A DNA stretch of 46,663 bases from a virus. The number at the start of each line of letters is the position of its first letter. Within the stretch, counting starts at the first letter, position 1. The stretch is from the IMG/VR virus record IMGVR_UViG_3300027782_000131, positions 1 through 46,663 of that record; one strand, given 5' to 3'. The notes under the pieces were generated by a model that did not search any database, was not told where the DNA came from, and saw nothing but the letters and a program-made list of their open reading frames with translations. This document shows positions 1 to 46,663 of the stretch, one piece after another. Made by a program: the position numbers and the translations under genes.

Positions 1-72
1 GTGCCAGTTGTCGCACTGGCACACTAAATAAGCACAAACCCCTCTGGGGTGCTATGATTACGAAGTAAATCA
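1..72 (+). promoter_or_regulatory. Early promoter cassette 1
   Basis: Perfect 8-bp hairpin GTGCCAGT-N6-ACTGGCAC at 1-22, a second dyad ACCCC-TCT-GGGGT at 38-50, then an extended -10 (TGC at 50-52, TATGAT at 53-58). The -10 overlaps a bulged dyad TGATTAC/GTAAATCA at 55-72. The first dyad is centred 41.5 bp before the -10, as in the other cassettes. No good -35 is seen. The ATG at 78 follows 20 nt after the -10 (23 nt if the ATG at 81 is used). Promoter function is inferred from repetition and geometry. Confidence 0.75.
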
Positions 73-77
73 CTCAA

Positions 78-206
78 ATGATGCCCAACACGTTCAATTT
101 TACTGGTGATGCCACTACCTATCTTGGTTTGGTTGGTGTTATTAGCACTGCTGTTATTCTTATTACTGTTTTCCGTTCTTATTGGTCTAGTCCTCTCAAC
201 AAATGA
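78..206 (+). CDS. Small single-span membrane protein, unknown function
   Basis: A 42-residue ORF beginning MMPNTF, first gene after cassette 1. Residues 15-32 (YLGLVGVISTAVILITVF) form one hydrophobic membrane helix, followed by a short tail RSYWSSPLNK with two basic residues, so it should sit in the host inner or thylakoid membrane. Its stop overlaps the next start as ATGA at 203-206, which supports translation and coupling with the downstream gene. The second Met (81) is an alternative start. I do not recognise a family. Small membrane proteins in phage early regions often alter the host envelope, but nothing here shows that. Confidence 0.65.
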   Translation: MMPNTFNFTGDATTYLGLVGVISTAVILITVFRSYWSSPLNK

Positions 207-421
207 ATTACTCAAAGTCTATTCAAGATTACGAAAAGGATCTCAAAGAATCAAAAAAGAAGTATGAGAAACTTCTCAAGCAAATGAAAAAAGCAAGGTC
301 TGAATATCACTACTACAATCTGTCTGATGAGGCAGAGGTATTGTATGAGGATATTGCTGATCTTCAAATGAGGATTACTGACTTGCGAAAGCAAAAGAAA
401 CTTGCTGAAATTGATGTCTGA
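203..421 (+). CDS. Small coiled-coil protein, unknown function
   Basis: 72 residues, very rich in Lys, Glu and Tyr (KDLKESKKKYEKLLKQMKKA near the N-terminus), predicted almost wholly helical with heptad-like spacing, so probably a coiled-coil dimer. It overlaps the upstream membrane-protein gene by 4 nt (ATGA), and its stop shares one base with the next start (TGATG at 419-423). The three genes should therefore be co-translated from cassette 1. No enzymatic motif, Cys cluster or signal peptide is visible. Unrecognised; function open. Confidence 0.7.
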   Translation: MNYSKSIQDYEKDLKESKKKYEKLLKQMKKARSEYHYYNLSDEAEVLYEDIADLQMRITDLRKQKKLAEIDV

Positions 422-654
422 TGTCTGACCTTTATTCTGAAATCCTTGAATTTGAAAAAATGAAAAACATTGACCGTGACCAACTCGTTGAAGATTACGT
501 CCAGCAAATGATTGAGAGTATGGATTACAAAACTATGGAACGTTTTGTTTATGATACTATGGTAGAAAATCTTACTGATTATACTGATGAAGAACTTCTC
601 ACAGAGGTTACTGACTACTACCCAGAATTGCTGGGGGACGTTGATACCCTGTGA
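421..654 (+). CDS. Small acidic protein, unknown function
   Basis: 77 residues, strongly acidic, mainly helical (EILEFEKMKNIDRDQLVEDY, then TDYTDEELLTEVTDYYPELL). Last gene of the first three-gene operon, starting one base inside the upstream stop. The stop lies inside the degenerate hairpin of cassette 2. Soluble, with no membrane segment or metal-binding motif. The charge pattern would fit a protein-binding or DNA-mimic role, but that is speculation; I do not recognise a family. Confidence 0.7.
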   Translation: MSDLYSEILEFEKMKNIDRDQLVEDYVQQMIESMDYKTMERFVYDTMVENLTDYTDEELLTEVTDYYPELLGDVDTL

Positions 655-719
655 CACTTATGGTGCTGGCACACTAAAAGAGCACAGCACCCCAAACCGT
701 GCTACAATTACTTCGTAAT
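651..719 (+). promoter_or_regulatory. Early promoter cassette 2
   Basis: A decayed version of the upstream dyad (GTGACACT at 651-658 against GCTGGCAC at 665-672) overlaps the end of the preceding gene. An ACTAAA element is at 673-678 and AGCAC/GTGCT flank the spacer. The extended -10 is TGC-TACAAT (TACAAT at 703-708). The -10 runs into a perfect dyad ATTAC-TTC-GTAAT at 707-719. ATG at 733 is 25 nt after the -10. The dyad centre is 41.5 bp from the -10, as in the other copies. Confidence 0.7.
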
Positions 720-732
720 CAATCAAAAACCG

Positions 733-906
733 ATGTTGATTCTTGATTCTGCTAATGTTTTCCAAAAGTATCCTGATTGTTTGGAAACTGTTTGTCGTTC
801 TCTAATGGACCACTACAACTTTATGTTGGGTCTTTCAATCAATACTGAAATTGATAACTTCTTCTATCAAGATGAGTTTGATACGTTCAAGTTTTACGAC
901 GTTTGA
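733..906 (+). CDS. Small protein, unknown function
   Basis: A 57-residue ORF (MLILDSANVFQKYPDCLETV...) directly behind cassette 2 at the standard 25-nt distance from the -10, which decides the start. It has two Cys residues, a helical middle and an acidic, aromatic C-terminus (DNFFYQDEFDTFKFYDV). It stands alone between cassettes 2 and 3. No Shine-Dalgarno sequence is visible. No family recognised. Confidence 0.6.
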   Translation: MLILDSANVFQKYPDCLETVCRSLMDHYNFMLGLSINTEIDNFFYQDEFDTFKFYDV

Positions 907-913
907 TTATACC

Positions 914-983
914 GTGTGCCACTTCTTCTGGTGGCACACAACACTTCCCAAACGGTCCTGACCGTGCTATGATGTATTCATCA
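914..983 (+). promoter_or_regulatory. Early promoter cassette 3
   Basis: Perfect 9-bp hairpin GTGTGCCAC/GTGGCACAC at 914-939, a second dyad ACGGTC-CT-GACCGT at 952-965, and an extended -10 TGC-TATGAT (968-973). The -10 overlaps a different dyad from the common type, TGATG-TATT-CATCA (970-983). The hairpin centre is 41.5 bp from the -10. A Shine-Dalgarno AAGGAGG (988-994) lies before the ATGs at 997 and 1000. Confidence 0.75.
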
Positions 984-996
984 AGTCAAGGAGGTT

Positions 997-1143
997 ATGA
1001 TGATTGACACTTGTGTTCTTCACGATGATTACGAGGATTTTGCACAAAAGTTTCTCGGTGTTGATTATGAAGACTTTGTTGGTCTTCAACTTGGTCTTCC
1101 TGACGAAGATGAAATTGAAATTGAATACTCTTTGAGTATTTGA
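997..1143 (+). CDS. Small acidic protein, unknown function
   Basis: A 48-residue acidic ORF (MMIDTCVLHDDYEDFAQKFL...EIEIEYSLSI). The start at 997 keeps the cassette's 24-nt spacing from the -10. The second ATG at 1000 is 5 nt from the AAGGAGG and may be the real initiator. No membrane segment or known domain. It is followed by a 60-nt gap and the 56-aa gene at 1204, probably in the same transcript. Unrecognised. Confidence 0.6.
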   Translation: MMIDTCVLHDDYEDFAQKFLGVDYEDFVGLQLGLPDEDEIEIEYSLSI

Positions 1144-1168
1144 TTGCAATAGTCCTGGTGATGACTTA

Positions 1169-1200
1169 AAAAGCACCAACTATTAACCTTGCTTTTCTTT
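1169..1200 (+). terminator. Weak A/T hairpin, possible terminator
   Basis: AAAAGCA (1169-1175) pairs with TGCTTTT (1190-1196) around a 14-nt loop and is followed by CTTT. The stem has only two G/C pairs, so it would be weak and could simply be leader structure for the gene at 1204. Confidence 0.25.
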
Positions 1201-1203
1201 ATA

Positions 1204-1374
1204 ATGTCTGCCAAACTGATTGCTCTTGCTACTGAACTCGTTGACACCAACCCTGCTGGTGCTCAACTGATTGTTAATATCACTAACGCAGAAACTGGTG
1301 CTGAACTCGTTGAAGCACTGGATAACTATGATTCTGTGGTTCTGGAAAATGTGACTGAACCTGTTGCTGTCTGA
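1204..1374 (+). CDS. Small protein, unknown function
   Basis: A 56-residue ORF starting MSAKLIALATELVDTNPAGA and ending VVLENVTEPVAV. An in-frame upstream ATG at 1189 would add MLFFI, but 1204 gives a typical phage N-terminus. Composition is rich in Ala, Val and Leu with regular acidic residues, so it is probably a compact helix/strand domain without membrane segments. No Shine-Dalgarno. It probably shares the cassette 3 transcript. No family recognised. Confidence 0.55.
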   Translation: MSAKLIALATELVDTNPAGAQLIVNITNAETGAELVEALDNYDSVVLENVTEPVAV

Positions 1375-1385
1375 TAAATATATCT

Positions 1386-1447
1386 TGTGCCACTTCTTCT
1401 AGTGGCACATAACACCCCCAATCGGGGTGGTTTTACCCTATAATAGG
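1386..1447 (+). promoter_or_regulatory. Early promoter cassette 4 with embedded terminator
   Basis: Perfect 9-bp hairpin TGTGCCACT-N6-AGTGGCACA (1386-1409), whose centre is 41.5 bp from the -10. Next come a G/C hairpin with a T-tract (annotated separately) and TATAAT at 1439-1444, inside the dyad CCTA-TAA-TAGG (1437-1447). Here the -10 lacks the TGn extension but has a consensus hexamer. ATG at 1469 is 25 nt downstream, the usual distance. Confidence 0.75.
1413..1434 (+). terminator. Rho-independent terminator within cassette 4
   Basis: CACCCC (1413-1418) pairs with GGGGTG (1424-1429) around CAATC, and the next bases are GTTTTA. The G/C-rich stem plus T-tract is a compact intrinsic terminator. 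It would end the transcript carrying the genes at 997 and 1204, just upstream of the next -10. Confidence 0.6.
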
Positions 1448-1468
1448 TTCATACCAAACAAAAAGGAG

Positions 1469-1594
1469 ATGACTACCCCAAATTGGCAACACAACTCAAA
1501 CAAAAACAAAAAAACTAAAGGAACTTGCAAAGCACAACTTAAAGCACGAAAGCAAGCACTTCAACACATCAAACGCAAACTGAACTTCAAATGA
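1469..1594 (+). CDS. Very small basic protein, unknown function
   Basis: A 41-residue, strongly basic ORF (MTTPNWQHNSNKNKKTKGTC, then KAQLKARKQALQHIKRKLNF K), probably a nucleic-acid-binding helix. The start follows cassette 4 at the normal 25-nt spacing. GGAG at 1465-1468 abuts the ATG, too close for ordinary Shine-Dalgarno use. The stop overlaps the next start as ATGA (1591-1594), which supports it being translated. No family recognised; a ribosome- or RNA-binding role is only suggested by charge. Confidence 0.55.
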   Translation: MTTPNWQHNSNKNKKTKGTCKAQLKARKQALQHIKRKLNFK

Positions 1595-1989
1595 CTACTG
1601 TGACTGCTGATAAAGTTCTTCAATACACTCAAACTCTTTGTGAGGTTCTTCGCACCAATTATCAATCGTATCGTATTGATTCTCACCGCAAATACATTGA
1701 AAAGGGTGAGAATGTAGAATGGCACGAAGAGCAAATTGATAAACTCTGCGAAGGTCAAGGTGTGCCAGAGTTTAATATCAATACTCTTCGCAAGTATCAT
1801 AAGATTATAATGAAAGATTATAACCAAAGTCACGTTCATCTCTTTGTGGATAAAGTGACTGGTGATGTTTATAAAGCAGCATCATTCAAAGCACCTGCCA
1901 AAGGTGTGCGTTATAATCTTCTGGATGATACATCCCGTGAGGAAATGTACAAACGTGCAGACTGGGCAGGGTCATATTTGTATAAGTAA
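1591..1989 (+). CDS. Conserved phage protein, unknown function
   Basis: 132 residues, coupled to the 41-aa basic gene by ATGA. The N-terminal 80 residues are helical (TADKVLQYTQTLCEVLRTNY and following). The C-terminal part, residues ~80-132, has the distinctive pattern HLFVDKVTGDVYKAASFKAP...YNLLDD...WAGSYLYK. I associate this with a widespread but uncharacterised phage protein. No catalytic motif is evident, and it is cytosolic by composition. It is the largest product of the cassette 4 operon. Confidence 0.8.
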   Translation: MTTVTADKVLQYTQTLCEVLRTNYQSYRIDSHRKYIEKGENVEWHEEQIDKLCEGQGVPEFNINTLRKYHKIIMKDYNQSHVHLFVDKVTGDVYKAASFKAPAKGVRYNLLDDTSREEMYKRADWAGSYLYK

Positions 1990-2074
1990 TCAAGACCCAA
2001 TCATTCTGGTATAAATTGATACAATGGGTAGTCTTATTATTTTCTGCTTTACTTTAACATCTCTTGTAATAGGG

Positions 2075-2103
2075 TTTACAGTATCTCATAATGCTGATAT
2101 ACT
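2075..2103 (+). promoter_or_regulatory. Sigma70-type promoter for the gene at 2134
   Basis: TTTACA (2075-2080), 17-bp spacer, TATACT (2098-2103) preceded by TGA, i.e. an extended -10. This is a conventional promoter, unlike the repeated cassettes, with a leader of about 24 nt before the ATG at 2134. Confidence 0.6.
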
Positions 2104-2133
2104 ATTGCAAGAGAGTTGCTTTTTACCTACCAA

Positions 2134-2325
2134 ATGCCAAAGATAACATTTGCAAAAGGAGTTGAAGTTTATTACAATGGAACATACGGTGTAGTTGATT
2201 TCATCTGCGAAAAATACATTACAATTTGTATTAACAAAGCAGAGAACAAATTAAAAGATGTATGCCTGTTAGTTTATCCAAATCAATATGGTGATATAAC
2301 ATTAGTAAAAGAGAGCAATAAGTGA
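2134..2325 (+). CDS. Small conserved phage protein, unknown function
   Basis: 63 residues from ATG 2134 (MPKITFAKGVEVYYNGTYGV, then VDFICEKYITICINK...VCLLVYPNQYGDI). The alternation of hydrophobic and polar residues suggests an all-beta barrel-like fold. A TTG at 2116 in frame is an alternative start, but ATG sits better behind the promoter at 2075-2103. It resembles small proteins I have seen in cyanophage genomes, with no assigned role. It ends just before cassette 5. Confidence 0.7.
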   Translation: MPKITFAKGVEVYYNGTYGVVDFICEKYITICINKAENKLKDVCLLVYPNQYGDITLVKESNK

Positions 2326-2332
2326 TACTGCT

Positions 2333-2403
2333 GTGCCACTTGTAGCACTGTCCCTATAATCCCCCAAATGACCCGATCTCGTGCTATGATTACGGAGTAA
2401 TCA
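2333..2403 (+). promoter_or_regulatory. Early promoter cassette 5
   Basis: A decayed upstream dyad (GTGCCACT-N6-CACTGTCC type, centred near 2343.5), a TATAAT hexamer at 2355-2360, and exactly 30 bp later the extended -10 TGC-TATGAT (2385-2390). The -10 overlaps the perfect dyad TGATTAC-GGA-GTAATCA (2387-2403). ATG at 2414 is 24 nt after the -10. Same geometry as the other copies. Confidence 0.75.
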
Positions 2404-2413
2404 ACCAAAGCAA

Positions 2414-2650
2414 ATGACTAAAACTCTTCAACAAACTTACAATGGTTGGGCAAACTATCAAACCTGGAATGTTGCTTTATGGATAGGTAACAACGAGGGT
2501 TTATATAATCGTGCCCGTCGTTATGATAGTTACTCAAAGTTTGTAAGTTCTATGTCTTTTGGTGCTAAAACTCCTGATGGTGTTTCTTATGATTCTTTGG
2601 CACTTGACCATCAAGAACTCAATGATTTCTTTGCTGAACTGTTTAACTAA
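2414..2650 (+). CDS. NYQTWN-motif phage protein, unknown function
   Basis: 78 residues. The N-terminal motif GWANYQTWNVALWIGNNEGL (residues ~11-30) is the hallmark of a small family found in many phages and some bacteria, with no known activity. The rest is helical and ends in LDHQELNDFFAELFN. It is the first gene behind cassette 5, with the start fixed by the 24-nt spacing. It is followed one base later by the next gene's ATG, so it leads a four-gene operon that runs towards the tRNA. Confidence 0.85.
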   Translation: MTKTLQQTYNGWANYQTWNVALWIGNNEGLYNRARRYDSYSKFVSSMSFGAKTPDGVSYDSLALDHQELNDFFAELFN

Positions 2651-2651
2651 A

Positions 2652-2879
2652 ATGAACGAAATCTATTCCTACACTACTTCCCGTTGGGATTGGCAGTCTG
2701 GTGATGTAAATCAAATGTGGATTCAAGAGATTGAAGAATCACCTGATTGTTATAGGTACATTGCTGTTGCTTATAATCCTCGTAAGGATACAAGTATGGT
2801 GATGTCTAAACCTCGTGGGTATTTTGATACTCTACATTGGGTTCGTAAGTTCTGTGCTTCCTTCTGTATTCTTCCCTGA
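2652..2879 (+). CDS. Small protein, unknown function
   Basis: 75 residues from ATG 2652 (MNEIYSYTTSRWDWQSGDVN). A longer in-frame ORF from 2559 would overlap the previous gene extensively and is rejected. The protein is rich in aromatic residues (several Trp and Tyr) and ends WVRKFCASFCILP. It looks like a compact beta-rich domain followed by a helix. Second gene of the cassette 5 operon, with a one-base gap after the previous stop. No family recognised. Confidence 0.7.
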   Translation: MNEIYSYTTSRWDWQSGDVNQMWIQEIEESPDCYRYIAVAYNPRKDTSMVMSKPRGYFDTLHWVRKFCASFCILP

Positions 2880-2881
2880 TT

Positions 2882-3016
2882 ATGTTTGATTCTACACTTG
2901 ATTTGTTCTGTCAACACGATGACGCAGAGTATGCTGATGAGTTTGCGATGGAACTAGAAGAAAAAGCAGCAGAACTAGAAGTTACTGTTGATTATTATAT
3001 GATGGAGTTTATGTAA
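2882..3016 (+). CDS. Very small acidic protein, unknown function
   Basis: A 44-residue ORF (MFDSTLDLFCQHDDAEYADE, FAMELEEKAAELEVTVDYYM, MEFM). It is acidic and helical. It begins two bases after the previous stop, and its own stop overlaps the next ATG (TAATG at 3014-3018), so it fills the operon without gaps. No family or motif recognised. Confidence 0.6.
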   Translation: MFDSTLDLFCQHDDAEYADEFAMELEEKAAELEVTVDYYMMEFM

Positions 3017-3348
3017 TGTCTGATTGGGAAGTCACAGTAATCACTGACTCTAACTATATCAAAAAAGTTAGAGTTGATAACTGCATCACTCGTAAAGATG
3101 CAGAAGCACAAGCATTAGGTATGACTGGTGCTCAAAGAGTTTCTGTAAGCAATCCAAAGACATATAAAGATGATGTAGATGATTATTCTTCCACATCATC
3201 TAGTTCTGATGGTGGAGATGGTGCTGGTTTCTTGGTTATTGGTGCCCTGTTCTTGATTTATATGTTCTGGAAGTTTATTCTTCTGATTGGTGGTATTGCT
3301 CTGATTATTTGGTTAATTATCAAGTATCTCACGCGGGACACATACTAA
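3016..3348 (+). CDS. Membrane protein with cytosolic N-terminal domain
   Basis: 110 residues. Residues 1-50 form a soluble domain with a beta/alpha pattern (WEVTVITDSNYIKKVRVDNC). Residues 51-70 are a Ser/Asp/Gly linker (DDYSSTSSSSDGGDGAG). Residues ~71-106 are strongly hydrophobic (FLVIGALFLIYMFWKFILL then IGGIALIIWLIIKYL), enough for two close membrane helices. No signal peptide. Last protein gene of the cassette 5 operon; the tRNA follows 17 nt later. Function unknown; the domain plan suggests a membrane-anchored adaptor. Confidence 0.75.
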   Translation: MSDWEVTVITDSNYIKKVRVDNCITRKDAEAQALGMTGAQRVSVSNPKTYKDDVDDYSSTSSSSDGGDGAGFLVIGALFLIYMFWKFILLIGGIALIIWLIIKYLTRDTY

Positions 3349-3364
3349 ATAAGTTACATCTTAT

Positions 3365-3436
3365 GCCGAAGTAGCTCAGTGATAGAGCAGGAATTTTGTA
3401 AATTTCAGGTCGCAGGTTTGATCCCTGTCTTCGGCT
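3365..3436 (+). tRNA. tRNA-Thr (anticodon UGU)
   Basis: A complete cloverleaf. The acceptor stem is GCCGAAG/CTTCGGC (7 bp perfect), the D arm GCTC-AGTGATA-GAGC, and the anticodon stem GGAAT/ATTTC with loop TTTGTAA, giving anticodon TGT. The T arm is GCAGG-TTTGATC-CCTGT, and base 73 is T. No CCA is encoded. The usual G19-C56 tertiary pair appears as A19-U56, a compensated change. It would read ACA, a codon used heavily in the AT-rich virion genes to the right. It lies at the end of the cassette 5 operon. Confidence 0.93.
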
Positions 3437-3466
3437 TTAATAAAGGTTTAATTGTTATTTTTTATT

Positions 3467-3474
3467 TATAAATA
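3467..3474 (+). promoter_or_regulatory. T4-type late promoter motif
   Basis: Exact TATAAATA, the T4 gp55-dependent late -10 consensus, 25 nt upstream of the GIY-YIG start codon. The surrounding sequence is very A/T-rich, so a chance match is possible. Confidence 0.5.
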
Positions 3475-3498
3475 ATAACATGATGGGTTTCACCACTT

Positions 3499-4032
3499 AT
3501 GTATTACACTTACGCATATTTAAGAGAAGATAAAACTCCATATTATATTGGTAGAGGAAAACACCACAAGGGATACAAGTACCATAGAATGTCTCAAAAG
3601 CATACTTGTGGTATTCCTCCACAGGAAAGAAGAATAGTTTTGAAAGATAATTTATCAAAAGAACAAGCAATGAATCACGAAGAGTATATGATTGCTTTGT
3701 TTGGTATCATTCATGATAATACTGGTATATTGAGAAATTATGTTAGGAATAGTTGTGGTGGAAGTGATAAAGGGAGAAATTTATCTGAAGAGACAAAACA
3801 AAAAATGTCTCTTGCTATGAAAAAAAGATGGGAGAACGGTGTTTATGATAATGAAGAATATAAAAATAAAATAGCAGATAGTAATAGAAAAAATCCAAGA
3901 GTTAAACAACATCATGAAGAAACAAAAGAAAAACAAAGAAAAGCAAACACTGGAAGACCCCAAAGTGAAGAAACTAAAAGAAAAAGGTCTGAAAGTATAA
4001 AAAAATGGTGGAAACAGAAAAAATCAATATAA
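3499..4032 (+). CDS. GIY-YIG homing endonuclease (free-standing)
   Basis: 177 residues. The N-terminal GIY-YIG nuclease domain (residues 1-~95) has the variant core YAYLREDKTPYYIGRG, a conserved ERRIVLKDNLSKEQA block, the presumed catalytic Glu in NHEEYMIALFG, and an Asn/GG element NSCGG. Residues ~97-177 hold Lys-rich NUMOD3-like DNA-binding repeats (NLSEETKQKMSLAMKKRW and SEETKRKRSESIKKWW). It probably cuts an intron-less or tRNA-less allele to spread itself. It lies 62 nt after tRNA-Thr behind a TATAAATA motif. AGA/GGA codons set it apart from its early-gene neighbours, which suggests separate entry. Related to the gene at 37598. Confidence 0.9.
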   Translation: MYYTYAYLREDKTPYYIGRGKHHKGYKYHRMSQKHTCGIPPQERRIVLKDNLSKEQAMNHEEYMIALFGIIHDNTGILRNYVRNSCGGSDKGRNLSEETKQKMSLAMKKRWENGVYDNEEYKNKIADSNRKNPRVKQHHEETKEKQRKANTGRPQSEETKRKRSESIKKWWKQKKSI

Positions 4033-4044
4033 AATTCTACCATT

Positions 4045-4112
4045 GGGACAAATGTTGAACTGTCCCTATAATTGACCGAGCACGAGGTTTCCGTGCTACA
4101 ATACTTGTATTG
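4045..4112 (+). promoter_or_regulatory. Early promoter cassette 6
   Basis: Dyad GGGACA-N10-TGTCCC (4045-4066, centre 41.5 bp from the -10) differs in sequence from the other cassettes but keeps the position. TATAAT is at 4067-4072, AGCACG/CGTGCT flank the spacer, and the extended -10 TGC-TACAAT (4097-4102) overlaps a perfect dyad CAATAC-TT-GTATTG (4099-4112). ATG at 4126 is 24 nt after the -10. Confidence 0.75.
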
Positions 4113-4125
4113 ATGAATTGATTTT

Positions 4126-5358
4126 ATGCAACTTTATCCCTACCAGCAAAGAACTCTTGATGCTATTAAATCTAAAATTAAGGGAACTTGTTATCTTCCT
4201 ACTGGTGCGGGTAAAACAATAGTGATGATGGAAGATGCTCGGCAACGCATCATCAATACAAAAAAACCGATGACATTTGTTGTTGTCTGTCCGAGAATTC
4301 TTCTTTCCGAACAACTTTCATTTGAATTTGAAGAATATCTCAAAGATTTTCAGATTTCTATTATGCAATGTCATAGTGGCACAAAATCTCATCACGTTTC
4401 TTCTACAAAACCAGATGTGATTGTAGAGCAGAATGGACTTGCACTTACATTTGGTAAACACAACTTCATCTTCACCACCTATAACTCTTTGGGTCGTGTG
4501 AATGATGCTAAAATCAGTGTTGATGTTGTTTATTTTGATGAAGCACATCATTGTGTGAAACCAAGCAACTTTGTTGGTATTGCTCACACTTCCAAGTATG
4601 CTGATAATGCTTATTTCTTCACGGCAACTCCCAAGTTCACAAATGCAGAGCAATCAATGAATAATACTGCTGTGTATGGAGAGAAAATCATTTCTATTCC
4701 AGCACAAGAATTGATTGATGTTGGTAGTATTATTCCTCCTCGTATTCATACTTACGAAGCAAAGACTATTCGCACCAAAGAGAATGCTGCTTATGTGGAT
4801 GCAGAGAACATTATTGGTATTCTCAATGAGATGGATGAAGATAGTGTCCCCAAAGTTCTTGTTGCTGCTCCAAGCACTCGTGTGATTTGGGATATGTTCA
4901 CTGAAAGTGATTTGCTGAAACAACTCAATGATATGGGTTATGCTGTACTTCACGTTACATCCAAGCACGGTGCTTATGTGAATAAGAAGAAAGTCAGTCG
5001 TGAGAAATTTTTTGAGATTATGACCGAGTTTGGTAATGACCCTCAACAAAAGTTCATTGTGTTTCATTATTCCATTTTGAGTGAAGGAATGAACGTACAC
5101 GGACTTACTCATTGTATTATGCTTCGTAATCTTCCTGTGATTGAGATGTGCCAAACAATCGGTAGAGTCATACGAGTTCATAAAGAAGATCGCAAAGCAA
5201 TCCAAGAAGGTAAGATGAAAGCAGGAGAGTTTGCATTTTATCGCAAACCCTTTGGTACTATCACTATCCCTGTTAATAACAACTATGGGGATAAGATTGC
5301 TCGGCAACTTGAGAATGTGGTGAATGCTATTTTTGTAAAAGGAGAGTTGTGTGTATAG
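4126..5358 (+). CDS. SF2 DNA/RNA helicase (DEAH-box, ResIII-like)
   Basis: 410 residues with the superfamily 2 motifs in order. These are motif I PTGAGKT (25-31), motif Ia-like VVVCPRILLSEQL, motif II DEAH (138-141), motif III TATP (166-169), motif V SEGMNVHGL (319-327) and motif VI QTIGRVIR (343-350). It should use ATP to translocate on or unwind nucleic acid. It is smaller than T4 UvsW (about 500 aa) and starts almost directly at the helicase core, so I do not call it UvsW. It is driven by its own cassette and sits among early genes, which suggests a role in replication/recombination or in remodelling host nucleic acid. Arg codons are mostly CGN. Confidence 0.92.
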   Translation: MQLYPYQQRTLDAIKSKIKGTCYLPTGAGKTIVMMEDARQRIINTKKPMTFVVVCPRILLSEQLSFEFEEYLKDFQISIMQCHSGTKSHHVSSTKPDVIVEQNGLALTFGKHNFIFTTYNSLGRVNDAKISVDVVYFDEAHHCVKPSNFVGIAHTSKYADNAYFFTATPKFTNAEQSMNNTAVYGEKIISIPAQELIDVGSIIPPRIHTYEAKTIRTKENAAYVDAENIIGILNEMDEDSVPKVLVAAPSTRVIWDMFTESDLLKQLNDMGYAVLHVTSKHGAYVNKKKVSREKFFEIMTEFGNDPQQKFIVFHYSILSEGMNVHGLTHCIMLRNLPVIEMCQTIGRVIRVHKEDRKAIQEGKMKAGEFAFYRKPFGTITIPVNNNYGDKIARQLENVVNAIFVKGELCV

Positions 5359-5386
5359 ATAATTGTATCTGTCCCACATACAAACT

Positions 5387-5551
5387 ATGCCATTTGAAAA
5401 GAAGTTCAAGAATACAGGAGATACAAAGCACATACGAGTTCCAATTGTTTATGCTGACCTTATTAGTGAACTAATGATAGTTTTTGATAAGAAGTTTGAT
5501 GTGAACAAAGGAAAGCACATTTTAAGACTCTTTATAGACCGTTTCTTGTGA
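5387..5551 (+). CDS. Small possible ribbon-helix-helix protein
   Basis: 54 residues from ATG 5387 (MPFEKKFKNTGDTKHIRVPI). A basic start, a strand-like KHIRVPIVY and two helices (DLISELMIVFDKKF; HILRLFIDRFL) fit the size and order of a ribbon-helix-helix DNA-binding domain. It shares the pattern RVP...LxxVhDKKxD...LhxxFI with the 54-aa protein at 9770. The in-frame TTG at 5363 is a less likely start. It lies downstream of the helicase, before cassette 7. The fold assignment is inference from pattern only. Confidence 0.6.
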   Translation: MPFEKKFKNTGDTKHIRVPIVYADLISELMIVFDKKFDVNKGKHILRLFIDRFL

Positions 5552-5566
5552 GTCCAATGATGAGAT

Positions 5567-5637
5567 GTGCCAGTTGTTGGACTGTCCATACAATCGCCCA
5601 AACCCACTCAATCCGTGCTATGATTACGGAGTAATCA
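5567..5637 (+). promoter_or_regulatory. Early promoter cassette 7
   Basis: A decayed dyad GTGCCAGT (5567-5574) against ACTGTCCA (5581-5588), centred 41.5 bp from the -10. TACAAT at 5589-5594 lies exactly 30 bp before the extended -10 TGC-TATGAT (5619-5624), which overlaps the perfect dyad TGATTAC-GGA-GTAATCA (5621-5637). ATG at 5649 is 25 nt downstream of the -10. Confidence 0.78.
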
Positions 5638-5648
5638 AGAGAAAACTG

Positions 5649-5846
5649 ATGCCTGTTGTTCCTGGTTTTACTTTCAATGAGGAAACTGAAATGATCTCGG
5701 CACTTTATAGTGCTGTTGCACTGATGAAACGTTATGAAGAAGAATCTGTGGATCATAAAAGTTATTGGATGCAACGTGTAGAAGATTACACAAAAGTTGC
5801 TGATAAGTTTTCTAATGCCTGCCGTGATGCCATTTACAATGCCTGA
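5649..5846 (+). CDS. Small helical protein, unknown function
   Basis: 65 residues from ATG 5649 (MPVVPGFTFNEETEMISALY). The start is set by the cassette spacing; a longer in-frame ORF from 5565 would read through the promoter and is rejected. Residues 10-65 are helical and amphipathic (MISALYSAVALMKRYEEESV; VEDYTKVADKFSNACRDAIY). It has no membrane segment or known motif. First gene of a six-gene operon that extends to 6834; its end overlaps the next start. Confidence 0.7.
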   Translation: MPVVPGFTFNEETEMISALYSAVALMKRYEEESVDHKSYWMQRVEDYTKVADKFSNACRDAIYNA

Positions 5847-6024
5847 TTTAATGGAGAAAGTTCTAATGATTGAAGAAGCACTGACCGACAAACAACTAAC
5901 TGCTTTGCGTGATATGTTGTATCACTACAAAGAGTTTCAGGAAGAACTCTATGACTATCCTGAACCTGATACTTTGTTTACTCAAACACAACGAGAACTC
6001 TTCACTCTTCTGGATATTGTATGA
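5839..6024 (+). CDS. Small acidic helical protein, unknown function
   Basis: 61 residues from ATG 5839 (MPDLMEKVLMIEEALTDKQL), overlapping the upstream stop by 8 nt. ATG 5851 (MEKVLM...) is an alternative start. Acidic and helical, ending QRELFTLLDIV. Its stop overlaps the next ATG as ATGA (6021-6024), so translation is probably coupled through the operon. No family recognised. Confidence 0.65.
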   Translation: MPDLMEKVLMIEEALTDKQLTALRDMLYHYKEFQEELYDYPEPDTLFTQTQRELFTLLDIV

Positions 6025-6206
6025 GCAACAACACAACTTGGTTTGAAGTATTTGTTATTCTTGGTGCTGGTTTTGTGCTTCTCGTAGTTGCTGCGGGTCT
6101 TCTTGCTATCACCAATCCAAAAATTGAAGCAAAATGTATCGCAAAAGGAGGGCAAGTTTTTGCTGTTCCTGGTCATCCTAGTTCCTGTCTTTATCCTGCA
6201 AAATGA
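6021..6206 (+). CDS. Small single-span membrane protein
   Basis: 61 residues. A short polar start (MSNNTTW), one strongly hydrophobic helix at residues ~8-30 (FEVFVILGAGFVLLVVAAGL LAI), then a ~30-residue tail with two Cys (KCIAKGGQVF...HPSSCLYPAK). If the tail faces the periplasm or lumen, the two Cys could form a disulphide. It overlaps its neighbours on both sides by ATGA. No family recognised; its topology resembles other small phage membrane proteins. Confidence 0.7.
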   Translation: MSNNTTWFEVFVILGAGFVLLVVAAGLLAITNPKIEAKCIAKGGQVFAVPGHPSSCLYPAK

Positions 6207-6352
6207 ATTACCTCACTTCTGATGATCTCAACAATCTGATTCGTTTGGTTGAAGAAAACAATCAATACAACGATGATGATGACAAAGAGTTTTGGGATGA
6301 TGTTATGATTCGTCTCAATCAAGAATACCGTCACTGTTTGGATGATTTCTAA
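6203..6352 (+). CDS. Small acidic protein, unknown function
   Basis: A 49-residue ORF (MNYLTSDDLNNLIRLVEENN, QYNDDDDKEFWDDVMIRLNQ, EYRHCLDDF), starting inside the previous stop (ATGA at 6203-6206). It has two helices joined by an Asp-rich DDDD turn. The next gene starts two bases after its stop. Acidic and soluble. Unrecognised. Confidence 0.65.
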   Translation: MNYLTSDDLNNLIRLVEENNQYNDDDDKEFWDDVMIRLNQEYRHCLDDF

Positions 6353-6354
6353 TA

Positions 6355-6540
6355 ATGACACTCACTCAAGAATTGAAAAACGGTGCAACTTTGGTCTGGA
6401 ATGACCCAGACCCCATTGAGGGCAATGATTACACAATTGTGTCAATCAAAGAACTTAATGATGAAATTGCACTGATTCAGTATAATCAAGGTCTGAGTGA
6501 AGCAGAAGTTTTTCTTCACGAAATCAATTATTCTAACTGA
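6355..6540 (+). CDS. Small protein, unknown function
   Basis: 61 residues (MTLTQELKNGATLVWNDPDP, then NDYTIVSIKELNDEIALIQY...SEAEVFLHEINYSN). The strand-rich pattern with turns at NDPDP and NDE suggests a small beta barrel or SH3-like fold. It begins 2 nt after the upstream stop, in the operon from cassette 7. No catalytic residues or metal motif visible. No family recognised. Confidence 0.68.
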   Translation: MTLTQELKNGATLVWNDPDPIEGNDYTIVSIKELNDEIALIQYNQGLSEAEVFLHEINYSN

Positions 6541-6567
6541 TAATAAACCAACAACTAAACAAATCAA

Positions 6568-6834
6568 ATGGAAATCTCTAAAATCCTCACACTATCAACA
6601 GCACACCTTCATCCTTTAGAGGGACAAAAGATTGATAAAGTTTCTTATGTTCATAGTGATACTTGTTCTCTGGTAAATGCTGACCCAGAGATGTATAGTT
6701 TTTATATCGAAGAAAGTATGCCTTGTTTGGTAGATTTGCTGAAATCAGTTAATGAGCAATACGATGATATTGTTTATGTGTTATTTGATGCTGATGCAAA
6801 TGTAGAGGATGTGTTTAGGAAATATGATTGGTGA
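6568..6834 (+). CDS. DUF5983-like phage protein
   Basis: 88 residues. The N-terminus ILTLSTAHLHP and the C-terminus YVLFDADANVEDVFRKYDW match, from memory, the two ends of the DUF5983 family, small phage and plasmid proteins of unknown activity. The middle has a strand-helix pattern (YSFYIEESMPCLVDLLKSVN). Last gene of the cassette 7 operon, 27 nt after the previous stop. The family call is moderate and no function is known. Confidence 0.65.
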   Translation: MEISKILTLSTAHLHPLEGQKIDKVSYVHSDTCSLVNADPEMYSFYIEESMPCLVDLLKSVNEQYDDIVYVLFDADANVEDVFRKYDW

Positions 6835-6835
6835 T

Positions 6836-6906
6836 GTGCCAGTTGTGCAAGTGTCCATAACATTCCCAAAACGACCCGAACCCGTGCTATGATTACGGAG
6901 TAATCA
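6836..6906 (+). promoter_or_regulatory. Early promoter cassette 8
   Basis: A decayed upstream dyad centred at 6846.5, 41.5 bp from the -10. TAACAT at 6858-6863 lies exactly 30 bp before the extended -10 TGC-TATGAT (6888-6893), which overlaps the perfect dyad TGATTAC-GGA-GTAATCA (6890-6906). ATG at 6918 is 25 nt from the -10. It drives the ArdA-like gene. Confidence 0.78.
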
Positions 6907-6917
6907 AAAGAAAACCA

Positions 6918-7337
6918 ATGTCTGTTCCTTTCACTATGAATTACAAAGAAGTTTACGAACAGGAAACTGTAAGCAAAATTGAAGAACTTCTAGAAGATTC
7001 TTATTCTCTGGAAGACATTATCAATTTTATTGATGAGAACTCTGAAGCAGATTTTCGCAATTTTTATGAAGAGTATGTAACTGTTGGTGAAGAGTATTCT
7101 TATGGTGCTGTAGATGCTTTCATTGAAGAGTTTGGTCTTCATTCTTTGGTTGGTGATAACTTTCAAGATGCTTATCGTGGGCAATGGGAATCCAAAGCAT
7201 CTTATGCAGAAAATTATGTAAGTGATTGTTATGTTGTTGATCTTCCTGGTTTTCTAGAGATTGATTGGGAAGCATCATTTGAAAATCTGGATGTTATTTT
7301 CAACGGCAATGGTTATGTGTTTGACACTCAATTCTGA
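6918..7337 (+). CDS. ArdA-like antirestriction protein (short form)
   Basis: 139 residues, highly acidic. Residues 66-139 match the central and C-terminal part of ArdA: AFIEEFGLHSL, FQDAYRGQWESKASYAENY (82-100), then DLPGFLEIDWEASFENLDVI and VFDTQF. ArdA proteins are DNA mimics that occupy the DNA site of type I restriction enzymes. Usual length is about 165-180 aa. The N-terminal domain here is reduced to ~60 mostly helical residues, so it is a short form. Transcription from its own early cassette fits a need to act as soon as DNA enters. Activity is inferred from similarity. Confidence 0.78.
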   Translation: MSVPFTMNYKEVYEQETVSKIEELLEDSYSLEDIINFIDENSEADFRNFYEEYVTVGEEYSYGAVDAFIEEFGLHSLVGDNFQDAYRGQWESKASYAENYVSDCYVVDLPGFLEIDWEASFENLDVIFNGNGYVFDTQF

Positions 7338-7347
7338 ACTTATTCTA

Positions 7348-7611
7348 ATGACTGATTTTCCTACTTTACATTCTAAAGACGGCACGATGGTTGTTCAATA
7401 CTATCCTGTCAAAACTCCTTATGGTGATATTAGCAAAGAATGGTGTTTGCAAGTTCTTTCTTGGGAAGGTGTAGAGCAAATGTCTAAAAAGTTTCTCAAT
7501 CGTGTTGAGAAATCTCTTGCTATCCGTGACCGTGTTTCACTTGGTTATATTGTCACTGCTGACAATAGTAATCTTCCACAACTTGGTAATCCTTTCTACG
7601 GTGCTGTTTAG
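7348..7611 (+). CDS. Small protein, unknown function
   Basis: 87 residues from ATG 7348 (MTDFPTLHSKDGTMVVQYYP). The longer in-frame ORF from 7261 would overlap the ArdA-like gene and is rejected. A strand-rich first half (VVQYYPVKTPYGDISKEWCL) is followed by a helix (VEQMSKKFLNRVEKSLAIRD) and a C-terminal strand. It lies 10 nt after the ArdA-like gene on the same transcript, so a role in early defence is possible but unproved. No family recognised. Confidence 0.68.
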   Translation: MTDFPTLHSKDGTMVVQYYPVKTPYGDISKEWCLQVLSWEGVEQMSKKFLNRVEKSLAIRDRVSLGYIVTADNSNLPQLGNPFYGAV

Positions 7612-7644
7612 TGTAACAGGTCCCACATGAGTCCAATGATACCA

Positions 7645-7702
7645 TGTGCCACTTGTTCTAGTGGCACAGTAAAAGAGCACAGACCTGAAAATGTGGTATT
7701 CT
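7645..7702 (+). promoter_or_regulatory. Early promoter cassette 9 (variant)
   Basis: Perfect 9-bp hairpin TGTGCCACT-N6-AGTGGCACA (7645-7668), an AGTAAAAGAGCAC element, then TGG-TATTCT as a weaker extended -10 (7697-7702). The dyad centre is 40.5 bp from the -10, one base off the others. The -10 is not inside a dyad, and the ATG at 7764 is 62 nt away. This copy breaks the fixed leader rule. Confidence 0.5.
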
Positions 7703-7763
7703 TAAAGGGTGGAGGGAGCAGGTCGCACTGTCCCACACAAGTCTCAATCTTTATTCTTTTAAC

Positions 7764-8438
7764 ATGGACCGTTCACAAGTCATCTCCAAGATTCAGTCCA
7801 TCCTGAAACTTCAGGAAGGAACTTCTTTTGATGGTGAAGCAGATGCTGCTGCAAAGATGATTGATAAACTTTGCAAACAGTATGGTGTTACGATTACTGA
7901 AGCAACTGAAACTCAAGTATTTGATGAGTCGTTTGCTACTTTCAAACGTGCGAACTATGCACTTACGACTCTTTTGAATGCGATTGCAACATTTTATGAT
8001 GCAAAAGCATATATGAAGAATGGTGATGTGAAATCTCTTCAGGTTATTGGTTCTGATGCACAACAGATTCAAGTGAAACTGTATTTTGATTACTTGAATC
8101 AAGTAATGGAGAAAGAAGCAGAGGTTGCACATCAAGCAGAGAAGATTCTATCTAATCTGACTGGTAAGAGTGTATCTCGCAGTTTCAAACTTAATTTCCG
8201 TAAGGCATTTGCTGATAAAGTAGCACTGCGGTTGTTTGAGATGAAGAAAGAAGAGAACCGAGTTCACGATGATGCAAAAGCAGTGAGTGATAAACTCTCT
8301 ACGATGCGATTTGGACGTGCTCGTAAAATGAATGGTGGAAGTGGTGAAGGTGCTGCTATTGGGTCAAATGTTGGTGCTGGTGTTTCTTTGAATCGTCAGG
8401 CATCAGGATCTACTCAACGTGCTCTGTGTGGTGTATAG
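7764..8438 (+). CDS. DUF2786 domain protein
   Basis: 224 residues. Residues ~5-45 (ISKIQSILKLQEGTSFDGEA then AAAKMIDKLCKQYGV) are a DUF2786 domain, a helical unit common in phage and bacterial proteins of unknown function. The middle (~60-170) is a predicted alpha/beta region, and the C-terminus is a Gly/Ser-rich low-complexity tail (MNGGSGEGAAIGSNVGAGVS). No nuclease motif is evident. It is the only gene of the cassette 9 unit. Related proteins occur in T4-like cyanophages; their role is unknown. Confidence 0.8.
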   Translation: MDRSQVISKIQSILKLQEGTSFDGEADAAAKMIDKLCKQYGVTITEATETQVFDESFATFKRANYALTTLLNAIATFYDAKAYMKNGDVKSLQVIGSDAQQIQVKLYFDYLNQVMEKEAEVAHQAEKILSNLTGKSVSRSFKLNFRKAFADKVALRLFEMKKEENRVHDDAKAVSDKLSTMRFGRARKMNGGSGEGAAIGSNVGAGVSLNRQASGSTQRALCGV

Positions 8439-8471
8439 GTTATCCTGTCCCACACGAGACTCATTATGCGA

Positions 8472-8543
8472 TGTGCCAGTCGTAGAACTGGCACAGTAAA
8501 AGAGCAGAGACCCCATTTCCGTGCTATGATTACGGAGTAATCA
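8472..8543 (+). promoter_or_regulatory. Early promoter cassette 10
   Basis: Perfect 9-bp hairpin TGTGCCAGT-N6-ACTGGCACA (8472-8495), AGTAAA at 8495-8500, and the extended -10 TGC-TATGAT (8525-8530). The -10 overlaps the perfect dyad TGATTAC-GGA-GTAATCA (8527-8543). Dyad centre to -10 is 41.5 bp and -10 to ATG 8555 is 25 nt. This is the cleanest copy. Confidence 0.8.
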
Positions 8544-8554
8544 ATCAAAAGCAG

Positions 8555-8728
8555 ATGACGACTTCACAGAAGATGGAAAAGTATTTCCTTCTCAATCTTA
8601 TTTCTCTGATTGATGAAGTGCAAGGTAAAACAAAATTGCCTTCACAATTCAATCAAAAGAACAAGTCAGTCTTCAAAAAACAAATCAAATCACAAAAACA
8701 AGATCAATCTGCCCTTGCCAATGTTTAA
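8555..8728 (+). CDS. Small basic protein, unknown function
   Basis: A 57-residue ORF (MTTSQKMEKYFLLNLISLID then EVQGKTKLPS...), with the start fixed by cassette 10. The N-terminal helix is amphipathic; residues 24-52 are rich in Lys and Gln (QFNQKNKSVFKKQIKSQKQD) and probably disordered or nucleic-acid binding. Overlaps the next gene by 8 nt. No family recognised. Confidence 0.6.
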   Translation: MTTSQKMEKYFLLNLISLIDEVQGKTKLPSQFNQKNKSVFKKQIKSQKQDQSALANV

Positions 8729-8864
8729 TCAAGAAGATTTACAAAGTATCCTAACTCTCATTGAGTTTCATGATGATTGGGATGAAATCAAAGAGTTGTA
8801 TGATATTGATCTAAACTCACTCTTTGATAAAGTCCATACCGCACTTGATAACACCAATGACTGA
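8721..8864 (+). CDS. Small acidic protein, unknown function
   Basis: 47 residues from ATG 8721 (MFNQEDLQSILTLIEFHDDW, then DEIKELYDIDLNSLFDKVHT). A longer in-frame reading from 8610 would bury most of the upstream gene and is rejected. Acidic, helical and soluble. Overlaps the previous gene by 8 nt and the next by 8 nt, in the five-gene operon from cassette 10. Unrecognised. Confidence 0.65.
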   Translation: MFNQEDLQSILTLIEFHDDWDEIKELYDIDLNSLFDKVHTALDNTND

Positions 8865-9066
8865 TGAACAATTAAATGATCAAATGGATATTACCTTCTC
8901 TCAAGTTGACAAAAGGTTTCATAAACTTCTCAACAAGAAAGGTAAGAAACATAGACAGAATGCACGATCAATCTTTTATGAATGGGGAGAAATCTTTACT
9001 CATGAAGATCACGAAGGACCAGTAGAAATCCTTTACGTGCCTGACTTTCATCAATTCATCAACTAA
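8857..9066 (+). CDS. Small protein, unknown function
   Basis: 69 residues from ATG 8857 (MTDEQLNDQMDITFSQVDKR), overlapping the previous gene by 8 nt. The basic middle segment (KLLNKKGKKHRQNARSIFYE) is followed by WGEIFTHEDHEGPVEILYVPDF. Mixed charge, several His. It could be nucleic-acid binding, judging by the basic helix only. No family recognised. Confidence 0.68.
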   Translation: MTDEQLNDQMDITFSQVDKRFHKLLNKKGKKHRQNARSIFYEWGEIFTHEDHEGPVEILYVPDFHQFIN

Positions 9067-9070
9067 CCTA

Positions 9071-9199
9071 ATGACTATCCGTTTCACTTACGACATTCAA
9101 ACTCAACAAAAGGTTTATGCCGTATGTAACCACAATGGTGATTGTAAGTATCTGACTACATCCATCACTGATGCTATCCAACTTTGTCAACAAAACTAA
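9071..9199 (+). CDS. Very small Cys-containing protein, unknown function
   Basis: A 42-residue ORF (MTIRFTYDIQTQQKVYAVCN, HNGDCKYLTTSITDAIQLCQ, QN). The pattern of two or three strands followed by a helix, with Cys at 19, 25 and 39, suggests a compact mini-domain. It starts 4 nt after the previous stop and ends 1 nt before the next ATG. Its position in the gap-free operon is the main support. Confidence 0.55.
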   Translation: MTIRFTYDIQTQQKVYAVCNHNGDCKYLTTSITDAIQLCQQN

Positions 9200-9200
9200 C

Positions 9201-9404
9201 ATGCTTATCCTACACAAAGAAGATCACGGTGCTGTTTATACGTTAGGTGAAGATTATGAACTATTCTATTCTCCTATCTACACTGATAACACAATTAACC
9301 TGAATGAGTTTACACCAGTAGATCTAGCAGAGTGTGATGATGAATATGAAGTCCTAGACATTCGTAATGAACTCATTGCCTTATCATCTAATGTGCGATA
9401 TTGA
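9201..9404 (+). CDS. Small acidic protein, unknown function
   Basis: 67 residues from ATG 9201 (MLILHKEDHGAVYTLGEDYE, then LFYSPIYTDNTINLNEFTPV...CDDEYEVLDIRNELIAL). The upstream in-frame start at 9171 would overlap the preceding gene and is less likely. Strand-rich first half, acidic helix at the C-terminus. Last gene of the early block and the last to use the CTT/GGT/CGT codon style. No family recognised. Confidence 0.68.
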   Translation: MLILHKEDHGAVYTLGEDYELFYSPIYTDNTINLNEFTPVDLAECDDEYEVLDIRNELIALSSNVRY

Positions 9405-9674
9405 GTCTATCTCTCTACTCTCTCACACTCTATTTCTCATGCTCATAAGCATAGATTATCAATTACAGCACAATTACGTTACATTTCATAACTAAATTAA
9501 ATGTATTAAAAAACATAACTAGGTGTTTTGTAGTGTGCTATATATTAGTTACTTTATAGTGTGTTAACGCTTCATAAATGCTCTGTCTTTTATGGGTCTA
9601 GGCTTGCAGTCTACCATGATTCGCAGAAATTGTCAAGCGCCTCACAGACTCTTCTAGGACTGGCACAGCACATC
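9405..9674 (+). other. Non-coding stretch after the early block
   Basis: No convincing gene. It starts with a pyrimidine-rich run (9405-9437) and a small perfect hairpin ATGCT-CATA-AGCAT (9439-9452) without a T-tract. An A/T-rich segment to about 9570 and a mixed segment to 9674 follow. GGACTGGCACAG at 9658-9669 resembles the right half of the cassette hairpin. Otherwise I see nothing definite. Confidence 0.5.
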
Positions 9675-9702
9675 TTGACAAAAAACCTAGTGTTTATAAT
9701 AC
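9675..9702 (+). promoter_or_regulatory. Candidate promoter for the 54-aa gene at 9770
   Basis: A consensus -35 TTGACA (9675-9680) with two overlapping -10 candidates, TATAAT at 9695-9700 (spacer only 14) or TAATAC at 9697-9702 (spacer 16). Transcription would begin near 9706-9710, immediately before the 17-bp inverted repeat. Confidence 0.45.
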
Positions 9703-9717
9703 TTTTGAAGGACATTA

Positions 9718-9769
9718 TAGTTTTGTCCCGAAACCCCCCCTAAATAACCCTAGTTTCGGGACAAAACTA
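9718..9769 (+). repeat. 17-bp perfect inverted repeat abutting a start codon
   Basis: TAGTTTTGTCCCGAAAC (9718-9734) is exactly complementary to 9753-9769, with an 18-nt loop that contains a C7 run and CTAAATAA. The right arm ends one base before the ATG at 9770. In RNA this would make a very stable hairpin covering the ribosome-binding region; in DNA it could be an operator for the protein encoded next to it. Confidence 0.9.
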
Positions 9770-9934
9770 ATGAGACCTCAAAAGTATAAGAATCTAGGAC
9801 CAACGGAAAGAATGAGAGTGCCTTTATACAAACAGATTACGATTTTATGTGATGTGTTAGACAGAAAGGCGGATGAAGGTTATGATGCCGTTGAGTTATT
9901 AGATTCGTTTATTGAGGATATAAGCAGTCGTTGA
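9770..9934 (+). CDS. Small possible ribbon-helix-helix protein beside origin-like repeats
   Basis: A 54-residue ORF (MRPQKYKNLGPTERMRVPLY, KQITILCDVLDRKADEGYDA, VELLDSFIEDISSR). Basic tail, strand-like RMRVPLY, helix, turn, helix: the right size and order for a ribbon-helix-helix DNA-binding protein. It shares a pattern with the 54-aa protein at 5387. It lies between a 17-bp inverted repeat that touches its ATG and a cluster of DnaA-box-like repeats just after its stop, a typical setting for an autoregulated or origin-binding protein. Codons are AGA/TTA/GGA type, unlike the early block. Function inferred from context. Confidence 0.6.
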   Translation: MRPQKYKNLGPTERMRVPLYKQITILCDVLDRKADEGYDAVELLDSFIEDISSR

Positions 9935-9943
9935 GACAGTACC

Positions 9944-9995
9944 TGTGAAAAACCTGTGGAAAACTTATAAGAAACTGTGGAAAACCTGTGTATAA
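9944..9995 (+). repeat. Four phased DnaA-box-like sites
   Basis: TGTGAAAAA (9944-9952), TGTGGAAAA (9955-9963), TGTGGAAAA (9976-9984) and TGTGTATAA (9987-9995), all in one orientation. On the minus strand they read TTTTTCACA, TTTTCCACA twice, and TTATACACA. TTTTCCACA is the DnaA box reported for cyanobacteria, and TTATACACA matches the E. coli form TTATNCACA. Starts are 11, 21 and 11 bp apart, close to one, two and one helical turns. Confidence 0.7.
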
Positions 9996-9998
9996 CTC

Positions 9999-10370
9999 TT
10001 CGTCATGTATAAGAGTTCGTTATAGCAGTTCGTCATACAGCACAGTATAAGCATATGTTCGTTATAGTATGTGAGAGTATGACAAACTAACAGTCCTTCA
10101 ATTAGGACACCCCCCATATAGTTTGCTATTCGGTTCGTCCTGTGCTATACTGTTCGTTGTACACAGTTCTGTGTGCTAACTATAACCCCACTATCTGATA
10201 AACTCACACTCACTTCGTCTTTTTGGATACCCCCCATATAGTTTCTTATTTGAATCGCACAGTGTTACATAAGCACTTATATCGTCCCCTTCGTTATAAG
10301 GACACCCCCCATATAGTTTATTATAACAACACACAGTACTGAATATAAGTATTCGTGATTGTTCGTCTAT
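9999..10370 (+). repeat. TTCGT repeat field (ten copies)
   Basis: TTCGT occurs on the plus strand at 9999, 10016, 10029, 10058, 10134, 10153, 10214, 10290, 10352 and 10362. Subtypes are TTCGTTATA (10016, 10058, 10290) and TTCGTCAT (9999, 10029). By base composition less than one copy would be expected in this length. The region has no plausible gene. It looks like iterons or binding sites for a dedicated protein. Confidence 0.7.
10105..10319 (+). repeat. Three 20-bp direct repeats GGAYACCCCCCATATAGTTT
   Basis: Copies at 10105-10124, 10225-10244 and 10300-10319, identical except C/T at position 4. Spacing is 120 and 75 bp, and the intervals are interspersed with TTCGT repeats. Two related C-runs followed by TAAA lie at 9734-9743 and 10436-10444. 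Runs of six C are striking in such A/T-rich DNA. Confidence 0.85.
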
Positions 10371-10512
10371 TATAATCAAACAGCACTGTTTGACAGTTAT
10401 ATATTGTGTTGTTGTATTCTTATACCTAACCGATGCCCCCCTAAAGCTAAAAAGGCAAACTACCCTAACCTACAAACCTTTGAAAGCGTCCGAGGGATTA
10501 TGAATAAAAATA
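10371..10512 (+). other. Non-coding remainder of the repeat region
   Basis: No convincing gene. It contains one more C6-TAAA run (10436-10444) and otherwise unremarkable A/T-rich sequence. An ORF that crosses it in frame with the gene at 10593 has a Cys/Leu-rich, implausible N-terminal part. Confidence 0.4.
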
Positions 10513-10536
10513 AAAAAATTTTCCCCAAAATTTTTT
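10513..10536 (+). repeat. 10-bp A/T-only hairpin with CCCC loop
   Basis: AAAAAATTTT (10513-10522), CCCC, AAAATTTTTT (10527-10536): perfect complementarity. It would melt or extrude easily. It may act as an unwinding element beside the repeat field, or as an A/T terminator, since the 3' arm ends in a T6 run. Confidence 0.6.
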
Positions 10537-10562
10537 GTGTAAAAAAGTTAAAGTGCTATATA
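10535..10562 (+). promoter_or_regulatory. Promoter for the gene at 10593
   Basis: TTGTGT (10535-10540), 16-bp spacer, TATATA (10557-10562) preceded by TGC, an extended -10. The leader to the ATG at 10593 would be about 24 nt and contains AAGAG close to the start. Confidence 0.5.
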
Positions 10563-10592
10563 AAAACAAAAGGTAAAAAATGGGTAAGAGTT

Positions 10593-10745
10593 ATGAAATT
10601 TGAATTTGATGATTATGAGAAGGATGTATTATTGGAGACAATCCAACATCGGTTAGATACTGATAAGATGTTAATTATCAATGATAGTTTAAGGAAGGAT
10701 GTGGAGGACTTATTTCAAAAGATAGAAGAAGATGAATACTTATAA
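10593..10745 (+). CDS. Small conserved cyanophage-type protein
   Basis: 50 residues from ATG 10593 (MKFEFDDYEKDVLLETIQHR, LDTDKMLIINDSLRKDVEDL, FQKIEEDEYL). It is acidic and helical. A longer in-frame reading from 10359 has an implausible N-terminus. I recognise near-identical small proteins upstream of the structural block in T4-like cyanophages; none has a known role. It overlaps the next gene by 14 nt, so the two are co-translated. Confidence 0.78.
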   Translation: MKFEFDDYEKDVLLETIQHRLDTDKMLIINDSLRKDVEDLFQKIEEDEYL

Positions 10746-10902
10746 TATTTCAGTTCGGGGTGTGAATGTAATTGAACAAATTGCCCAGGAAGACTTACAA
10801 AAGAATTTGAAATTAATCAGAGGACTTGTATGGACGAGTGGGGGAGGAAATGAGGACATCACAGTAATTCTAAATAAAAACGAAGTACCTTGCAATGAAT
10901 AA
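10732..10902 (+). CDS. Small conserved cyanophage-type protein
   Basis: A 56-residue ORF (MNTYNISVRGVNVIEQIAQE, DLQKNLKLIRGLVWTSGGGN, EDITVILNKNEVPCNE). AGAAGA just upstream may act as ribosome-binding site. The core NLKLIRGLVW(T)SGG...DITVxLNKNE is familiar from T4-like cyanophages next to the glycosyltransferase-like gene. It probably has a small alpha/beta fold; function unknown. It ends inside the promoter region of the next gene. Confidence 0.72.
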   Translation: MNTYNISVRGVNVIEQIAQEDLQKNLKLIRGLVWTSGGGNEDITVILNKNEVPCNE

Positions 10903-10918
10903 GTTGTAATGGTATAAT
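10890..10918 (+). promoter_or_regulatory. Strong sigma70-type promoter
   Basis: TTGCAA (10890-10895), 17-bp spacer, consensus TATAAT (10913-10918) preceded by TGG (extended -10). The leader to the ATG at 10944 is about 19 nt. It overlaps the end of the preceding gene and should drive the glycosyltransferase-like gene. Confidence 0.7.
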
Positions 10919-10943
10919 AGTAAATGTATAGTGAAAGAAATTT

Positions 10944-11693
10944 ATGGCTAAAGGATTCACAGTTAAGGCAGCAGCACCTAGAGTAAAATCAGAGGATGAT
11001 TTTGATTTAGATGCAGCAAAGGAAATGATTCGTGGAAAGTCAGTGGTATTTTGTTTACCAGGACGAGGAGTATCTTACACGTATTTGAAGAACTTTGTGC
11101 AATTATGTTTTGATTTAGTACAGAGTGGAGCAAGTATACAGATTAGTCAAGATTATTCAAGTATGGTTAATTTTGCGAGATGTAAGGTACTTGGAGCAAA
11201 TGTATTAAGGGGACCAAAGCAAGTTCCATGGGATGGAAAATTGCAGTATGATTATCAGTTATGGATTGATAGTGATATTGTATTTGACACGGAGAAGTTT
11301 TATCGTCTTGTAGCAATGGATAAAGATATTGCTGCTGGATGGTATATGACCGAAGACGGTCACACCACATCTGTTGCACATTGGTTAGAGGAAGATGATT
11401 TCAGGACCAATGGTGGAGTTATGAATCATGAGAATGGTGATACGATGAGCAAACGTCGCAAACCATTTACAGTGGATTACACAGGATTTGGATGGGTATT
11501 AATTAAGAAGGGAGTATTTGAGAGTTTGGAGTATCCTTGGTTTGCACCAAAGATGCAACAATTTGAGAGTGGTGAAGTACAGGACATGTGTGGCGAGGAT
11601 GTCTCATTCTGTCTTGATGCAAAAGATGCAGGTTATGAGATTTGGTGTGATCCAAGAATTCGTGTTGGACATGAGAAGATGCGAGTTATTTGA
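10944..11693 (+). CDS. Glycosyltransferase-like protein
   Basis: 249 residues. It has an alpha/beta N-terminal half with LWIDSDIVFD (106-115), which carries a DxD-type metal/nucleotide-sugar motif (DSD 109-111). A second acidic motif, CGEDVSFCLDAKDAGYEIW, near residues 215-233 is followed by the C-terminal HEK. Both are typical of GT-A fold glycosyltransferases of the family 2 kind. Substrate unknown; it could modify phage DNA, a virion protein or a host glycan. Genes like this lie just before gp25 in many T4-like cyanophages. It has its own promoter and is followed by a hairpin with T-tract. Confidence 0.75.
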   Translation: MAKGFTVKAAAPRVKSEDDFDLDAAKEMIRGKSVVFCLPGRGVSYTYLKNFVQLCFDLVQSGASIQISQDYSSMVNFARCKVLGANVLRGPKQVPWDGKLQYDYQLWIDSDIVFDTEKFYRLVAMDKDIAAGWYMTEDGHTTSVAHWLEEDDFRTNGGVMNHENGDTMSKRRKPFTVDYTGFGWVLIKKGVFESLEYPWFAPKMQQFESGEVQDMCGEDVSFCLDAKDAGYEIWCDPRIRVGHEKMRVI

Positions 11694-11719
11694 GTTGACT
11701 TAAAGTCATGTGATATGAT
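11690..11719 (+). promoter_or_regulatory. Possible promoter overlapping the end of the glycosyltransferase gene
   Basis: TTGAGT (11690-11695), 18-bp spacer, TATGAT (11714-11719) preceded by TGA. The predicted start of transcription lies within the left arm of the hairpin at 11722-11765, so the two signals are combined in an unusual way. Confidence 0.35.
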
Positions 11720-11721
11720 AG

Positions 11722-11765
11722 AATGTTTCTGTAAGGTTTTTAAAAGATCTTATAGAAACATTTTT
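11722..11765 (+). terminator. Rho-independent terminator after the glycosyltransferase gene
   Basis: AATGTTTCTGTAAG (11722-11735) pairs with CTTATAGAAACATT (11749-11762) including one G-U pair, and the T-tract runs to 11765. The long stem plus T-tract should end transcription from the promoter at 10890. Confidence 0.65.
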
Positions 11766-11822
11766 AATGTTTTTGGAAGTTATAAAAACCGTTTTATAAA
11801 ACCGTTAAATGGAGAATTAAAG

Positions 11823-11960
11823 ATGGCACAAAAAAGTCGGAAGGATTTGCAAATTGAAAGTGTTCCAAAGAATACTCGTCAAGGTGATGGACGTAATACT
11901 AAATATAGTGCTACGAGTCGTAATGTAGCACGTAAAAAATATAGAGGACAAGGACGATAA
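11823..11960 (+). CDS. Very small basic protein, unknown function
   Basis: 45 residues from ATG 11823 (MAQKSRKDLQIESVPKNTRQ, GDGRNTKYSATSRNVARKKY, RGQGR). GGAG at 11811-11814 is a usable Shine-Dalgarno. Highly basic and probably disordered. The RKKYRGQGR ending resembles small proteins I recall from cyanophages. An upstream in-frame ATG (11715) would read through the terminator and is rejected. The next gene starts at the base after its stop. Role unknown; nucleic-acid binding is likely from charge. Confidence 0.65.
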   Translation: MAQKSRKDLQIESVPKNTRQGDGRNTKYSATSRNVARKKYRGQGR

Positions 11961-12176
11961 ATGATTCAATTAAACCCTACAATCCCAGTCATTACTCCCA
12001 AAGGTAATGGTTGGGCATTTTTTTTGATTGATCGTTCACAAGAACATAATTTTGAATGGGTTGTATTTTTAGATCATAGTGGTGAATGCTGGACTTTTTG
12101 TAATTCAGAAATCAGAATACAAAAGAATTATACACTTTCTAGAAATAATATATCAGAATTCAAAGAATCAAAATAG
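11961..12176 (+). CDS. Small protein, unknown function
   Basis: 71 residues (MIQLNPTIPVITPKGNGWAF, then FLIDRSQEHNFEWVVFLDHS, GECWTFCNSEIRIQKNYTLS). The strand-rich pattern with three Trp suggests a small beta barrel. It starts right after the stop of the 45-aa gene. I have the impression it is common in T4-like cyanophages at this location, but no function is known. Confidence 0.7.
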   Translation: MIQLNPTIPVITPKGNGWAFFLIDRSQEHNFEWVVFLDHSGECWTFCNSEIRIQKNYTLSRNNISEFKESK

Positions 12177-12239
12177 TATAGATAGAAATAAGGGATAGGA
12201 ACCCCTTAAAAAGTTCTGATTTTACAATCAGGAGTTAAA

Positions 12240-12479
12240 ATGTCTAATTTACCAGTAGATAGAAATTCAAATTATATGAGGGAAATGTGGGGAACTACGA
12301 AGTTAGTTACAGATTATGATGCAAAACTCACAACAAGAGTGATTCAAGAGTTTATGGATGATCGAGCACCAAAGCACGATCTAAAAAAACAAACTGATCT
12401 TCACGAAAAGATTAGAAATGATGAAGATTATGATGATTGGGAGTATGGAACTGAACCAGTTTACGGAAAAAACTGGTAA
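12240..12479 (+). CDS. Small protein, unknown function
   Basis: 79 residues (MSNLPVDRNSNYMREMWGTT, KLVTDYDAKLTTRVIQEFMD, DRAPKHDLKKQTDLHEKIRN, then DEDYDDWEYGTEPVYGKNW). A Shine-Dalgarno CAGGAG lies 6 nt before the ATG, at the 3' edge of a small hairpin CTGATT-N4-AATCAG. Charged, acidic tail, probably partly disordered. Last gene before the baseplate block. No family recognised. Confidence 0.7.
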   Translation: MSNLPVDRNSNYMREMWGTTKLVTDYDAKLTTRVIQEFMDDRAPKHDLKKQTDLHEKIRNDEDYDDWEYGTEPVYGKNW

Positions 12480-12516
12480 AAAAGTATTATAGATATATTA
12501 AAGTATAAAAAGATGA

Positions 12517-12918
12517 ATGGCGGTAACAATTTCTCGTAGTTTTAAGGACATTAGTTTGTCTTTTGCGAGGCATCCAGTTACGAATGATGTGATTGCACTC
12601 AAAAATGAGGACGCAATTAAAAAATCTGTTGTCAATTTGGTTAGAACTCGTCTTGGTGAAAGATTTTTCAATGATTTATTGGGAACATCAGTAGAGAATT
12701 CAATGTTTGAGTTGCAAAATTCAGGCATAAGTTCATTTTTACAAGAAGAAATTACATCATTGTTGAATAACTTTGAACCCAGGATCAAATTGAGAACTGT
12801 TTTTATTGATGAACCAGCAGATACAAATGAATTAAACATTAATATTTCTTATGATATTGTTGGGTTACCATTTCCGACACAAAATATAGAATTCATCTTA
12901 CAACCAACAAGAGTATAA
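12517..12918 (+). CDS. 25: Baseplate wedge protein gp25
   Basis: 133 residues, the same size as T4 gp25 (132 aa). The GPW/gp25 lysozyme-like domain covers most of it. The signature stretch FARHPVTNDVIALKNEDAIK is followed by NLVRTRLGERFFNDLLGTSV and a C-terminal strand region ELNINISYDIVGLPFPTQN. In T4, gp25 sits in the inner wedge next to gp6 and nucleates the sheath-like handshake region. The alternative ATG at 12513 is out of frame. The stop overlaps the gp6 start (TAATG). Confidence 0.95.
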   Translation: MAVTISRSFKDISLSFARHPVTNDVIALKNEDAIKKSVVNLVRTRLGERFFNDLLGTSVENSMFELQNSGISSFLQEEITSLLNNFEPRIKLRTVFIDEPADTNELNINISYDIVGLPFPTQNIEFILQPTRV

Positions 12919-14804
12919 TGTCCTTCAATCAGTTTACAAATTTAGATTTTAATGATTTACGAACCCAGATTAAAGATTATCTGAGATCAAATCCTAATTT
13001 CACTGATTTTGACTTTGAAGGATCTAATTTTTCAGTTTTAATTGATCTTCTTGCTTATAATAGTTACATTACATCATATAATACCAATATGGCTATCAAT
13101 GAGTCCTTCATTGATAGCTCTACATTAAGAGAAAATGTAGTTTCTTTAGCAAGAAATATTGGATATGTACCAAGATCTGTTAAATCTGCAAAAGCAAAGA
13201 TTAGTTTTAGCGTAGATGTTAGCAATATTAATACAAGATTAGTAAAATTAAATGCTGGCGTAGTTGCTTTAGGGTCAGTTCAAGGTGGAAACTACATTTT
13301 TTCAATTCCAGAGGATATTTCCATCACTCCAGATAGTAATGGGATTGCAACATTTGATAATGTTGAGATTTATGAAGGAACATTTTTAAGAAAAACGTTT
13401 AATGTAGATAATTCACAAGGAAATGCAAAATATATCTTACCAAATGCAAATATTGACACATCAACAGTTAGAATTTCTGTTACTGGCACCACATCAGAAA
13501 AATATGAACTCTATACAAATATTTTTACAGTAGAATCAAACTCAAAAATCTTTTTAATTCAAGAAATTGATGATGAAAAGTATCAAATTTTATTTGGCGA
13601 TAATATTTTTGGCAAAAATCCAGAAAATGGTAGCACAATTACCGCATCATACATTGTAACGAACGGAATTGATGGCAATGGTGGTGCAAATTTCACGTTT
13701 TCTGGTAATTTATCTTATGTGGAGAACGGAATTGACAAACCAGTCACTTCTGGTATATCTCTTCTCACCACTCTACAATCGTCTGAAAACGGAGATGGAA
13801 TTGAATCTATAGATACGATCAAATATCTTGCTCCAAGGGTCTATGCATCGCAATACAGGGCAGTTACGTCCAATGATTACACAAGTCTAATTCCATTTTT
13901 ATACTCAAACGTTGATTCAGTAAGCGCATATGGTGGGGAAGAACTTGATCCTCCACAATATGGAAAAGTTTACATCACAATTAAACCAAAAAATGGAGAA
14001 ATTCTGTCGGACGTTACAAAAAATTCAATCAAAAACAATTTAAAGAAGTATACAGTAGCAGGAATTAAGCAAGAATTTATTGATTTGAAATATTTGTATG
14101 TTGAATATGATTCAACAGTATCATATGATCCAAGTTTTGTATCAAACAAAGAAAATCTTTATACACGAATTCAATCAACAATTGATTCATATTCAAAATC
14201 TTCTGATATTAACTCTTTTGGCGGAAGAATTAAATATAGTAAGTTGATTTCATTAATTGATAACGTAGATAAAGGTATAACTTCAAATATTACTCTTTTG
14301 AAAATGAGAAGAAATCTTTCTCCTGCATATAATATACTCGCAAACTATGAATTGTGTTTTGTAAATAAATTTCATGCAGATGTTTATGGATTTAATATCC
14401 GTTCAACATCATTTAGAATAAGCGGAGTGGATGGTGATATATATTTGACTGATCTTCCAGATGATTCTACAGGAAAAAAAGGAAAAATTAAATTTTTTAC
14501 CTTAATTGATGGATCTCCAAATTTTATTAATAATAATGCAGGAACAGTGAACTATGAAAAAGGAGAAATTATATTATATCCTTTAACTATTACATCTACA
14601 GCATCTTCTGTTGGAATTGAAGTTGAAGTTGTTCCAGATTCAAATGACATTATTGCAAAAGAAAATCTTTATATTGTCCTAGATACTACAAGTAATAGTT
14701 TACTAAATCTTATAGAAGATCCAATATCTTCTGGGTCTAATAAATCTGGAAATTCTTACGTTCCACCTTCTAGTTTCACAAGCAATAAAAAGTATACGAG
14801 ATAA
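12918..14804 (+). CDS. 6: Baseplate wedge protein gp6
   Basis: 628 residues against 660 in T4. The N-terminus (FTNLDFNDLRTQIKDYLRSN, LIDLLAYNSYITSYNTNMAI NESFID) is the conserved wedge region. The centre is a baseplate J-like domain (YRAVTSNDYTSLIPFLYSNV). In T4, gp6 forms the dodecameric ring that ties the six wedges together with gp25 and gp53. It begins inside the gp25 stop and ends 2 nt before the giant gp7-type gene. Codons are AGA/GGA/TTA type. Confidence 0.94.
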   Translation: MSFNQFTNLDFNDLRTQIKDYLRSNPNFTDFDFEGSNFSVLIDLLAYNSYITSYNTNMAINESFIDSSTLRENVVSLARNIGYVPRSVKSAKAKISFSVDVSNINTRLVKLNAGVVALGSVQGGNYIFSIPEDISITPDSNGIATFDNVEIYEGTFLRKTFNVDNSQGNAKYILPNANIDTSTVRISVTGTTSEKYELYTNIFTVESNSKIFLIQEIDDEKYQILFGDNIFGKNPENGSTITASYIVTNGIDGNGGANFTFSGNLSYVENGIDKPVTSGISLLTTLQSSENGDGIESIDTIKYLAPRVYASQYRAVTSNDYTSLIPFLYSNVDSVSAYGGEELDPPQYGKVYITIKPKNGEILSDVTKNSIKNNLKKYTVAGIKQEFIDLKYLYVEYDSTVSYDPSFVSNKENLYTRIQSTIDSYSKSSDINSFGGRIKYSKLISLIDNVDKGITSNITLLKMRRNLSPAYNILANYELCFVNKFHADVYGFNIRSTSFRISGVDGDIYLTDLPDDSTGKKGKIKFFTLIDGSPNFINNNAGTVNYEKGEIILYPLTITSTASSVGIEVEVVPDSNDIIAKENLYIVLDTTSNSLLNLIEDPISSGSNKSGNSYVPPSSFTSNKKYTR

Positions 14805-14806
14805 AG

Positions 14807-17800
14807 ATGTTAGAAAACAAAGTTAAAATTTCAAATATTGTTGAGAATCAAATTCCAGAATTTTTGAATGAAGAAAATCCTTTATTTAAAGAATTTTTAA
14901 ATCAATATTACATTTCTCAAGAATTTGAATATTCTATTGTAGATCTAGCAGAAAATATCCCTTCATACAAACATATTGATACTTATAGTAATGTTGGATT
15001 GTCCACAATTTCTATAAGTTTGACATCTGATGTATTGGCATTTGATGATACAATTAATGTAACCACAACTATCGGATTCCCATCAAAATATGGGTTATTA
15101 AAGATTAATAATGAAATTATAACTTATACTGGAATTACAACAAATTCTTTTACTGGTTGCATTCGTGGTTTTAGTGGTATTTCTCAAATTGAAACTGAAG
15201 GTAGTCCAGAATTTTTAACTTTTAGTTCAACTAGTGCAGAAGAACACTTATCTGGATCTTTAGTTAGCAATTTGAGTTCTATATTTGTACAAGAATTTTT
15301 CAAAAAATACAAATATCAATTTTTACCTGGATTTGAAAATAGATCTTTTGCTCCTGGAGTGTCTGTTGAAAATATTTTAACTAGAGCAAAAGATTTTTAT
15401 AGTTCAAAGGGAACTGATAGTGCTATTAAAATCTTATTTAAAATTTTATTTGGAAAAAATGTCCAAATCATAAAACCATTTGACAATACAATATCTCCAT
15501 CAGAAGCAGAATGGATAAGTGTTGATGAAATGATCGTAGAATCTTTAAATGGAAATCCAACCAATCTTAAAGAAACTACTTTATATCAAAATTCTTTTGA
15601 TTTTCCTACTGCAAGTGGAACAATATCAAATGTAGAAGATGTTTATTTGGGGAATAAAAAATATTATAAAATCAGTTTTCCAAAATCTACCATTAATGGA
15701 AATTTTTTAATTAGCAATAAAACTAAAGTAATTGGAAATACTCCATCTTTTAATGTTATTACCGTAGATTCCACTATTGGATTTAAAGATGTTGGTAATT
15801 TTTATTATTTGAATGAAGAAAATAATGTTTACAACCAAATTGAATATACATCAAAATCTCACAATCAATTTTTTGGTTGTGTTGGACTTACAACTTCATT
15901 AACTGAAAATACATCTATTATAGATGAAAATTTTGTTTATGGTTATGAAAATAATGATACAAACTCAATATGCAAAATGAGAGTTGTTGGTGCAATTTCA
16001 GATCTTTCTACTGGAGTTGAGAATACAAAATATTTTCTTCCTGGTGATAAAATCAAATTAAAATATATTGGTGAGAAAACTTCATTAGATGATAAAAAGT
16101 TTTCCACTTGGTTTTATAATAATATTTCATACACAGAAACTCAATCTGTAGATTCGGCAACAAATACAATAACAACAAAATCTTCACATTTTTTACACAA
16201 AGGAGATAATGTAGATATTATAAAAAAATCAACAAATTCAACAATAGTAAGTTCTTCTGAAGTTTCTCGTGTATTAAATTCCACTCAATTTCAAATTGCA
16301 ACAGGATCTTTAGATAACAATACAGAATATTATGTTAAGAAAAATTTAAATTTTGTTTCTAGTAATTTAAATTTAAATAGTCTTCTTGCAGATATTCAAA
16401 ATTCATTTATTGATAAAGATGAAAATACTTATATTGCATTTTCTGGTTACCCATCATATAGTGCATTAGAAACAACTAACAGATCAAAAACATTTACGTC
16501 AAACTCTGCATCTTCGGGTGTAATTAATATTAGTTCTCACAGATTTATTACTGGAGATAAAATTTATCTAGAAGCATCTTCGGATATAACTGGCATATCA
16601 TCTGGTTATTATTATGTAAATAAATTGAACGATAATTCCATTCAATTATCTTTAAGTAGATTAAACATATATTCAAATAATTTTTTAAATTTTGATGGAT
16701 CTGGAGATAATACAAATATAATCACACCAGCAGATCTTTATGGAAATAATTTAAAAAATCAAGATAATTTTAAAAGAATTTTAAAAAATCCAGAAAAAAA
16801 TACAAGCAATTCACCACTGTATGGTCCAATTGGAGTTTCTTTGAATGGTGTGGAATTACATTCTCCATTCTCAAATGATTCTGTATTTTATGGTCAATTA
16901 CAAAAAATCAATGTTTTGGAAAGCGGATCAAATTATGATGTTGCAAATCCTGCAACTATTTCAATTGTAGATTCGTCTGGATCTGGAGCAGAAGCATATC
17001 CACATTTATCTGGAAGTATTGATGAAATAATTTTAGAAAATCCTGGATTTGATTATATTAGTTTACCAATAGTAAAAGTTTCAGGTGGCAATGGATCTGG
17101 TTGTGTTGCTGAAGCAAAAATGACCTCTTATCAACATTATGTTTCTTTTTCTGATTCAAAAGTAAATTTAGTTTCAAATTTAATTAGTTTGGATGATTCT
17201 CACAAATTTTTTGATGGGGAAGAAGTAATTTATACTTCTTCTGGTCTTCCAATTGGAATTGGAAGCACAAATGTTGGATTTTCAACATCTCGTTTGACAA
17301 ATAACGCATTTTATTATATTTCAAAAAATGATGAAACTTCATTTTCCATTGCGGCATCAAAAGAAAATGCTCTAACAAAAACAAATCTTATAGATTTTGT
17401 ATCTTTTGGAAATCAAACACACATTTTTAAATCTTCTAAATTTAAAAATATTATTGATAGAATTTCAATTCAAAATCCAGGAAGTTCTTATTCAAATAAA
17501 AAAGTAGTGGTTGATTCTATTGCATATCCACCTTCAGAGAAAAAAGATATATTTAAAACTTTTGTTGGCATAAACACATATGATGATTATATTTTTGCAA
17601 TAAACCACAATTATAAAAATGGTGACGTACTAACATATTCTGTTGATGGTACTGTAATATCTGGATTGTCAACTTCAAATTATTATAAAGTTACAGTAAT
17701 AGATGAAAATAAATTTAAATTAAGTTATGCTGGAACTGCTTCAAGTATAACCTCTATAGATTATGATAATAAAATTTATACAAATTTAAATAATATTGGA

Positions 17801-20800
17801 GTCGGAACACATACATTTAATTATCCACCAATAACTGTAAGTATTTTTGGAAATACTGGTATTTCATCAACTTCAATTCCATCATATTATACTGCAACTG
17901 CATATGCTACTGTAAGTGGTAAAGTTGAAAATGTATTTTTGAAAAAAGGTGGTATTGGTTATGGTGTTACAAATATCATAAACTTAATAAGAAGACCAGA
18001 AATAACTCTTCAGACTGGAAAAAATGCTTCAATTAAAGCAATTGTAAATGATAGTGGAGAAATTTCAGATGTTTATATTATAGACAAAGGATCTGAATAT
18101 ACAACTTCACCGATTTTAGAAGTAATTGGTTCAGGAAATTATGCAAAATTAAAAGCAAATATTTCCAATGGACAAATAACATCAATTGAGATTATAAATG
18201 GCGGAAAAGGATATTTAAAAAATAATACTACCATAAGAGTAATACCTCGTGGATCTGGTGCATTTTTTAATGCCGAAATTCAAAAATGGTCAATAAATGC
18301 AGTAGAGCAATATAAAAATATTTTAGAAACAGAACAATATAAAGGAACTTTACAAATTCCATCTGAAGCAAGATTTAAAGAAAATAAAATAGGTTCATAT
18401 TATGCAACAAAAGAAATTCGTAAAATTTTAAATGATAATTTGGATCAAAATACCTTTGAAGAATTGGATGAGCTTAATTCTCATTCTCCAATTATTGGTT
18501 GGGCATATGACGGTAATCCAATTTATGGACCATATGGAAATGCAAAGAGTATTGCCGATTCTTCTGGAACTGGTGGTCTAAAAAGAATTTTGTCTGGATA
18601 TAAATTAACTCCAATTTCTGATACAAGTTTAAGACCATCATATCCAAGTGGATATTTTATTGAAGATTATAATTTTGATAATAGTGGTGATCTTGATGAA
18701 TATAATGGAAGATATATTGTTAATTCTGATTTTCCAAATGGAACATATGCTTATTTTTCAACTTTGGATGTAAATAAAAAACCAGTATTTCCATATGTAA
18801 CATTCAATCATCATAATGCAACTGATTCATTCAATTATGATGTATTAAAAACTCAATCAGATTCATATTTAAACACAGGAGAATATAAAAGAAATATCAC
18901 ACCACAGGGAATATCAGAGAAATATAAAAAATATCTTTTCTTTGATGATAATTTTAATTCTAACGTTGATTTGGAAGTAATTCTTACAAAAAAATCTAGC
19001 ATTTCTACAATCAATGTCAAAGATGGTGGTTCTAATTATAAAGTTGGAGATGATGTAGTATTTTTAAATGATCCAAATGTCAATTCCAGCGTAAAAGAAA
19101 TTTTAGGAAAAAATATTGTATCAATTGCATCTTCAGAAATTACAAGTAATAATCTTGTTTTTTCATTTTTAGATAAAAAAGTTACCGCATTTAGTACAGT
19201 TCCTCATAATTTTATAGACGGAGACATTATTGAAATTTCTGGTATTTCATCTGCATTATACAAAAATGCAGAAGGTTTGAAAAAAATTGAAGTTTCAACA
19301 ATAGTTTCATCGCTGTCTGTTTCTATTGGTGATACAAGTACTACTGGAATTACTACATTCATTTCAATTTCAGATCCAACTTCAAATGGTAATTTTACAC
19401 CCAATAGTATCATAAAAATTGATTCTGAACAATTATTAATTTTAAATCTTGATAATTACAACAACAGATATAGAGTTCAAAGAGCATATAACGCTACTGT
19501 TGGATCAGCACACACAGCAACAAGTATAGTTCGTTTATTGCCAAAATCATTTACATTTAATAATAATTCATCAATACCAACAAATATTGAAACAAATTAT
19601 TCATATTATTTCAACCCAAATACTTCTGTTGGAATTGGAAGCAATTATACCAATATCATTGTAGCAACTTCTGGAAGTAATGATATTGTAAAATCTGTCC
19701 CACCAAGATCAATATATTTACCAAATCACAAATTTAATACTGGAGATTTAATTTCTTATACTTCTATAAATTCTACAATAATTGCATCAAAAAATAGTGC
19801 TCTTACTCCAACATTTGGATTAAATAATTTTCAAAATCTATATTGTGTTAAAATTAGTGATGAATATATTGGAGTTTCTACAGAAAAAGTTGGATTTACA
19901 ACTTCTTATGTTTATTTTGTTTCATATACAGGAACAAATCACAAATTTGAATCCATCAAAAATCAAGTAACAGGAAATTCCAAAAAAGTAAATGTCACTG
20001 TAACGGTTGATGATTCAATTGATTTAATGCAAGGTGATAATATAAACTTAAATATACTACCAAAATCAAATCAATATTTTGATTTTAAATTCAATAACAT
20101 TATAAAAAAATTAGTCGTCAATCCTGTTTCATTCGCATCAACAGCAGTTGGCGTTGGAACTGCAAATTCTACAATAACAATTAATAATCACAATTATAAA
20201 ACTGGAGATATTGTAGTATATACTGCATCAAATCCAATTACACCTCTTACAAATAATGGAATTTACTATATCATAAAGACATCAAATTCATCTTTTAGAT
20301 TGGCATCAAATTATTACAATTCTTCCAAACTAGATTATGAATACATTGGTATTTCTTCATATGGTTCAGGAACTCATAATTTATCATTAATCAATCCAAA
20401 GTTAACTTTCTATAAAGGAAATAATGTTTCTATAGCAGTATCAGATACTAGCTTATCTGGATATGATATTAAATTTTATTATGATAAAGAATTCAAATCA
20501 GAATATAATTCAACTTTAATAAGAAAATATGGAACAATTGGAGATTCAAATCCTTCATCAAAAATAAACGTTTCTATTGGTGATTCAATTGCAAATCAAT
20601 TCTTTTATAGAGTTGAAGGAAAAGATATAAAGTTTACTGACACTTATCCGACATCAACAAATACTGATGTTGAAAATTATTCATTAATAGAAGTAAAAGA
20701 ATCAATATACAATGGGTCTCATATTATTTCTGGAGTTGGGACAACTTCATTTAATTTTACTTTAGTTGGAACAGCAGAGACAACATCATATGTTGCATCC

Positions 20801-23800
20801 GGTTTTTCAACTGCATATTACTCTACAGATTCCCAAAATACGAAAGGAAAAATATTTTCAATAAAAACAATTAATTTTGGATTGAATTTAGAAAAAATAC
20901 CTCAAATATCTTCCATAAGATCGGTTGAAGGATCTAATGGTTTGCTTTCAATTGAATCTAATGAGATTGGAACCATAAAAGATGTTAGAGTTATAAATCA
21001 AGGTCTTGAATTTTCAAATAATAAAACATTAAAACCAAAAGCAGATGCATATACTATTTTAAGATTAAAAAATGTATATAAATTAAAAACAATTGGAATT
21101 ACTACTGGTGGTAAAAATTATACTTCTCCACCAAATGTTATTGCTATTGGAAACTCATCAATTTTAACAAGAACTTCATTGCAAGGAAGTTCTATATCAA
21201 AAATAGAAATTATTTCAAATGATAGTGGGTTGACAAATGACATTAGAATTTTACCAATCAACAATTCAAATGGAGTTGGTATTATTAATGCAACATCAAG
21301 TTCTAAACTTAATACTTTGTATTTAAAATCACCAATTTCAGGATTTACGGAATTTCCATTTAATATTGGTGATAAAATTTTTGTAGAAAATGTGTTAATA
21401 ACTGATTCATCTGATGGTTATAATTCAAGTGATTATGACTACAAGTATTTTACAGTCACTGGAATTAATACAATTTCTGGTTCAGAGTATGTTAGGTATT
21501 CAATTTCTGGTCTTGGCAATACTGGTGGATTATTTGATTCAACAAAAATTTTTGGTAGAGTTATAAAACTAACTGATTTGCCAACATTTAATGCAGAATT
21601 TGAAAAAATTAATTTTATAGAAGGAGAAAAAATAACTCAATTGAGTGATAATGCAACTGCATATGTTTCTAAAAATGGTTGGGATTCAGAAGCACAAACT
21701 TTAAAGATTATTGATATTGATGGAAAATTTAATGAAAATGATCAAATAAAAGGATCTATAGGAAATTACAAATCAAGTATTGATTCTACATATTCATTTG
21801 ATTTTGATTTAAATGTTAATTCAACCGTCAAAAAAGATAAGGATTGGAATACAGATAAAGGAAAATTAAATTTTGATAATCAAAGAATTCAAGATAGTGA
21901 TTATTATCAAAGATTTTCATATTCCATAAAGGGAGAAGTTGAATATGATGCATGGAAAGAATCAGTCAACAGTTTAACTCATACATCTGGATTTAAAAAC
22001 TTTTCCAATTTAGAAATACTAAATGGTATTGGGAAAACATCTTCTGTAAAATCAACTGATTCGCAAGTTGATTTAAATGTTGAAATTCCAAGTTTAGCTT
22101 CAGTAAATGATAGATTGTATTATGATCTTGCTTCTGAAGATACTAGCAATCAATCATTATCAAAGATAATTAAATTTGATTCTAAAATTATTACGGACTA
22201 CAATGAATCAAGAACAAATAAAGTTTTAGAAATTGATGATATTAGTTCACAATTTACAGGAATATCAACTACTCTTGGTGGTCAGATTGTTGGATTAACT
22301 TCATTTAGTTTATATAACAATGGAAATACATTATTATATAAAATTTTCAAATCTTCTGGAATAACAACATCTTCATCATTAATAACAATTTCTGATCATG
22401 AATTCAATACTGGTGAGATATTAGAATATTCTTCAAATGGAGGAACACCAATTGGAATTGTAACAACCACAATAGTTGGTGTTGGAACAACAACCATATT
22501 ACCATCCAATGTGTATGCTATCAAAATATCCAAAGATACGATTAAACTAGCAATAGGATCATCTCAAGCATCTTCTGGAATAGCAATAACATTCACTTCT
22601 TCTGGTATTGGAACACAACACAGTCTTTCAGTTGAATCAGAATTGGCTGCAAGTAGATGTTTAATTACTGTTGATAATATAATTCAAAGCCCATTATCAA
22701 AAAAAGATATATCAGTAGGTTTATCTACTCAAGTTGGATTATCTACAACAATAATTTATTTAAATAATATTGCAAAAATTCAAGGAAAATCATTATTAAA
22801 AATAGAAAATGAAATCATTAAAGTCAATTTAGTTGGTGTTGGGTCAACCAATTCTCTCAATGTTGTCAGAAGTTATATGGGATCTGTTGCATCCGCACAT
22901 ACTGTTGGTGCAGCAGTTACCGTATTATCTGGTGATTATATAATAAAAAAAGGTACAATTTATTTTTCAGATGCTCCTTATGGTCCAACGGGAATTGGTT
23001 CATTGACATCAAAATCAACTTTTGCTGGAAGAGTATTTTATCGTTTAAATTATGATACAAATCACATTATTGATGATATTTCAGAATCATTTGATAGTAT
23101 TCAAAATAAATTTAATTTAAAAACAAATGGAATAACTTTGTCTGGAATACAAACTAGTTTTGGTATTGTTTTAGTTAATAATATTTTTCAAAGACCATTT
23201 TATGGTGATGTTGGATCTATTTTAAAATCAGATTATCAAATTGTAGGAACTGGACAAACAATTAGTTTTACTGGATCCGATTATAAAGATCTACCAAGAG
23301 GTGGAGTAATTAATGAATTTGATGCAACAAATGGAAGTGGATATCAATCACCATATAGAGCATTATCTTATGTAACTGTTTCTGCTGGTGGAACAATCCA
23401 ATCTATAGGATTATCAACTGGAGGATCTGGTTATACTGCCGCTCCTAGAGTCTCTATTGCAGATACACTTGGAATTGGAATTGGAGTATCAATTATTTCA
23501 TCAATAACAAATGGAATTGTGACTTCATTTACAATAGTAAACCCAGGGAGTGGGTTTACAACTTCCAGTCCACCTATAGTTACTATAGATGAACCATATC
23601 CATACAAAAATCTACCATTGACTGGTGGTAATGGAACTGGAGCAAAAATGAATGTAGTAGTTGGTACTGGGGGAAGTATAATTTCATTTGACCTACAGGA
23701 TCGTGGATATGGATACAATATCGGTGATGTGTTGACTCTTTCTGGAATACCATTCAGAACTGGAATTGGAACTTCTGCATTTAAAATTACAGTAAAAAAT

Positions 23801-25048
23801 AAATATCAAAGCAAATTCTCTGGTTGGACTTTTGGTCAATTATTAGAACTTGATGATTTTAGCAATTTATTCAATGGAGTCAGAAAAGCATTTTTATTAA
23901 CAAGAACTATAATCACTAAAGAATATTATAGTATAAACGCACAAAAAGATTCTGGAATTATTTTGAAAAATAATTTACTCATTTTCTTAAATGATGTATT
24001 GCAAAAACCAGAAACAGATTATACTTTTGATGGTGGAACTAGAATTACATTCCAAGAAGCACCAAAATATGGAAGTAAATTAAAAATTTATTTTTATGTT
24101 GGATCTTCTCAAGATTATTTTGTTATTAATGTAACTCAATCAGTAAAACCAGGAGATAGATTGAGACTACAAAAGAAAAACAATGTTCCATCTCAAAATG
24201 AACGAATCATTTATGAATTAATTGCTTCAGATACCGTTGAAACGGAAACTTATGGCGGTGTGGGAATAAACACCGATTCTACATTCTTAAGACCAGTGGT
24301 TTGGTCAAAACAATCTTCTGATCTTATTATTGATGGAATTAAAATATCAAAACAGAGAGATTATTTGGAGTCACAAATATATCCAAGCACAAATATTATT
24401 GCATCTGTTGCGTCAACAGATGGAAAAATTTATGTGAAAAATACATATCCATTATTTAATAATTTGGATGATCTATCGCAAACTTTAAATGACATTATTA
24501 TTGTTGGTTTGGGAACTACTGCAGTTACTGAAAAAATAAAAAAAGTTACATATTCTGGTGATTATGGAATTATTGTTGGAATTGCAACAAGTTCAACTGG
24601 AATAAGTACATCATCTCCTATGATTATTTTTGATATAAATCCAAATCCAAATATTTCTGGAAGTGTAAGTAGACCAGGAATCTCAACAGGAGATTATTTT
24701 GTTATAGAGAATACAATAATTGGATCTGGAGTCACTTCTATAAAAAATAATTTATCTTCAGTTGTTTCCATTGGTAATAGTTTTATTGATAATGTTTATT
24801 ATGCAAGTAATATTGTTTCTGTTGGATCAAGCACCCTTCGTGTATATTCAAATGTAAAATCTATTTCTGGAATAAACACATCCACATTACCTCAACTTAA
24901 TTCTTATGGAACCTATACTTGGGGCACAATTAATATATCCAGAGATTCAAATTCTAAATCATTTGAATTTTATAATCAAAATGGAACTGCTGGAATTGAA
25001 ACGTCAGCACACGTTTCTAGATTATTGCAATTGAGATTAACTTATTAA
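14807..25048 (+). CDS. 7: Giant gp7-type baseplate wedge protein with YHYH domain
   Basis: 3413 residues, more than three times T4 gp7 (1032 aa). It is identified by position between gp6 and gp8 and by the cyanophage-type N-terminus (KISNIVENQIPEFLNEENPL). A YHYH domain lies near residues 1226-1340 (GWAYDGNPIYGPYG; DEYNGRYIV; NGTYAYFSTLD), with the YHYH tetrad itself replaced. The rest is mostly beta repeats of three kinds: GxGY...P units (~704-772, 1095-1159, 2855-2982), EII...RG...H units (~95-125, 1535-1579, 2663-2708), and at least six HxFxTGD...YYV units. Probably the outer wedge and its decoration. The gp7 name is by synteny. Confidence 0.82.
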   Translation: MLENKVKISNIVENQIPEFLNEENPLFKEFLNQYYISQEFEYSIVDLAENIPSYKHIDTYSNVGLSTISISLTSDVLAFDDTINVTTTIGFPSKYGLLKINNEIITYTGITTNSFTGCIRGFSGISQIETEGSPEFLTFSSTSAEEHLSGSLVSNLSSIFVQEFFKKYKYQFLPGFENRSFAPGVSVENILTRAKDFYSSKGTDSAIKILFKILFGKNVQIIKPFDNTISPSEAEWISVDEMIVESLNGNPTNLKETTLYQNSFDFPTASGTISNVEDVYLGNKKYYKISFPKSTINGNFLISNKTKVIGNTPSFNVITVDSTIGFKDVGNFYYLNEENNVYNQIEYTSKSHNQFFGCVGLTTSLTENTSIIDENFVYGYENNDTNSICKMRVVGAISDLSTGVENTKYFLPGDKIKLKYIGEKTSLDDKKFSTWFYNNISYTETQSVDSATNTITTKSSHFLHKGDNVDIIKKSTNSTIVSSSEVSRVLNSTQFQIATGSLDNNTEYYVKKNLNFVSSNLNLNSLLADIQNSFIDKDENTYIAFSGYPSYSALETTNRSKTFTSNSASSGVINISSHRFITGDKIYLEASSDITGISSGYYYVNKLNDNSIQLSLSRLNIYSNNFLNFDGSGDNTNIITPADLYGNNLKNQDNFKRILKNPEKNTSNSPLYGPIGVSLNGVELHSPFSNDSVFYGQLQKINVLESGSNYDVANPATISIVDSSGSGAEAYPHLSGSIDEIILENPGFDYISLPIVKVSGGNGSGCVAEAKMTSYQHYVSFSDSKVNLVSNLISLDDSHKFFDGEEVIYTSSGLPIGIGSTNVGFSTSRLTNNAFYYISKNDETSFSIAASKENALTKTNLIDFVSFGNQTHIFKSSKFKNIIDRISIQNPGSSYSNKKVVVDSIAYPPSEKKDIFKTFVGINTYDDYIFAINHNYKNGDVLTYSVDGTVISGLSTSNYYKVTVIDENKFKLSYAGTASSITSIDYDNKIYTNLNNIGVGTHTFNYPPITVSIFGNTGISSTSIPSYYTATAYATVSGKVENVFLKKGGIGYGVTNIINLIRRPEITLQTGKNASIKAIVNDSGEISDVYIIDKGSEYTTSPILEVIGSGNYAKLKANISNGQITSIEIINGGKGYLKNNTTIRVIPRGSGAFFNAEIQKWSINAVEQYKNILETEQYKGTLQIPSEARFKENKIGSYYATKEIRKILNDNLDQNTFEELDELNSHSPIIGWAYDGNPIYGPYGNAKSIADSSGTGGLKRILSGYKLTPISDTSLRPSYPSGYFIEDYNFDNSGDLDEYNGRYIVNSDFPNGTYAYFSTLDVNKKPVFPYVTFNHHNATDSFNYDVLKTQSDSYLNTGEYKRNITPQGISEKYKKYLFFDDNFNSNVDLEVILTKKSSISTINVKDGGSNYKVGDDVVFLNDPNVNSSVKEILGKNIVSIASSEITSNNLVFSFLDKKVTAFSTVPHNFIDGDIIEISGISSALYKNAEGLKKIEVSTIVSSLSVSIGDTSTTGITTFISISDPTSNGNFTPNSIIKIDSEQLLILNLDNYNNRYRVQRAYNATVGSAHTATSIVRLLPKSFTFNNNSSIPTNIETNYSYYFNPNTSVGIGSNYTNIIVATSGSNDIVKSVPPRSIYLPNHKFNTGDLISYTSINSTIIASKNSALTPTFGLNNFQNLYCVKISDEYIGVSTEKVGFTTSYVYFVSYTGTNHKFESIKNQVTGNSKKVNVTVTVDDSIDLMQGDNINLNILPKSNQYFDFKFNNIIKKLVVNPVSFASTAVGVGTANSTITINNHNYKTGDIVVYTASNPITPLTNNGIYYIIKTSNSSFRLASNYYNSSKLDYEYIGISSYGSGTHNLSLINPKLTFYKGNNVSIAVSDTSLSGYDIKFYYDKEFKSEYNSTLIRKYGTIGDSNPSSKINVSIGDSIANQFFYRVEGKDIKFTDTYPTSTNTDVENYSLIEVKESIYNGSHIISGVGTTSFNFTLVGTAETTSYVASGFSTAYYSTDSQNTKGKIFSIKTINFGLNLEKIPQISSIRSVEGSNGLLSIESNEIGTIKDVRVINQGLEFSNNKTLKPKADAYTILRLKNVYKLKTIGITTGGKNYTSPPNVIAIGNSSILTRTSLQGSSISKIEIISNDSGLTNDIRILPINNSNGVGIINATSSSKLNTLYLKSPISGFTEFPFNIGDKIFVENVLITDSSDGYNSSDYDYKYFTVTGINTISGSEYVRYSISGLGNTGGLFDSTKIFGRVIKLTDLPTFNAEFEKINFIEGEKITQLSDNATAYVSKNGWDSEAQTLKIIDIDGKFNENDQIKGSIGNYKSSIDSTYSFDFDLNVNSTVKKDKDWNTDKGKLNFDNQRIQDSDYYQRFSYSIKGEVEYDAWKESVNSLTHTSGFKNFSNLEILNGIGKTSSVKSTDSQVDLNVEIPSLASVNDRLYYDLASEDTSNQSLSKIIKFDSKIITDYNESRTNKVLEIDDISSQFTGISTTLGGQIVGLTSFSLYNNGNTLLYKIFKSSGITTSSSLITISDHEFNTGEILEYSSNGGTPIGIVTTTIVGVGTTTILPSNVYAIKISKDTIKLAIGSSQASSGIAITFTSSGIGTQHSLSVESELAASRCLITVDNIIQSPLSKKDISVGLSTQVGLSTTIIYLNNIAKIQGKSLLKIENEIIKVNLVGVGSTNSLNVVRSYMGSVASAHTVGAAVTVLSGDYIIKKGTIYFSDAPYGPTGIGSLTSKSTFAGRVFYRLNYDTNHIIDDISESFDSIQNKFNLKTNGITLSGIQTSFGIVLVNNIFQRPFYGDVGSILKSDYQIVGTGQTISFTGSDYKDLPRGGVINEFDATNGSGYQSPYRALSYVTVSAGGTIQSIGLSTGGSGYTAAPRVSIADTLGIGIGVSIISSITNGIVTSFTIVNPGSGFTTSSPPIVTIDEPYPYKNLPLTGGNGTGAKMNVVVGTGGSIISFDLQDRGYGYNIGDVLTLSGIPFRTGIGTSAFKITVKNKYQSKFSGWTFGQLLELDDFSNLFNGVRKAFLLTRTIITKEYYSINAQKDSGIILKNNLLIFLNDVLQKPETDYTFDGGTRITFQEAPKYGSKLKIYFYVGSSQDYFVINVTQSVKPGDRLRLQKKNNVPSQNERIIYELIASDTVETETYGGVGINTDSTFLRPVVWSKQSSDLIIDGIKISKQRDYLESQIYPSTNIIASVASTDGKIYVKNTYPLFNNLDDLSQTLNDIIIVGLGTTAVTEKIKKVTYSGDYGIIVGIATSSTGISTSSPMIIFDINPNPNISGSVSRPGISTGDYFVIENTIIGSGVTSIKNNLSSVVSIGNSFIDNVYYASNIVSVGSSTLRVYSNVKSISGINTSTLPQLNSYGTYTWGTINISRDSNSKSFEFYNQNGTAGIETSAHVSRLLQLRLTY

Positions 25049-25054
25049 TTAAAG

Positions 25055-25062
25055 TATAAATA
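25055..25062 (+). promoter_or_regulatory. T4-type late promoter before gp8
   Basis: Exact TATAAATA between the gp7-type stop and the gp8 start, 17 nt upstream of ATG 25079. It lies in a true intergenic gap, which favours it being real. Confidence 0.7.
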
Positions 25063-25078
25063 GTCAAAAAGATACAAA

Positions 25079-26677
25079 ATGCCCGCTATAATTACTGATC
25101 AATTCAGAATATTAAACACTGAAACTTTTGTTAAAAGTTTTACTGGGATTGGCACTACAACAAATTATTATTATAGTTTTTTGGCTCATCCAAATCCTAC
25201 AAATACAAATATTGAAAATTATGGCACTTCTGATTGGCAAACAGATCCACCAGAACCAAAAGATTCATTTAGGGATGAAAATTCATACTTTGATAGTATG
25301 TTATTTTTGAAGAGAATAACCTCTAATGATGTTGCTAGAATTATTCCTAGAGTAAACTGGGAATCTGGTGTAAGTTATGATATGTATAGAAATGATTATA
25401 ATATTGACAAACCTGCTCCACAAACTGATGCAAAAACTTTATATGAATCTAAATTTTATGTTATCAATTCTGAATATAAAGTATACATTTGTTTAAATAA
25501 TGGATCAAATCCAGAATATCCAAATGGACAAAAATCTTTATATGAACCAAATTTTGTAGACACAAATCCACAACAAGCAGGAGATGATGGATACTTGTGG
25601 AAATATCTTTATACAATTTTACCATCAGATATTTTAAAATTTACAACTGAAAATTATATTCCCGTACCAAAAACTTGGGGAGATTCAACAACAGAATCTA
25701 TTAAAAATTCTGCAGTGAATGGAAAAATACATACTGCAATTATAAAGAATAGAGGATTAGGTTATACACTTTCTGGTGGTGGTGGTTCAAATGGAACTAT
25801 TAGCAATATTCCAATATTGGGAGATGGAACTGGAGGAACAGTGTCAATAAACATTAATAGTGGACAAATTGAAACAATACAAGTTACAAATGGTGGTTCT
25901 AATTATACTAGAGGATTCATAAACTTTAGTATTGGAACAGTTGGTTTAATAGGAGTAATTCCAGTAGAGGTTACAGGAGGTTCTGGGGGTTCATTGGAAG
26001 TAATTATTCCTCCTATTGGTGGTCATGGATTTGATATTTACAAAGAACTTGGATCATATAGGGTTATGGTCTATTCAAAATATGATTCAGATCCAGATTA
26101 TGTGATTGGAAATAATTTTTCAAGAATTGGAATAATTAAAAATCCAGTTGTTTATGGGAATCAAGTAGAATCAATAAATACTTCCATGGAACCAATAACT
26201 ACTTCCACAGCAACAAATCTTGGTGCATTGAAATTAAAACCAGTGGGAGCTGGCAATACATCGGATACATCATATCCAATAAATGCATTAATAACACAAT
26301 CTGTTGGAGTTGGATCCACTGCGGTTGGATATGTTGCTTCTTGGAGTGGAAATACTGGTGTTTTGAAATACTATCAGCCAGTTGGTCTCTCAACATTGTC
26401 TACATATGGTTATAAGTTAAATTCATTTGTTGGTTCTGGAACAACAATAAATTGTTCTACCGTCAGTGGATCTCCATTAATTGTAGATGAATCATTTGGG
26501 GGCAATAATATTACAGTTGGAGGAAAAGTAATTCAACTCGGACAAACTTTTGACAAAGGAATTTCAAATCCAGATATAAAAAAATATTATGGTGAAATTA
26601 TTTACATTGACAACAGATCTCCAATCACGAGATCTGCTTCACAAAAAGAAGAATTAAAAATTGTAGTAGAATTCTAA
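25079..26677 (+). CDS. 8: Baseplate wedge protein gp8
   Basis: 532 residues against 334 in T4. T4-gp8-like features are IIPRVNWESGVSYD (~97-110) and GDDGYLWKYLYTILP (~175-190). The extra length is mainly a Gly-rich insert at residues ~217-300 holding GxGY-type repeats (IKNRGLGYTLSGGGGSNG; VTNGGSNYTRGF) like those in the gp7-type and gp14 proteins. In T4, the gp8 dimer joins gp7 and gp10 in each wedge. It is preceded by a TATAAATA late promoter; the DUF4815 gene starts 5 nt after its stop. Confidence 0.92.
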   Translation: MPAIITDQFRILNTETFVKSFTGIGTTTNYYYSFLAHPNPTNTNIENYGTSDWQTDPPEPKDSFRDENSYFDSMLFLKRITSNDVARIIPRVNWESGVSYDMYRNDYNIDKPAPQTDAKTLYESKFYVINSEYKVYICLNNGSNPEYPNGQKSLYEPNFVDTNPQQAGDDGYLWKYLYTILPSDILKFTTENYIPVPKTWGDSTTESIKNSAVNGKIHTAIIKNRGLGYTLSGGGGSNGTISNIPILGDGTGGTVSININSGQIETIQVTNGGSNYTRGFINFSIGTVGLIGVIPVEVTGGSGGSLEVIIPPIGGHGFDIYKELGSYRVMVYSKYDSDPDYVIGNNFSRIGIIKNPVVYGNQVESINTSMEPITTSTATNLGALKLKPVGAGNTSDTSYPINALITQSVGVGSTAVGYVASWSGNTGVLKYYQPVGLSTLSTYGYKLNSFVGSGTTINCSTVSGSPLIVDESFGGNNITVGGKVIQLGQTFDKGISNPDIKKYYGEIIYIDNRSPITRSASQKEELKIVVEF

Positions 26678-26681
26678 AGAA

Positions 26682-29600
26682 ATGACACAAAACACTAATC
26701 TAAATGTCTCTCCATATTTTGATGATTTTGATGAGAATAAAAACTACAAGAAAGTTTTATTCAAACCTGGATTTCCAATTCAATCCAGAGAATTAAACAC
26801 TTTACAATCAATTCTTCAAAATCAAACTGAAAAATTTGGTCAATATTTTTTCAAAGAGGGATCAGTTGTTATTCCAGGAGCAACTTTTTATGATGATAGA
26901 TATTTTGCTGTCAGAATAGATCCATATTTTTTAAATATACCAGTAAAAGAATATACAAATATATTATCATCAAAAGAGATTGAAATCAAAGGAGAAACTT
27001 CTGGTGTAACCGCAACTGTTGTCAATAGAATTACAGATACAGAATCTATAGATGGATTTGATACTCTTTACGTAAAATATAAATCTGCGGGAATAGATCC
27101 AAATGTAAAAACTTTTATTGACGGTGAAAATTTAATCACACTTTCAGATATTGATTATTCTTTAACTAAAATTTCAGCAAATAGTTCATTTGCAAAATGC
27201 ATAAATTCAAATGCAACTAAAATTGGATCTTCTGCTTCAATTAATGAAGGAGTTTATTTCATAAGAGGATATTTTGTAAAAGTACAAAAAGAAACAATAA
27301 TTTTAGACCAATATAGCAATGCACCTAGTTATAGAATTGGTTTATTGATCAATGAAGAAATTATTTCAGCATCAAGTGAAAATTCAGATCTGTTTGACAA
27401 TGCTCAAGGATTTCCAAACGAATCAGCTCCAGGTGCTGATAGATTCAAGATTAGTGTAAGTTTATACAAGAAAGAATTAACTGATTTAAATGATCAAAAT
27501 TTTATAGAATTGATTCGTGTAGATCAAGGCACATTACAAAAGTTTGTCAATAAAACAGAATTAAATATTTTTAAAGAAGAATTAGCAAAAAGAACATTTG
27601 AAGAGTCTGGAGATTATTACATTTCTCCATTTGCCATTGATGTAAGAGAATCTTTGAATGATAGAATTTCCAATAGAGGTGTATATTATGCAAATCAATT
27701 AACGCAAAATGGAAATACCCCTTCTGATGATATTTTTGTTTTACAAGTTTCTCCAGGAAAAGCATATGTTAGAGGATATGATATTGACAAATTATCTACC
27801 TCATCTATAGATTCAGTAAAACCAAGAACTACAAAATCAAAGCAAAATGTAAGTTTACCAATAAAGATTGGAAATTTAGTAAAAACAACCAATGTGTATG
27901 GATCTCCAAAAATTGGATTTTCCACGACATATACAGTAAGTTTATTAAATCAGCGATTGAATGTAAATCGTACAATTGGATCCGCAACAACCATTGGTAT
28001 TGCTAGAGTTTATGACTTCAATCAAAGATCTGTTTCTGGACTTTCAACTGCTCAATATGATTTGAGACTTTTTGATATTCAAACATATACTTCAGTTACG
28101 ATAGGACTTGGAATCACTGCATCAGCAGATTCCCACATTAAAGGTCAATATAGCGGTGCAACTGGATTTTTAAAAAATTCAATTTCAAATGGAACAACTC
28201 TAACCATATATGATACCAAAGGAAATTTCACAATTAATGAACCAATTATAGTTAATGGGATCAATGCAGGTAGAAATTTAACATCAGTAATAGATTATAA
28301 CTTTACTGATGTTAAATCAGTGTATGGAATAGTTGGAGTATCAACTTTTGCTTCTGATTTGGTTTTGGATCAAAAAGCAAAAGTTTTTACAGAAACAAGT
28401 CAATTTACAATTACTTCAGGATCTGCAGGAGTTAGTACAGTAACAAGTCCAAGTGTTTCAGATTTTAGATCACTAGTACAAGTTGGAAATATCGTACAAT
28501 ATTCCAGACCAGGATTTAGTACAATCACATATAATAGAGTATCAAATGTTTCTGCAACCAAGTTAACAGTTGTTGGAGTATCTACAGTTACTGGAGTTTG
28601 TGAAGGTGGTCTTCCTTCTTCTGGATCAGATTTAACTGTTATTGATTTTGATGTTGCAATTCCATCATTAGAAAATGCTTCTGATCCTGGATATACAATT
28701 AATTTACAGAATAGATACGTTTCTTCAATTAATTTATTAGATTCTACATATATTGCAAGAAAACAAATTTCAAAAAATATTACAGGATCTACATATACAT
28801 TTTATTTGAGTGATCTTGGAGATAATAATATTTATTTTGAACCATTTAAAGAAGATAATTATATTTTAACTTGGGAATCAGGTCAAAAAGAAGTTTTAAC
28901 TAACGCACAAGTATCGTTTAGTGTGAATTTAAGAGAATTAACTATTTCTGGTCTTTCTAGAACTGGAAATGCAACTTTATCATGTACAGTAAAAAGAACA
29001 TCACTTTCATCTAAAGAAAAAACATTAGTTAGATGTAATGAATTAATAGTAAATAGATCAAAATATGGTGGATCTGGAATTGGATCAACTACTTTTAATG
29101 ATGGTCTTACGTATAGTTCAGTATATGGAACTAGAGTACAAGATAATGAAATTTCATTAAATTATCCAGACATCTATAGAATTTTAGGTGTTTTTGAATC
29201 TAATGATAGCAGCAATCCAACCTTACCATCATTAACAGTTTCATCTCAATCTGATAGTTTTACAAATAATGTAAAAATTGGAGAACAACTTATTGGAAAT
29301 TCTTCTGGAGCACTTGCTCGTGTTGTATATGTTGATGGATCAAATCAAATAAGATTTGTATATGAAAATGAAAAAACTTTTGAAATTGGAGAAACAATAA
29401 CATTTAAAACTTCTTCTATAATTGCAACCATTAGTATTTTGATAGTTGGAGATAGAAATATTGTCAGAAATTATGAATTTGACGATGGGTATAGATTAGA
29501 ATATGCAGATTATGGAAGAATTATAAGATCATCTGGTAATTCAGAACCAACTAAAAAATTAAGCATTATTTTTGATTATTATCAGAACAATGAAGCATCT

Positions 29601-32600
29601 GGAACAGTAGAGTCCGTAAATAGCTACAATTCATTAAATTATTCTAAAGAAATACCATCAGTATTAGGTGTAAGAGCATCTGACTATATTGATTTAAGAC
29701 CAAAAGTTTCACCATATTCTACATCTAGCACATTATCACCATTTTCATTCTCAAGTAGAAATTTTTCAGGATCTTCTTCTGAAAGTATTGTTTCCAATGA
29801 AACAATTGTAGTTGATTATTCATATTATCTTGGAAGATTGGATAGATTATATTTAACTAAAGATGGATTATTTGAAATAAAGAAAGGAGAACCATCAGAA
29901 AATCCAAAACTTCCTGTTCCAAATAATGAAGGATTTGAAGTTGCAACAATTTCAATGAATCCTTATGTAATCAATGCTACTAATGATTGTTCAATAAAAA
30001 CTATACCTCACAAGAGGTATACTATGAATGATATTGGAAATCTTGAGACCAGAATTAAAACATTAGAAGATTATACAACTCTGTCTTTACTTGAAACTGA
30101 TACAAAAAATCTTTCAATCAAAGATCCAAATACTGGACTTGATAAATTCAAATCAGGATTTTTTGTAGATACTTTTAGAAATCACGAATCTCACAATTTG
30201 ACTGGTGATTCTAAATTTGATATTGATATAGAAAATGGAGAATGCAGACCAAGATCAACAGAAAGAAATGTTTCTTTGATTTTTGAAACAAAATCATCTT
30301 TAGCAAATCCAACAAATTCTGACTATCGTTGGATTGAAGATTTTGAATCTGACAATATTACAAGAAATGGTGCAGGATTAACTTTAAAATATACCGAAGT
30401 TCCATTTATTGTTCAAAATCTTGCAAGTAGAACGGAAAATATAAATCCTTTCCACATAGCATTATATGCTGGAGCAATTGAACTCACTCCAGTATCTGAT
30501 TTCTGGATTGAAGAAGTTATGTTAGAAACTCCAGATGCAATAAAAATTGATTCAGCTTTTGGTGCTGTTGCAGATTTACTTGGAGTAGAGGATAGAGAAA
30601 ATGGTGGAATGTCTGCAAGTTATTGGAATTCACATGAAACAACTTGGACTGGCAAAGAATTAATTAAAGAAGAATTAGTTAATAGCGATTTACTTTCATC
30701 TAATAATGTTGTTGATGAGCAATCTAGACGTAGAGTACCAAGAAGAAGAAATGTAACTACTACCACTAATGTATTTTCTAATGATTATTTGCAAACAATC
30801 AAACAAACAGGAGTAGACAAAACTTTTGGTCTGCAATTGACTGCAGGTGAAGAAAAAATAAGTCTTGGAAATAGAGTTATCGGAGTTGACGTTTTATATA
30901 ATTGTCGTTCTAGAAATATTGAAGTAGTTGGAAATAAATTAAAACCAAATACAAGATATTATGTTTTCTTTGAAAATACAGATGTAACGGAATATTGCAC
31001 TCCAAAACTTTTACCAATTACAATGACAAGAGGGTCATTTACAACTTCTGATATTGTAAGAACTTCAGTAGCAACACAATCAGTTGGAAATCCTCAAATT
31101 AAATTTAGAGTCGCACAACTTAATCATAAATTTGGTGATTTCAAATCTCCAACTGTAACTTATAGTGCAGATCCATACACACTATCACCTCTAGGAACAT
31201 CATACTCAAGCACCAGTACGCTCGTAAACCTTGATACTGGGGATTTGGCACTTCTAGTAGATCCAACACGTTCTGGGTGGGTCAGAAAGGGTTCTGTGAT
31301 AGCAAATGAATCTGGAACTGCTGAAGCTGTTGTTAATGAATTGAGTTTAAAGAGTGATGAGAAAGGAACTCTTATTTTCTCTTTGTTTATCCCAGATCCA
31401 AAAATTGCAAGTAATCCTAAATTTACCACTGGACAAAATACAATTAGAATTACAACAAGTTCAACAAATGCAAATAATTTAGATCCAGGAGAAAGTTCTG
31501 CACAAACGACTTATTTTGCTACTGGTTATGCACAAAATACTCAAGAGCAAACACTTTCAATCAAAACTCCAGAAATTGAAAGAAAGCAAATTGGTTCTGA
31601 TCAACCAATCACACAAATAACACAAAATCTTGATGAAAATAGAATTGAAACTAGAACAAATGTTTCTGATACTGGTTGGTATGATCCTCTTGCTCAATCT
31701 TTCTTAATTGAGAGGAACAAATATCAAGATGGAGTATTTGTTACTGGTGGAGAAGTTTATTTTAAAACAAAAGATGAAGTTGCTCCAGTAACAATTCAAA
31801 TTAGAACTATGAAAGATGGTTCTCCTACTGGAGTAATTGTTCCTTTTGGAGAAACTCAAGTAGATCCAAAAGATATTACACTTTCTACAGATGGAAGTGC
31901 TCCAACTACATTCAAATTCTCAACTCCAGTCTATTTGCAATCTGGATATGAATATGCACTTGTTTTGGTATCACCTACCAGCAAATACTTAACATTTACA
32001 TCTAGAGTCGGTGAAGAAGATTTAATTCTTGGTTCAATAAGCAATAAGCAACCATATATGGGTTCATTGTTTAAATCACAAAATGGATCAACTTGGGATC
32101 CAAGTCAATTTGAAGATTTGAAATTCAAACTCTTTAAGGCAAAGTTTGTAACAAATACTCCATCTAGTTTCATATTCTACAATTCAGATCTTCCAAAAGG
32201 TAAGATTTTAAAAGAAAATCCAGTAACTTCATATTCCAAGAGACAATATGTTTCTATTGCAAATACAACTATTGCATTTTCTCAAGGAAATAGTTTAACT
32301 CAAACATCATCTTACGGTAATGTTTTTGATTATGGTGGACCAGTTGGATTGGGAACAACTTCTTTAGTTGTATCTTCTACTGGAATTGGATTAACTGATG
32401 GAACTTTTACTGGAATTGGATTCAGTGCAATAACTGGTTATGGAAGTTCTTGTGTTGCAACAGTTACTGTTTCTAGTGGTTCTGTAACTAATTTAAATGT
32501 AACAAGTGGAGGAAATGGATATAGAGTTGGTGATTTGATTTTAGCAAATCAATTAGGAAATACTGGAACTGGTGTAAGAGCAACAGTTGGAATTGTAACA

Positions 32601-33971
32601 AATACAAACCTATTAATTGTTGATGATGTGAATGGATCATTTAATACTTCAAATACATTAACTTATTATAATTCAACTGGTTCATCTTCTGGAATTGCTG
32701 CCCCAACATCTGTCAATAGTGATCCAATTAGAGATGGATATACATTATTATTTGATCACAGAAATCATGGAATGCACTCAAGTTCAAATAAATTGGAAGT
32801 AATTAATTTTAATAGTGATATATCTCCAACTATTCTTTCTTCATCCATTTCAGATACATCAACAACAATAACTGTAAGTAATGCTGGAATATTAACTTCA
32901 TTTGAAGGTTCTGCTATAGGTGTTGCCAATACTGGTTATTTGTTAATTGATAATGAAATAATTTCTTATAACTCTATTTCAGGAAATGATATTACAATTA
33001 CTGGAAGAGCAATTGACAATAGTTTAAAGACAACTCACGTAGCAAACTCATTGGTATATACTTATCAATTTAACTCTGTTTCATTGAGAAAAATTAATAA
33101 GACACATAATATTGATTCAAGAGAAAAAACATTTGATAGTTATTATTTAAAATTAGCAGATACATCAAAATCATTTAAAACCACAAAATCTGGTGGTGGA
33201 AAAAATCTTGAAGTTTCTCAAAATATCCCATTTGAAGTTATTTCTCCAAGAGTAAATTCAATTACTCCTTCGGGAACAAATATTACAACAAGAATCAAAA
33301 CAACTTCAGGGACTAGTATCAGCGGAAATGAGTCATCATTTACAGATCAAGGATATGAAAATGTTTCTTTAAACAAATTAAATTACCTTAATAGTCCAAG
33401 AATTGTGGCATCTAAAGTAAATGAATATAATTTACTTTCAAATCAAAAGTCATTTGCACTTGAAATGACTTTATCTACAACAAAAGAAGATGTATCGCCA
33501 TTTATTGATTTGAATACTGCAAATATTATTACAATAAGTAACTTGGTTGATGATAAAGTTGATAACTTTGAGACTGATAGTAGATGTAAAATTCCAGGAA
33601 ATGATCCAAATTCTGGAATATATGAAACTAAAAAAATATCTTTAGAGTTCCCATCAAACTCACTTTATGTTCAATTTGATGGGCATAAATTTGCGGGAGC
33701 AGATATTAGAGTTATGTATAAACTTTATAGAAATGATAATTCAGATTTCCAACAAATTTATACTCCATTCAATACTGATGGATCGCCAGACAAAACAGTA
33801 AATCCAAATAATAATTTAAATCAATTTAGTGACTATAAATTTACTGCTGAAAATCTACCACAATTTAATGGATTTATGATTAAAATCATTATGACTTCTA
33901 ATGATCAATCAAAACCACCTAGAATTAAAAACTTTAGGTCAATTGCTCTTCGTTCATATGCAGCAGAATGA
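26682..33971 (+). CDS. Giant DUF4815 baseplate/fibre-connector protein
   Basis: 2429 residues in the gp9/gp10 position. The N-terminal ~350 residues are a DUF4815 region (SPYFDDFDENKNYKKVLFKP; LNTLQSILQNQTEKFGQYFF; ISPFAIDVRESLNDR; GKAYVRGYDI). A predicted helical segment lies at ~1110-1150 (RIKTLEDYTTLSLLETDTKN). A GxGY repeat is near 1920-1973 and an EII...GR...H unit near 2086-2128. The C-terminus ends FKIIMTSN-like strands and ALRSYAAE. It probably links wedge to fibres, combining roles that T4 divides among gp9-gp11. The final TGA overlaps the next ATG. The exact T4 counterpart is uncertain. Confidence 0.82.
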   Translation: MTQNTNLNVSPYFDDFDENKNYKKVLFKPGFPIQSRELNTLQSILQNQTEKFGQYFFKEGSVVIPGATFYDDRYFAVRIDPYFLNIPVKEYTNILSSKEIEIKGETSGVTATVVNRITDTESIDGFDTLYVKYKSAGIDPNVKTFIDGENLITLSDIDYSLTKISANSSFAKCINSNATKIGSSASINEGVYFIRGYFVKVQKETIILDQYSNAPSYRIGLLINEEIISASSENSDLFDNAQGFPNESAPGADRFKISVSLYKKELTDLNDQNFIELIRVDQGTLQKFVNKTELNIFKEELAKRTFEESGDYYISPFAIDVRESLNDRISNRGVYYANQLTQNGNTPSDDIFVLQVSPGKAYVRGYDIDKLSTSSIDSVKPRTTKSKQNVSLPIKIGNLVKTTNVYGSPKIGFSTTYTVSLLNQRLNVNRTIGSATTIGIARVYDFNQRSVSGLSTAQYDLRLFDIQTYTSVTIGLGITASADSHIKGQYSGATGFLKNSISNGTTLTIYDTKGNFTINEPIIVNGINAGRNLTSVIDYNFTDVKSVYGIVGVSTFASDLVLDQKAKVFTETSQFTITSGSAGVSTVTSPSVSDFRSLVQVGNIVQYSRPGFSTITYNRVSNVSATKLTVVGVSTVTGVCEGGLPSSGSDLTVIDFDVAIPSLENASDPGYTINLQNRYVSSINLLDSTYIARKQISKNITGSTYTFYLSDLGDNNIYFEPFKEDNYILTWESGQKEVLTNAQVSFSVNLRELTISGLSRTGNATLSCTVKRTSLSSKEKTLVRCNELIVNRSKYGGSGIGSTTFNDGLTYSSVYGTRVQDNEISLNYPDIYRILGVFESNDSSNPTLPSLTVSSQSDSFTNNVKIGEQLIGNSSGALARVVYVDGSNQIRFVYENEKTFEIGETITFKTSSIIATISILIVGDRNIVRNYEFDDGYRLEYADYGRIIRSSGNSEPTKKLSIIFDYYQNNEASGTVESVNSYNSLNYSKEIPSVLGVRASDYIDLRPKVSPYSTSSTLSPFSFSSRNFSGSSSESIVSNETIVVDYSYYLGRLDRLYLTKDGLFEIKKGEPSENPKLPVPNNEGFEVATISMNPYVINATNDCSIKTIPHKRYTMNDIGNLETRIKTLEDYTTLSLLETDTKNLSIKDPNTGLDKFKSGFFVDTFRNHESHNLTGDSKFDIDIENGECRPRSTERNVSLIFETKSSLANPTNSDYRWIEDFESDNITRNGAGLTLKYTEVPFIVQNLASRTENINPFHIALYAGAIELTPVSDFWIEEVMLETPDAIKIDSAFGAVADLLGVEDRENGGMSASYWNSHETTWTGKELIKEELVNSDLLSSNNVVDEQSRRRVPRRRNVTTTTNVFSNDYLQTIKQTGVDKTFGLQLTAGEEKISLGNRVIGVDVLYNCRSRNIEVVGNKLKPNTRYYVFFENTDVTEYCTPKLLPITMTRGSFTTSDIVRTSVATQSVGNPQIKFRVAQLNHKFGDFKSPTVTYSADPYTLSPLGTSYSSTSTLVNLDTGDLALLVDPTRSGWVRKGSVIANESGTAEAVVNELSLKSDEKGTLIFSLFIPDPKIASNPKFTTGQNTIRITTSSTNANNLDPGESSAQTTYFATGYAQNTQEQTLSIKTPEIERKQIGSDQPITQITQNLDENRIETRTNVSDTGWYDPLAQSFLIERNKYQDGVFVTGGEVYFKTKDEVAPVTIQIRTMKDGSPTGVIVPFGETQVDPKDITLSTDGSAPTTFKFSTPVYLQSGYEYALVLVSPTSKYLTFTSRVGEEDLILGSISNKQPYMGSLFKSQNGSTWDPSQFEDLKFKLFKAKFVTNTPSSFIFYNSDLPKGKILKENPVTSYSKRQYVSIANTTIAFSQGNSLTQTSSYGNVFDYGGPVGLGTTSLVVSSTGIGLTDGTFTGIGFSAITGYGSSCVATVTVSSGSVTNLNVTSGGNGYRVGDLILANQLGNTGTGVRATVGIVTNTNLLIVDDVNGSFNTSNTLTYYNSTGSSSGIAAPTSVNSDPIRDGYTLLFDHRNHGMHSSSNKLEVINFNSDISPTILSSSISDTSTTITVSNAGILTSFEGSAIGVANTGYLLIDNEIISYNSISGNDITITGRAIDNSLKTTHVANSLVYTYQFNSVSLRKINKTHNIDSREKTFDSYYLKLADTSKSFKTTKSGGGKNLEVSQNIPFEVISPRVNSITPSGTNITTRIKTTSGTSISGNESSFTDQGYENVSLNKLNYLNSPRIVASKVNEYNLLSNQKSFALEMTLSTTKEDVSPFIDLNTANIITISNLVDDKVDNFETDSRCKIPGNDPNSGIYETKKISLEFPSNSLYVQFDGHKFAGADIRVMYKLYRNDNSDFQQIYTPFNTDGSPDKTVNPNNNLNQFSDYKFTAENLPQFNGFMIKIIMTSNDQSKPPRIKNFRSIALRSYAAE

Positions 33972-34192
33972 ATAATTATTTGATAGTAGAAACTGATAGA
34001 AATTTAATTAGAGATTTGAATTCTAATGCAATTGTCAATAAAAACAAAAGTGAATATGATCAATTTTTAAAAATATCAGAACAAAAATACAAAGAAAAAA
34101 AAGAATTTGAAAATTTAAAAGATGAAGTCAATTCAATAAAAAGTGATTTAAGTGAAATTAAATCACTATTGACTTTTATTGTGAATAAATGA
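33968..34192 (+). CDS. Small coiled-coil protein next to fibre genes
   Basis: 74 residues (MNNYLIVETDRNLIRDLNSN...), coupled to the DUF4815 gene by ATGA. The N-terminal ~25 residues are mixed. The rest is a Lys/Glu-rich helix that ends in a heptad pattern FENLKDEVNSIKSDLSEIKS. This suggests a trimeric or dimeric coiled coil, perhaps a structural or assembly factor for the fibre/baseplate. The end of the gene contains a TATAAATA late promoter just after the stop. No family recognised. Confidence 0.75.
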   Translation: MNNYLIVETDRNLIRDLNSNAIVNKNKSEYDQFLKISEQKYKEKKEFENLKDEVNSIKSDLSEIKSLLTFIVNK

Positions 34193-34194
34193 AT

Positions 34195-34202
34195 TATAAA
34201 TA
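34195..34202 (+). promoter_or_regulatory. T4-type late promoter before the 111-aa gene
   Basis: Exact TATAAATA three bases after the coiled-coil gene's stop, 31 nt upstream of ATG 34233, in the only gap of this gene cluster. Confidence 0.65.
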
Positions 34203-34232
34203 ACTTAAGAAAGATTCTATCTGAATGTAGTA

Positions 34233-34568
34233 ATGACTGTATATGTCAGTAACATAATTATTGATGCTGGAAGTGATTTTTCCCAAACTTTCAATCTTGA
34301 AAATATTTCAAATTCACCATTGAATTTGACTGGATATACTGGTTCATGTTTGATGAAAAAACATCCAGCATCATTGAGAACTACTGCATCATTTGCAGTT
34401 TCATTTCCTGACAGAATGGCTGGACAAGTAAAATTGTCTTTAGGATCAACCATTACTTCCACATTAAAACCTGGAAGATATTGTTATGATATATTATTGG
34501 ATGATGGTTCAACCAAATCCAGAATTGTTGAAGGAAGTGCTATCGTTACTGCCGGAATTACCACTTAA
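34233..34568 (+). CDS. BppU-N-like small virion protein
   Basis: 111 residues with a regular beta pattern: IIIDAGSDFSQTFNLENISN, LTGYTGSCLMKKH, GQVKLSLGSTITSTLKPGRY, CYDILLDDGSTKSRIVEGSA. The order (DxGSdf...hnl.G....hhhk......h.Ghh...l......L.pGrY.YDi..) resembles the N-terminal beta-sandwich of phage BppU-type baseplate/receptor-binding components. It is probably a structural adaptor near the fibre. It is first in a late operon of small fibre-associated genes. The family call is by pattern only. Confidence 0.7.
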   Translation: MTVYVSNIIIDAGSDFSQTFNLENISNSPLNLTGYTGSCLMKKHPASLRTTASFAVSFPDRMAGQVKLSLGSTITSTLKPGRYCYDILLDDGSTKSRIVEGSAIVTAGITT

Positions 34569-34573
34569 AAAAA

Positions 34574-34801
34574 ATGGCAGACATCAAAGTAAGAGTTGGA
34601 CCACAAAATGCAATAAAAGTTCTTTCCTCATTTGGTGGAGGAGGAGGAACATTGAATGGATTATCTGATGTTGATATCACTGGTGGATTATCAAACGGAA
34701 TGGTTTTAGTTTATAATTCATCAGTATCTAAATGGGAAGCGACTTTAAATTTAACACCAGGAAATACTCAAAATTTGGACATCAACGGAGGTAGCTTTTA
34801 A
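34574..34801 (+). CDS. Small fibre-associated protein
   Basis: 75 residues (MADIKVRVGPQNAIKVLSSF, GGGGGTLNGLSDVDITGGLS, NGMVLVYNSSVSKWEATLNL). The GLSDVDITGGLSNGMVLVYN...KWE motif is a common short unit in phage fibre proteins (L-x-DV-x-hxxxxxGxhLxYNxxxxxW). It overlaps the next gene start by one base (TAATG). Probably a virion accessory protein or a fibre tip fragment that folds with the large fibre. Confidence 0.78.
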   Translation: MADIKVRVGPQNAIKVLSSFGGGGGTLNGLSDVDITGGLSNGMVLVYNSSVSKWEATLNLTPGNTQNLDINGGSF

Positions 34802-36534
34802 TGGCAAGTATAATTAGAGTTAAAAGATCTACAGGAACTTCAGCTCCAGGAAGTTTAAATTTTGGTGAACTTGGTCTCACCGTTGGTGTAGGCACTAATG
34901 GAAATCTTGGTGGTAGATTATTTGCTGGTGATAATGCATCAAATCCACAGGTAGTTGGTGGTAGATATTATACAGATCTTTTAAGTATTGGACCTGGTTT
35001 AGTTGCTGGTCAATCAAACCCAACAACAGCAAGCAATGGATTTGTCGCAATTGTTGATCAGAGTGGCAAGGTTGATCAATGGAATGTAGATAATTTAAGA
35101 CTTGATGGTAATACAGTATCATCAACAAATTCAAATGGCGATGTTGTCATTGATCCAAATGGTACTGGAGATTTAACTCTTACTGGAGGAACATCACAAA
35201 CATTTAATATCAATGATGGATCTACAAATAGATTTGTAGTTGATACGACAAATGGATCAACTACAATAACCCAAGGATCATTATCTTCAGATAATCCAAT
35301 TCTAAATGCAACTGGAACTTGGAATAATTCTGGTATAGATTTTAATGCAATTAAAGTCAATATCACAAATACGCAATCAACTTCCAATTCCAAATTAATT
35401 GATTTGCAAATTGGTGGATCATCTAAATTTGTTGTAAGTTCTGCTGGTTTTGGTACTTTTGCTAGTAATTTAGCAGTAAAGGGAACTGAAAATGCTGTTT
35501 CGGCAACTTCTGGTGCATTAACAGTTGCTGGTGGTGCAGGAATTTCTAGCGATCTTTATGTTGGTGGTAATCTTTATCTAACCACAAATCAAACAATTAC
35601 TGGAAATTTAACAGTACAAGGAAATACAACTTTAGGCAATGGTGTTGGTGATTTATTATCTGTTACTGGAATTACAACATTTGCTGGAAATATTACTCAA
35701 ACAGGACAATTTGTAAATTATGGTGGAGCATTTATTGATGGAGTTGGAATTTCTTCAAACGTAATTTCAACGAGATCTGGTACTGGAAATATACTTTATA
35801 TTGATCCATATCCAGATGGTTTAAGTAATCAAGGAACAGTTGTTATTAAGGGTGACTTACAAGTAGATGGAACTACAACTACAATCAATTCAAGCACAGT
35901 AAGTGCAAATGAAACTATTTTTAATCTTGGTGATATTACAAGTATTAGAACTATTGTTGCTACAGTCTCTTCTGGTGTAAGTACAATTTCACTAGATTCC
36001 GTTGTAGGTATTAACACTGGTGATATTATTTCTGGTCCAAATGGTCTTCCAACTACATCTGCTGATAGAACAGTTACTGCATATAATCCAACATCAAAAG
36101 TTATTACTATACAGGGTGCTACAACTGCAGGGATTTCCACTACAACACAATTGACAGTACAGCATTATTATGACACAAATACAGATAGAGGTATTTCATT
36201 TGAATATAATACCTCATCTGGTGTTGCAAATTACAAAAAAGGATTTTTTGGATTTAAAGATAGTAATGGTTATTTTACTTTTATTCCAGATGCTACATTT
36301 ACAAATAGTGTAGTAACTGGAACTAAAGGAACATTAGACATTGGTGCAATTTTACTTAACTTTACTACTTCTGGAATTAGTACTAGAGGATCATCTTATT
36401 TTGATTCCACTGGTAAGTTGACTAGTACAAATTCACCAGAAATTGGATATGCAAGCACATCCAATTATGTTTTAACGACAAATGCTTCAAATGTTCCTGT
36501 TTGGACTGACACCCTAGATGGAGGAACTTTCTGA
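34801..36534 (+). CDS. Tail fibre-like structural protein
   Basis: 577 residues. The N-terminus IIRVKRSTGTSAPGSLNFGE LGLT is a typical attachment segment in cyanophage fibre proteins. The middle is a long low-complexity beta structure with repeats such as NGDVVIDPNGTGDLTLTGGT and GALTVAGGAGISSDLYVGGN, of the kind that forms a trimeric beta helix. The C-terminus (SNYVLTTNASNVPVWTDTLD) is a short fibre-type ending. No chaperone domain is visible. It lies where T4 has gp12/wac. Receptor recognition is likely but not shown. Confidence 0.8.
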   Translation: MASIIRVKRSTGTSAPGSLNFGELGLTVGVGTNGNLGGRLFAGDNASNPQVVGGRYYTDLLSIGPGLVAGQSNPTTASNGFVAIVDQSGKVDQWNVDNLRLDGNTVSSTNSNGDVVIDPNGTGDLTLTGGTSQTFNINDGSTNRFVVDTTNGSTTITQGSLSSDNPILNATGTWNNSGIDFNAIKVNITNTQSTSNSKLIDLQIGGSSKFVVSSAGFGTFASNLAVKGTENAVSATSGALTVAGGAGISSDLYVGGNLYLTTNQTITGNLTVQGNTTLGNGVGDLLSVTGITTFAGNITQTGQFVNYGGAFIDGVGISSNVISTRSGTGNILYIDPYPDGLSNQGTVVIKGDLQVDGTTTTINSSTVSANETIFNLGDITSIRTIVATVSSGVSTISLDSVVGINTGDIISGPNGLPTTSADRTVTAYNPTSKVITIQGATTAGISTTTQLTVQHYYDTNTDRGISFEYNTSSGVANYKKGFFGFKDSNGYFTFIPDATFTNSVVTGTKGTLDIGAILLNFTTSGISTRGSSYFDSTGKLTSTNSPEIGYASTSNYVLTTNASNVPVWTDTLDGGTF

Positions 36535-36535
36535 T

Positions 36536-36775
36536 ATGAATAGTGAAGTTGATGTGAATATTTTAGTTAATGTTTATAATCAAAAAATATCATCATTAAC
36601 AAATCAAAATATTTTATTAGAAGCAAAGATACAATCAATCTTAAAAGATTATGAAGAAGAAAAGAATACTCTTCTTATGGCAAATCTTGAATTGCAAAAA
36701 AAATATGATGAATTGATTAGATCAAAACAAAAGAATCAAAAGGATCAAGATAAATACGAAGAGGCGGAAATTTAA
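36536..36775 (+). CDS. Small coiled-coil protein, unknown function
   Basis: 79 residues from ATG 36536 (MNSEVDVNILVNVYNQKISS). This start is preferred over the in-frame ATG at 36518 because GGAGGA (36520-36525) sits at ribosome-binding distance and the overlap with the fibre gene disappears. Nearly all helix with heptads (LTNQNILLEAKIQSILKDYE, LLMANLELQKKYDELIRSKQ) and a charged end. It may be a fibre or neck assembly factor. The gp13 gene follows 3 nt later. No family recognised. Confidence 0.75.
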   Translation: MNSEVDVNILVNVYNQKISSLTNQNILLEAKIQSILKDYEEEKNTLLMANLELQKKYDELIRSKQKNQKDQDKYEEAEI

Positions 36776-36778
36776 AAA

Positions 36779-37594
36779 ATGTCGCAACCATCATCTCGCC
36801 AAGGATTAATTGATTATTGCTTGAGAAAGCTTGGATATCCAGTATTAGAAATTAATGTTGATGACGATCAAATAGATGATTTGGTTGATGATGCCATTCA
36901 ATATTACAATGAAAGACATTATGATGGCATTGAAAGAGTATATTTAAAGCACAAATTAGATAAAGATCAAGTAAATACAATAAAAACAGGAGTTACAACT
37001 TCAACTGCATCATCAAATGTTGGAGTAACTACTGTATCATACACAGAGACAAATAATTTTTTACAACTTCCAGACTATGTTATTGGAGTCAACAACGTAT
37101 TTAAAGTTGATTCTAGTACCATATCTAGTGGTTTATTTAATATCAAATATCAAATATTTTTAAATGATCTATATTATTATGGAGCATTGGATCTTTTGAA
37201 TTATGCAATGACAAAGACTTATTTGGAAGATTTGAGTAGACTTCTAACACCAGATGTTCAAATAAGATTTAATAAAAAAAATCATAGGTTGTATATGGAC
37301 ATTGATTGGTCACAAATGGGGGATACAAATTATTTAATATTTGATTGCTATAGAATGATAGATCCATCAGATACGCCAAAAGTATATAATGATTGGTGGT
37401 TGAAAAAATATTTAACATCTTTAATCAAAAGACAGTGGGGTCAAAATATGATCAAATTCCAAGGAGTTATGCTTCCTGGTGGTGTTCAATTGAATGGTAG
37501 ACAAATTTATGACGACGCAGTTGCAGAAATAGATGAAATTGAGAAGCAACTTAAGTACGAATACGAACTGCCACCGATGGACCTTATAGGTTAA
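36779..37594 (+). CDS. 13: Neck protein gp13 (head completion)
   Basis: 271 residues against 309 in T4. The conserved N-terminus is LIDYCLRKLGYPVLEINVDD, DQIDDLVDDAIQYYNERHYD. The C-terminal block is DCYRMIDPSDTPKVYNDWWL, KKYLTSLIKRQWGQNMIKFQ, GVMLPGGVQLNGRQIYDDAV. In T4, gp13 and gp14 form the neck that seals the filled head and receives the tail. A GIY-YIG endonuclease gene is inserted directly after it, separating it from gp14. Confidence 0.93.
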   Translation: MSQPSSRQGLIDYCLRKLGYPVLEINVDDDQIDDLVDDAIQYYNERHYDGIERVYLKHKLDKDQVNTIKTGVTTSTASSNVGVTTVSYTETNNFLQLPDYVIGVNNVFKVDSSTISSGLFNIKYQIFLNDLYYYGALDLLNYAMTKTYLEDLSRLLTPDVQIRFNKKNHRLYMDIDWSQMGDTNYLIFDCYRMIDPSDTPKVYNDWWLKKYLTSLIKRQWGQNMIKFQGVMLPGGVQLNGRQIYDDAVAEIDEIEKQLKYEYELPPMDLIG

Positions 37595-37597
37595 GAT

Positions 37598-38143
37598 ATG
37601 AAAAAATACTATTGCTACTTTTATAACCGAGAAGATGGTACTCCTTACTATGTTGGTAAAGGGTGCAATGGTAGGATAAATAGTAAATCTCATCCTGGAA
37701 TAAGTCTTCCCCTAAAAGAAAGAAGAATAAAAGTTGCAGATAATCTTACAGAAGAAGATGCGATACAAATGGAAAAAATGTATATAAAAAAATATGGAAG
37801 AAAGGATTTGGGAACAGGCATTCTTTATAACAAAACTGATGGTGGAGAGAATCCCCCTCGTATGAAAAAAGGAAATAATAATCATATTGCAGGAGTACAA
37901 AAATTTTGGGATAATTTGTCGGTTGAAGACAGAAAAAAAAGAGGCAAAAAAATATCAAATACAAAAAAAGGTAAAGGAAATCATATACCATCAAAATCAG
38001 TTATGATAAATGAATTAAATAAAAAATTTCAATCAATAAAGGAATGTGCAGATTATATTAGTGGGGATACTAGTGCGATTTGTAAGTGTTTGAATAAAAA
38101 AGGACAAACTCGTCATCGTGGATATACCTTTAGTAGAGTATAA
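37598..38143 (+). CDS. GIY-YIG homing endonuclease between gp13 and gp14
   Basis: 181 residues. The GIY-YIG core is YCYFYNREDGTPYYVGKG, followed by ERRIKVADNLTEEDA, the presumed catalytic Glu in QMEKMYIKKYGR, and an Asn/GG element LYNKTDGGE. Residues ~140-181 (KKFQSIKECADYISGDTSAI then CKCLNKKGQTRHRGYTF) form a NUMOD1-like DNA-binding end. It fits between gp13 (3 nt gap) and gp14 (2 nt gap) without damaging either, which is typical of a free-standing homing gene. Its presumed target is the joined gp13-gp14 region of a phage that lacks it. Related to the gene at 3499 but with a different DNA-binding end. Confidence 0.92.
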   Translation: MKKYYCYFYNREDGTPYYVGKGCNGRINSKSHPGISLPLKERRIKVADNLTEEDAIQMEKMYIKKYGRKDLGTGILYNKTDGGENPPRMKKGNNNHIAGVQKFWDNLSVEDRKKRGKKISNTKKGKGNHIPSKSVMINELNKKFQSIKECADYISGDTSAICKCLNKKGQTRHRGYTFSRV

Positions 38144-38145
38144 TT

Positions 38146-39543
38146 ATGTCTCCACTTAATCCATTTTTTCTACAAGGTTCTACAGGTGAACAGAGATTAG
38201 TTCAGGATTTAATTAATGAACAATTAAGAATGTATGGACAAGATGTAGTATACCTTCCTAGAAAAATTATTAATAAAAAAACTGTTATTAAAGAAATAGT
38301 TGCATCAAAATTTGATGATTCTTTTAGAATTGAAGCATATTTGATGAATTATCAGGGATTTGGTGGTCAAGGAGATATATTATCAAAATTTGGAGTTCAA
38401 ACTACAGATCAACTTACTTTAATAATTTCAAAAGAAAGATATGAAGATTTTATAAGTCCATTTTTAAGTGGAGATACACAAGTACAATTATCTACAAGAC
38501 CAGAAGAAGGAGATTTGATATATTTACCATTAGATAATACAATATTTGAAATTAAATACGTAGAAGGAAAAGCACCATTCTATCAGTTGAATAATTTATA
38601 TGTTTATGAATTGAGATGCGAAGTATTTGATTATGCATCTGATGATATTATTGATACCTCACTATCTGAAGTTGATGAATCGGTGGAAGATTTTGGATAT
38701 ATTACAACAATCAATATGGTTGGTATTGCTGCAACTTCTGCAACAGCATCTATCAATTTAAGTGTTCCAATCGGTAAATCAGTTTCAAGTATAGATTTAA
38801 TCAATGATGGAACTGGATATTTGTCTACTCCTGTTGTATCAATTTCAACTTCACCAAATGGTATTTCAGCAACAGCAGTTGCAATTATGACTCATCGTTC
38901 TGGACAAACTGGAAGTTCTATTGATAAAATTTTAATAATTAATCCAGGATATGGATATACAATTGAACCAACTGTAACAATAAGAGCAAATTCTGGTTCT
39001 GGAGCAATTGCAAAAGCAGTCCTTTCTAATGGTTCACTTTCAAATATTAATATAATTGATTCTGGATTTGAATATTCATCAGCACCAGTAGTTTCAATTT
39101 CCACTGCTCCTTATGGTGGAACAAATGCCTCTGCAGAAGCGTTTATAAATTCAGATGGAGAAGTTACTTCTATAGGATATATCAATGCTGGTGCGGGGTA
39201 TACAGCAGCACCATCCATTACATTCACATTACCTTCTGGCAGTTCATATGGAAATTATAAATTTAATGAAATTGTAAAGGGAGTTTCAACAGGAACAACT
39301 GCTTATGTATCTAAATGGGATTCCGATACTAGAAAACTTGAAGTTAAAGTTGCTAGTGGAACATTTGCACTTGGAGAAAATATCGTTGGTTTGGGAACAA
39401 CTAGTGGTTATAGTGCAAGTTATAAAGTTTTATCAATAGACAGAGATGATTTGTATGATCCATATGCAGAAAATATTTCCATAGAAGATGAAGCAGACAA
39501 TATTCTAGATTTTAGTGAAAGAAATCCTTTTGGAGATTATTAA
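38146..39543 (+). CDS. 14: Neck protein gp14 with repeat insert
   Basis: 465 residues against 256 in T4. The N-terminal ~195 residues are the gp14 part (NPFFLQGSTGEQRLVQDLIN, MYGQDVVYLPRKIINKKTVI, FGVQTTDQLTLIISKERYED, RPEEGDLIYLPLDNTIFEIK). Residues ~210-370 are four GxGY...P...A beta repeats (NDGTGYLSTPVVSI; NPGYGYTIEPTVTI; DSGFEYSSAPVVSI; NAGAGYTAAPSITF). A short conserved end follows (NISIEDEADNILDFSERNPFG). The insert may form neck decorations or whisker sites. Acts with gp13 in head completion. Confidence 0.92.
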   Translation: MSPLNPFFLQGSTGEQRLVQDLINEQLRMYGQDVVYLPRKIINKKTVIKEIVASKFDDSFRIEAYLMNYQGFGGQGDILSKFGVQTTDQLTLIISKERYEDFISPFLSGDTQVQLSTRPEEGDLIYLPLDNTIFEIKYVEGKAPFYQLNNLYVYELRCEVFDYASDDIIDTSLSEVDESVEDFGYITTINMVGIAATSATASINLSVPIGKSVSSIDLINDGTGYLSTPVVSISTSPNGISATAVAIMTHRSGQTGSSIDKILIINPGYGYTIEPTVTIRANSGSGAIAKAVLSNGSLSNINIIDSGFEYSSAPVVSISTAPYGGTNASAEAFINSDGEVTSIGYINAGAGYTAAPSITFTLPSGSSYGNYKFNEIVKGVSTGTTAYVSKWDSDTRKLEVKVASGTFALGENIVGLGTTSGYSASYKVLSIDRDDLYDPYAENISIEDEADNILDFSERNPFGDY

Positions 39544-39544
39544 A

Positions 39545-39552
39545 TCTAAATA
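39545..39552 (+). promoter_or_regulatory. Late promoter-like motif before gp15
   Basis: TCTAAATA two bases after the gp14 stop, 21 nt upstream of ATG 39574. One mismatch to TATAAATA; the CTAAATA form recurs at 41047. Confidence 0.45.
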
Positions 39553-39573
39553 ATTAATAAAACTTTTAATATT

Positions 39574-40626
39574 ATGTTTGGACAATACTACTATCACGAA
39601 ATAATTAGAAATACCATCGTTGCTTTTGGTACTCTTTTTAATACGATTGATATTAAGCACAAAAAACAAAATGATGAAGATTATAGTATTATTAGAGTTC
39701 CAATTGCTTATGGTCCAGTAGAAAAGTTTCTTGCTAGATTAGAACAAAAACCAGACTTAAGAAAAAGAGTATCAATAACACTTCCAAGAATGTCATTTGA
39801 AATGACTAGTATTCGTTATGATAATAGTAGAAAGATTTCTACTATGCAAACATTTAAAGCAATAAGTCAAACTGATAATAAAACTATAAAAAAAATGTTT
39901 ATGCCTGTTCCGTACAACATAGGCATACAACTTTCTATTATGACTCAATACAATGAAGATGCTTTGCAAATTGTAGAGCAAATTTTACCTTATTTCCAAC
40001 CATCTTTCAATCTTTCTGTAGATTTAGTATCTTCTATTGGAGAAAAGAGAGATATTCCAATGATTCTGGAAGATGTATCATTTAAAGATAATTATGATAG
40101 TGGTTATGAAGAAAAAAGAACTATAATTTATACATTAGATTTTACAGCAAAAACTTATCTATTTGGACCTGTTCCAAATTCCGACGAAGGATTTATCAAA
40201 AAAGTACAAGTTGATTATTACAGCAATACAAATACTAAAAATGCTTCTAGACAACTCAGATATATTGCAGAGCCAAGAGCAATAACAGATTATAATGACG
40301 ATCATACTACAACATTATCAGAAAATATTGACGATCAAATAACAAAATTTGATGTTGGAAATTCTACAAATCTATCTATTGATGATTATATTCAAATTGA
40401 TACTGAATCAATGATGATTAAATCAATTAATGGAAATACAATAACTGTAGTAAGAGGCAAAGATAGCACACCAATTGAATCTCACACAAATGGAAGTTAT
40501 ATTAATTTAATTAATTCTCTAGATGATGATTTAATAGAGCAAACTGATGATTTTGGATTTAATGAATATCGTTACGATTACAATGATGGAAAAGTATATA
40601 GTCCATCTAAAGGTATTGATGTATGA
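39574..40626 (+). CDS. 15: Tail sheath stabiliser and completion protein gp15
   Basis: 350 residues against 272 in T4. The conserved region covers residues 1-~230: MFGQYYYHEIIRNTIVAFGT, IIRVPIAYGPVEKFLARLEQ, ITLPRMSFEMTSIRYDNSRK, VPYNIGIQLSIMTQYNEDAL, LDFTAKTYLFGPVP. In T4, the gp15 hexamer caps the tail and binds the neck. Residues ~272-313 add an ES...VVRGKDSTPIESHTNGSYI unit seen also in the gp7-type and DUF4815 proteins. The stop overlaps the gp16 start (ATGA). Confidence 0.94.
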   Translation: MFGQYYYHEIIRNTIVAFGTLFNTIDIKHKKQNDEDYSIIRVPIAYGPVEKFLARLEQKPDLRKRVSITLPRMSFEMTSIRYDNSRKISTMQTFKAISQTDNKTIKKMFMPVPYNIGIQLSIMTQYNEDALQIVEQILPYFQPSFNLSVDLVSSIGEKRDIPMILEDVSFKDNYDSGYEEKRTIIYTLDFTAKTYLFGPVPNSDEGFIKKVQVDYYSNTNTKNASRQLRYIAEPRAITDYNDDHTTTLSENIDDQITKFDVGNSTNLSIDDYIQIDTESMMIKSINGNTITVVRGKDSTPIESHTNGSYINLINSLDDDLIEQTDDFGFNEYRYDYNDGKVYSPSKGIDV

Positions 40627-41054
40627 ATAATAAATTTGATAACATAAATGAAGCATTGGAGATAGAAGCAACTCCCATAGAAAAGGAAATTGTAAAAAGA
40701 TCCCCATCAAAATTATCTAGACCGACAGATAAAAATGATTTAGATGCCGATTATGAATACACAAGAGGACATTATTATGCTTTATTAGAAAAAGGACAAG
40801 AAGCAATTGATAGTATATTGGAATTAGCACAAAGTTCAGAAAAAGCAAGAGATTTTGAAGTTGCACTTCAAGGAATTAAAAATATTGCCGACGTTGCCGA
40901 TAAACTTATGGATTTACAACAAAAAAATAAAAAAATAAGAGAAGAAGAAACAAAACGACCATCTACAGTAAACAATTCTGTATTCATTGGTTCAACGGCA
41001 GATCTCCACAAATTAATTAAAAATGGGATAAACCCTGAAGATAAAACTAAATAA
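40623..41054 (+). CDS. 16: Terminase small subunit gp16
   Basis: 143 residues against 164 in T4. The helical core is DADYEYTRGHYYALLEKGQE AIDSILELAQ, DFEVALQGIKNIADVADKLM DLQQ. The C-terminal tail NSVFIGSTADLHKLIKNG is the conserved segment that probably contacts the large subunit. It recognises phage DNA and regulates gp17. It starts inside the gp15 stop. Between it and gp17 lie a 449-aa gene and a 60-aa gene, whereas T4 has the two terminase genes adjacent. Confidence 0.9.
   Translation: MNNKFDNINEALEIEATPIEKEIVKRSPSKLSRPTDKNDLDADYEYTRGHYYALLEKGQEAIDSILELAQSSEKARDFEVALQGIKNIADVADKLMDLQQKNKKIREEETKRPSTVNNSVFIGSTADLHKLIKNGINPEDKTK
41047..41053 (+). promoter_or_regulatory. Late promoter-like motif before the 449-aa gene
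   Basis: CTAAATA at the end of gp16, 21 nt upstream of ATG 41075, the same distance as the TCTAAATA motif before gp15. It overlaps coding sequence, so chance is possible. Confidence 0.35.
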
Positions 41055-41074
41055 TAAAAGGTAGAGAAAAAACA

Positions 41075-42424
41075 ATGAGCATTAACTCTTTTAAAAATTG
41101 GAGATTCATTACAGATATGATGATTTGCAATTCCATCATATCGGAAGATTATGAATTTTCAATGGCAAGAAGTGAGTTAAAAACTGCACAAAGTGCCATT
41201 GGTAGATTATTAAAAAAATTAAATGGAGAGGGAAATTTAGAAGCTTGGATACAATCAAAAATTACGAAAGCTGCTGATTATATTGATACTGTTGCTGATT
41301 ATATGGATAGTGGAGAGTCGGAAACAGAAGTTAATGAGCAATTAAAACCACACAAAACTGTAGAGCAAATTGCAAGGAAACATCGTATGAATGTCTCGGA
41401 TATTCAGAAGCAACTTGATATGGGTGCTCCTATTGAACACGAACACACAAAAGATAAAACTTTAGCAATTGATATTGCTCTTCAACATCTTGATGAAATT
41501 CCAGATTATTATACTCGTTTGAAAAAAATGGAAGCATCTGCTAAAAAAGAGCATAAAAAGTTTAAAGATGTTAAAGAGACAGTGACAATTGAAGATGCAA
41601 ATGGGAATACTTTTTTGGAAGTTATTGATTTAATCAAACCAGAAAAAATGAAAGGCATTAGTGAAGGAAGAAAATCAGGAGATTATTCTTTACACGATTG
41701 GTTTTCCAAAAGTAAATCAAAAGATGGAAAACCAGGATGGGTTCAATTGGGAGGGAAATATGCTGGGAAACCTTGTGCGAAGCAACCAGGACAAAATACT
41801 AAACCAAAATGTGGTTCGTCAAAAATGGCTGCAAATATGTCTGATGATGAAGAAAATGCAGCAGCAAGAAGAAAGAGAAAAGAAGATCCAAACCCAGACA
41901 GAAAAGGTAAGGCAATAAATGTTGCAACAGAAGAGTATGTAGAAGAAGATGCCTGTAAAACAAAAGTCAAATCGAGGTATAAAGTTTGGCCTAGTGCTTA
42001 TGCTTCTGGAGCATTAGTCAAATGCCGTAAAGTTGGTGCTGCAAATTGGGGAACTAAATCAGAGGCAGTTGAAGAAAAAAGATATTGCACTTTATGCAAA
42101 AAAGATGAAGTAAAGTCTGATTGTTCATATGGTCCAAAAATGTGGGAAAAGTTTTCAATTGCAAAAGTCACTCCAACAAATGAAAGCTATTTGAGGATAC
42201 AAACTCGTGGAACAACTTATAGTATACTACTAAATTGGAGAGGAAAATATATTACATCGCAAATGTTTTTTCCACAATTTACAAGACCAACCAAAAAACA
42301 AGTTACGGATGAAGTAAGAAAAATTTATCCAAATGCAATTGTCTTATCATTTAATCCATCAACAAAAGACCCAACAAAACCATTATTATTTACTGGAGAT
42401 GCAAATGGACCCAAACAGTATTGA
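41075..42424 (+). CDS. Composite DUF5661/Cys-rich protein between terminase genes
   Basis: 449 residues, mosaic. Residues 1-80 are helical. Residues ~90-155 look like DUF5661 (MGAPIEHEHTKDKTLAIDIA, LQHLDEIPDYYTRLKKMEAS). Residues ~205-300 match a DUF5872-like, Lys-rich segment (KDGKPGWVQLGGKYAGKPCA, then RRKRKEDPNPDRKGKAINVA). Next come YKVWPSAYASGALVKCRKVG AANWG and a CxxC pair (YCTLCKKDEVKSDC), then a C-terminal alpha/beta domain. Similar modules occur in cyanophage proteins. The basic and Cys-rich parts hint at DNA binding, perhaps linked to packaging, but function is unknown. Overlaps the next gene by 20 nt. Confidence 0.75.
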   Translation: MSINSFKNWRFITDMMICNSIISEDYEFSMARSELKTAQSAIGRLLKKLNGEGNLEAWIQSKITKAADYIDTVADYMDSGESETEVNEQLKPHKTVEQIARKHRMNVSDIQKQLDMGAPIEHEHTKDKTLAIDIALQHLDEIPDYYTRLKKMEASAKKEHKKFKDVKETVTIEDANGNTFLEVIDLIKPEKMKGISEGRKSGDYSLHDWFSKSKSKDGKPGWVQLGGKYAGKPCAKQPGQNTKPKCGSSKMAANMSDDEENAAARRKRKEDPNPDRKGKAINVATEEYVEEDACKTKVKSRYKVWPSAYASGALVKCRKVGAANWGTKSEAVEEKRYCTLCKKDEVKSDCSYGPKMWEKFSIAKVTPTNESYLRIQTRGTTYSILLNWRGKYITSQMFFPQFTRPTKKQVTDEVRKIYPNAIVLSFNPSTKDPTKPLLFTGDANGPKQY

Positions 42425-42587
42425 ACTTGATAATTTGAGTAAAATATTTGAATATGAAAAAATTTCAAGAGAAATAGATAGTTGTGATGATATAAAATTT
42501 GTAAAAAATCTTGCCAAATCTTTCATTAAACTTTATTTCAAGCAACAAGAAACATTATTCACAATAGAAACAAACATAATTAAATAA
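42405..42587 (+). CDS. Small conserved protein before gp17
   Basis: 60 residues from ATG 42405 (MDPNSIELDNLSKIFEYEKI, SREIDSCDDIKFVKNLAKSF, IKLYFKQQETLFTIETNIIK). GGAG at 42394-42397 lies 7 nt before the ATG and decides the start against the longer in-frame reading from 42333. Helical and charged. A protein of this type precedes gp17 in cyanophages as I recall. Overlaps the upstream gene by 20 nt and shares one base with the gp17 start (TAATG). Perhaps a packaging accessory; not shown. Confidence 0.78.
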   Translation: MDPNSIELDNLSKIFEYEKISREIDSCDDIKFVKNLAKSFIKLYFKQQETLFTIETNIIK

Positions 42588-44236
42588 TGGTTGAAAAACA
42601 TTATAAGGGAAATCCAAATTTAAAAGCTGAAAACGTTCAAATTGAATTTACTAAAGAAAATATTGAAGAGTATATAAGATGTAAAGAAGATCCAATATAT
42701 TTTGCAAAAAATTATATTAAAATTGTCTCTCTTGATGAGGGATTAATTCCATTCAGTATGTATGATTTTCAGGAAGAATTAATTACAAACTTTCACGAAA
42801 ATAGATTTAATATTGCAAAACTTCCCAGACAAACAGGAAAATCAACAACTGTTGTATCGTATCTTCTTCACTATGCTCTTTTTAATGACAATATAAGAAT
42901 TGCAATTCTAGCAAACAAAGCAGCAACTGCAATAGAACTTTTAGGTAGATTGCAACTGTCTTATGAGAATTTACCAAAGTGGTTGCAGCAAGGTGTTGGT
43001 TCTTGGAACAAAGGTTCTTTAGAACTTGAAAACGGATCTAAAATTGTAGCAGCATCCACATCATCATCTGCTGTTAGAGGAAACTCTTTTAATATTATTT
43101 TCTTGGACGAATTTGCGTTCATTCCAAATCACATTGCAGAACAGTTTTTCTCTTCTGTATATCCTACTATTTCTTCAGGACAAAGCACAAAAGTTATTAT
43201 CATCTCAACTCCTAATGGGATGAATATGTTTTATAAACTTTGGCATGATGCTGAAAGAGGAAAGAATGGTTATATTCCATTGGAAGTCCATTGGTCTGCG
43301 GTGCCTGGAAGAGATGCAGAGTGGAAACGACAAACGATTGCAAACACTTCCGAAAGACAATTCACACAAGAGTTTGAGTGCGAATTTTTGGGATCTGTTG
43401 ACACATTAATTACTCCGTCAAAACTTAGATCAATGGTCTATGAAGATCCATTAAAAAGGAATAAAGGTCTTGATGTATATTATGAACCAATAGAGGACAA
43501 TAGTTATTTGATGACTGTTGACGTTTCTAGAGGTATGAGTAATGACTATTCTGCATTTGTAGTTTTTGATATTACCACTTTCCCATATAGAGTTGTTGCA
43601 AAATATAGAAATAATGAAATAAAACCAATGCTTTTTCCAAATATCATACAAGATGTTGCAAAAGCATACAATAAATGTTTTGTTTTAGTTGAGGTTAATG
43701 ATATTGGAGAACAAGTATCAACAATACTTCACTTTGATTTAGAATATGATAATATTTTAATGTGTTCAATGAGGGGTAGGGCAGGACAATTAGTTGGGCA
43801 AGGATTTTCTGGAAAGAAATCTCAACTTGGTGTAAAAATGTCCAAAACTGTAAAAAAAGTTGGATGTTCAAATTTAAAGACAATCATAGAAGATGATAAA
43901 TTGATAATTAGTGATTATGATATTATTAGTGAATTAACCACCTTTATTCAAAAGAATCAATCGTTTGAAGCAGAAGAAGGTTGTAATGATGACTTGGCAA
44001 TGTGTTTAGTGATTTTTGCTTGGTTGGTCATTCAGGATTATTTTAGAGAAATGACGGACAATGATGTTCGCAAAAGAATATACGAAGAACAAAAAGATCA
44101 GATTGAAGCAGATATGTCTCCTTTTGGGTTTATTTCTGATGGAATAAATGAAGAAACTTCATTTGTTGATGTTGATGGTGATAGATGGCACATTGATGAA
44201 TACGGTGATAGATCATATATGTGGGAATACAACTAA
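42587..44236 (+). CDS. 17: Terminase large subunit gp17
   Basis: 549 residues against 610 in T4. The N-terminal ATPase has Walker A RQTGKST (81-87) and Walker B IIFLDE (170-175), with coupling motif STPNG near 207-211. The C-terminal RNase H-like nuclease has the acidic residues in VDVSRGMSND (D312, D320), VEVND (E369, D372) and NDDLAMCL (D468, D469). It is the packaging motor: it translocates DNA into the prohead and cuts concatemers. A near-T4-size core with no truncation. Confidence 0.96.
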   Translation: MVEKHYKGNPNLKAENVQIEFTKENIEEYIRCKEDPIYFAKNYIKIVSLDEGLIPFSMYDFQEELITNFHENRFNIAKLPRQTGKSTTVVSYLLHYALFNDNIRIAILANKAATAIELLGRLQLSYENLPKWLQQGVGSWNKGSLELENGSKIVAASTSSSAVRGNSFNIIFLDEFAFIPNHIAEQFFSSVYPTISSGQSTKVIIISTPNGMNMFYKLWHDAERGKNGYIPLEVHWSAVPGRDAEWKRQTIANTSERQFTQEFECEFLGSVDTLITPSKLRSMVYEDPLKRNKGLDVYYEPIEDNSYLMTVDVSRGMSNDYSAFVVFDITTFPYRVVAKYRNNEIKPMLFPNIIQDVAKAYNKCFVLVEVNDIGEQVSTILHFDLEYDNILMCSMRGRAGQLVGQGFSGKKSQLGVKMSKTVKKVGCSNLKTIIEDDKLIISDYDIISELTTFIQKNQSFEAEEGCNDDLAMCLVIFAWLVIQDYFREMTDNDVRKRIYEEQKDQIEADMSPFGFISDGINEETSFVDVDGDRWHIDEYGDRSYMWEYN

Positions 44237-44247
44237 AATTAGTAATT

Positions 44248-44255
44248 TATAAATA
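44248..44255 (+). promoter_or_regulatory. T4-type late promoter before gp18
   Basis: Exact TATAAATA in the gp17-gp18 gap, 38 nt upstream of ATG 44293. Strong placement for the highly expressed sheath gene. Confidence 0.75.
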
Positions 44256-44292
44256 CTTCTAGACAAAATGAAACTTCTTTAGAGGGAAAAAC

Positions 44293-46662
44293 ATGTCGCT
44301 AAACTTAGTATCTCCGGGCGTCAAAACGAGAGAAGTTGACTTAACTATTGGGAGAATTGATGCAATTAATGATCAAGTCGGCGCTATAGCAGGACCATTT
44401 GAGAAAGGACCAGTAAATGTTCCTATCTTAATTGAAACTGAAAACGATCTTCTCAAAACATTCGGTAAATCTCTTTCAACTGATGCTCAATATGAGTACT
44501 GGTTAGGTGCATCATCGTATCTCTCGTATGGTGGCATTCTTAGGGTCATTAGAACAGATGGAGACAATTTAAATAACTCAAATGCTGGTGTTTCTGTAGC
44601 ATCAACTACGCTTAAAATTTCTTCATATGAAGATTATATTAACAACCAACAAACTGCAACATCTTGGTATTATGCTGCCAAGAATCCAGGAAAGTGGGCA
44701 AATAATTTAAAAGTTTGCACGATTGATGCTTTTGCAGATCAAACCATTTCTGGCGTGACAACTACTGGTGTATCTGTTGGGATGGGAATTACTCAACCAA
44801 TTGATGGTAGAGTTATTGCTGGTGTTGGATCAACTTCTTCTGCTACTGGTTATTTGAGAGGAATTATCACTGGTGTAGGTGCAAGTGAATTGTATGTAAA
44901 AGTTTCTGCAACAATTTCAGGAACAACAGTTTCGCAAGTTTCTTACACTGAAGGTGGTGTATACGCATTCCAAACTCCAATAACATCTACAGTATCAACA
45001 ACAGTTGGAGTTGCAACAACTTCTGGTTATTTGAGTGAAGCGTTTGATGCTTCAATTACTGGAATTGTAACAACTGGAATTCAACTTGGTGATATTGTTT
45101 CTGGAACAAGTGTATCAGCAGGAACAACAGTTGTTTCTATTGGAACAAGCGCAATTTATGTAGATAAAACAATCACAGCAGGTATTGGAACAACAACGTT
45201 TACTTTCACAAGAGGTTCTACGTCATCAACTGTTTCAAATACAATTCAAGTAATTACCACAGCAGGTGTAACAACTAGTTCAATTACTTCTGCTACATTA
45301 TCAGATTGGTATAACCAACAAACTTTGGGTCTTACTAATACTACAATTTATTGGAAATCTATTGCAGAAAAACCAAAAACTTCACAATATTGTGCAGAAA
45401 GAAATGGTCGTAATGACGAATTCCACCTTGTAGTTGTAGATGATACTGGTTTAGTAACTGGTATTGCTGGAAATGTTTTAGAAAAATATACTTACTTATC
45501 AAAAGCACTTGATGGTAAGATTTCACCATCAGAACCAGTATATTACAAAGATTCTATTGCAAACAAATCTTCATATGTTTTTGCTGGTAAAGCACCAACT
45601 GGATCTGCTACTGGATTTGCATTAACTACTGGACTTACCGCTACTGCAACTGGAAATTGGGGAGTAAATGCACAAGGCATCACATTCAGTGCTGCTGGAA
45701 ATGTAACTTACAATTTAACTGGTGGTGTTGATTATTCTGCAAGTGGTGGAATGAATGCAACACTCGCAAATATTATTTCATCTTATAACATTCTCACCAA
45801 TCCAGCAGAATATTCAGTCAATTTCTTAATTTCTGGACCTTCTGGTGGTGCTACAATTTATGATTCACAAGCAAAAGCAAATGCTTTAATTTCTGTTGCA
45901 GAACAAAGAAGAGATTGTATTGCAGTCATTTCTCCACACAGAGATGGAGTTGTAAATGTTACTAACTCTGACACACAAACACAAAACGTTATTAATTTCT
46001 TTGATTCATTGACTTCATCTTCTTATGCAGTTTTTGATTCTGGATATAAGTATACGTTTGATAGATTCAACAACACCTTTAGATATATTGCTTGTAATGC
46101 AGACGTTGCTGGATTGATGGCTAGAACATCAATCAATCAATATCCTTGGTTCTCTCCTGCTGGTTCTTCCAGAGGTGGAATCAATGGTGCTGTAAAACTT
46201 GCTTACAATCCTTCACAAGCACAAAGAGATTTACTTTATCCGAGAAGAATTAATCCAATTATTTTCTCTCCTGGTGCTGGAATCATCTTATTTGGTGATA
46301 AAACTGCACTCTCTTATGGTTCTGCTTTTGATAGAATCAACGTTCGTCGTTTGTTCTTGACAATTGAAGGAACAATTGAAAGAGCAGCAAGATCACAACT
46401 TTTTGAATTTAATGACGTAATCACAAGATCAAACTTCATCAACATTGTTGAACCATATCTCCGCGATGTTAAATCAAAGAGAGGAATTACTGATTTTGTT
46501 GTTATCTGTGATGAAACAAATAATACTCCCGATGTGATTGATGGAAATCAATTCAGGGCTGATATTTTCGTAAAACCTGCAAGATCAATCAACTTCATTG
46601 GACTTACCTTCGTTGCTACTCGCACTGGAGTAAGTTTTGAAGAAGTCGTTGGAAACGTTTAA
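44293..46662 (+). CDS. 18: Tail sheath protein gp18
   Basis: 789 residues against 659 in T4; complete, with its stop one base before the window ends. The sheath N-terminus is SLNLVSPGVKTREVDLTIGR. The conserved C-terminal domain runs from about 560 (AVISPHRDGVVNVT; YKYTFDRFNNTFRYIACNAD; NINPIIFSPG-like segment; NVRRLFLTIEGTIERAARSQ LFEF; VKPARSINFIGLTFVATRTG). The middle holds a Thr/Ser/Gly-rich insert (~150-345) that probably decorates the outer surface. It polymerises around the tube and contracts at infection. Confidence 0.96.
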   Translation: MSLNLVSPGVKTREVDLTIGRIDAINDQVGAIAGPFEKGPVNVPILIETENDLLKTFGKSLSTDAQYEYWLGASSYLSYGGILRVIRTDGDNLNNSNAGVSVASTTLKISSYEDYINNQQTATSWYYAAKNPGKWANNLKVCTIDAFADQTISGVTTTGVSVGMGITQPIDGRVIAGVGSTSSATGYLRGIITGVGASELYVKVSATISGTTVSQVSYTEGGVYAFQTPITSTVSTTVGVATTSGYLSEAFDASITGIVTTGIQLGDIVSGTSVSAGTTVVSIGTSAIYVDKTITAGIGTTTFTFTRGSTSSTVSNTIQVITTAGVTTSSITSATLSDWYNQQTLGLTNTTIYWKSIAEKPKTSQYCAERNGRNDEFHLVVVDDTGLVTGIAGNVLEKYTYLSKALDGKISPSEPVYYKDSIANKSSYVFAGKAPTGSATGFALTTGLTATATGNWGVNAQGITFSAAGNVTYNLTGGVDYSASGGMNATLANIISSYNILTNPAEYSVNFLISGPSGGATIYDSQAKANALISVAEQRRDCIAVISPHRDGVVNVTNSDTQTQNVINFFDSLTSSSYAVFDSGYKYTFDRFNNTFRYIACNADVAGLMARTSINQYPWFSPAGSSRGGINGAVKLAYNPSQAQRDLLYPRRINPIIFSPGAGIILFGDKTALSYGSAFDRINVRRLFLTIEGTIERAARSQLFEFNDVITRSNFINIVEPYLRDVKSKRGITDFVVICDETNNTPDVIDGNQFRADIFVKPARSINFIGLTFVATRTGVSFEEVVGNV

Positions 46663-46663
46663 T

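Follow-up and report, generated by a model that had tools for sequence, protein, structure and literature searches.

A fixed-distance box and -10 layout points to a candidate activator-dependent promoter class in T4-like cyanophages

We consider it somewhat more probable than an even chance that many T4-like cyanophages (Kyanoviridae) carry an activator-dependent promoter class, in which a predicted dimeric activator would recruit the host RNA polymerase from a box centred at about -53.5, if +1 is placed at the purine that lies 12 bases beyond the first -10 base. As far as can be judged from sequence, the promoter cassettes are found mostly in small-gene, early-type regions of Kyanoviridae. 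In the window, that is, the whole stretch of 46,663 nucleotides analysed (IMG/VR virus record IMGVR_UViG_3300027782_000131), ten of ten cassettes were confirmed, all on the + strand and all within the first 8.6 kb. Their parts are as follows, the gap being the distance in bp between box and -10 element.

1..22, +, box 1, GTGCCA-N10-TGGCAC, perfect dyad
53..58, +, extended -10 TGC-TATGAT, gap 27
58-68, +, weak start-site dyad TTAC-GAA-GTAA of cassette 1
651..672, +, box 2, GTGACA-N10-TGGCAC, one mismatch; ORF 421-654 stops at its TGA
703..708, +, extended -10 TGC-TACAAT, gap 27
707..719, +, start-site dyad ATTAC-TTC-GTAAT
916..937, +, box 3, GTGCCA-N10-TGGCAC, perfect dyad
968..973, +, extended -10 TGC-TATGAT, gap 27
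970..983, +, start-site dyad TGATG-TATT-CATCA
1387..1408, +, box 4, GTGCCA-N10-TGGCAC, perfect dyad
1413..1434, +, terminator-like GC hairpin followed by GTTTT, within the spacer, gap still 27; fold -11.2 kcal/mol
1439..1444, +, -10 CCC-TATAAT, gap 27, without start-site dyad
2333..2354, +, box 5, hybrid GTGCCA-N10-TGTCCC
2385..2390, +, extended -10 TGC-TATGAT, gap 27
2387..2403, +, start-site dyad TGATTAC-GGA-GTAATCA
4045..4066, +, box 6, GGGACA-N10-TGTCCC, perfect dyad, other half-site type
4097..4102, +, extended -10 TGC-TACAAT, gap 27, upstream of helicase ORF 4126-5358
4099..4112, +, start-site dyad CAATAC-TT-GTATTG
5567..5588, +, box 7, hybrid GTGCCA-N10-TGTCCA
5619..5624, +, extended -10 TGC-TATGAT, gap 27
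5621..5637, +, start-site dyad TGATTAC-GGA-GTAATCA
6836..6857, +, box 8, hybrid GTGCCA-N10-TGTCCA
6888..6893, +, extended -10 TGC-TATGAT, gap 27, upstream of anti-restriction (ArdA-like) ORF 6918-7337
6890..6906, +, start-site dyad TGATTAC-GGA-GTAATCA
7646..7667, +, box 9, GTGCCA-N10-TGGCAC, perfect dyad
7697..7702, +, -10 TGG-TATTCT, gap 26, without start-site dyad
8473..8494, +, box 10, GTGCCA-N10-TGGCAC, perfect dyad
8525..8530, +, extended -10 TGC-TATGAT, gap 27
8527..8543, +, start-site dyad TGATTAC-GGA-GTAATCA

An earlier, sequence-only reading had listed ten -10 hexamers, from 53 to 8525, each behind an upstream dyad centred 41.5 bp before the first -10 base (40.5 in the copy at 7697). 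Every hexamer is where that reading put it and the distances agree exactly, the gap from box to TGn being 27 bp in nine of the ten copies and 26 bp in the copy at 7697. The combined pattern of box and -10 gave 11 matches in the window, whereas 100 dinucleotide shuffles averaged 0.04 matches and reached 2 at most. The claim of a dyad in each copy stands for six of them (-10 at 53, 968, 1439, 4097, 7697 and 8525), which have perfect 6-bp arms; however, the copy at 703 has a single arm mismatch (GTGACA..TGGCAC), and those at 2385, 5619 and 6888 are not dyads, two half-site types being joined in them (GTGCCA..TGTCCC or TGTCCA). Likewise, TGC, said to precede most hexamers, does so in eight of ten, the exceptions being 1439 (CCC-TATAAT) and 7697 (TGG-TATTCT). 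The promoters are putatively early, a label drawn from position and gene content; an anti-restriction protein and a helicase are among the products encoded downstream.

In terms of sequence the box is basically a pair of half-sites at constant distance, not a dyad. Its 22 bp comprise oppositely oriented 6-bp half-sites (consensus NNGMCA) that are separated by exactly 10 bp and vary independently of each other. Arm pairing was 543 versus 534 ± 6 with shuffled arms, that is, without covariation, and six complementary arm pairs are absent in 46 of 109 sites. Since the arms do not covary, we regard the box as a predicted DNA dimer site and rejected it as an RNA hairpin. The same observations bear on a very unlikely alternative, namely that the upstream dyad forms an RNA stem-loop serving as terminator of the upstream gene, so that the cassette would be a terminator/promoter unit akin to the promoter-early stem-loop units (PeSLs) of T4-like phages, reportedly described by Arbiol in 2010 and Comeau in 2014. 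The box does lie close behind stop codons, the cassettes repeat, as PeSLs do, in the gaps between small, variable, early-type genes, and a hairpin could form in six of the ten copies; PeSLs are also reported to mediate shuffling in T4-like phages (PMC4503421). Nevertheless, three boxes of the window fold no better than shuffles, half-site sequence and 10-bp interval are preserved, and a conserved stem-loop with compensating arms was not found, arm pairing being about that of shuffled arms. Nor was the GC hairpin plus T-run of an intrinsic terminator found at the box: no T-run follows it, such runs being confined to places further down in some of the spacers. True terminators, where present, sit between box and -10, and the annotation of S-CRM01 itself places Rho-independent terminators within these spacers. 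That intrinsic terminators are possible inside the spacer had been overlooked in the earlier reading. Like PeSLs, the cassettes are small regulatory units that recur between the short early-type genes of hyperplastic regions, and several phages have a fused terminator and promoter; they differ in that what is conserved upstream here is a fixed-spacing pair of DNA half-sites rather than a stem-loop, any terminator lies inside the spacer and a T4-type -35 is missing.

The spacing of the predicted DNA site extends well beyond the window. Among 151 sites from a free-spacing search of IMG/VR, the half-site interval was 10 bp in 148 and the box-to--10 gap 26-28 in 139. Many of the IMG/VR sites are mutually related, and some were picked by a pattern containing the box. 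Starting from boxes alone, the IMG/VR relatives gave 268 strong extended -10s at gaps of 25-29, compared with 0.20 per gap elsewhere. Free drift of this spacing in related phages, named beforehand as evidence against the plan, was not seen: the gap has an SD of 0.72 bp, versus about 10 for the -10-to-ATG distance (IMG/VR). The structural-gene part of the window holds none of the ten cassettes. The plan is not confined to this genome, being present also in P-SSM2, S-PM2 and further isolates. The spike was 11 versus 0.45 in P-SSM2, 9 versus 0.45 in S-SRM01, 9 versus 0.36 in both S-CRM01 and S-PM2 and 4 versus 0.18 in S-SZBM1. In the pooled isolates the N10 half-site interval gave 54 sites against 4.3 expected, whereas N8, N9, N11 and N12 were near chance and the reversed sequence gave 0. 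Syn9, S-CREM1, S-H38 and Sf-FR1 lack the spike, so not every member of the family has the box system. A nucleotide search with one cassette against annotated phages found no useful match.

It is true that several cassettes, in the window and in relatives, are clearly mutual copies, and the spacing might be a functionless leftover from one recently duplicated repeat. We find this scarcely credible: the same spike appears in the complete isolates P-SSM2, S-PM2, S-CRM01 and S-SRM01, whose spacers are unrelated, and the -10-to-ATG distance drifts while the box spacing holds. Spacer identity between sites is 0.42, with 0.27 expected from composition. The spacing survives whole spacer turnover, even the insertion of an intrinsic terminator, and 27 ± 2 is kept across deeply diverged phages with unrelated spacers.

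The -10 elements look like extended -10s of the sigma-70/sigma-A type, with a TGn-TATAAT-like hexamer, no -35 and a putative purine start about 7 nt downstream, where the hexamer was partly selected by the search pattern and the +1 purine was not. The absence of a clear -35 had been noted before and holds across sites: the conserved -35 of T4 early promoters was not found, when scored as TTGACA-like and not by the T4-specific -35 consensus. Box and -10 act as one unit in four of four contigs scanned whole, where each strong box of cassette type has a -10 at the expected place; this would also suit an RNA polymerase that reads the box itself with no separate activator, for example by means of a sigma or alpha subunit that is alternative or modified by the phage. 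We judge this quite unlikely, since the box lies beyond the reach of sigma region 4, a -35 being about 20 bp nearer, and its inverted GC-rich hexamers are unlike the UP element bound by alpha-CTD.

A separate activator, as proposed here, would work as follows. A dimeric DNA-binding protein would occupy the box, on a fixed helix face, and would recruit host sigma-A RNA polymerase to -10s lacking a -35, the contact probably being alpha-CTD or sigma region 4. The earlier proposal, a protein near -53 that aids RNA polymerase or else a dyad and promoter read as one unit, has in part been borne out and has the most support, given the spacing in diverged phages, the -10 below each strong box of the four contigs and the independent variation of the half-sites; the binder itself is a predicted one. 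A promoter-adjacent dimer site fits either regulatory sign, and the box could also be the operator of a repressor or silencing protein. We think this unlikely, as a site at -53.5 is clear of the polymerase core contacts, and fixed helical phase and a missing -35 are what activation would need.

Candidates for the activator were sought in phages and hosts. Pfam and PHROGs searches of the early ORFs tested revealed no DNA-binding domain, and phyletic profiling (genes in box-bearing phages that are missing from box-lacking ones) returned small unknown proteins with no obvious regulator. The "transcriptional regulator" g78 of S-CRM01 was rejected, having no Pfam domain and being present also in spike-lacking phages. 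Among 400 genomes from the Synechococcus lacustris family, TGTGCCA-N10-TGGCACA occurred 5 times, by estimate about chance, and 84,980 scanned species yielded 12 stretches where roughly 9 were estimated for chance; across hosts the search for the box showed no excess over chance. The joint pattern with at most 3 mismatches gave 28 matches in the host search versus 10 in the control, seven of them forming one conserved run. No host regulon was found in these searches.

A second dyad, overlooked in the earlier reading, lies across the -10 and the start site. It was found in 58% of distinct sequences versus 4% in shuffles: arms of at least 5 occur in 98 of 168 distinct sequences, compared with 6.8 for shuffled tails and 27.8 (maximum 40) for swapped tails. 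Its arms covary, with many different complementary pairs, and the hairpin begins inside the -10 and in most cases stops some 10 nt short of the start codon. Read-through RNA from an upstream cassette would carry the hairpin, while RNA started at the promoter itself would be without the 5' arm. With less confidence, we infer that in this lineage the hairpin forms solely in such read-through RNA, which may be poorly translated. An anti-correlation of spacer terminators and start-site dyads, which the read-through idea predicts, was absent (8 terminators, p = 1), and the two were discarded as alternative guards against read-through. One might speculate further, and here we are tentative, that many T4-like cyanophages have an undescribed promoter class with a dimeric activator, probably phage-encoded or virion-borne since no such regulon is seen in host genomes, and that in one lineage self-complementary starts mark a promoter's own RNA as translatable and leave read-through RNA silent.

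Our literature search found no description of a 22-base box at fixed distance from a -10. One likeness is to the promoters of P2 Ogr and P4 Delta, which have a dyad near -55, are poor in -35 and use a small phage activator with host sigma-70 polymerase. The box centre at -53.5 agrees with that position, but half-site sequence and interval differ, and Ogr/Delta (PF04606) was ruled out as the activator family by its absence from the 13 records searched, several of them fragments (an E. coli control was detected). Moreover, promoters activated by Ogr and Delta are late. In T4 middle promoters, too, an activator-bound box replaces the -35 next to an extended -10; however, the MotA box lies near -30, whereas the box here is bipartite and centred at about -53.5. 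NtcA sites, usually near -41.5, have another half-site and interval than the cassette box. They are alike in that cyanophages use NtcA-type sites, GTA-N8-TAC, as an upstream palindrome adjoining a promoter (PMC3037559). As to the start-site dyad, the leaders of T4 gene e, I-TevI and Aeh1 mobE have the promoter in the 5' strand of a hairpin, so that RNA reading through is occluded while RNA begun locally is free (PMC3014915). Those leaders, however, have late promoters and sequester the start region, whereas the hairpin here recurs in tandem early-type promoters and starts inside the -10.

Cyanomyoviruses lack motA and asi (PMC2984593, PMC5780444), and for T4-like cyanophages without MotA, Asi, Alt and Mod the mechanism of early/middle control has been called 'still unclear' (PMC2984593). 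The layout recurs in viruses of marine and freshwater cyanobacteria and offers a testable answer to how early genes are switched on. Since the exact half-site interval and the near-exact -10 distance are present in the isolates P-SSM2 and S-PM2, the question can be tested directly: the box could serve as bait for its binder, and the spacing rule is open to reporters. It also provides a sequence rule for finding promoters in environmental cyanophage genomes. If the start-site dyad does gate translation, a trick that T4 applies to a few genes would here be extended to whole early regions.

Terminase, neck and sheath proteins mark the window, an IMG/VR virus fragment of 46,663 bases, as T4-like. 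The terminase of Synechococcus phage S-CREM1 shares 78.5% identity with that of the window, which we therefore assign to a T4-like cyanophage. Short ORFs on the plus strand fill the first 9 kb, and the large structural genes start at about 12.5 kb. At 3365-4032, a tRNA-Thr gene (anticodon TGT) precedes an ORF that contains NUMOD3 and is likely a homing endonuclease. Between the early-type and structural regions there is a long dyad, TTTTGTCCCGAAAC...GTTTCGGGACAAAA (9721-9770), and a gene-poor stretch (10101-10324 and 9938-9997) has three ACACCCCCCATATAGTTT-like and three CCTGTGGAAAACT-like copies, possibly an origin or control region.

All ten promoter cassettes that the sequence-only reading had claimed, named here by their -10 positions (53 to 8525), are present where it had placed them. 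Each combines a box, a spacer and a -10, the box being a 22-bp site with two 6-bp half-sites in opposite orientation at an interval of 10 bp, which we read as a predicted site for a dimeric activator. The gap, counted from the right half-site to the TGn preceding the -10, measures 27 bases in every copy but 7697, where it measures 26. Box and -10 together match 11 times in the window, and dinucleotide shuffles average 0.04 matches. The description of the box as a dyad holds in part: the 6-bp arms match perfectly in six copies and with a single mismatch in a seventh, and three carry mixed half-sites (left GTGCCA, right TGTCCC or TGTCCA). The complete change of arms noted at 4045 (GGGACA/TGTCCC) is real, and represents the homotypic form of the second half-site type. 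A TGTCCCACAYGAGTCCAATGATACNATG-like sequence recurs ahead of several boxes (7620-7645 and 8440-8472 in the window, and many relatives).

A constant gap might reflect either rigid spacing or shared descent. In an IMG/VR scan that permitted gaps of 12-42 and half-site intervals of 8-12, sites clustered at gap 26-28, with an interval of 10 in 148 of 151. When every gap from 3 to 69 was examined starting from the box, 268 strong extended -10s were found at gap 25-29 versus about 0.2 per gap at other distances, and no further peak appeared a helical turn away. Spacers share 42% identity (27% expected), and those compared have no conserved -35. In four contigs scanned whole, all strong boxes of the cassette type have a -10 at the cassette distance, on one side. 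On sequence grounds, the choice between rigid spacing and shared descent is settled by complete isolates. P-SSM2, S-SRM01, S-CRM01, S-PM2 and S-SZBM1 show a spike at the cassette gap (Poisson p 4e-5 to 3e-12), S-BM3 and S-T4 a weak one, and S-CREM1, Sf-FR1, S-H38 and Syn9 none. Pooled isolates give 54 matches versus 4.3 expected; half-site intervals of 8, 9, 11 or 12 give counts near chance and the reversed sequence gives none. The original observation stands, and it applies more generally than was supposed.

Rho-independent terminators annotated by the depositors of S-CRM01 fall inside the box-to--10 spacer, the spacing being the same:

78829, minus strand: intrinsic terminator in the spacer, spacing intact
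82944, minus strand: intrinsic terminator in the spacer, spacing intact
105712, minus strand: intrinsic terminator in the spacer, spacing intact

Similar intrinsic terminators lie between box and -10 in S-BM3, S-T4, P-SSM2 and S-PM2, again with spacing intact, and window copy 1439 has a similar spacer hairpin plus GTTTT. A spacer that holds a terminator has no room for a -35.

The box might act as a DNA site or as an RNA stem. Arms were compared in 110 sites picked by -10 and start sequence, 109 of which have a box at gap 26-28. Arm complementarity shows no gain over arms shuffled among sites, 46 of the 109 boxes fall short of six complementary pairs, and three window copies fold no better than shuffles. 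Half-site positions closest to the centre (CA...TG) are nearly invariant, and the outer ones vary independently on left and right. Part of the set comes from loci first fetched with the box pattern, which biases it to perfect arms, so the arm test is conservative. As far as these comparisons go, the pattern is that required for a protein dimer with two half-sites, not for a conserved stem-loop. Of the 29 cases with GTGACA as the left arm, 15 use the TGA within it to end the upstream ORF.

As to the binder, the box is not above chance in picocyanobacterial genomes; an activator encoded by the phage or carried in the virion is thus somewhat likelier than one supplied by the host. The single full cassette in a cyanobacterial genome (locus L267:2948-3030, genome G075), with its own start-site dyad GCTGT-TTTC-ACAGC, may be phage-derived, since a nearby ORF looks like part of the gp61 primase of cyanophages. 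A perfect box in another genome (L268:3043-3064, G044) lies about 180 bp upstream of a tyrosine-integrase-like ORF, with a probable tRNA gene in the vicinity, possibly in a genomic island. No DNA-binding family was found among the early ORFs of the window, the Ogr/Delta family is absent from the 13 records searched, some of which are fragments, and gene-content profiling was uninformative.

A second inverted repeat, overlooked in the sequence-only reading, spans the start sites of eight of the ten window cassettes (58-8543). In most cassettes it begins at base three of the -10 and extends to about +7, with a loop of 2-4 bases. Of 168 distinct sequences, 98 have arms of at least 5, versus 6.8 with downstream bases shuffled and 27.8 (maximum 40) with tails swapped between sites; at neighbouring places the frequency is 1-4%. 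Since the arms have many different sequences (TGATTAC/GTAATCA, TGATG/CATCA, TCATAC/GTATGA, CAATAC/GTATTG, CTGAAC/GTTCAG, GTGAAC/GTTCAC and others), it is pairing rather than sequence that is kept. This dyad is mostly limited to the window's lineage, few isolate sites having one. Counting 12 bases on from the first base of the -10 gives a purine, the predicted +1, which either opens the 3' arm or lies one or two bases inside it. RNA started at the cassette would therefore lack the 5' arm; RNA from an upstream cassette would contain the whole hairpin. Leaders of T4 gene e and of I-TevI act in a comparable manner: a hairpin occludes the read-through RNA, and RNA begun locally escapes it (PMC3014915). 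By analogy, it is a natural guess that the start-site dyad occludes read-through RNA. The prediction that a terminator goes with absence of the start-site hairpin was not borne out, in a test with only eight terminators. An ATG exactly on the predicted +1 in 55 sites (L102, L109, L083 and L090 among the IMG/VR loci) suggests leaderless mRNAs.

Reviews call early and middle control in cyanomyoviruses unclear and report the absence of motA and asi (PMC2984593; PMC5780444), and a large genome comparison looked for sigma-70, Pho, NtcA and late promoters (PMC3037559). No earlier description of the box was found in the literature searched, which left out the primary S-PM2 and Syn9 papers, and one may exist. 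The small-gene region, with an anti-restriction gene at 6918 and a helicase at 4126, suggests that the cassettes are expressed early or early-middle. In its sequence features the cassette agrees with an extended -10 sigma-70 promoter, but it lacks a defining feature of each named activator or stem-loop family tested; it would work like other activator-dependent phage promoters.
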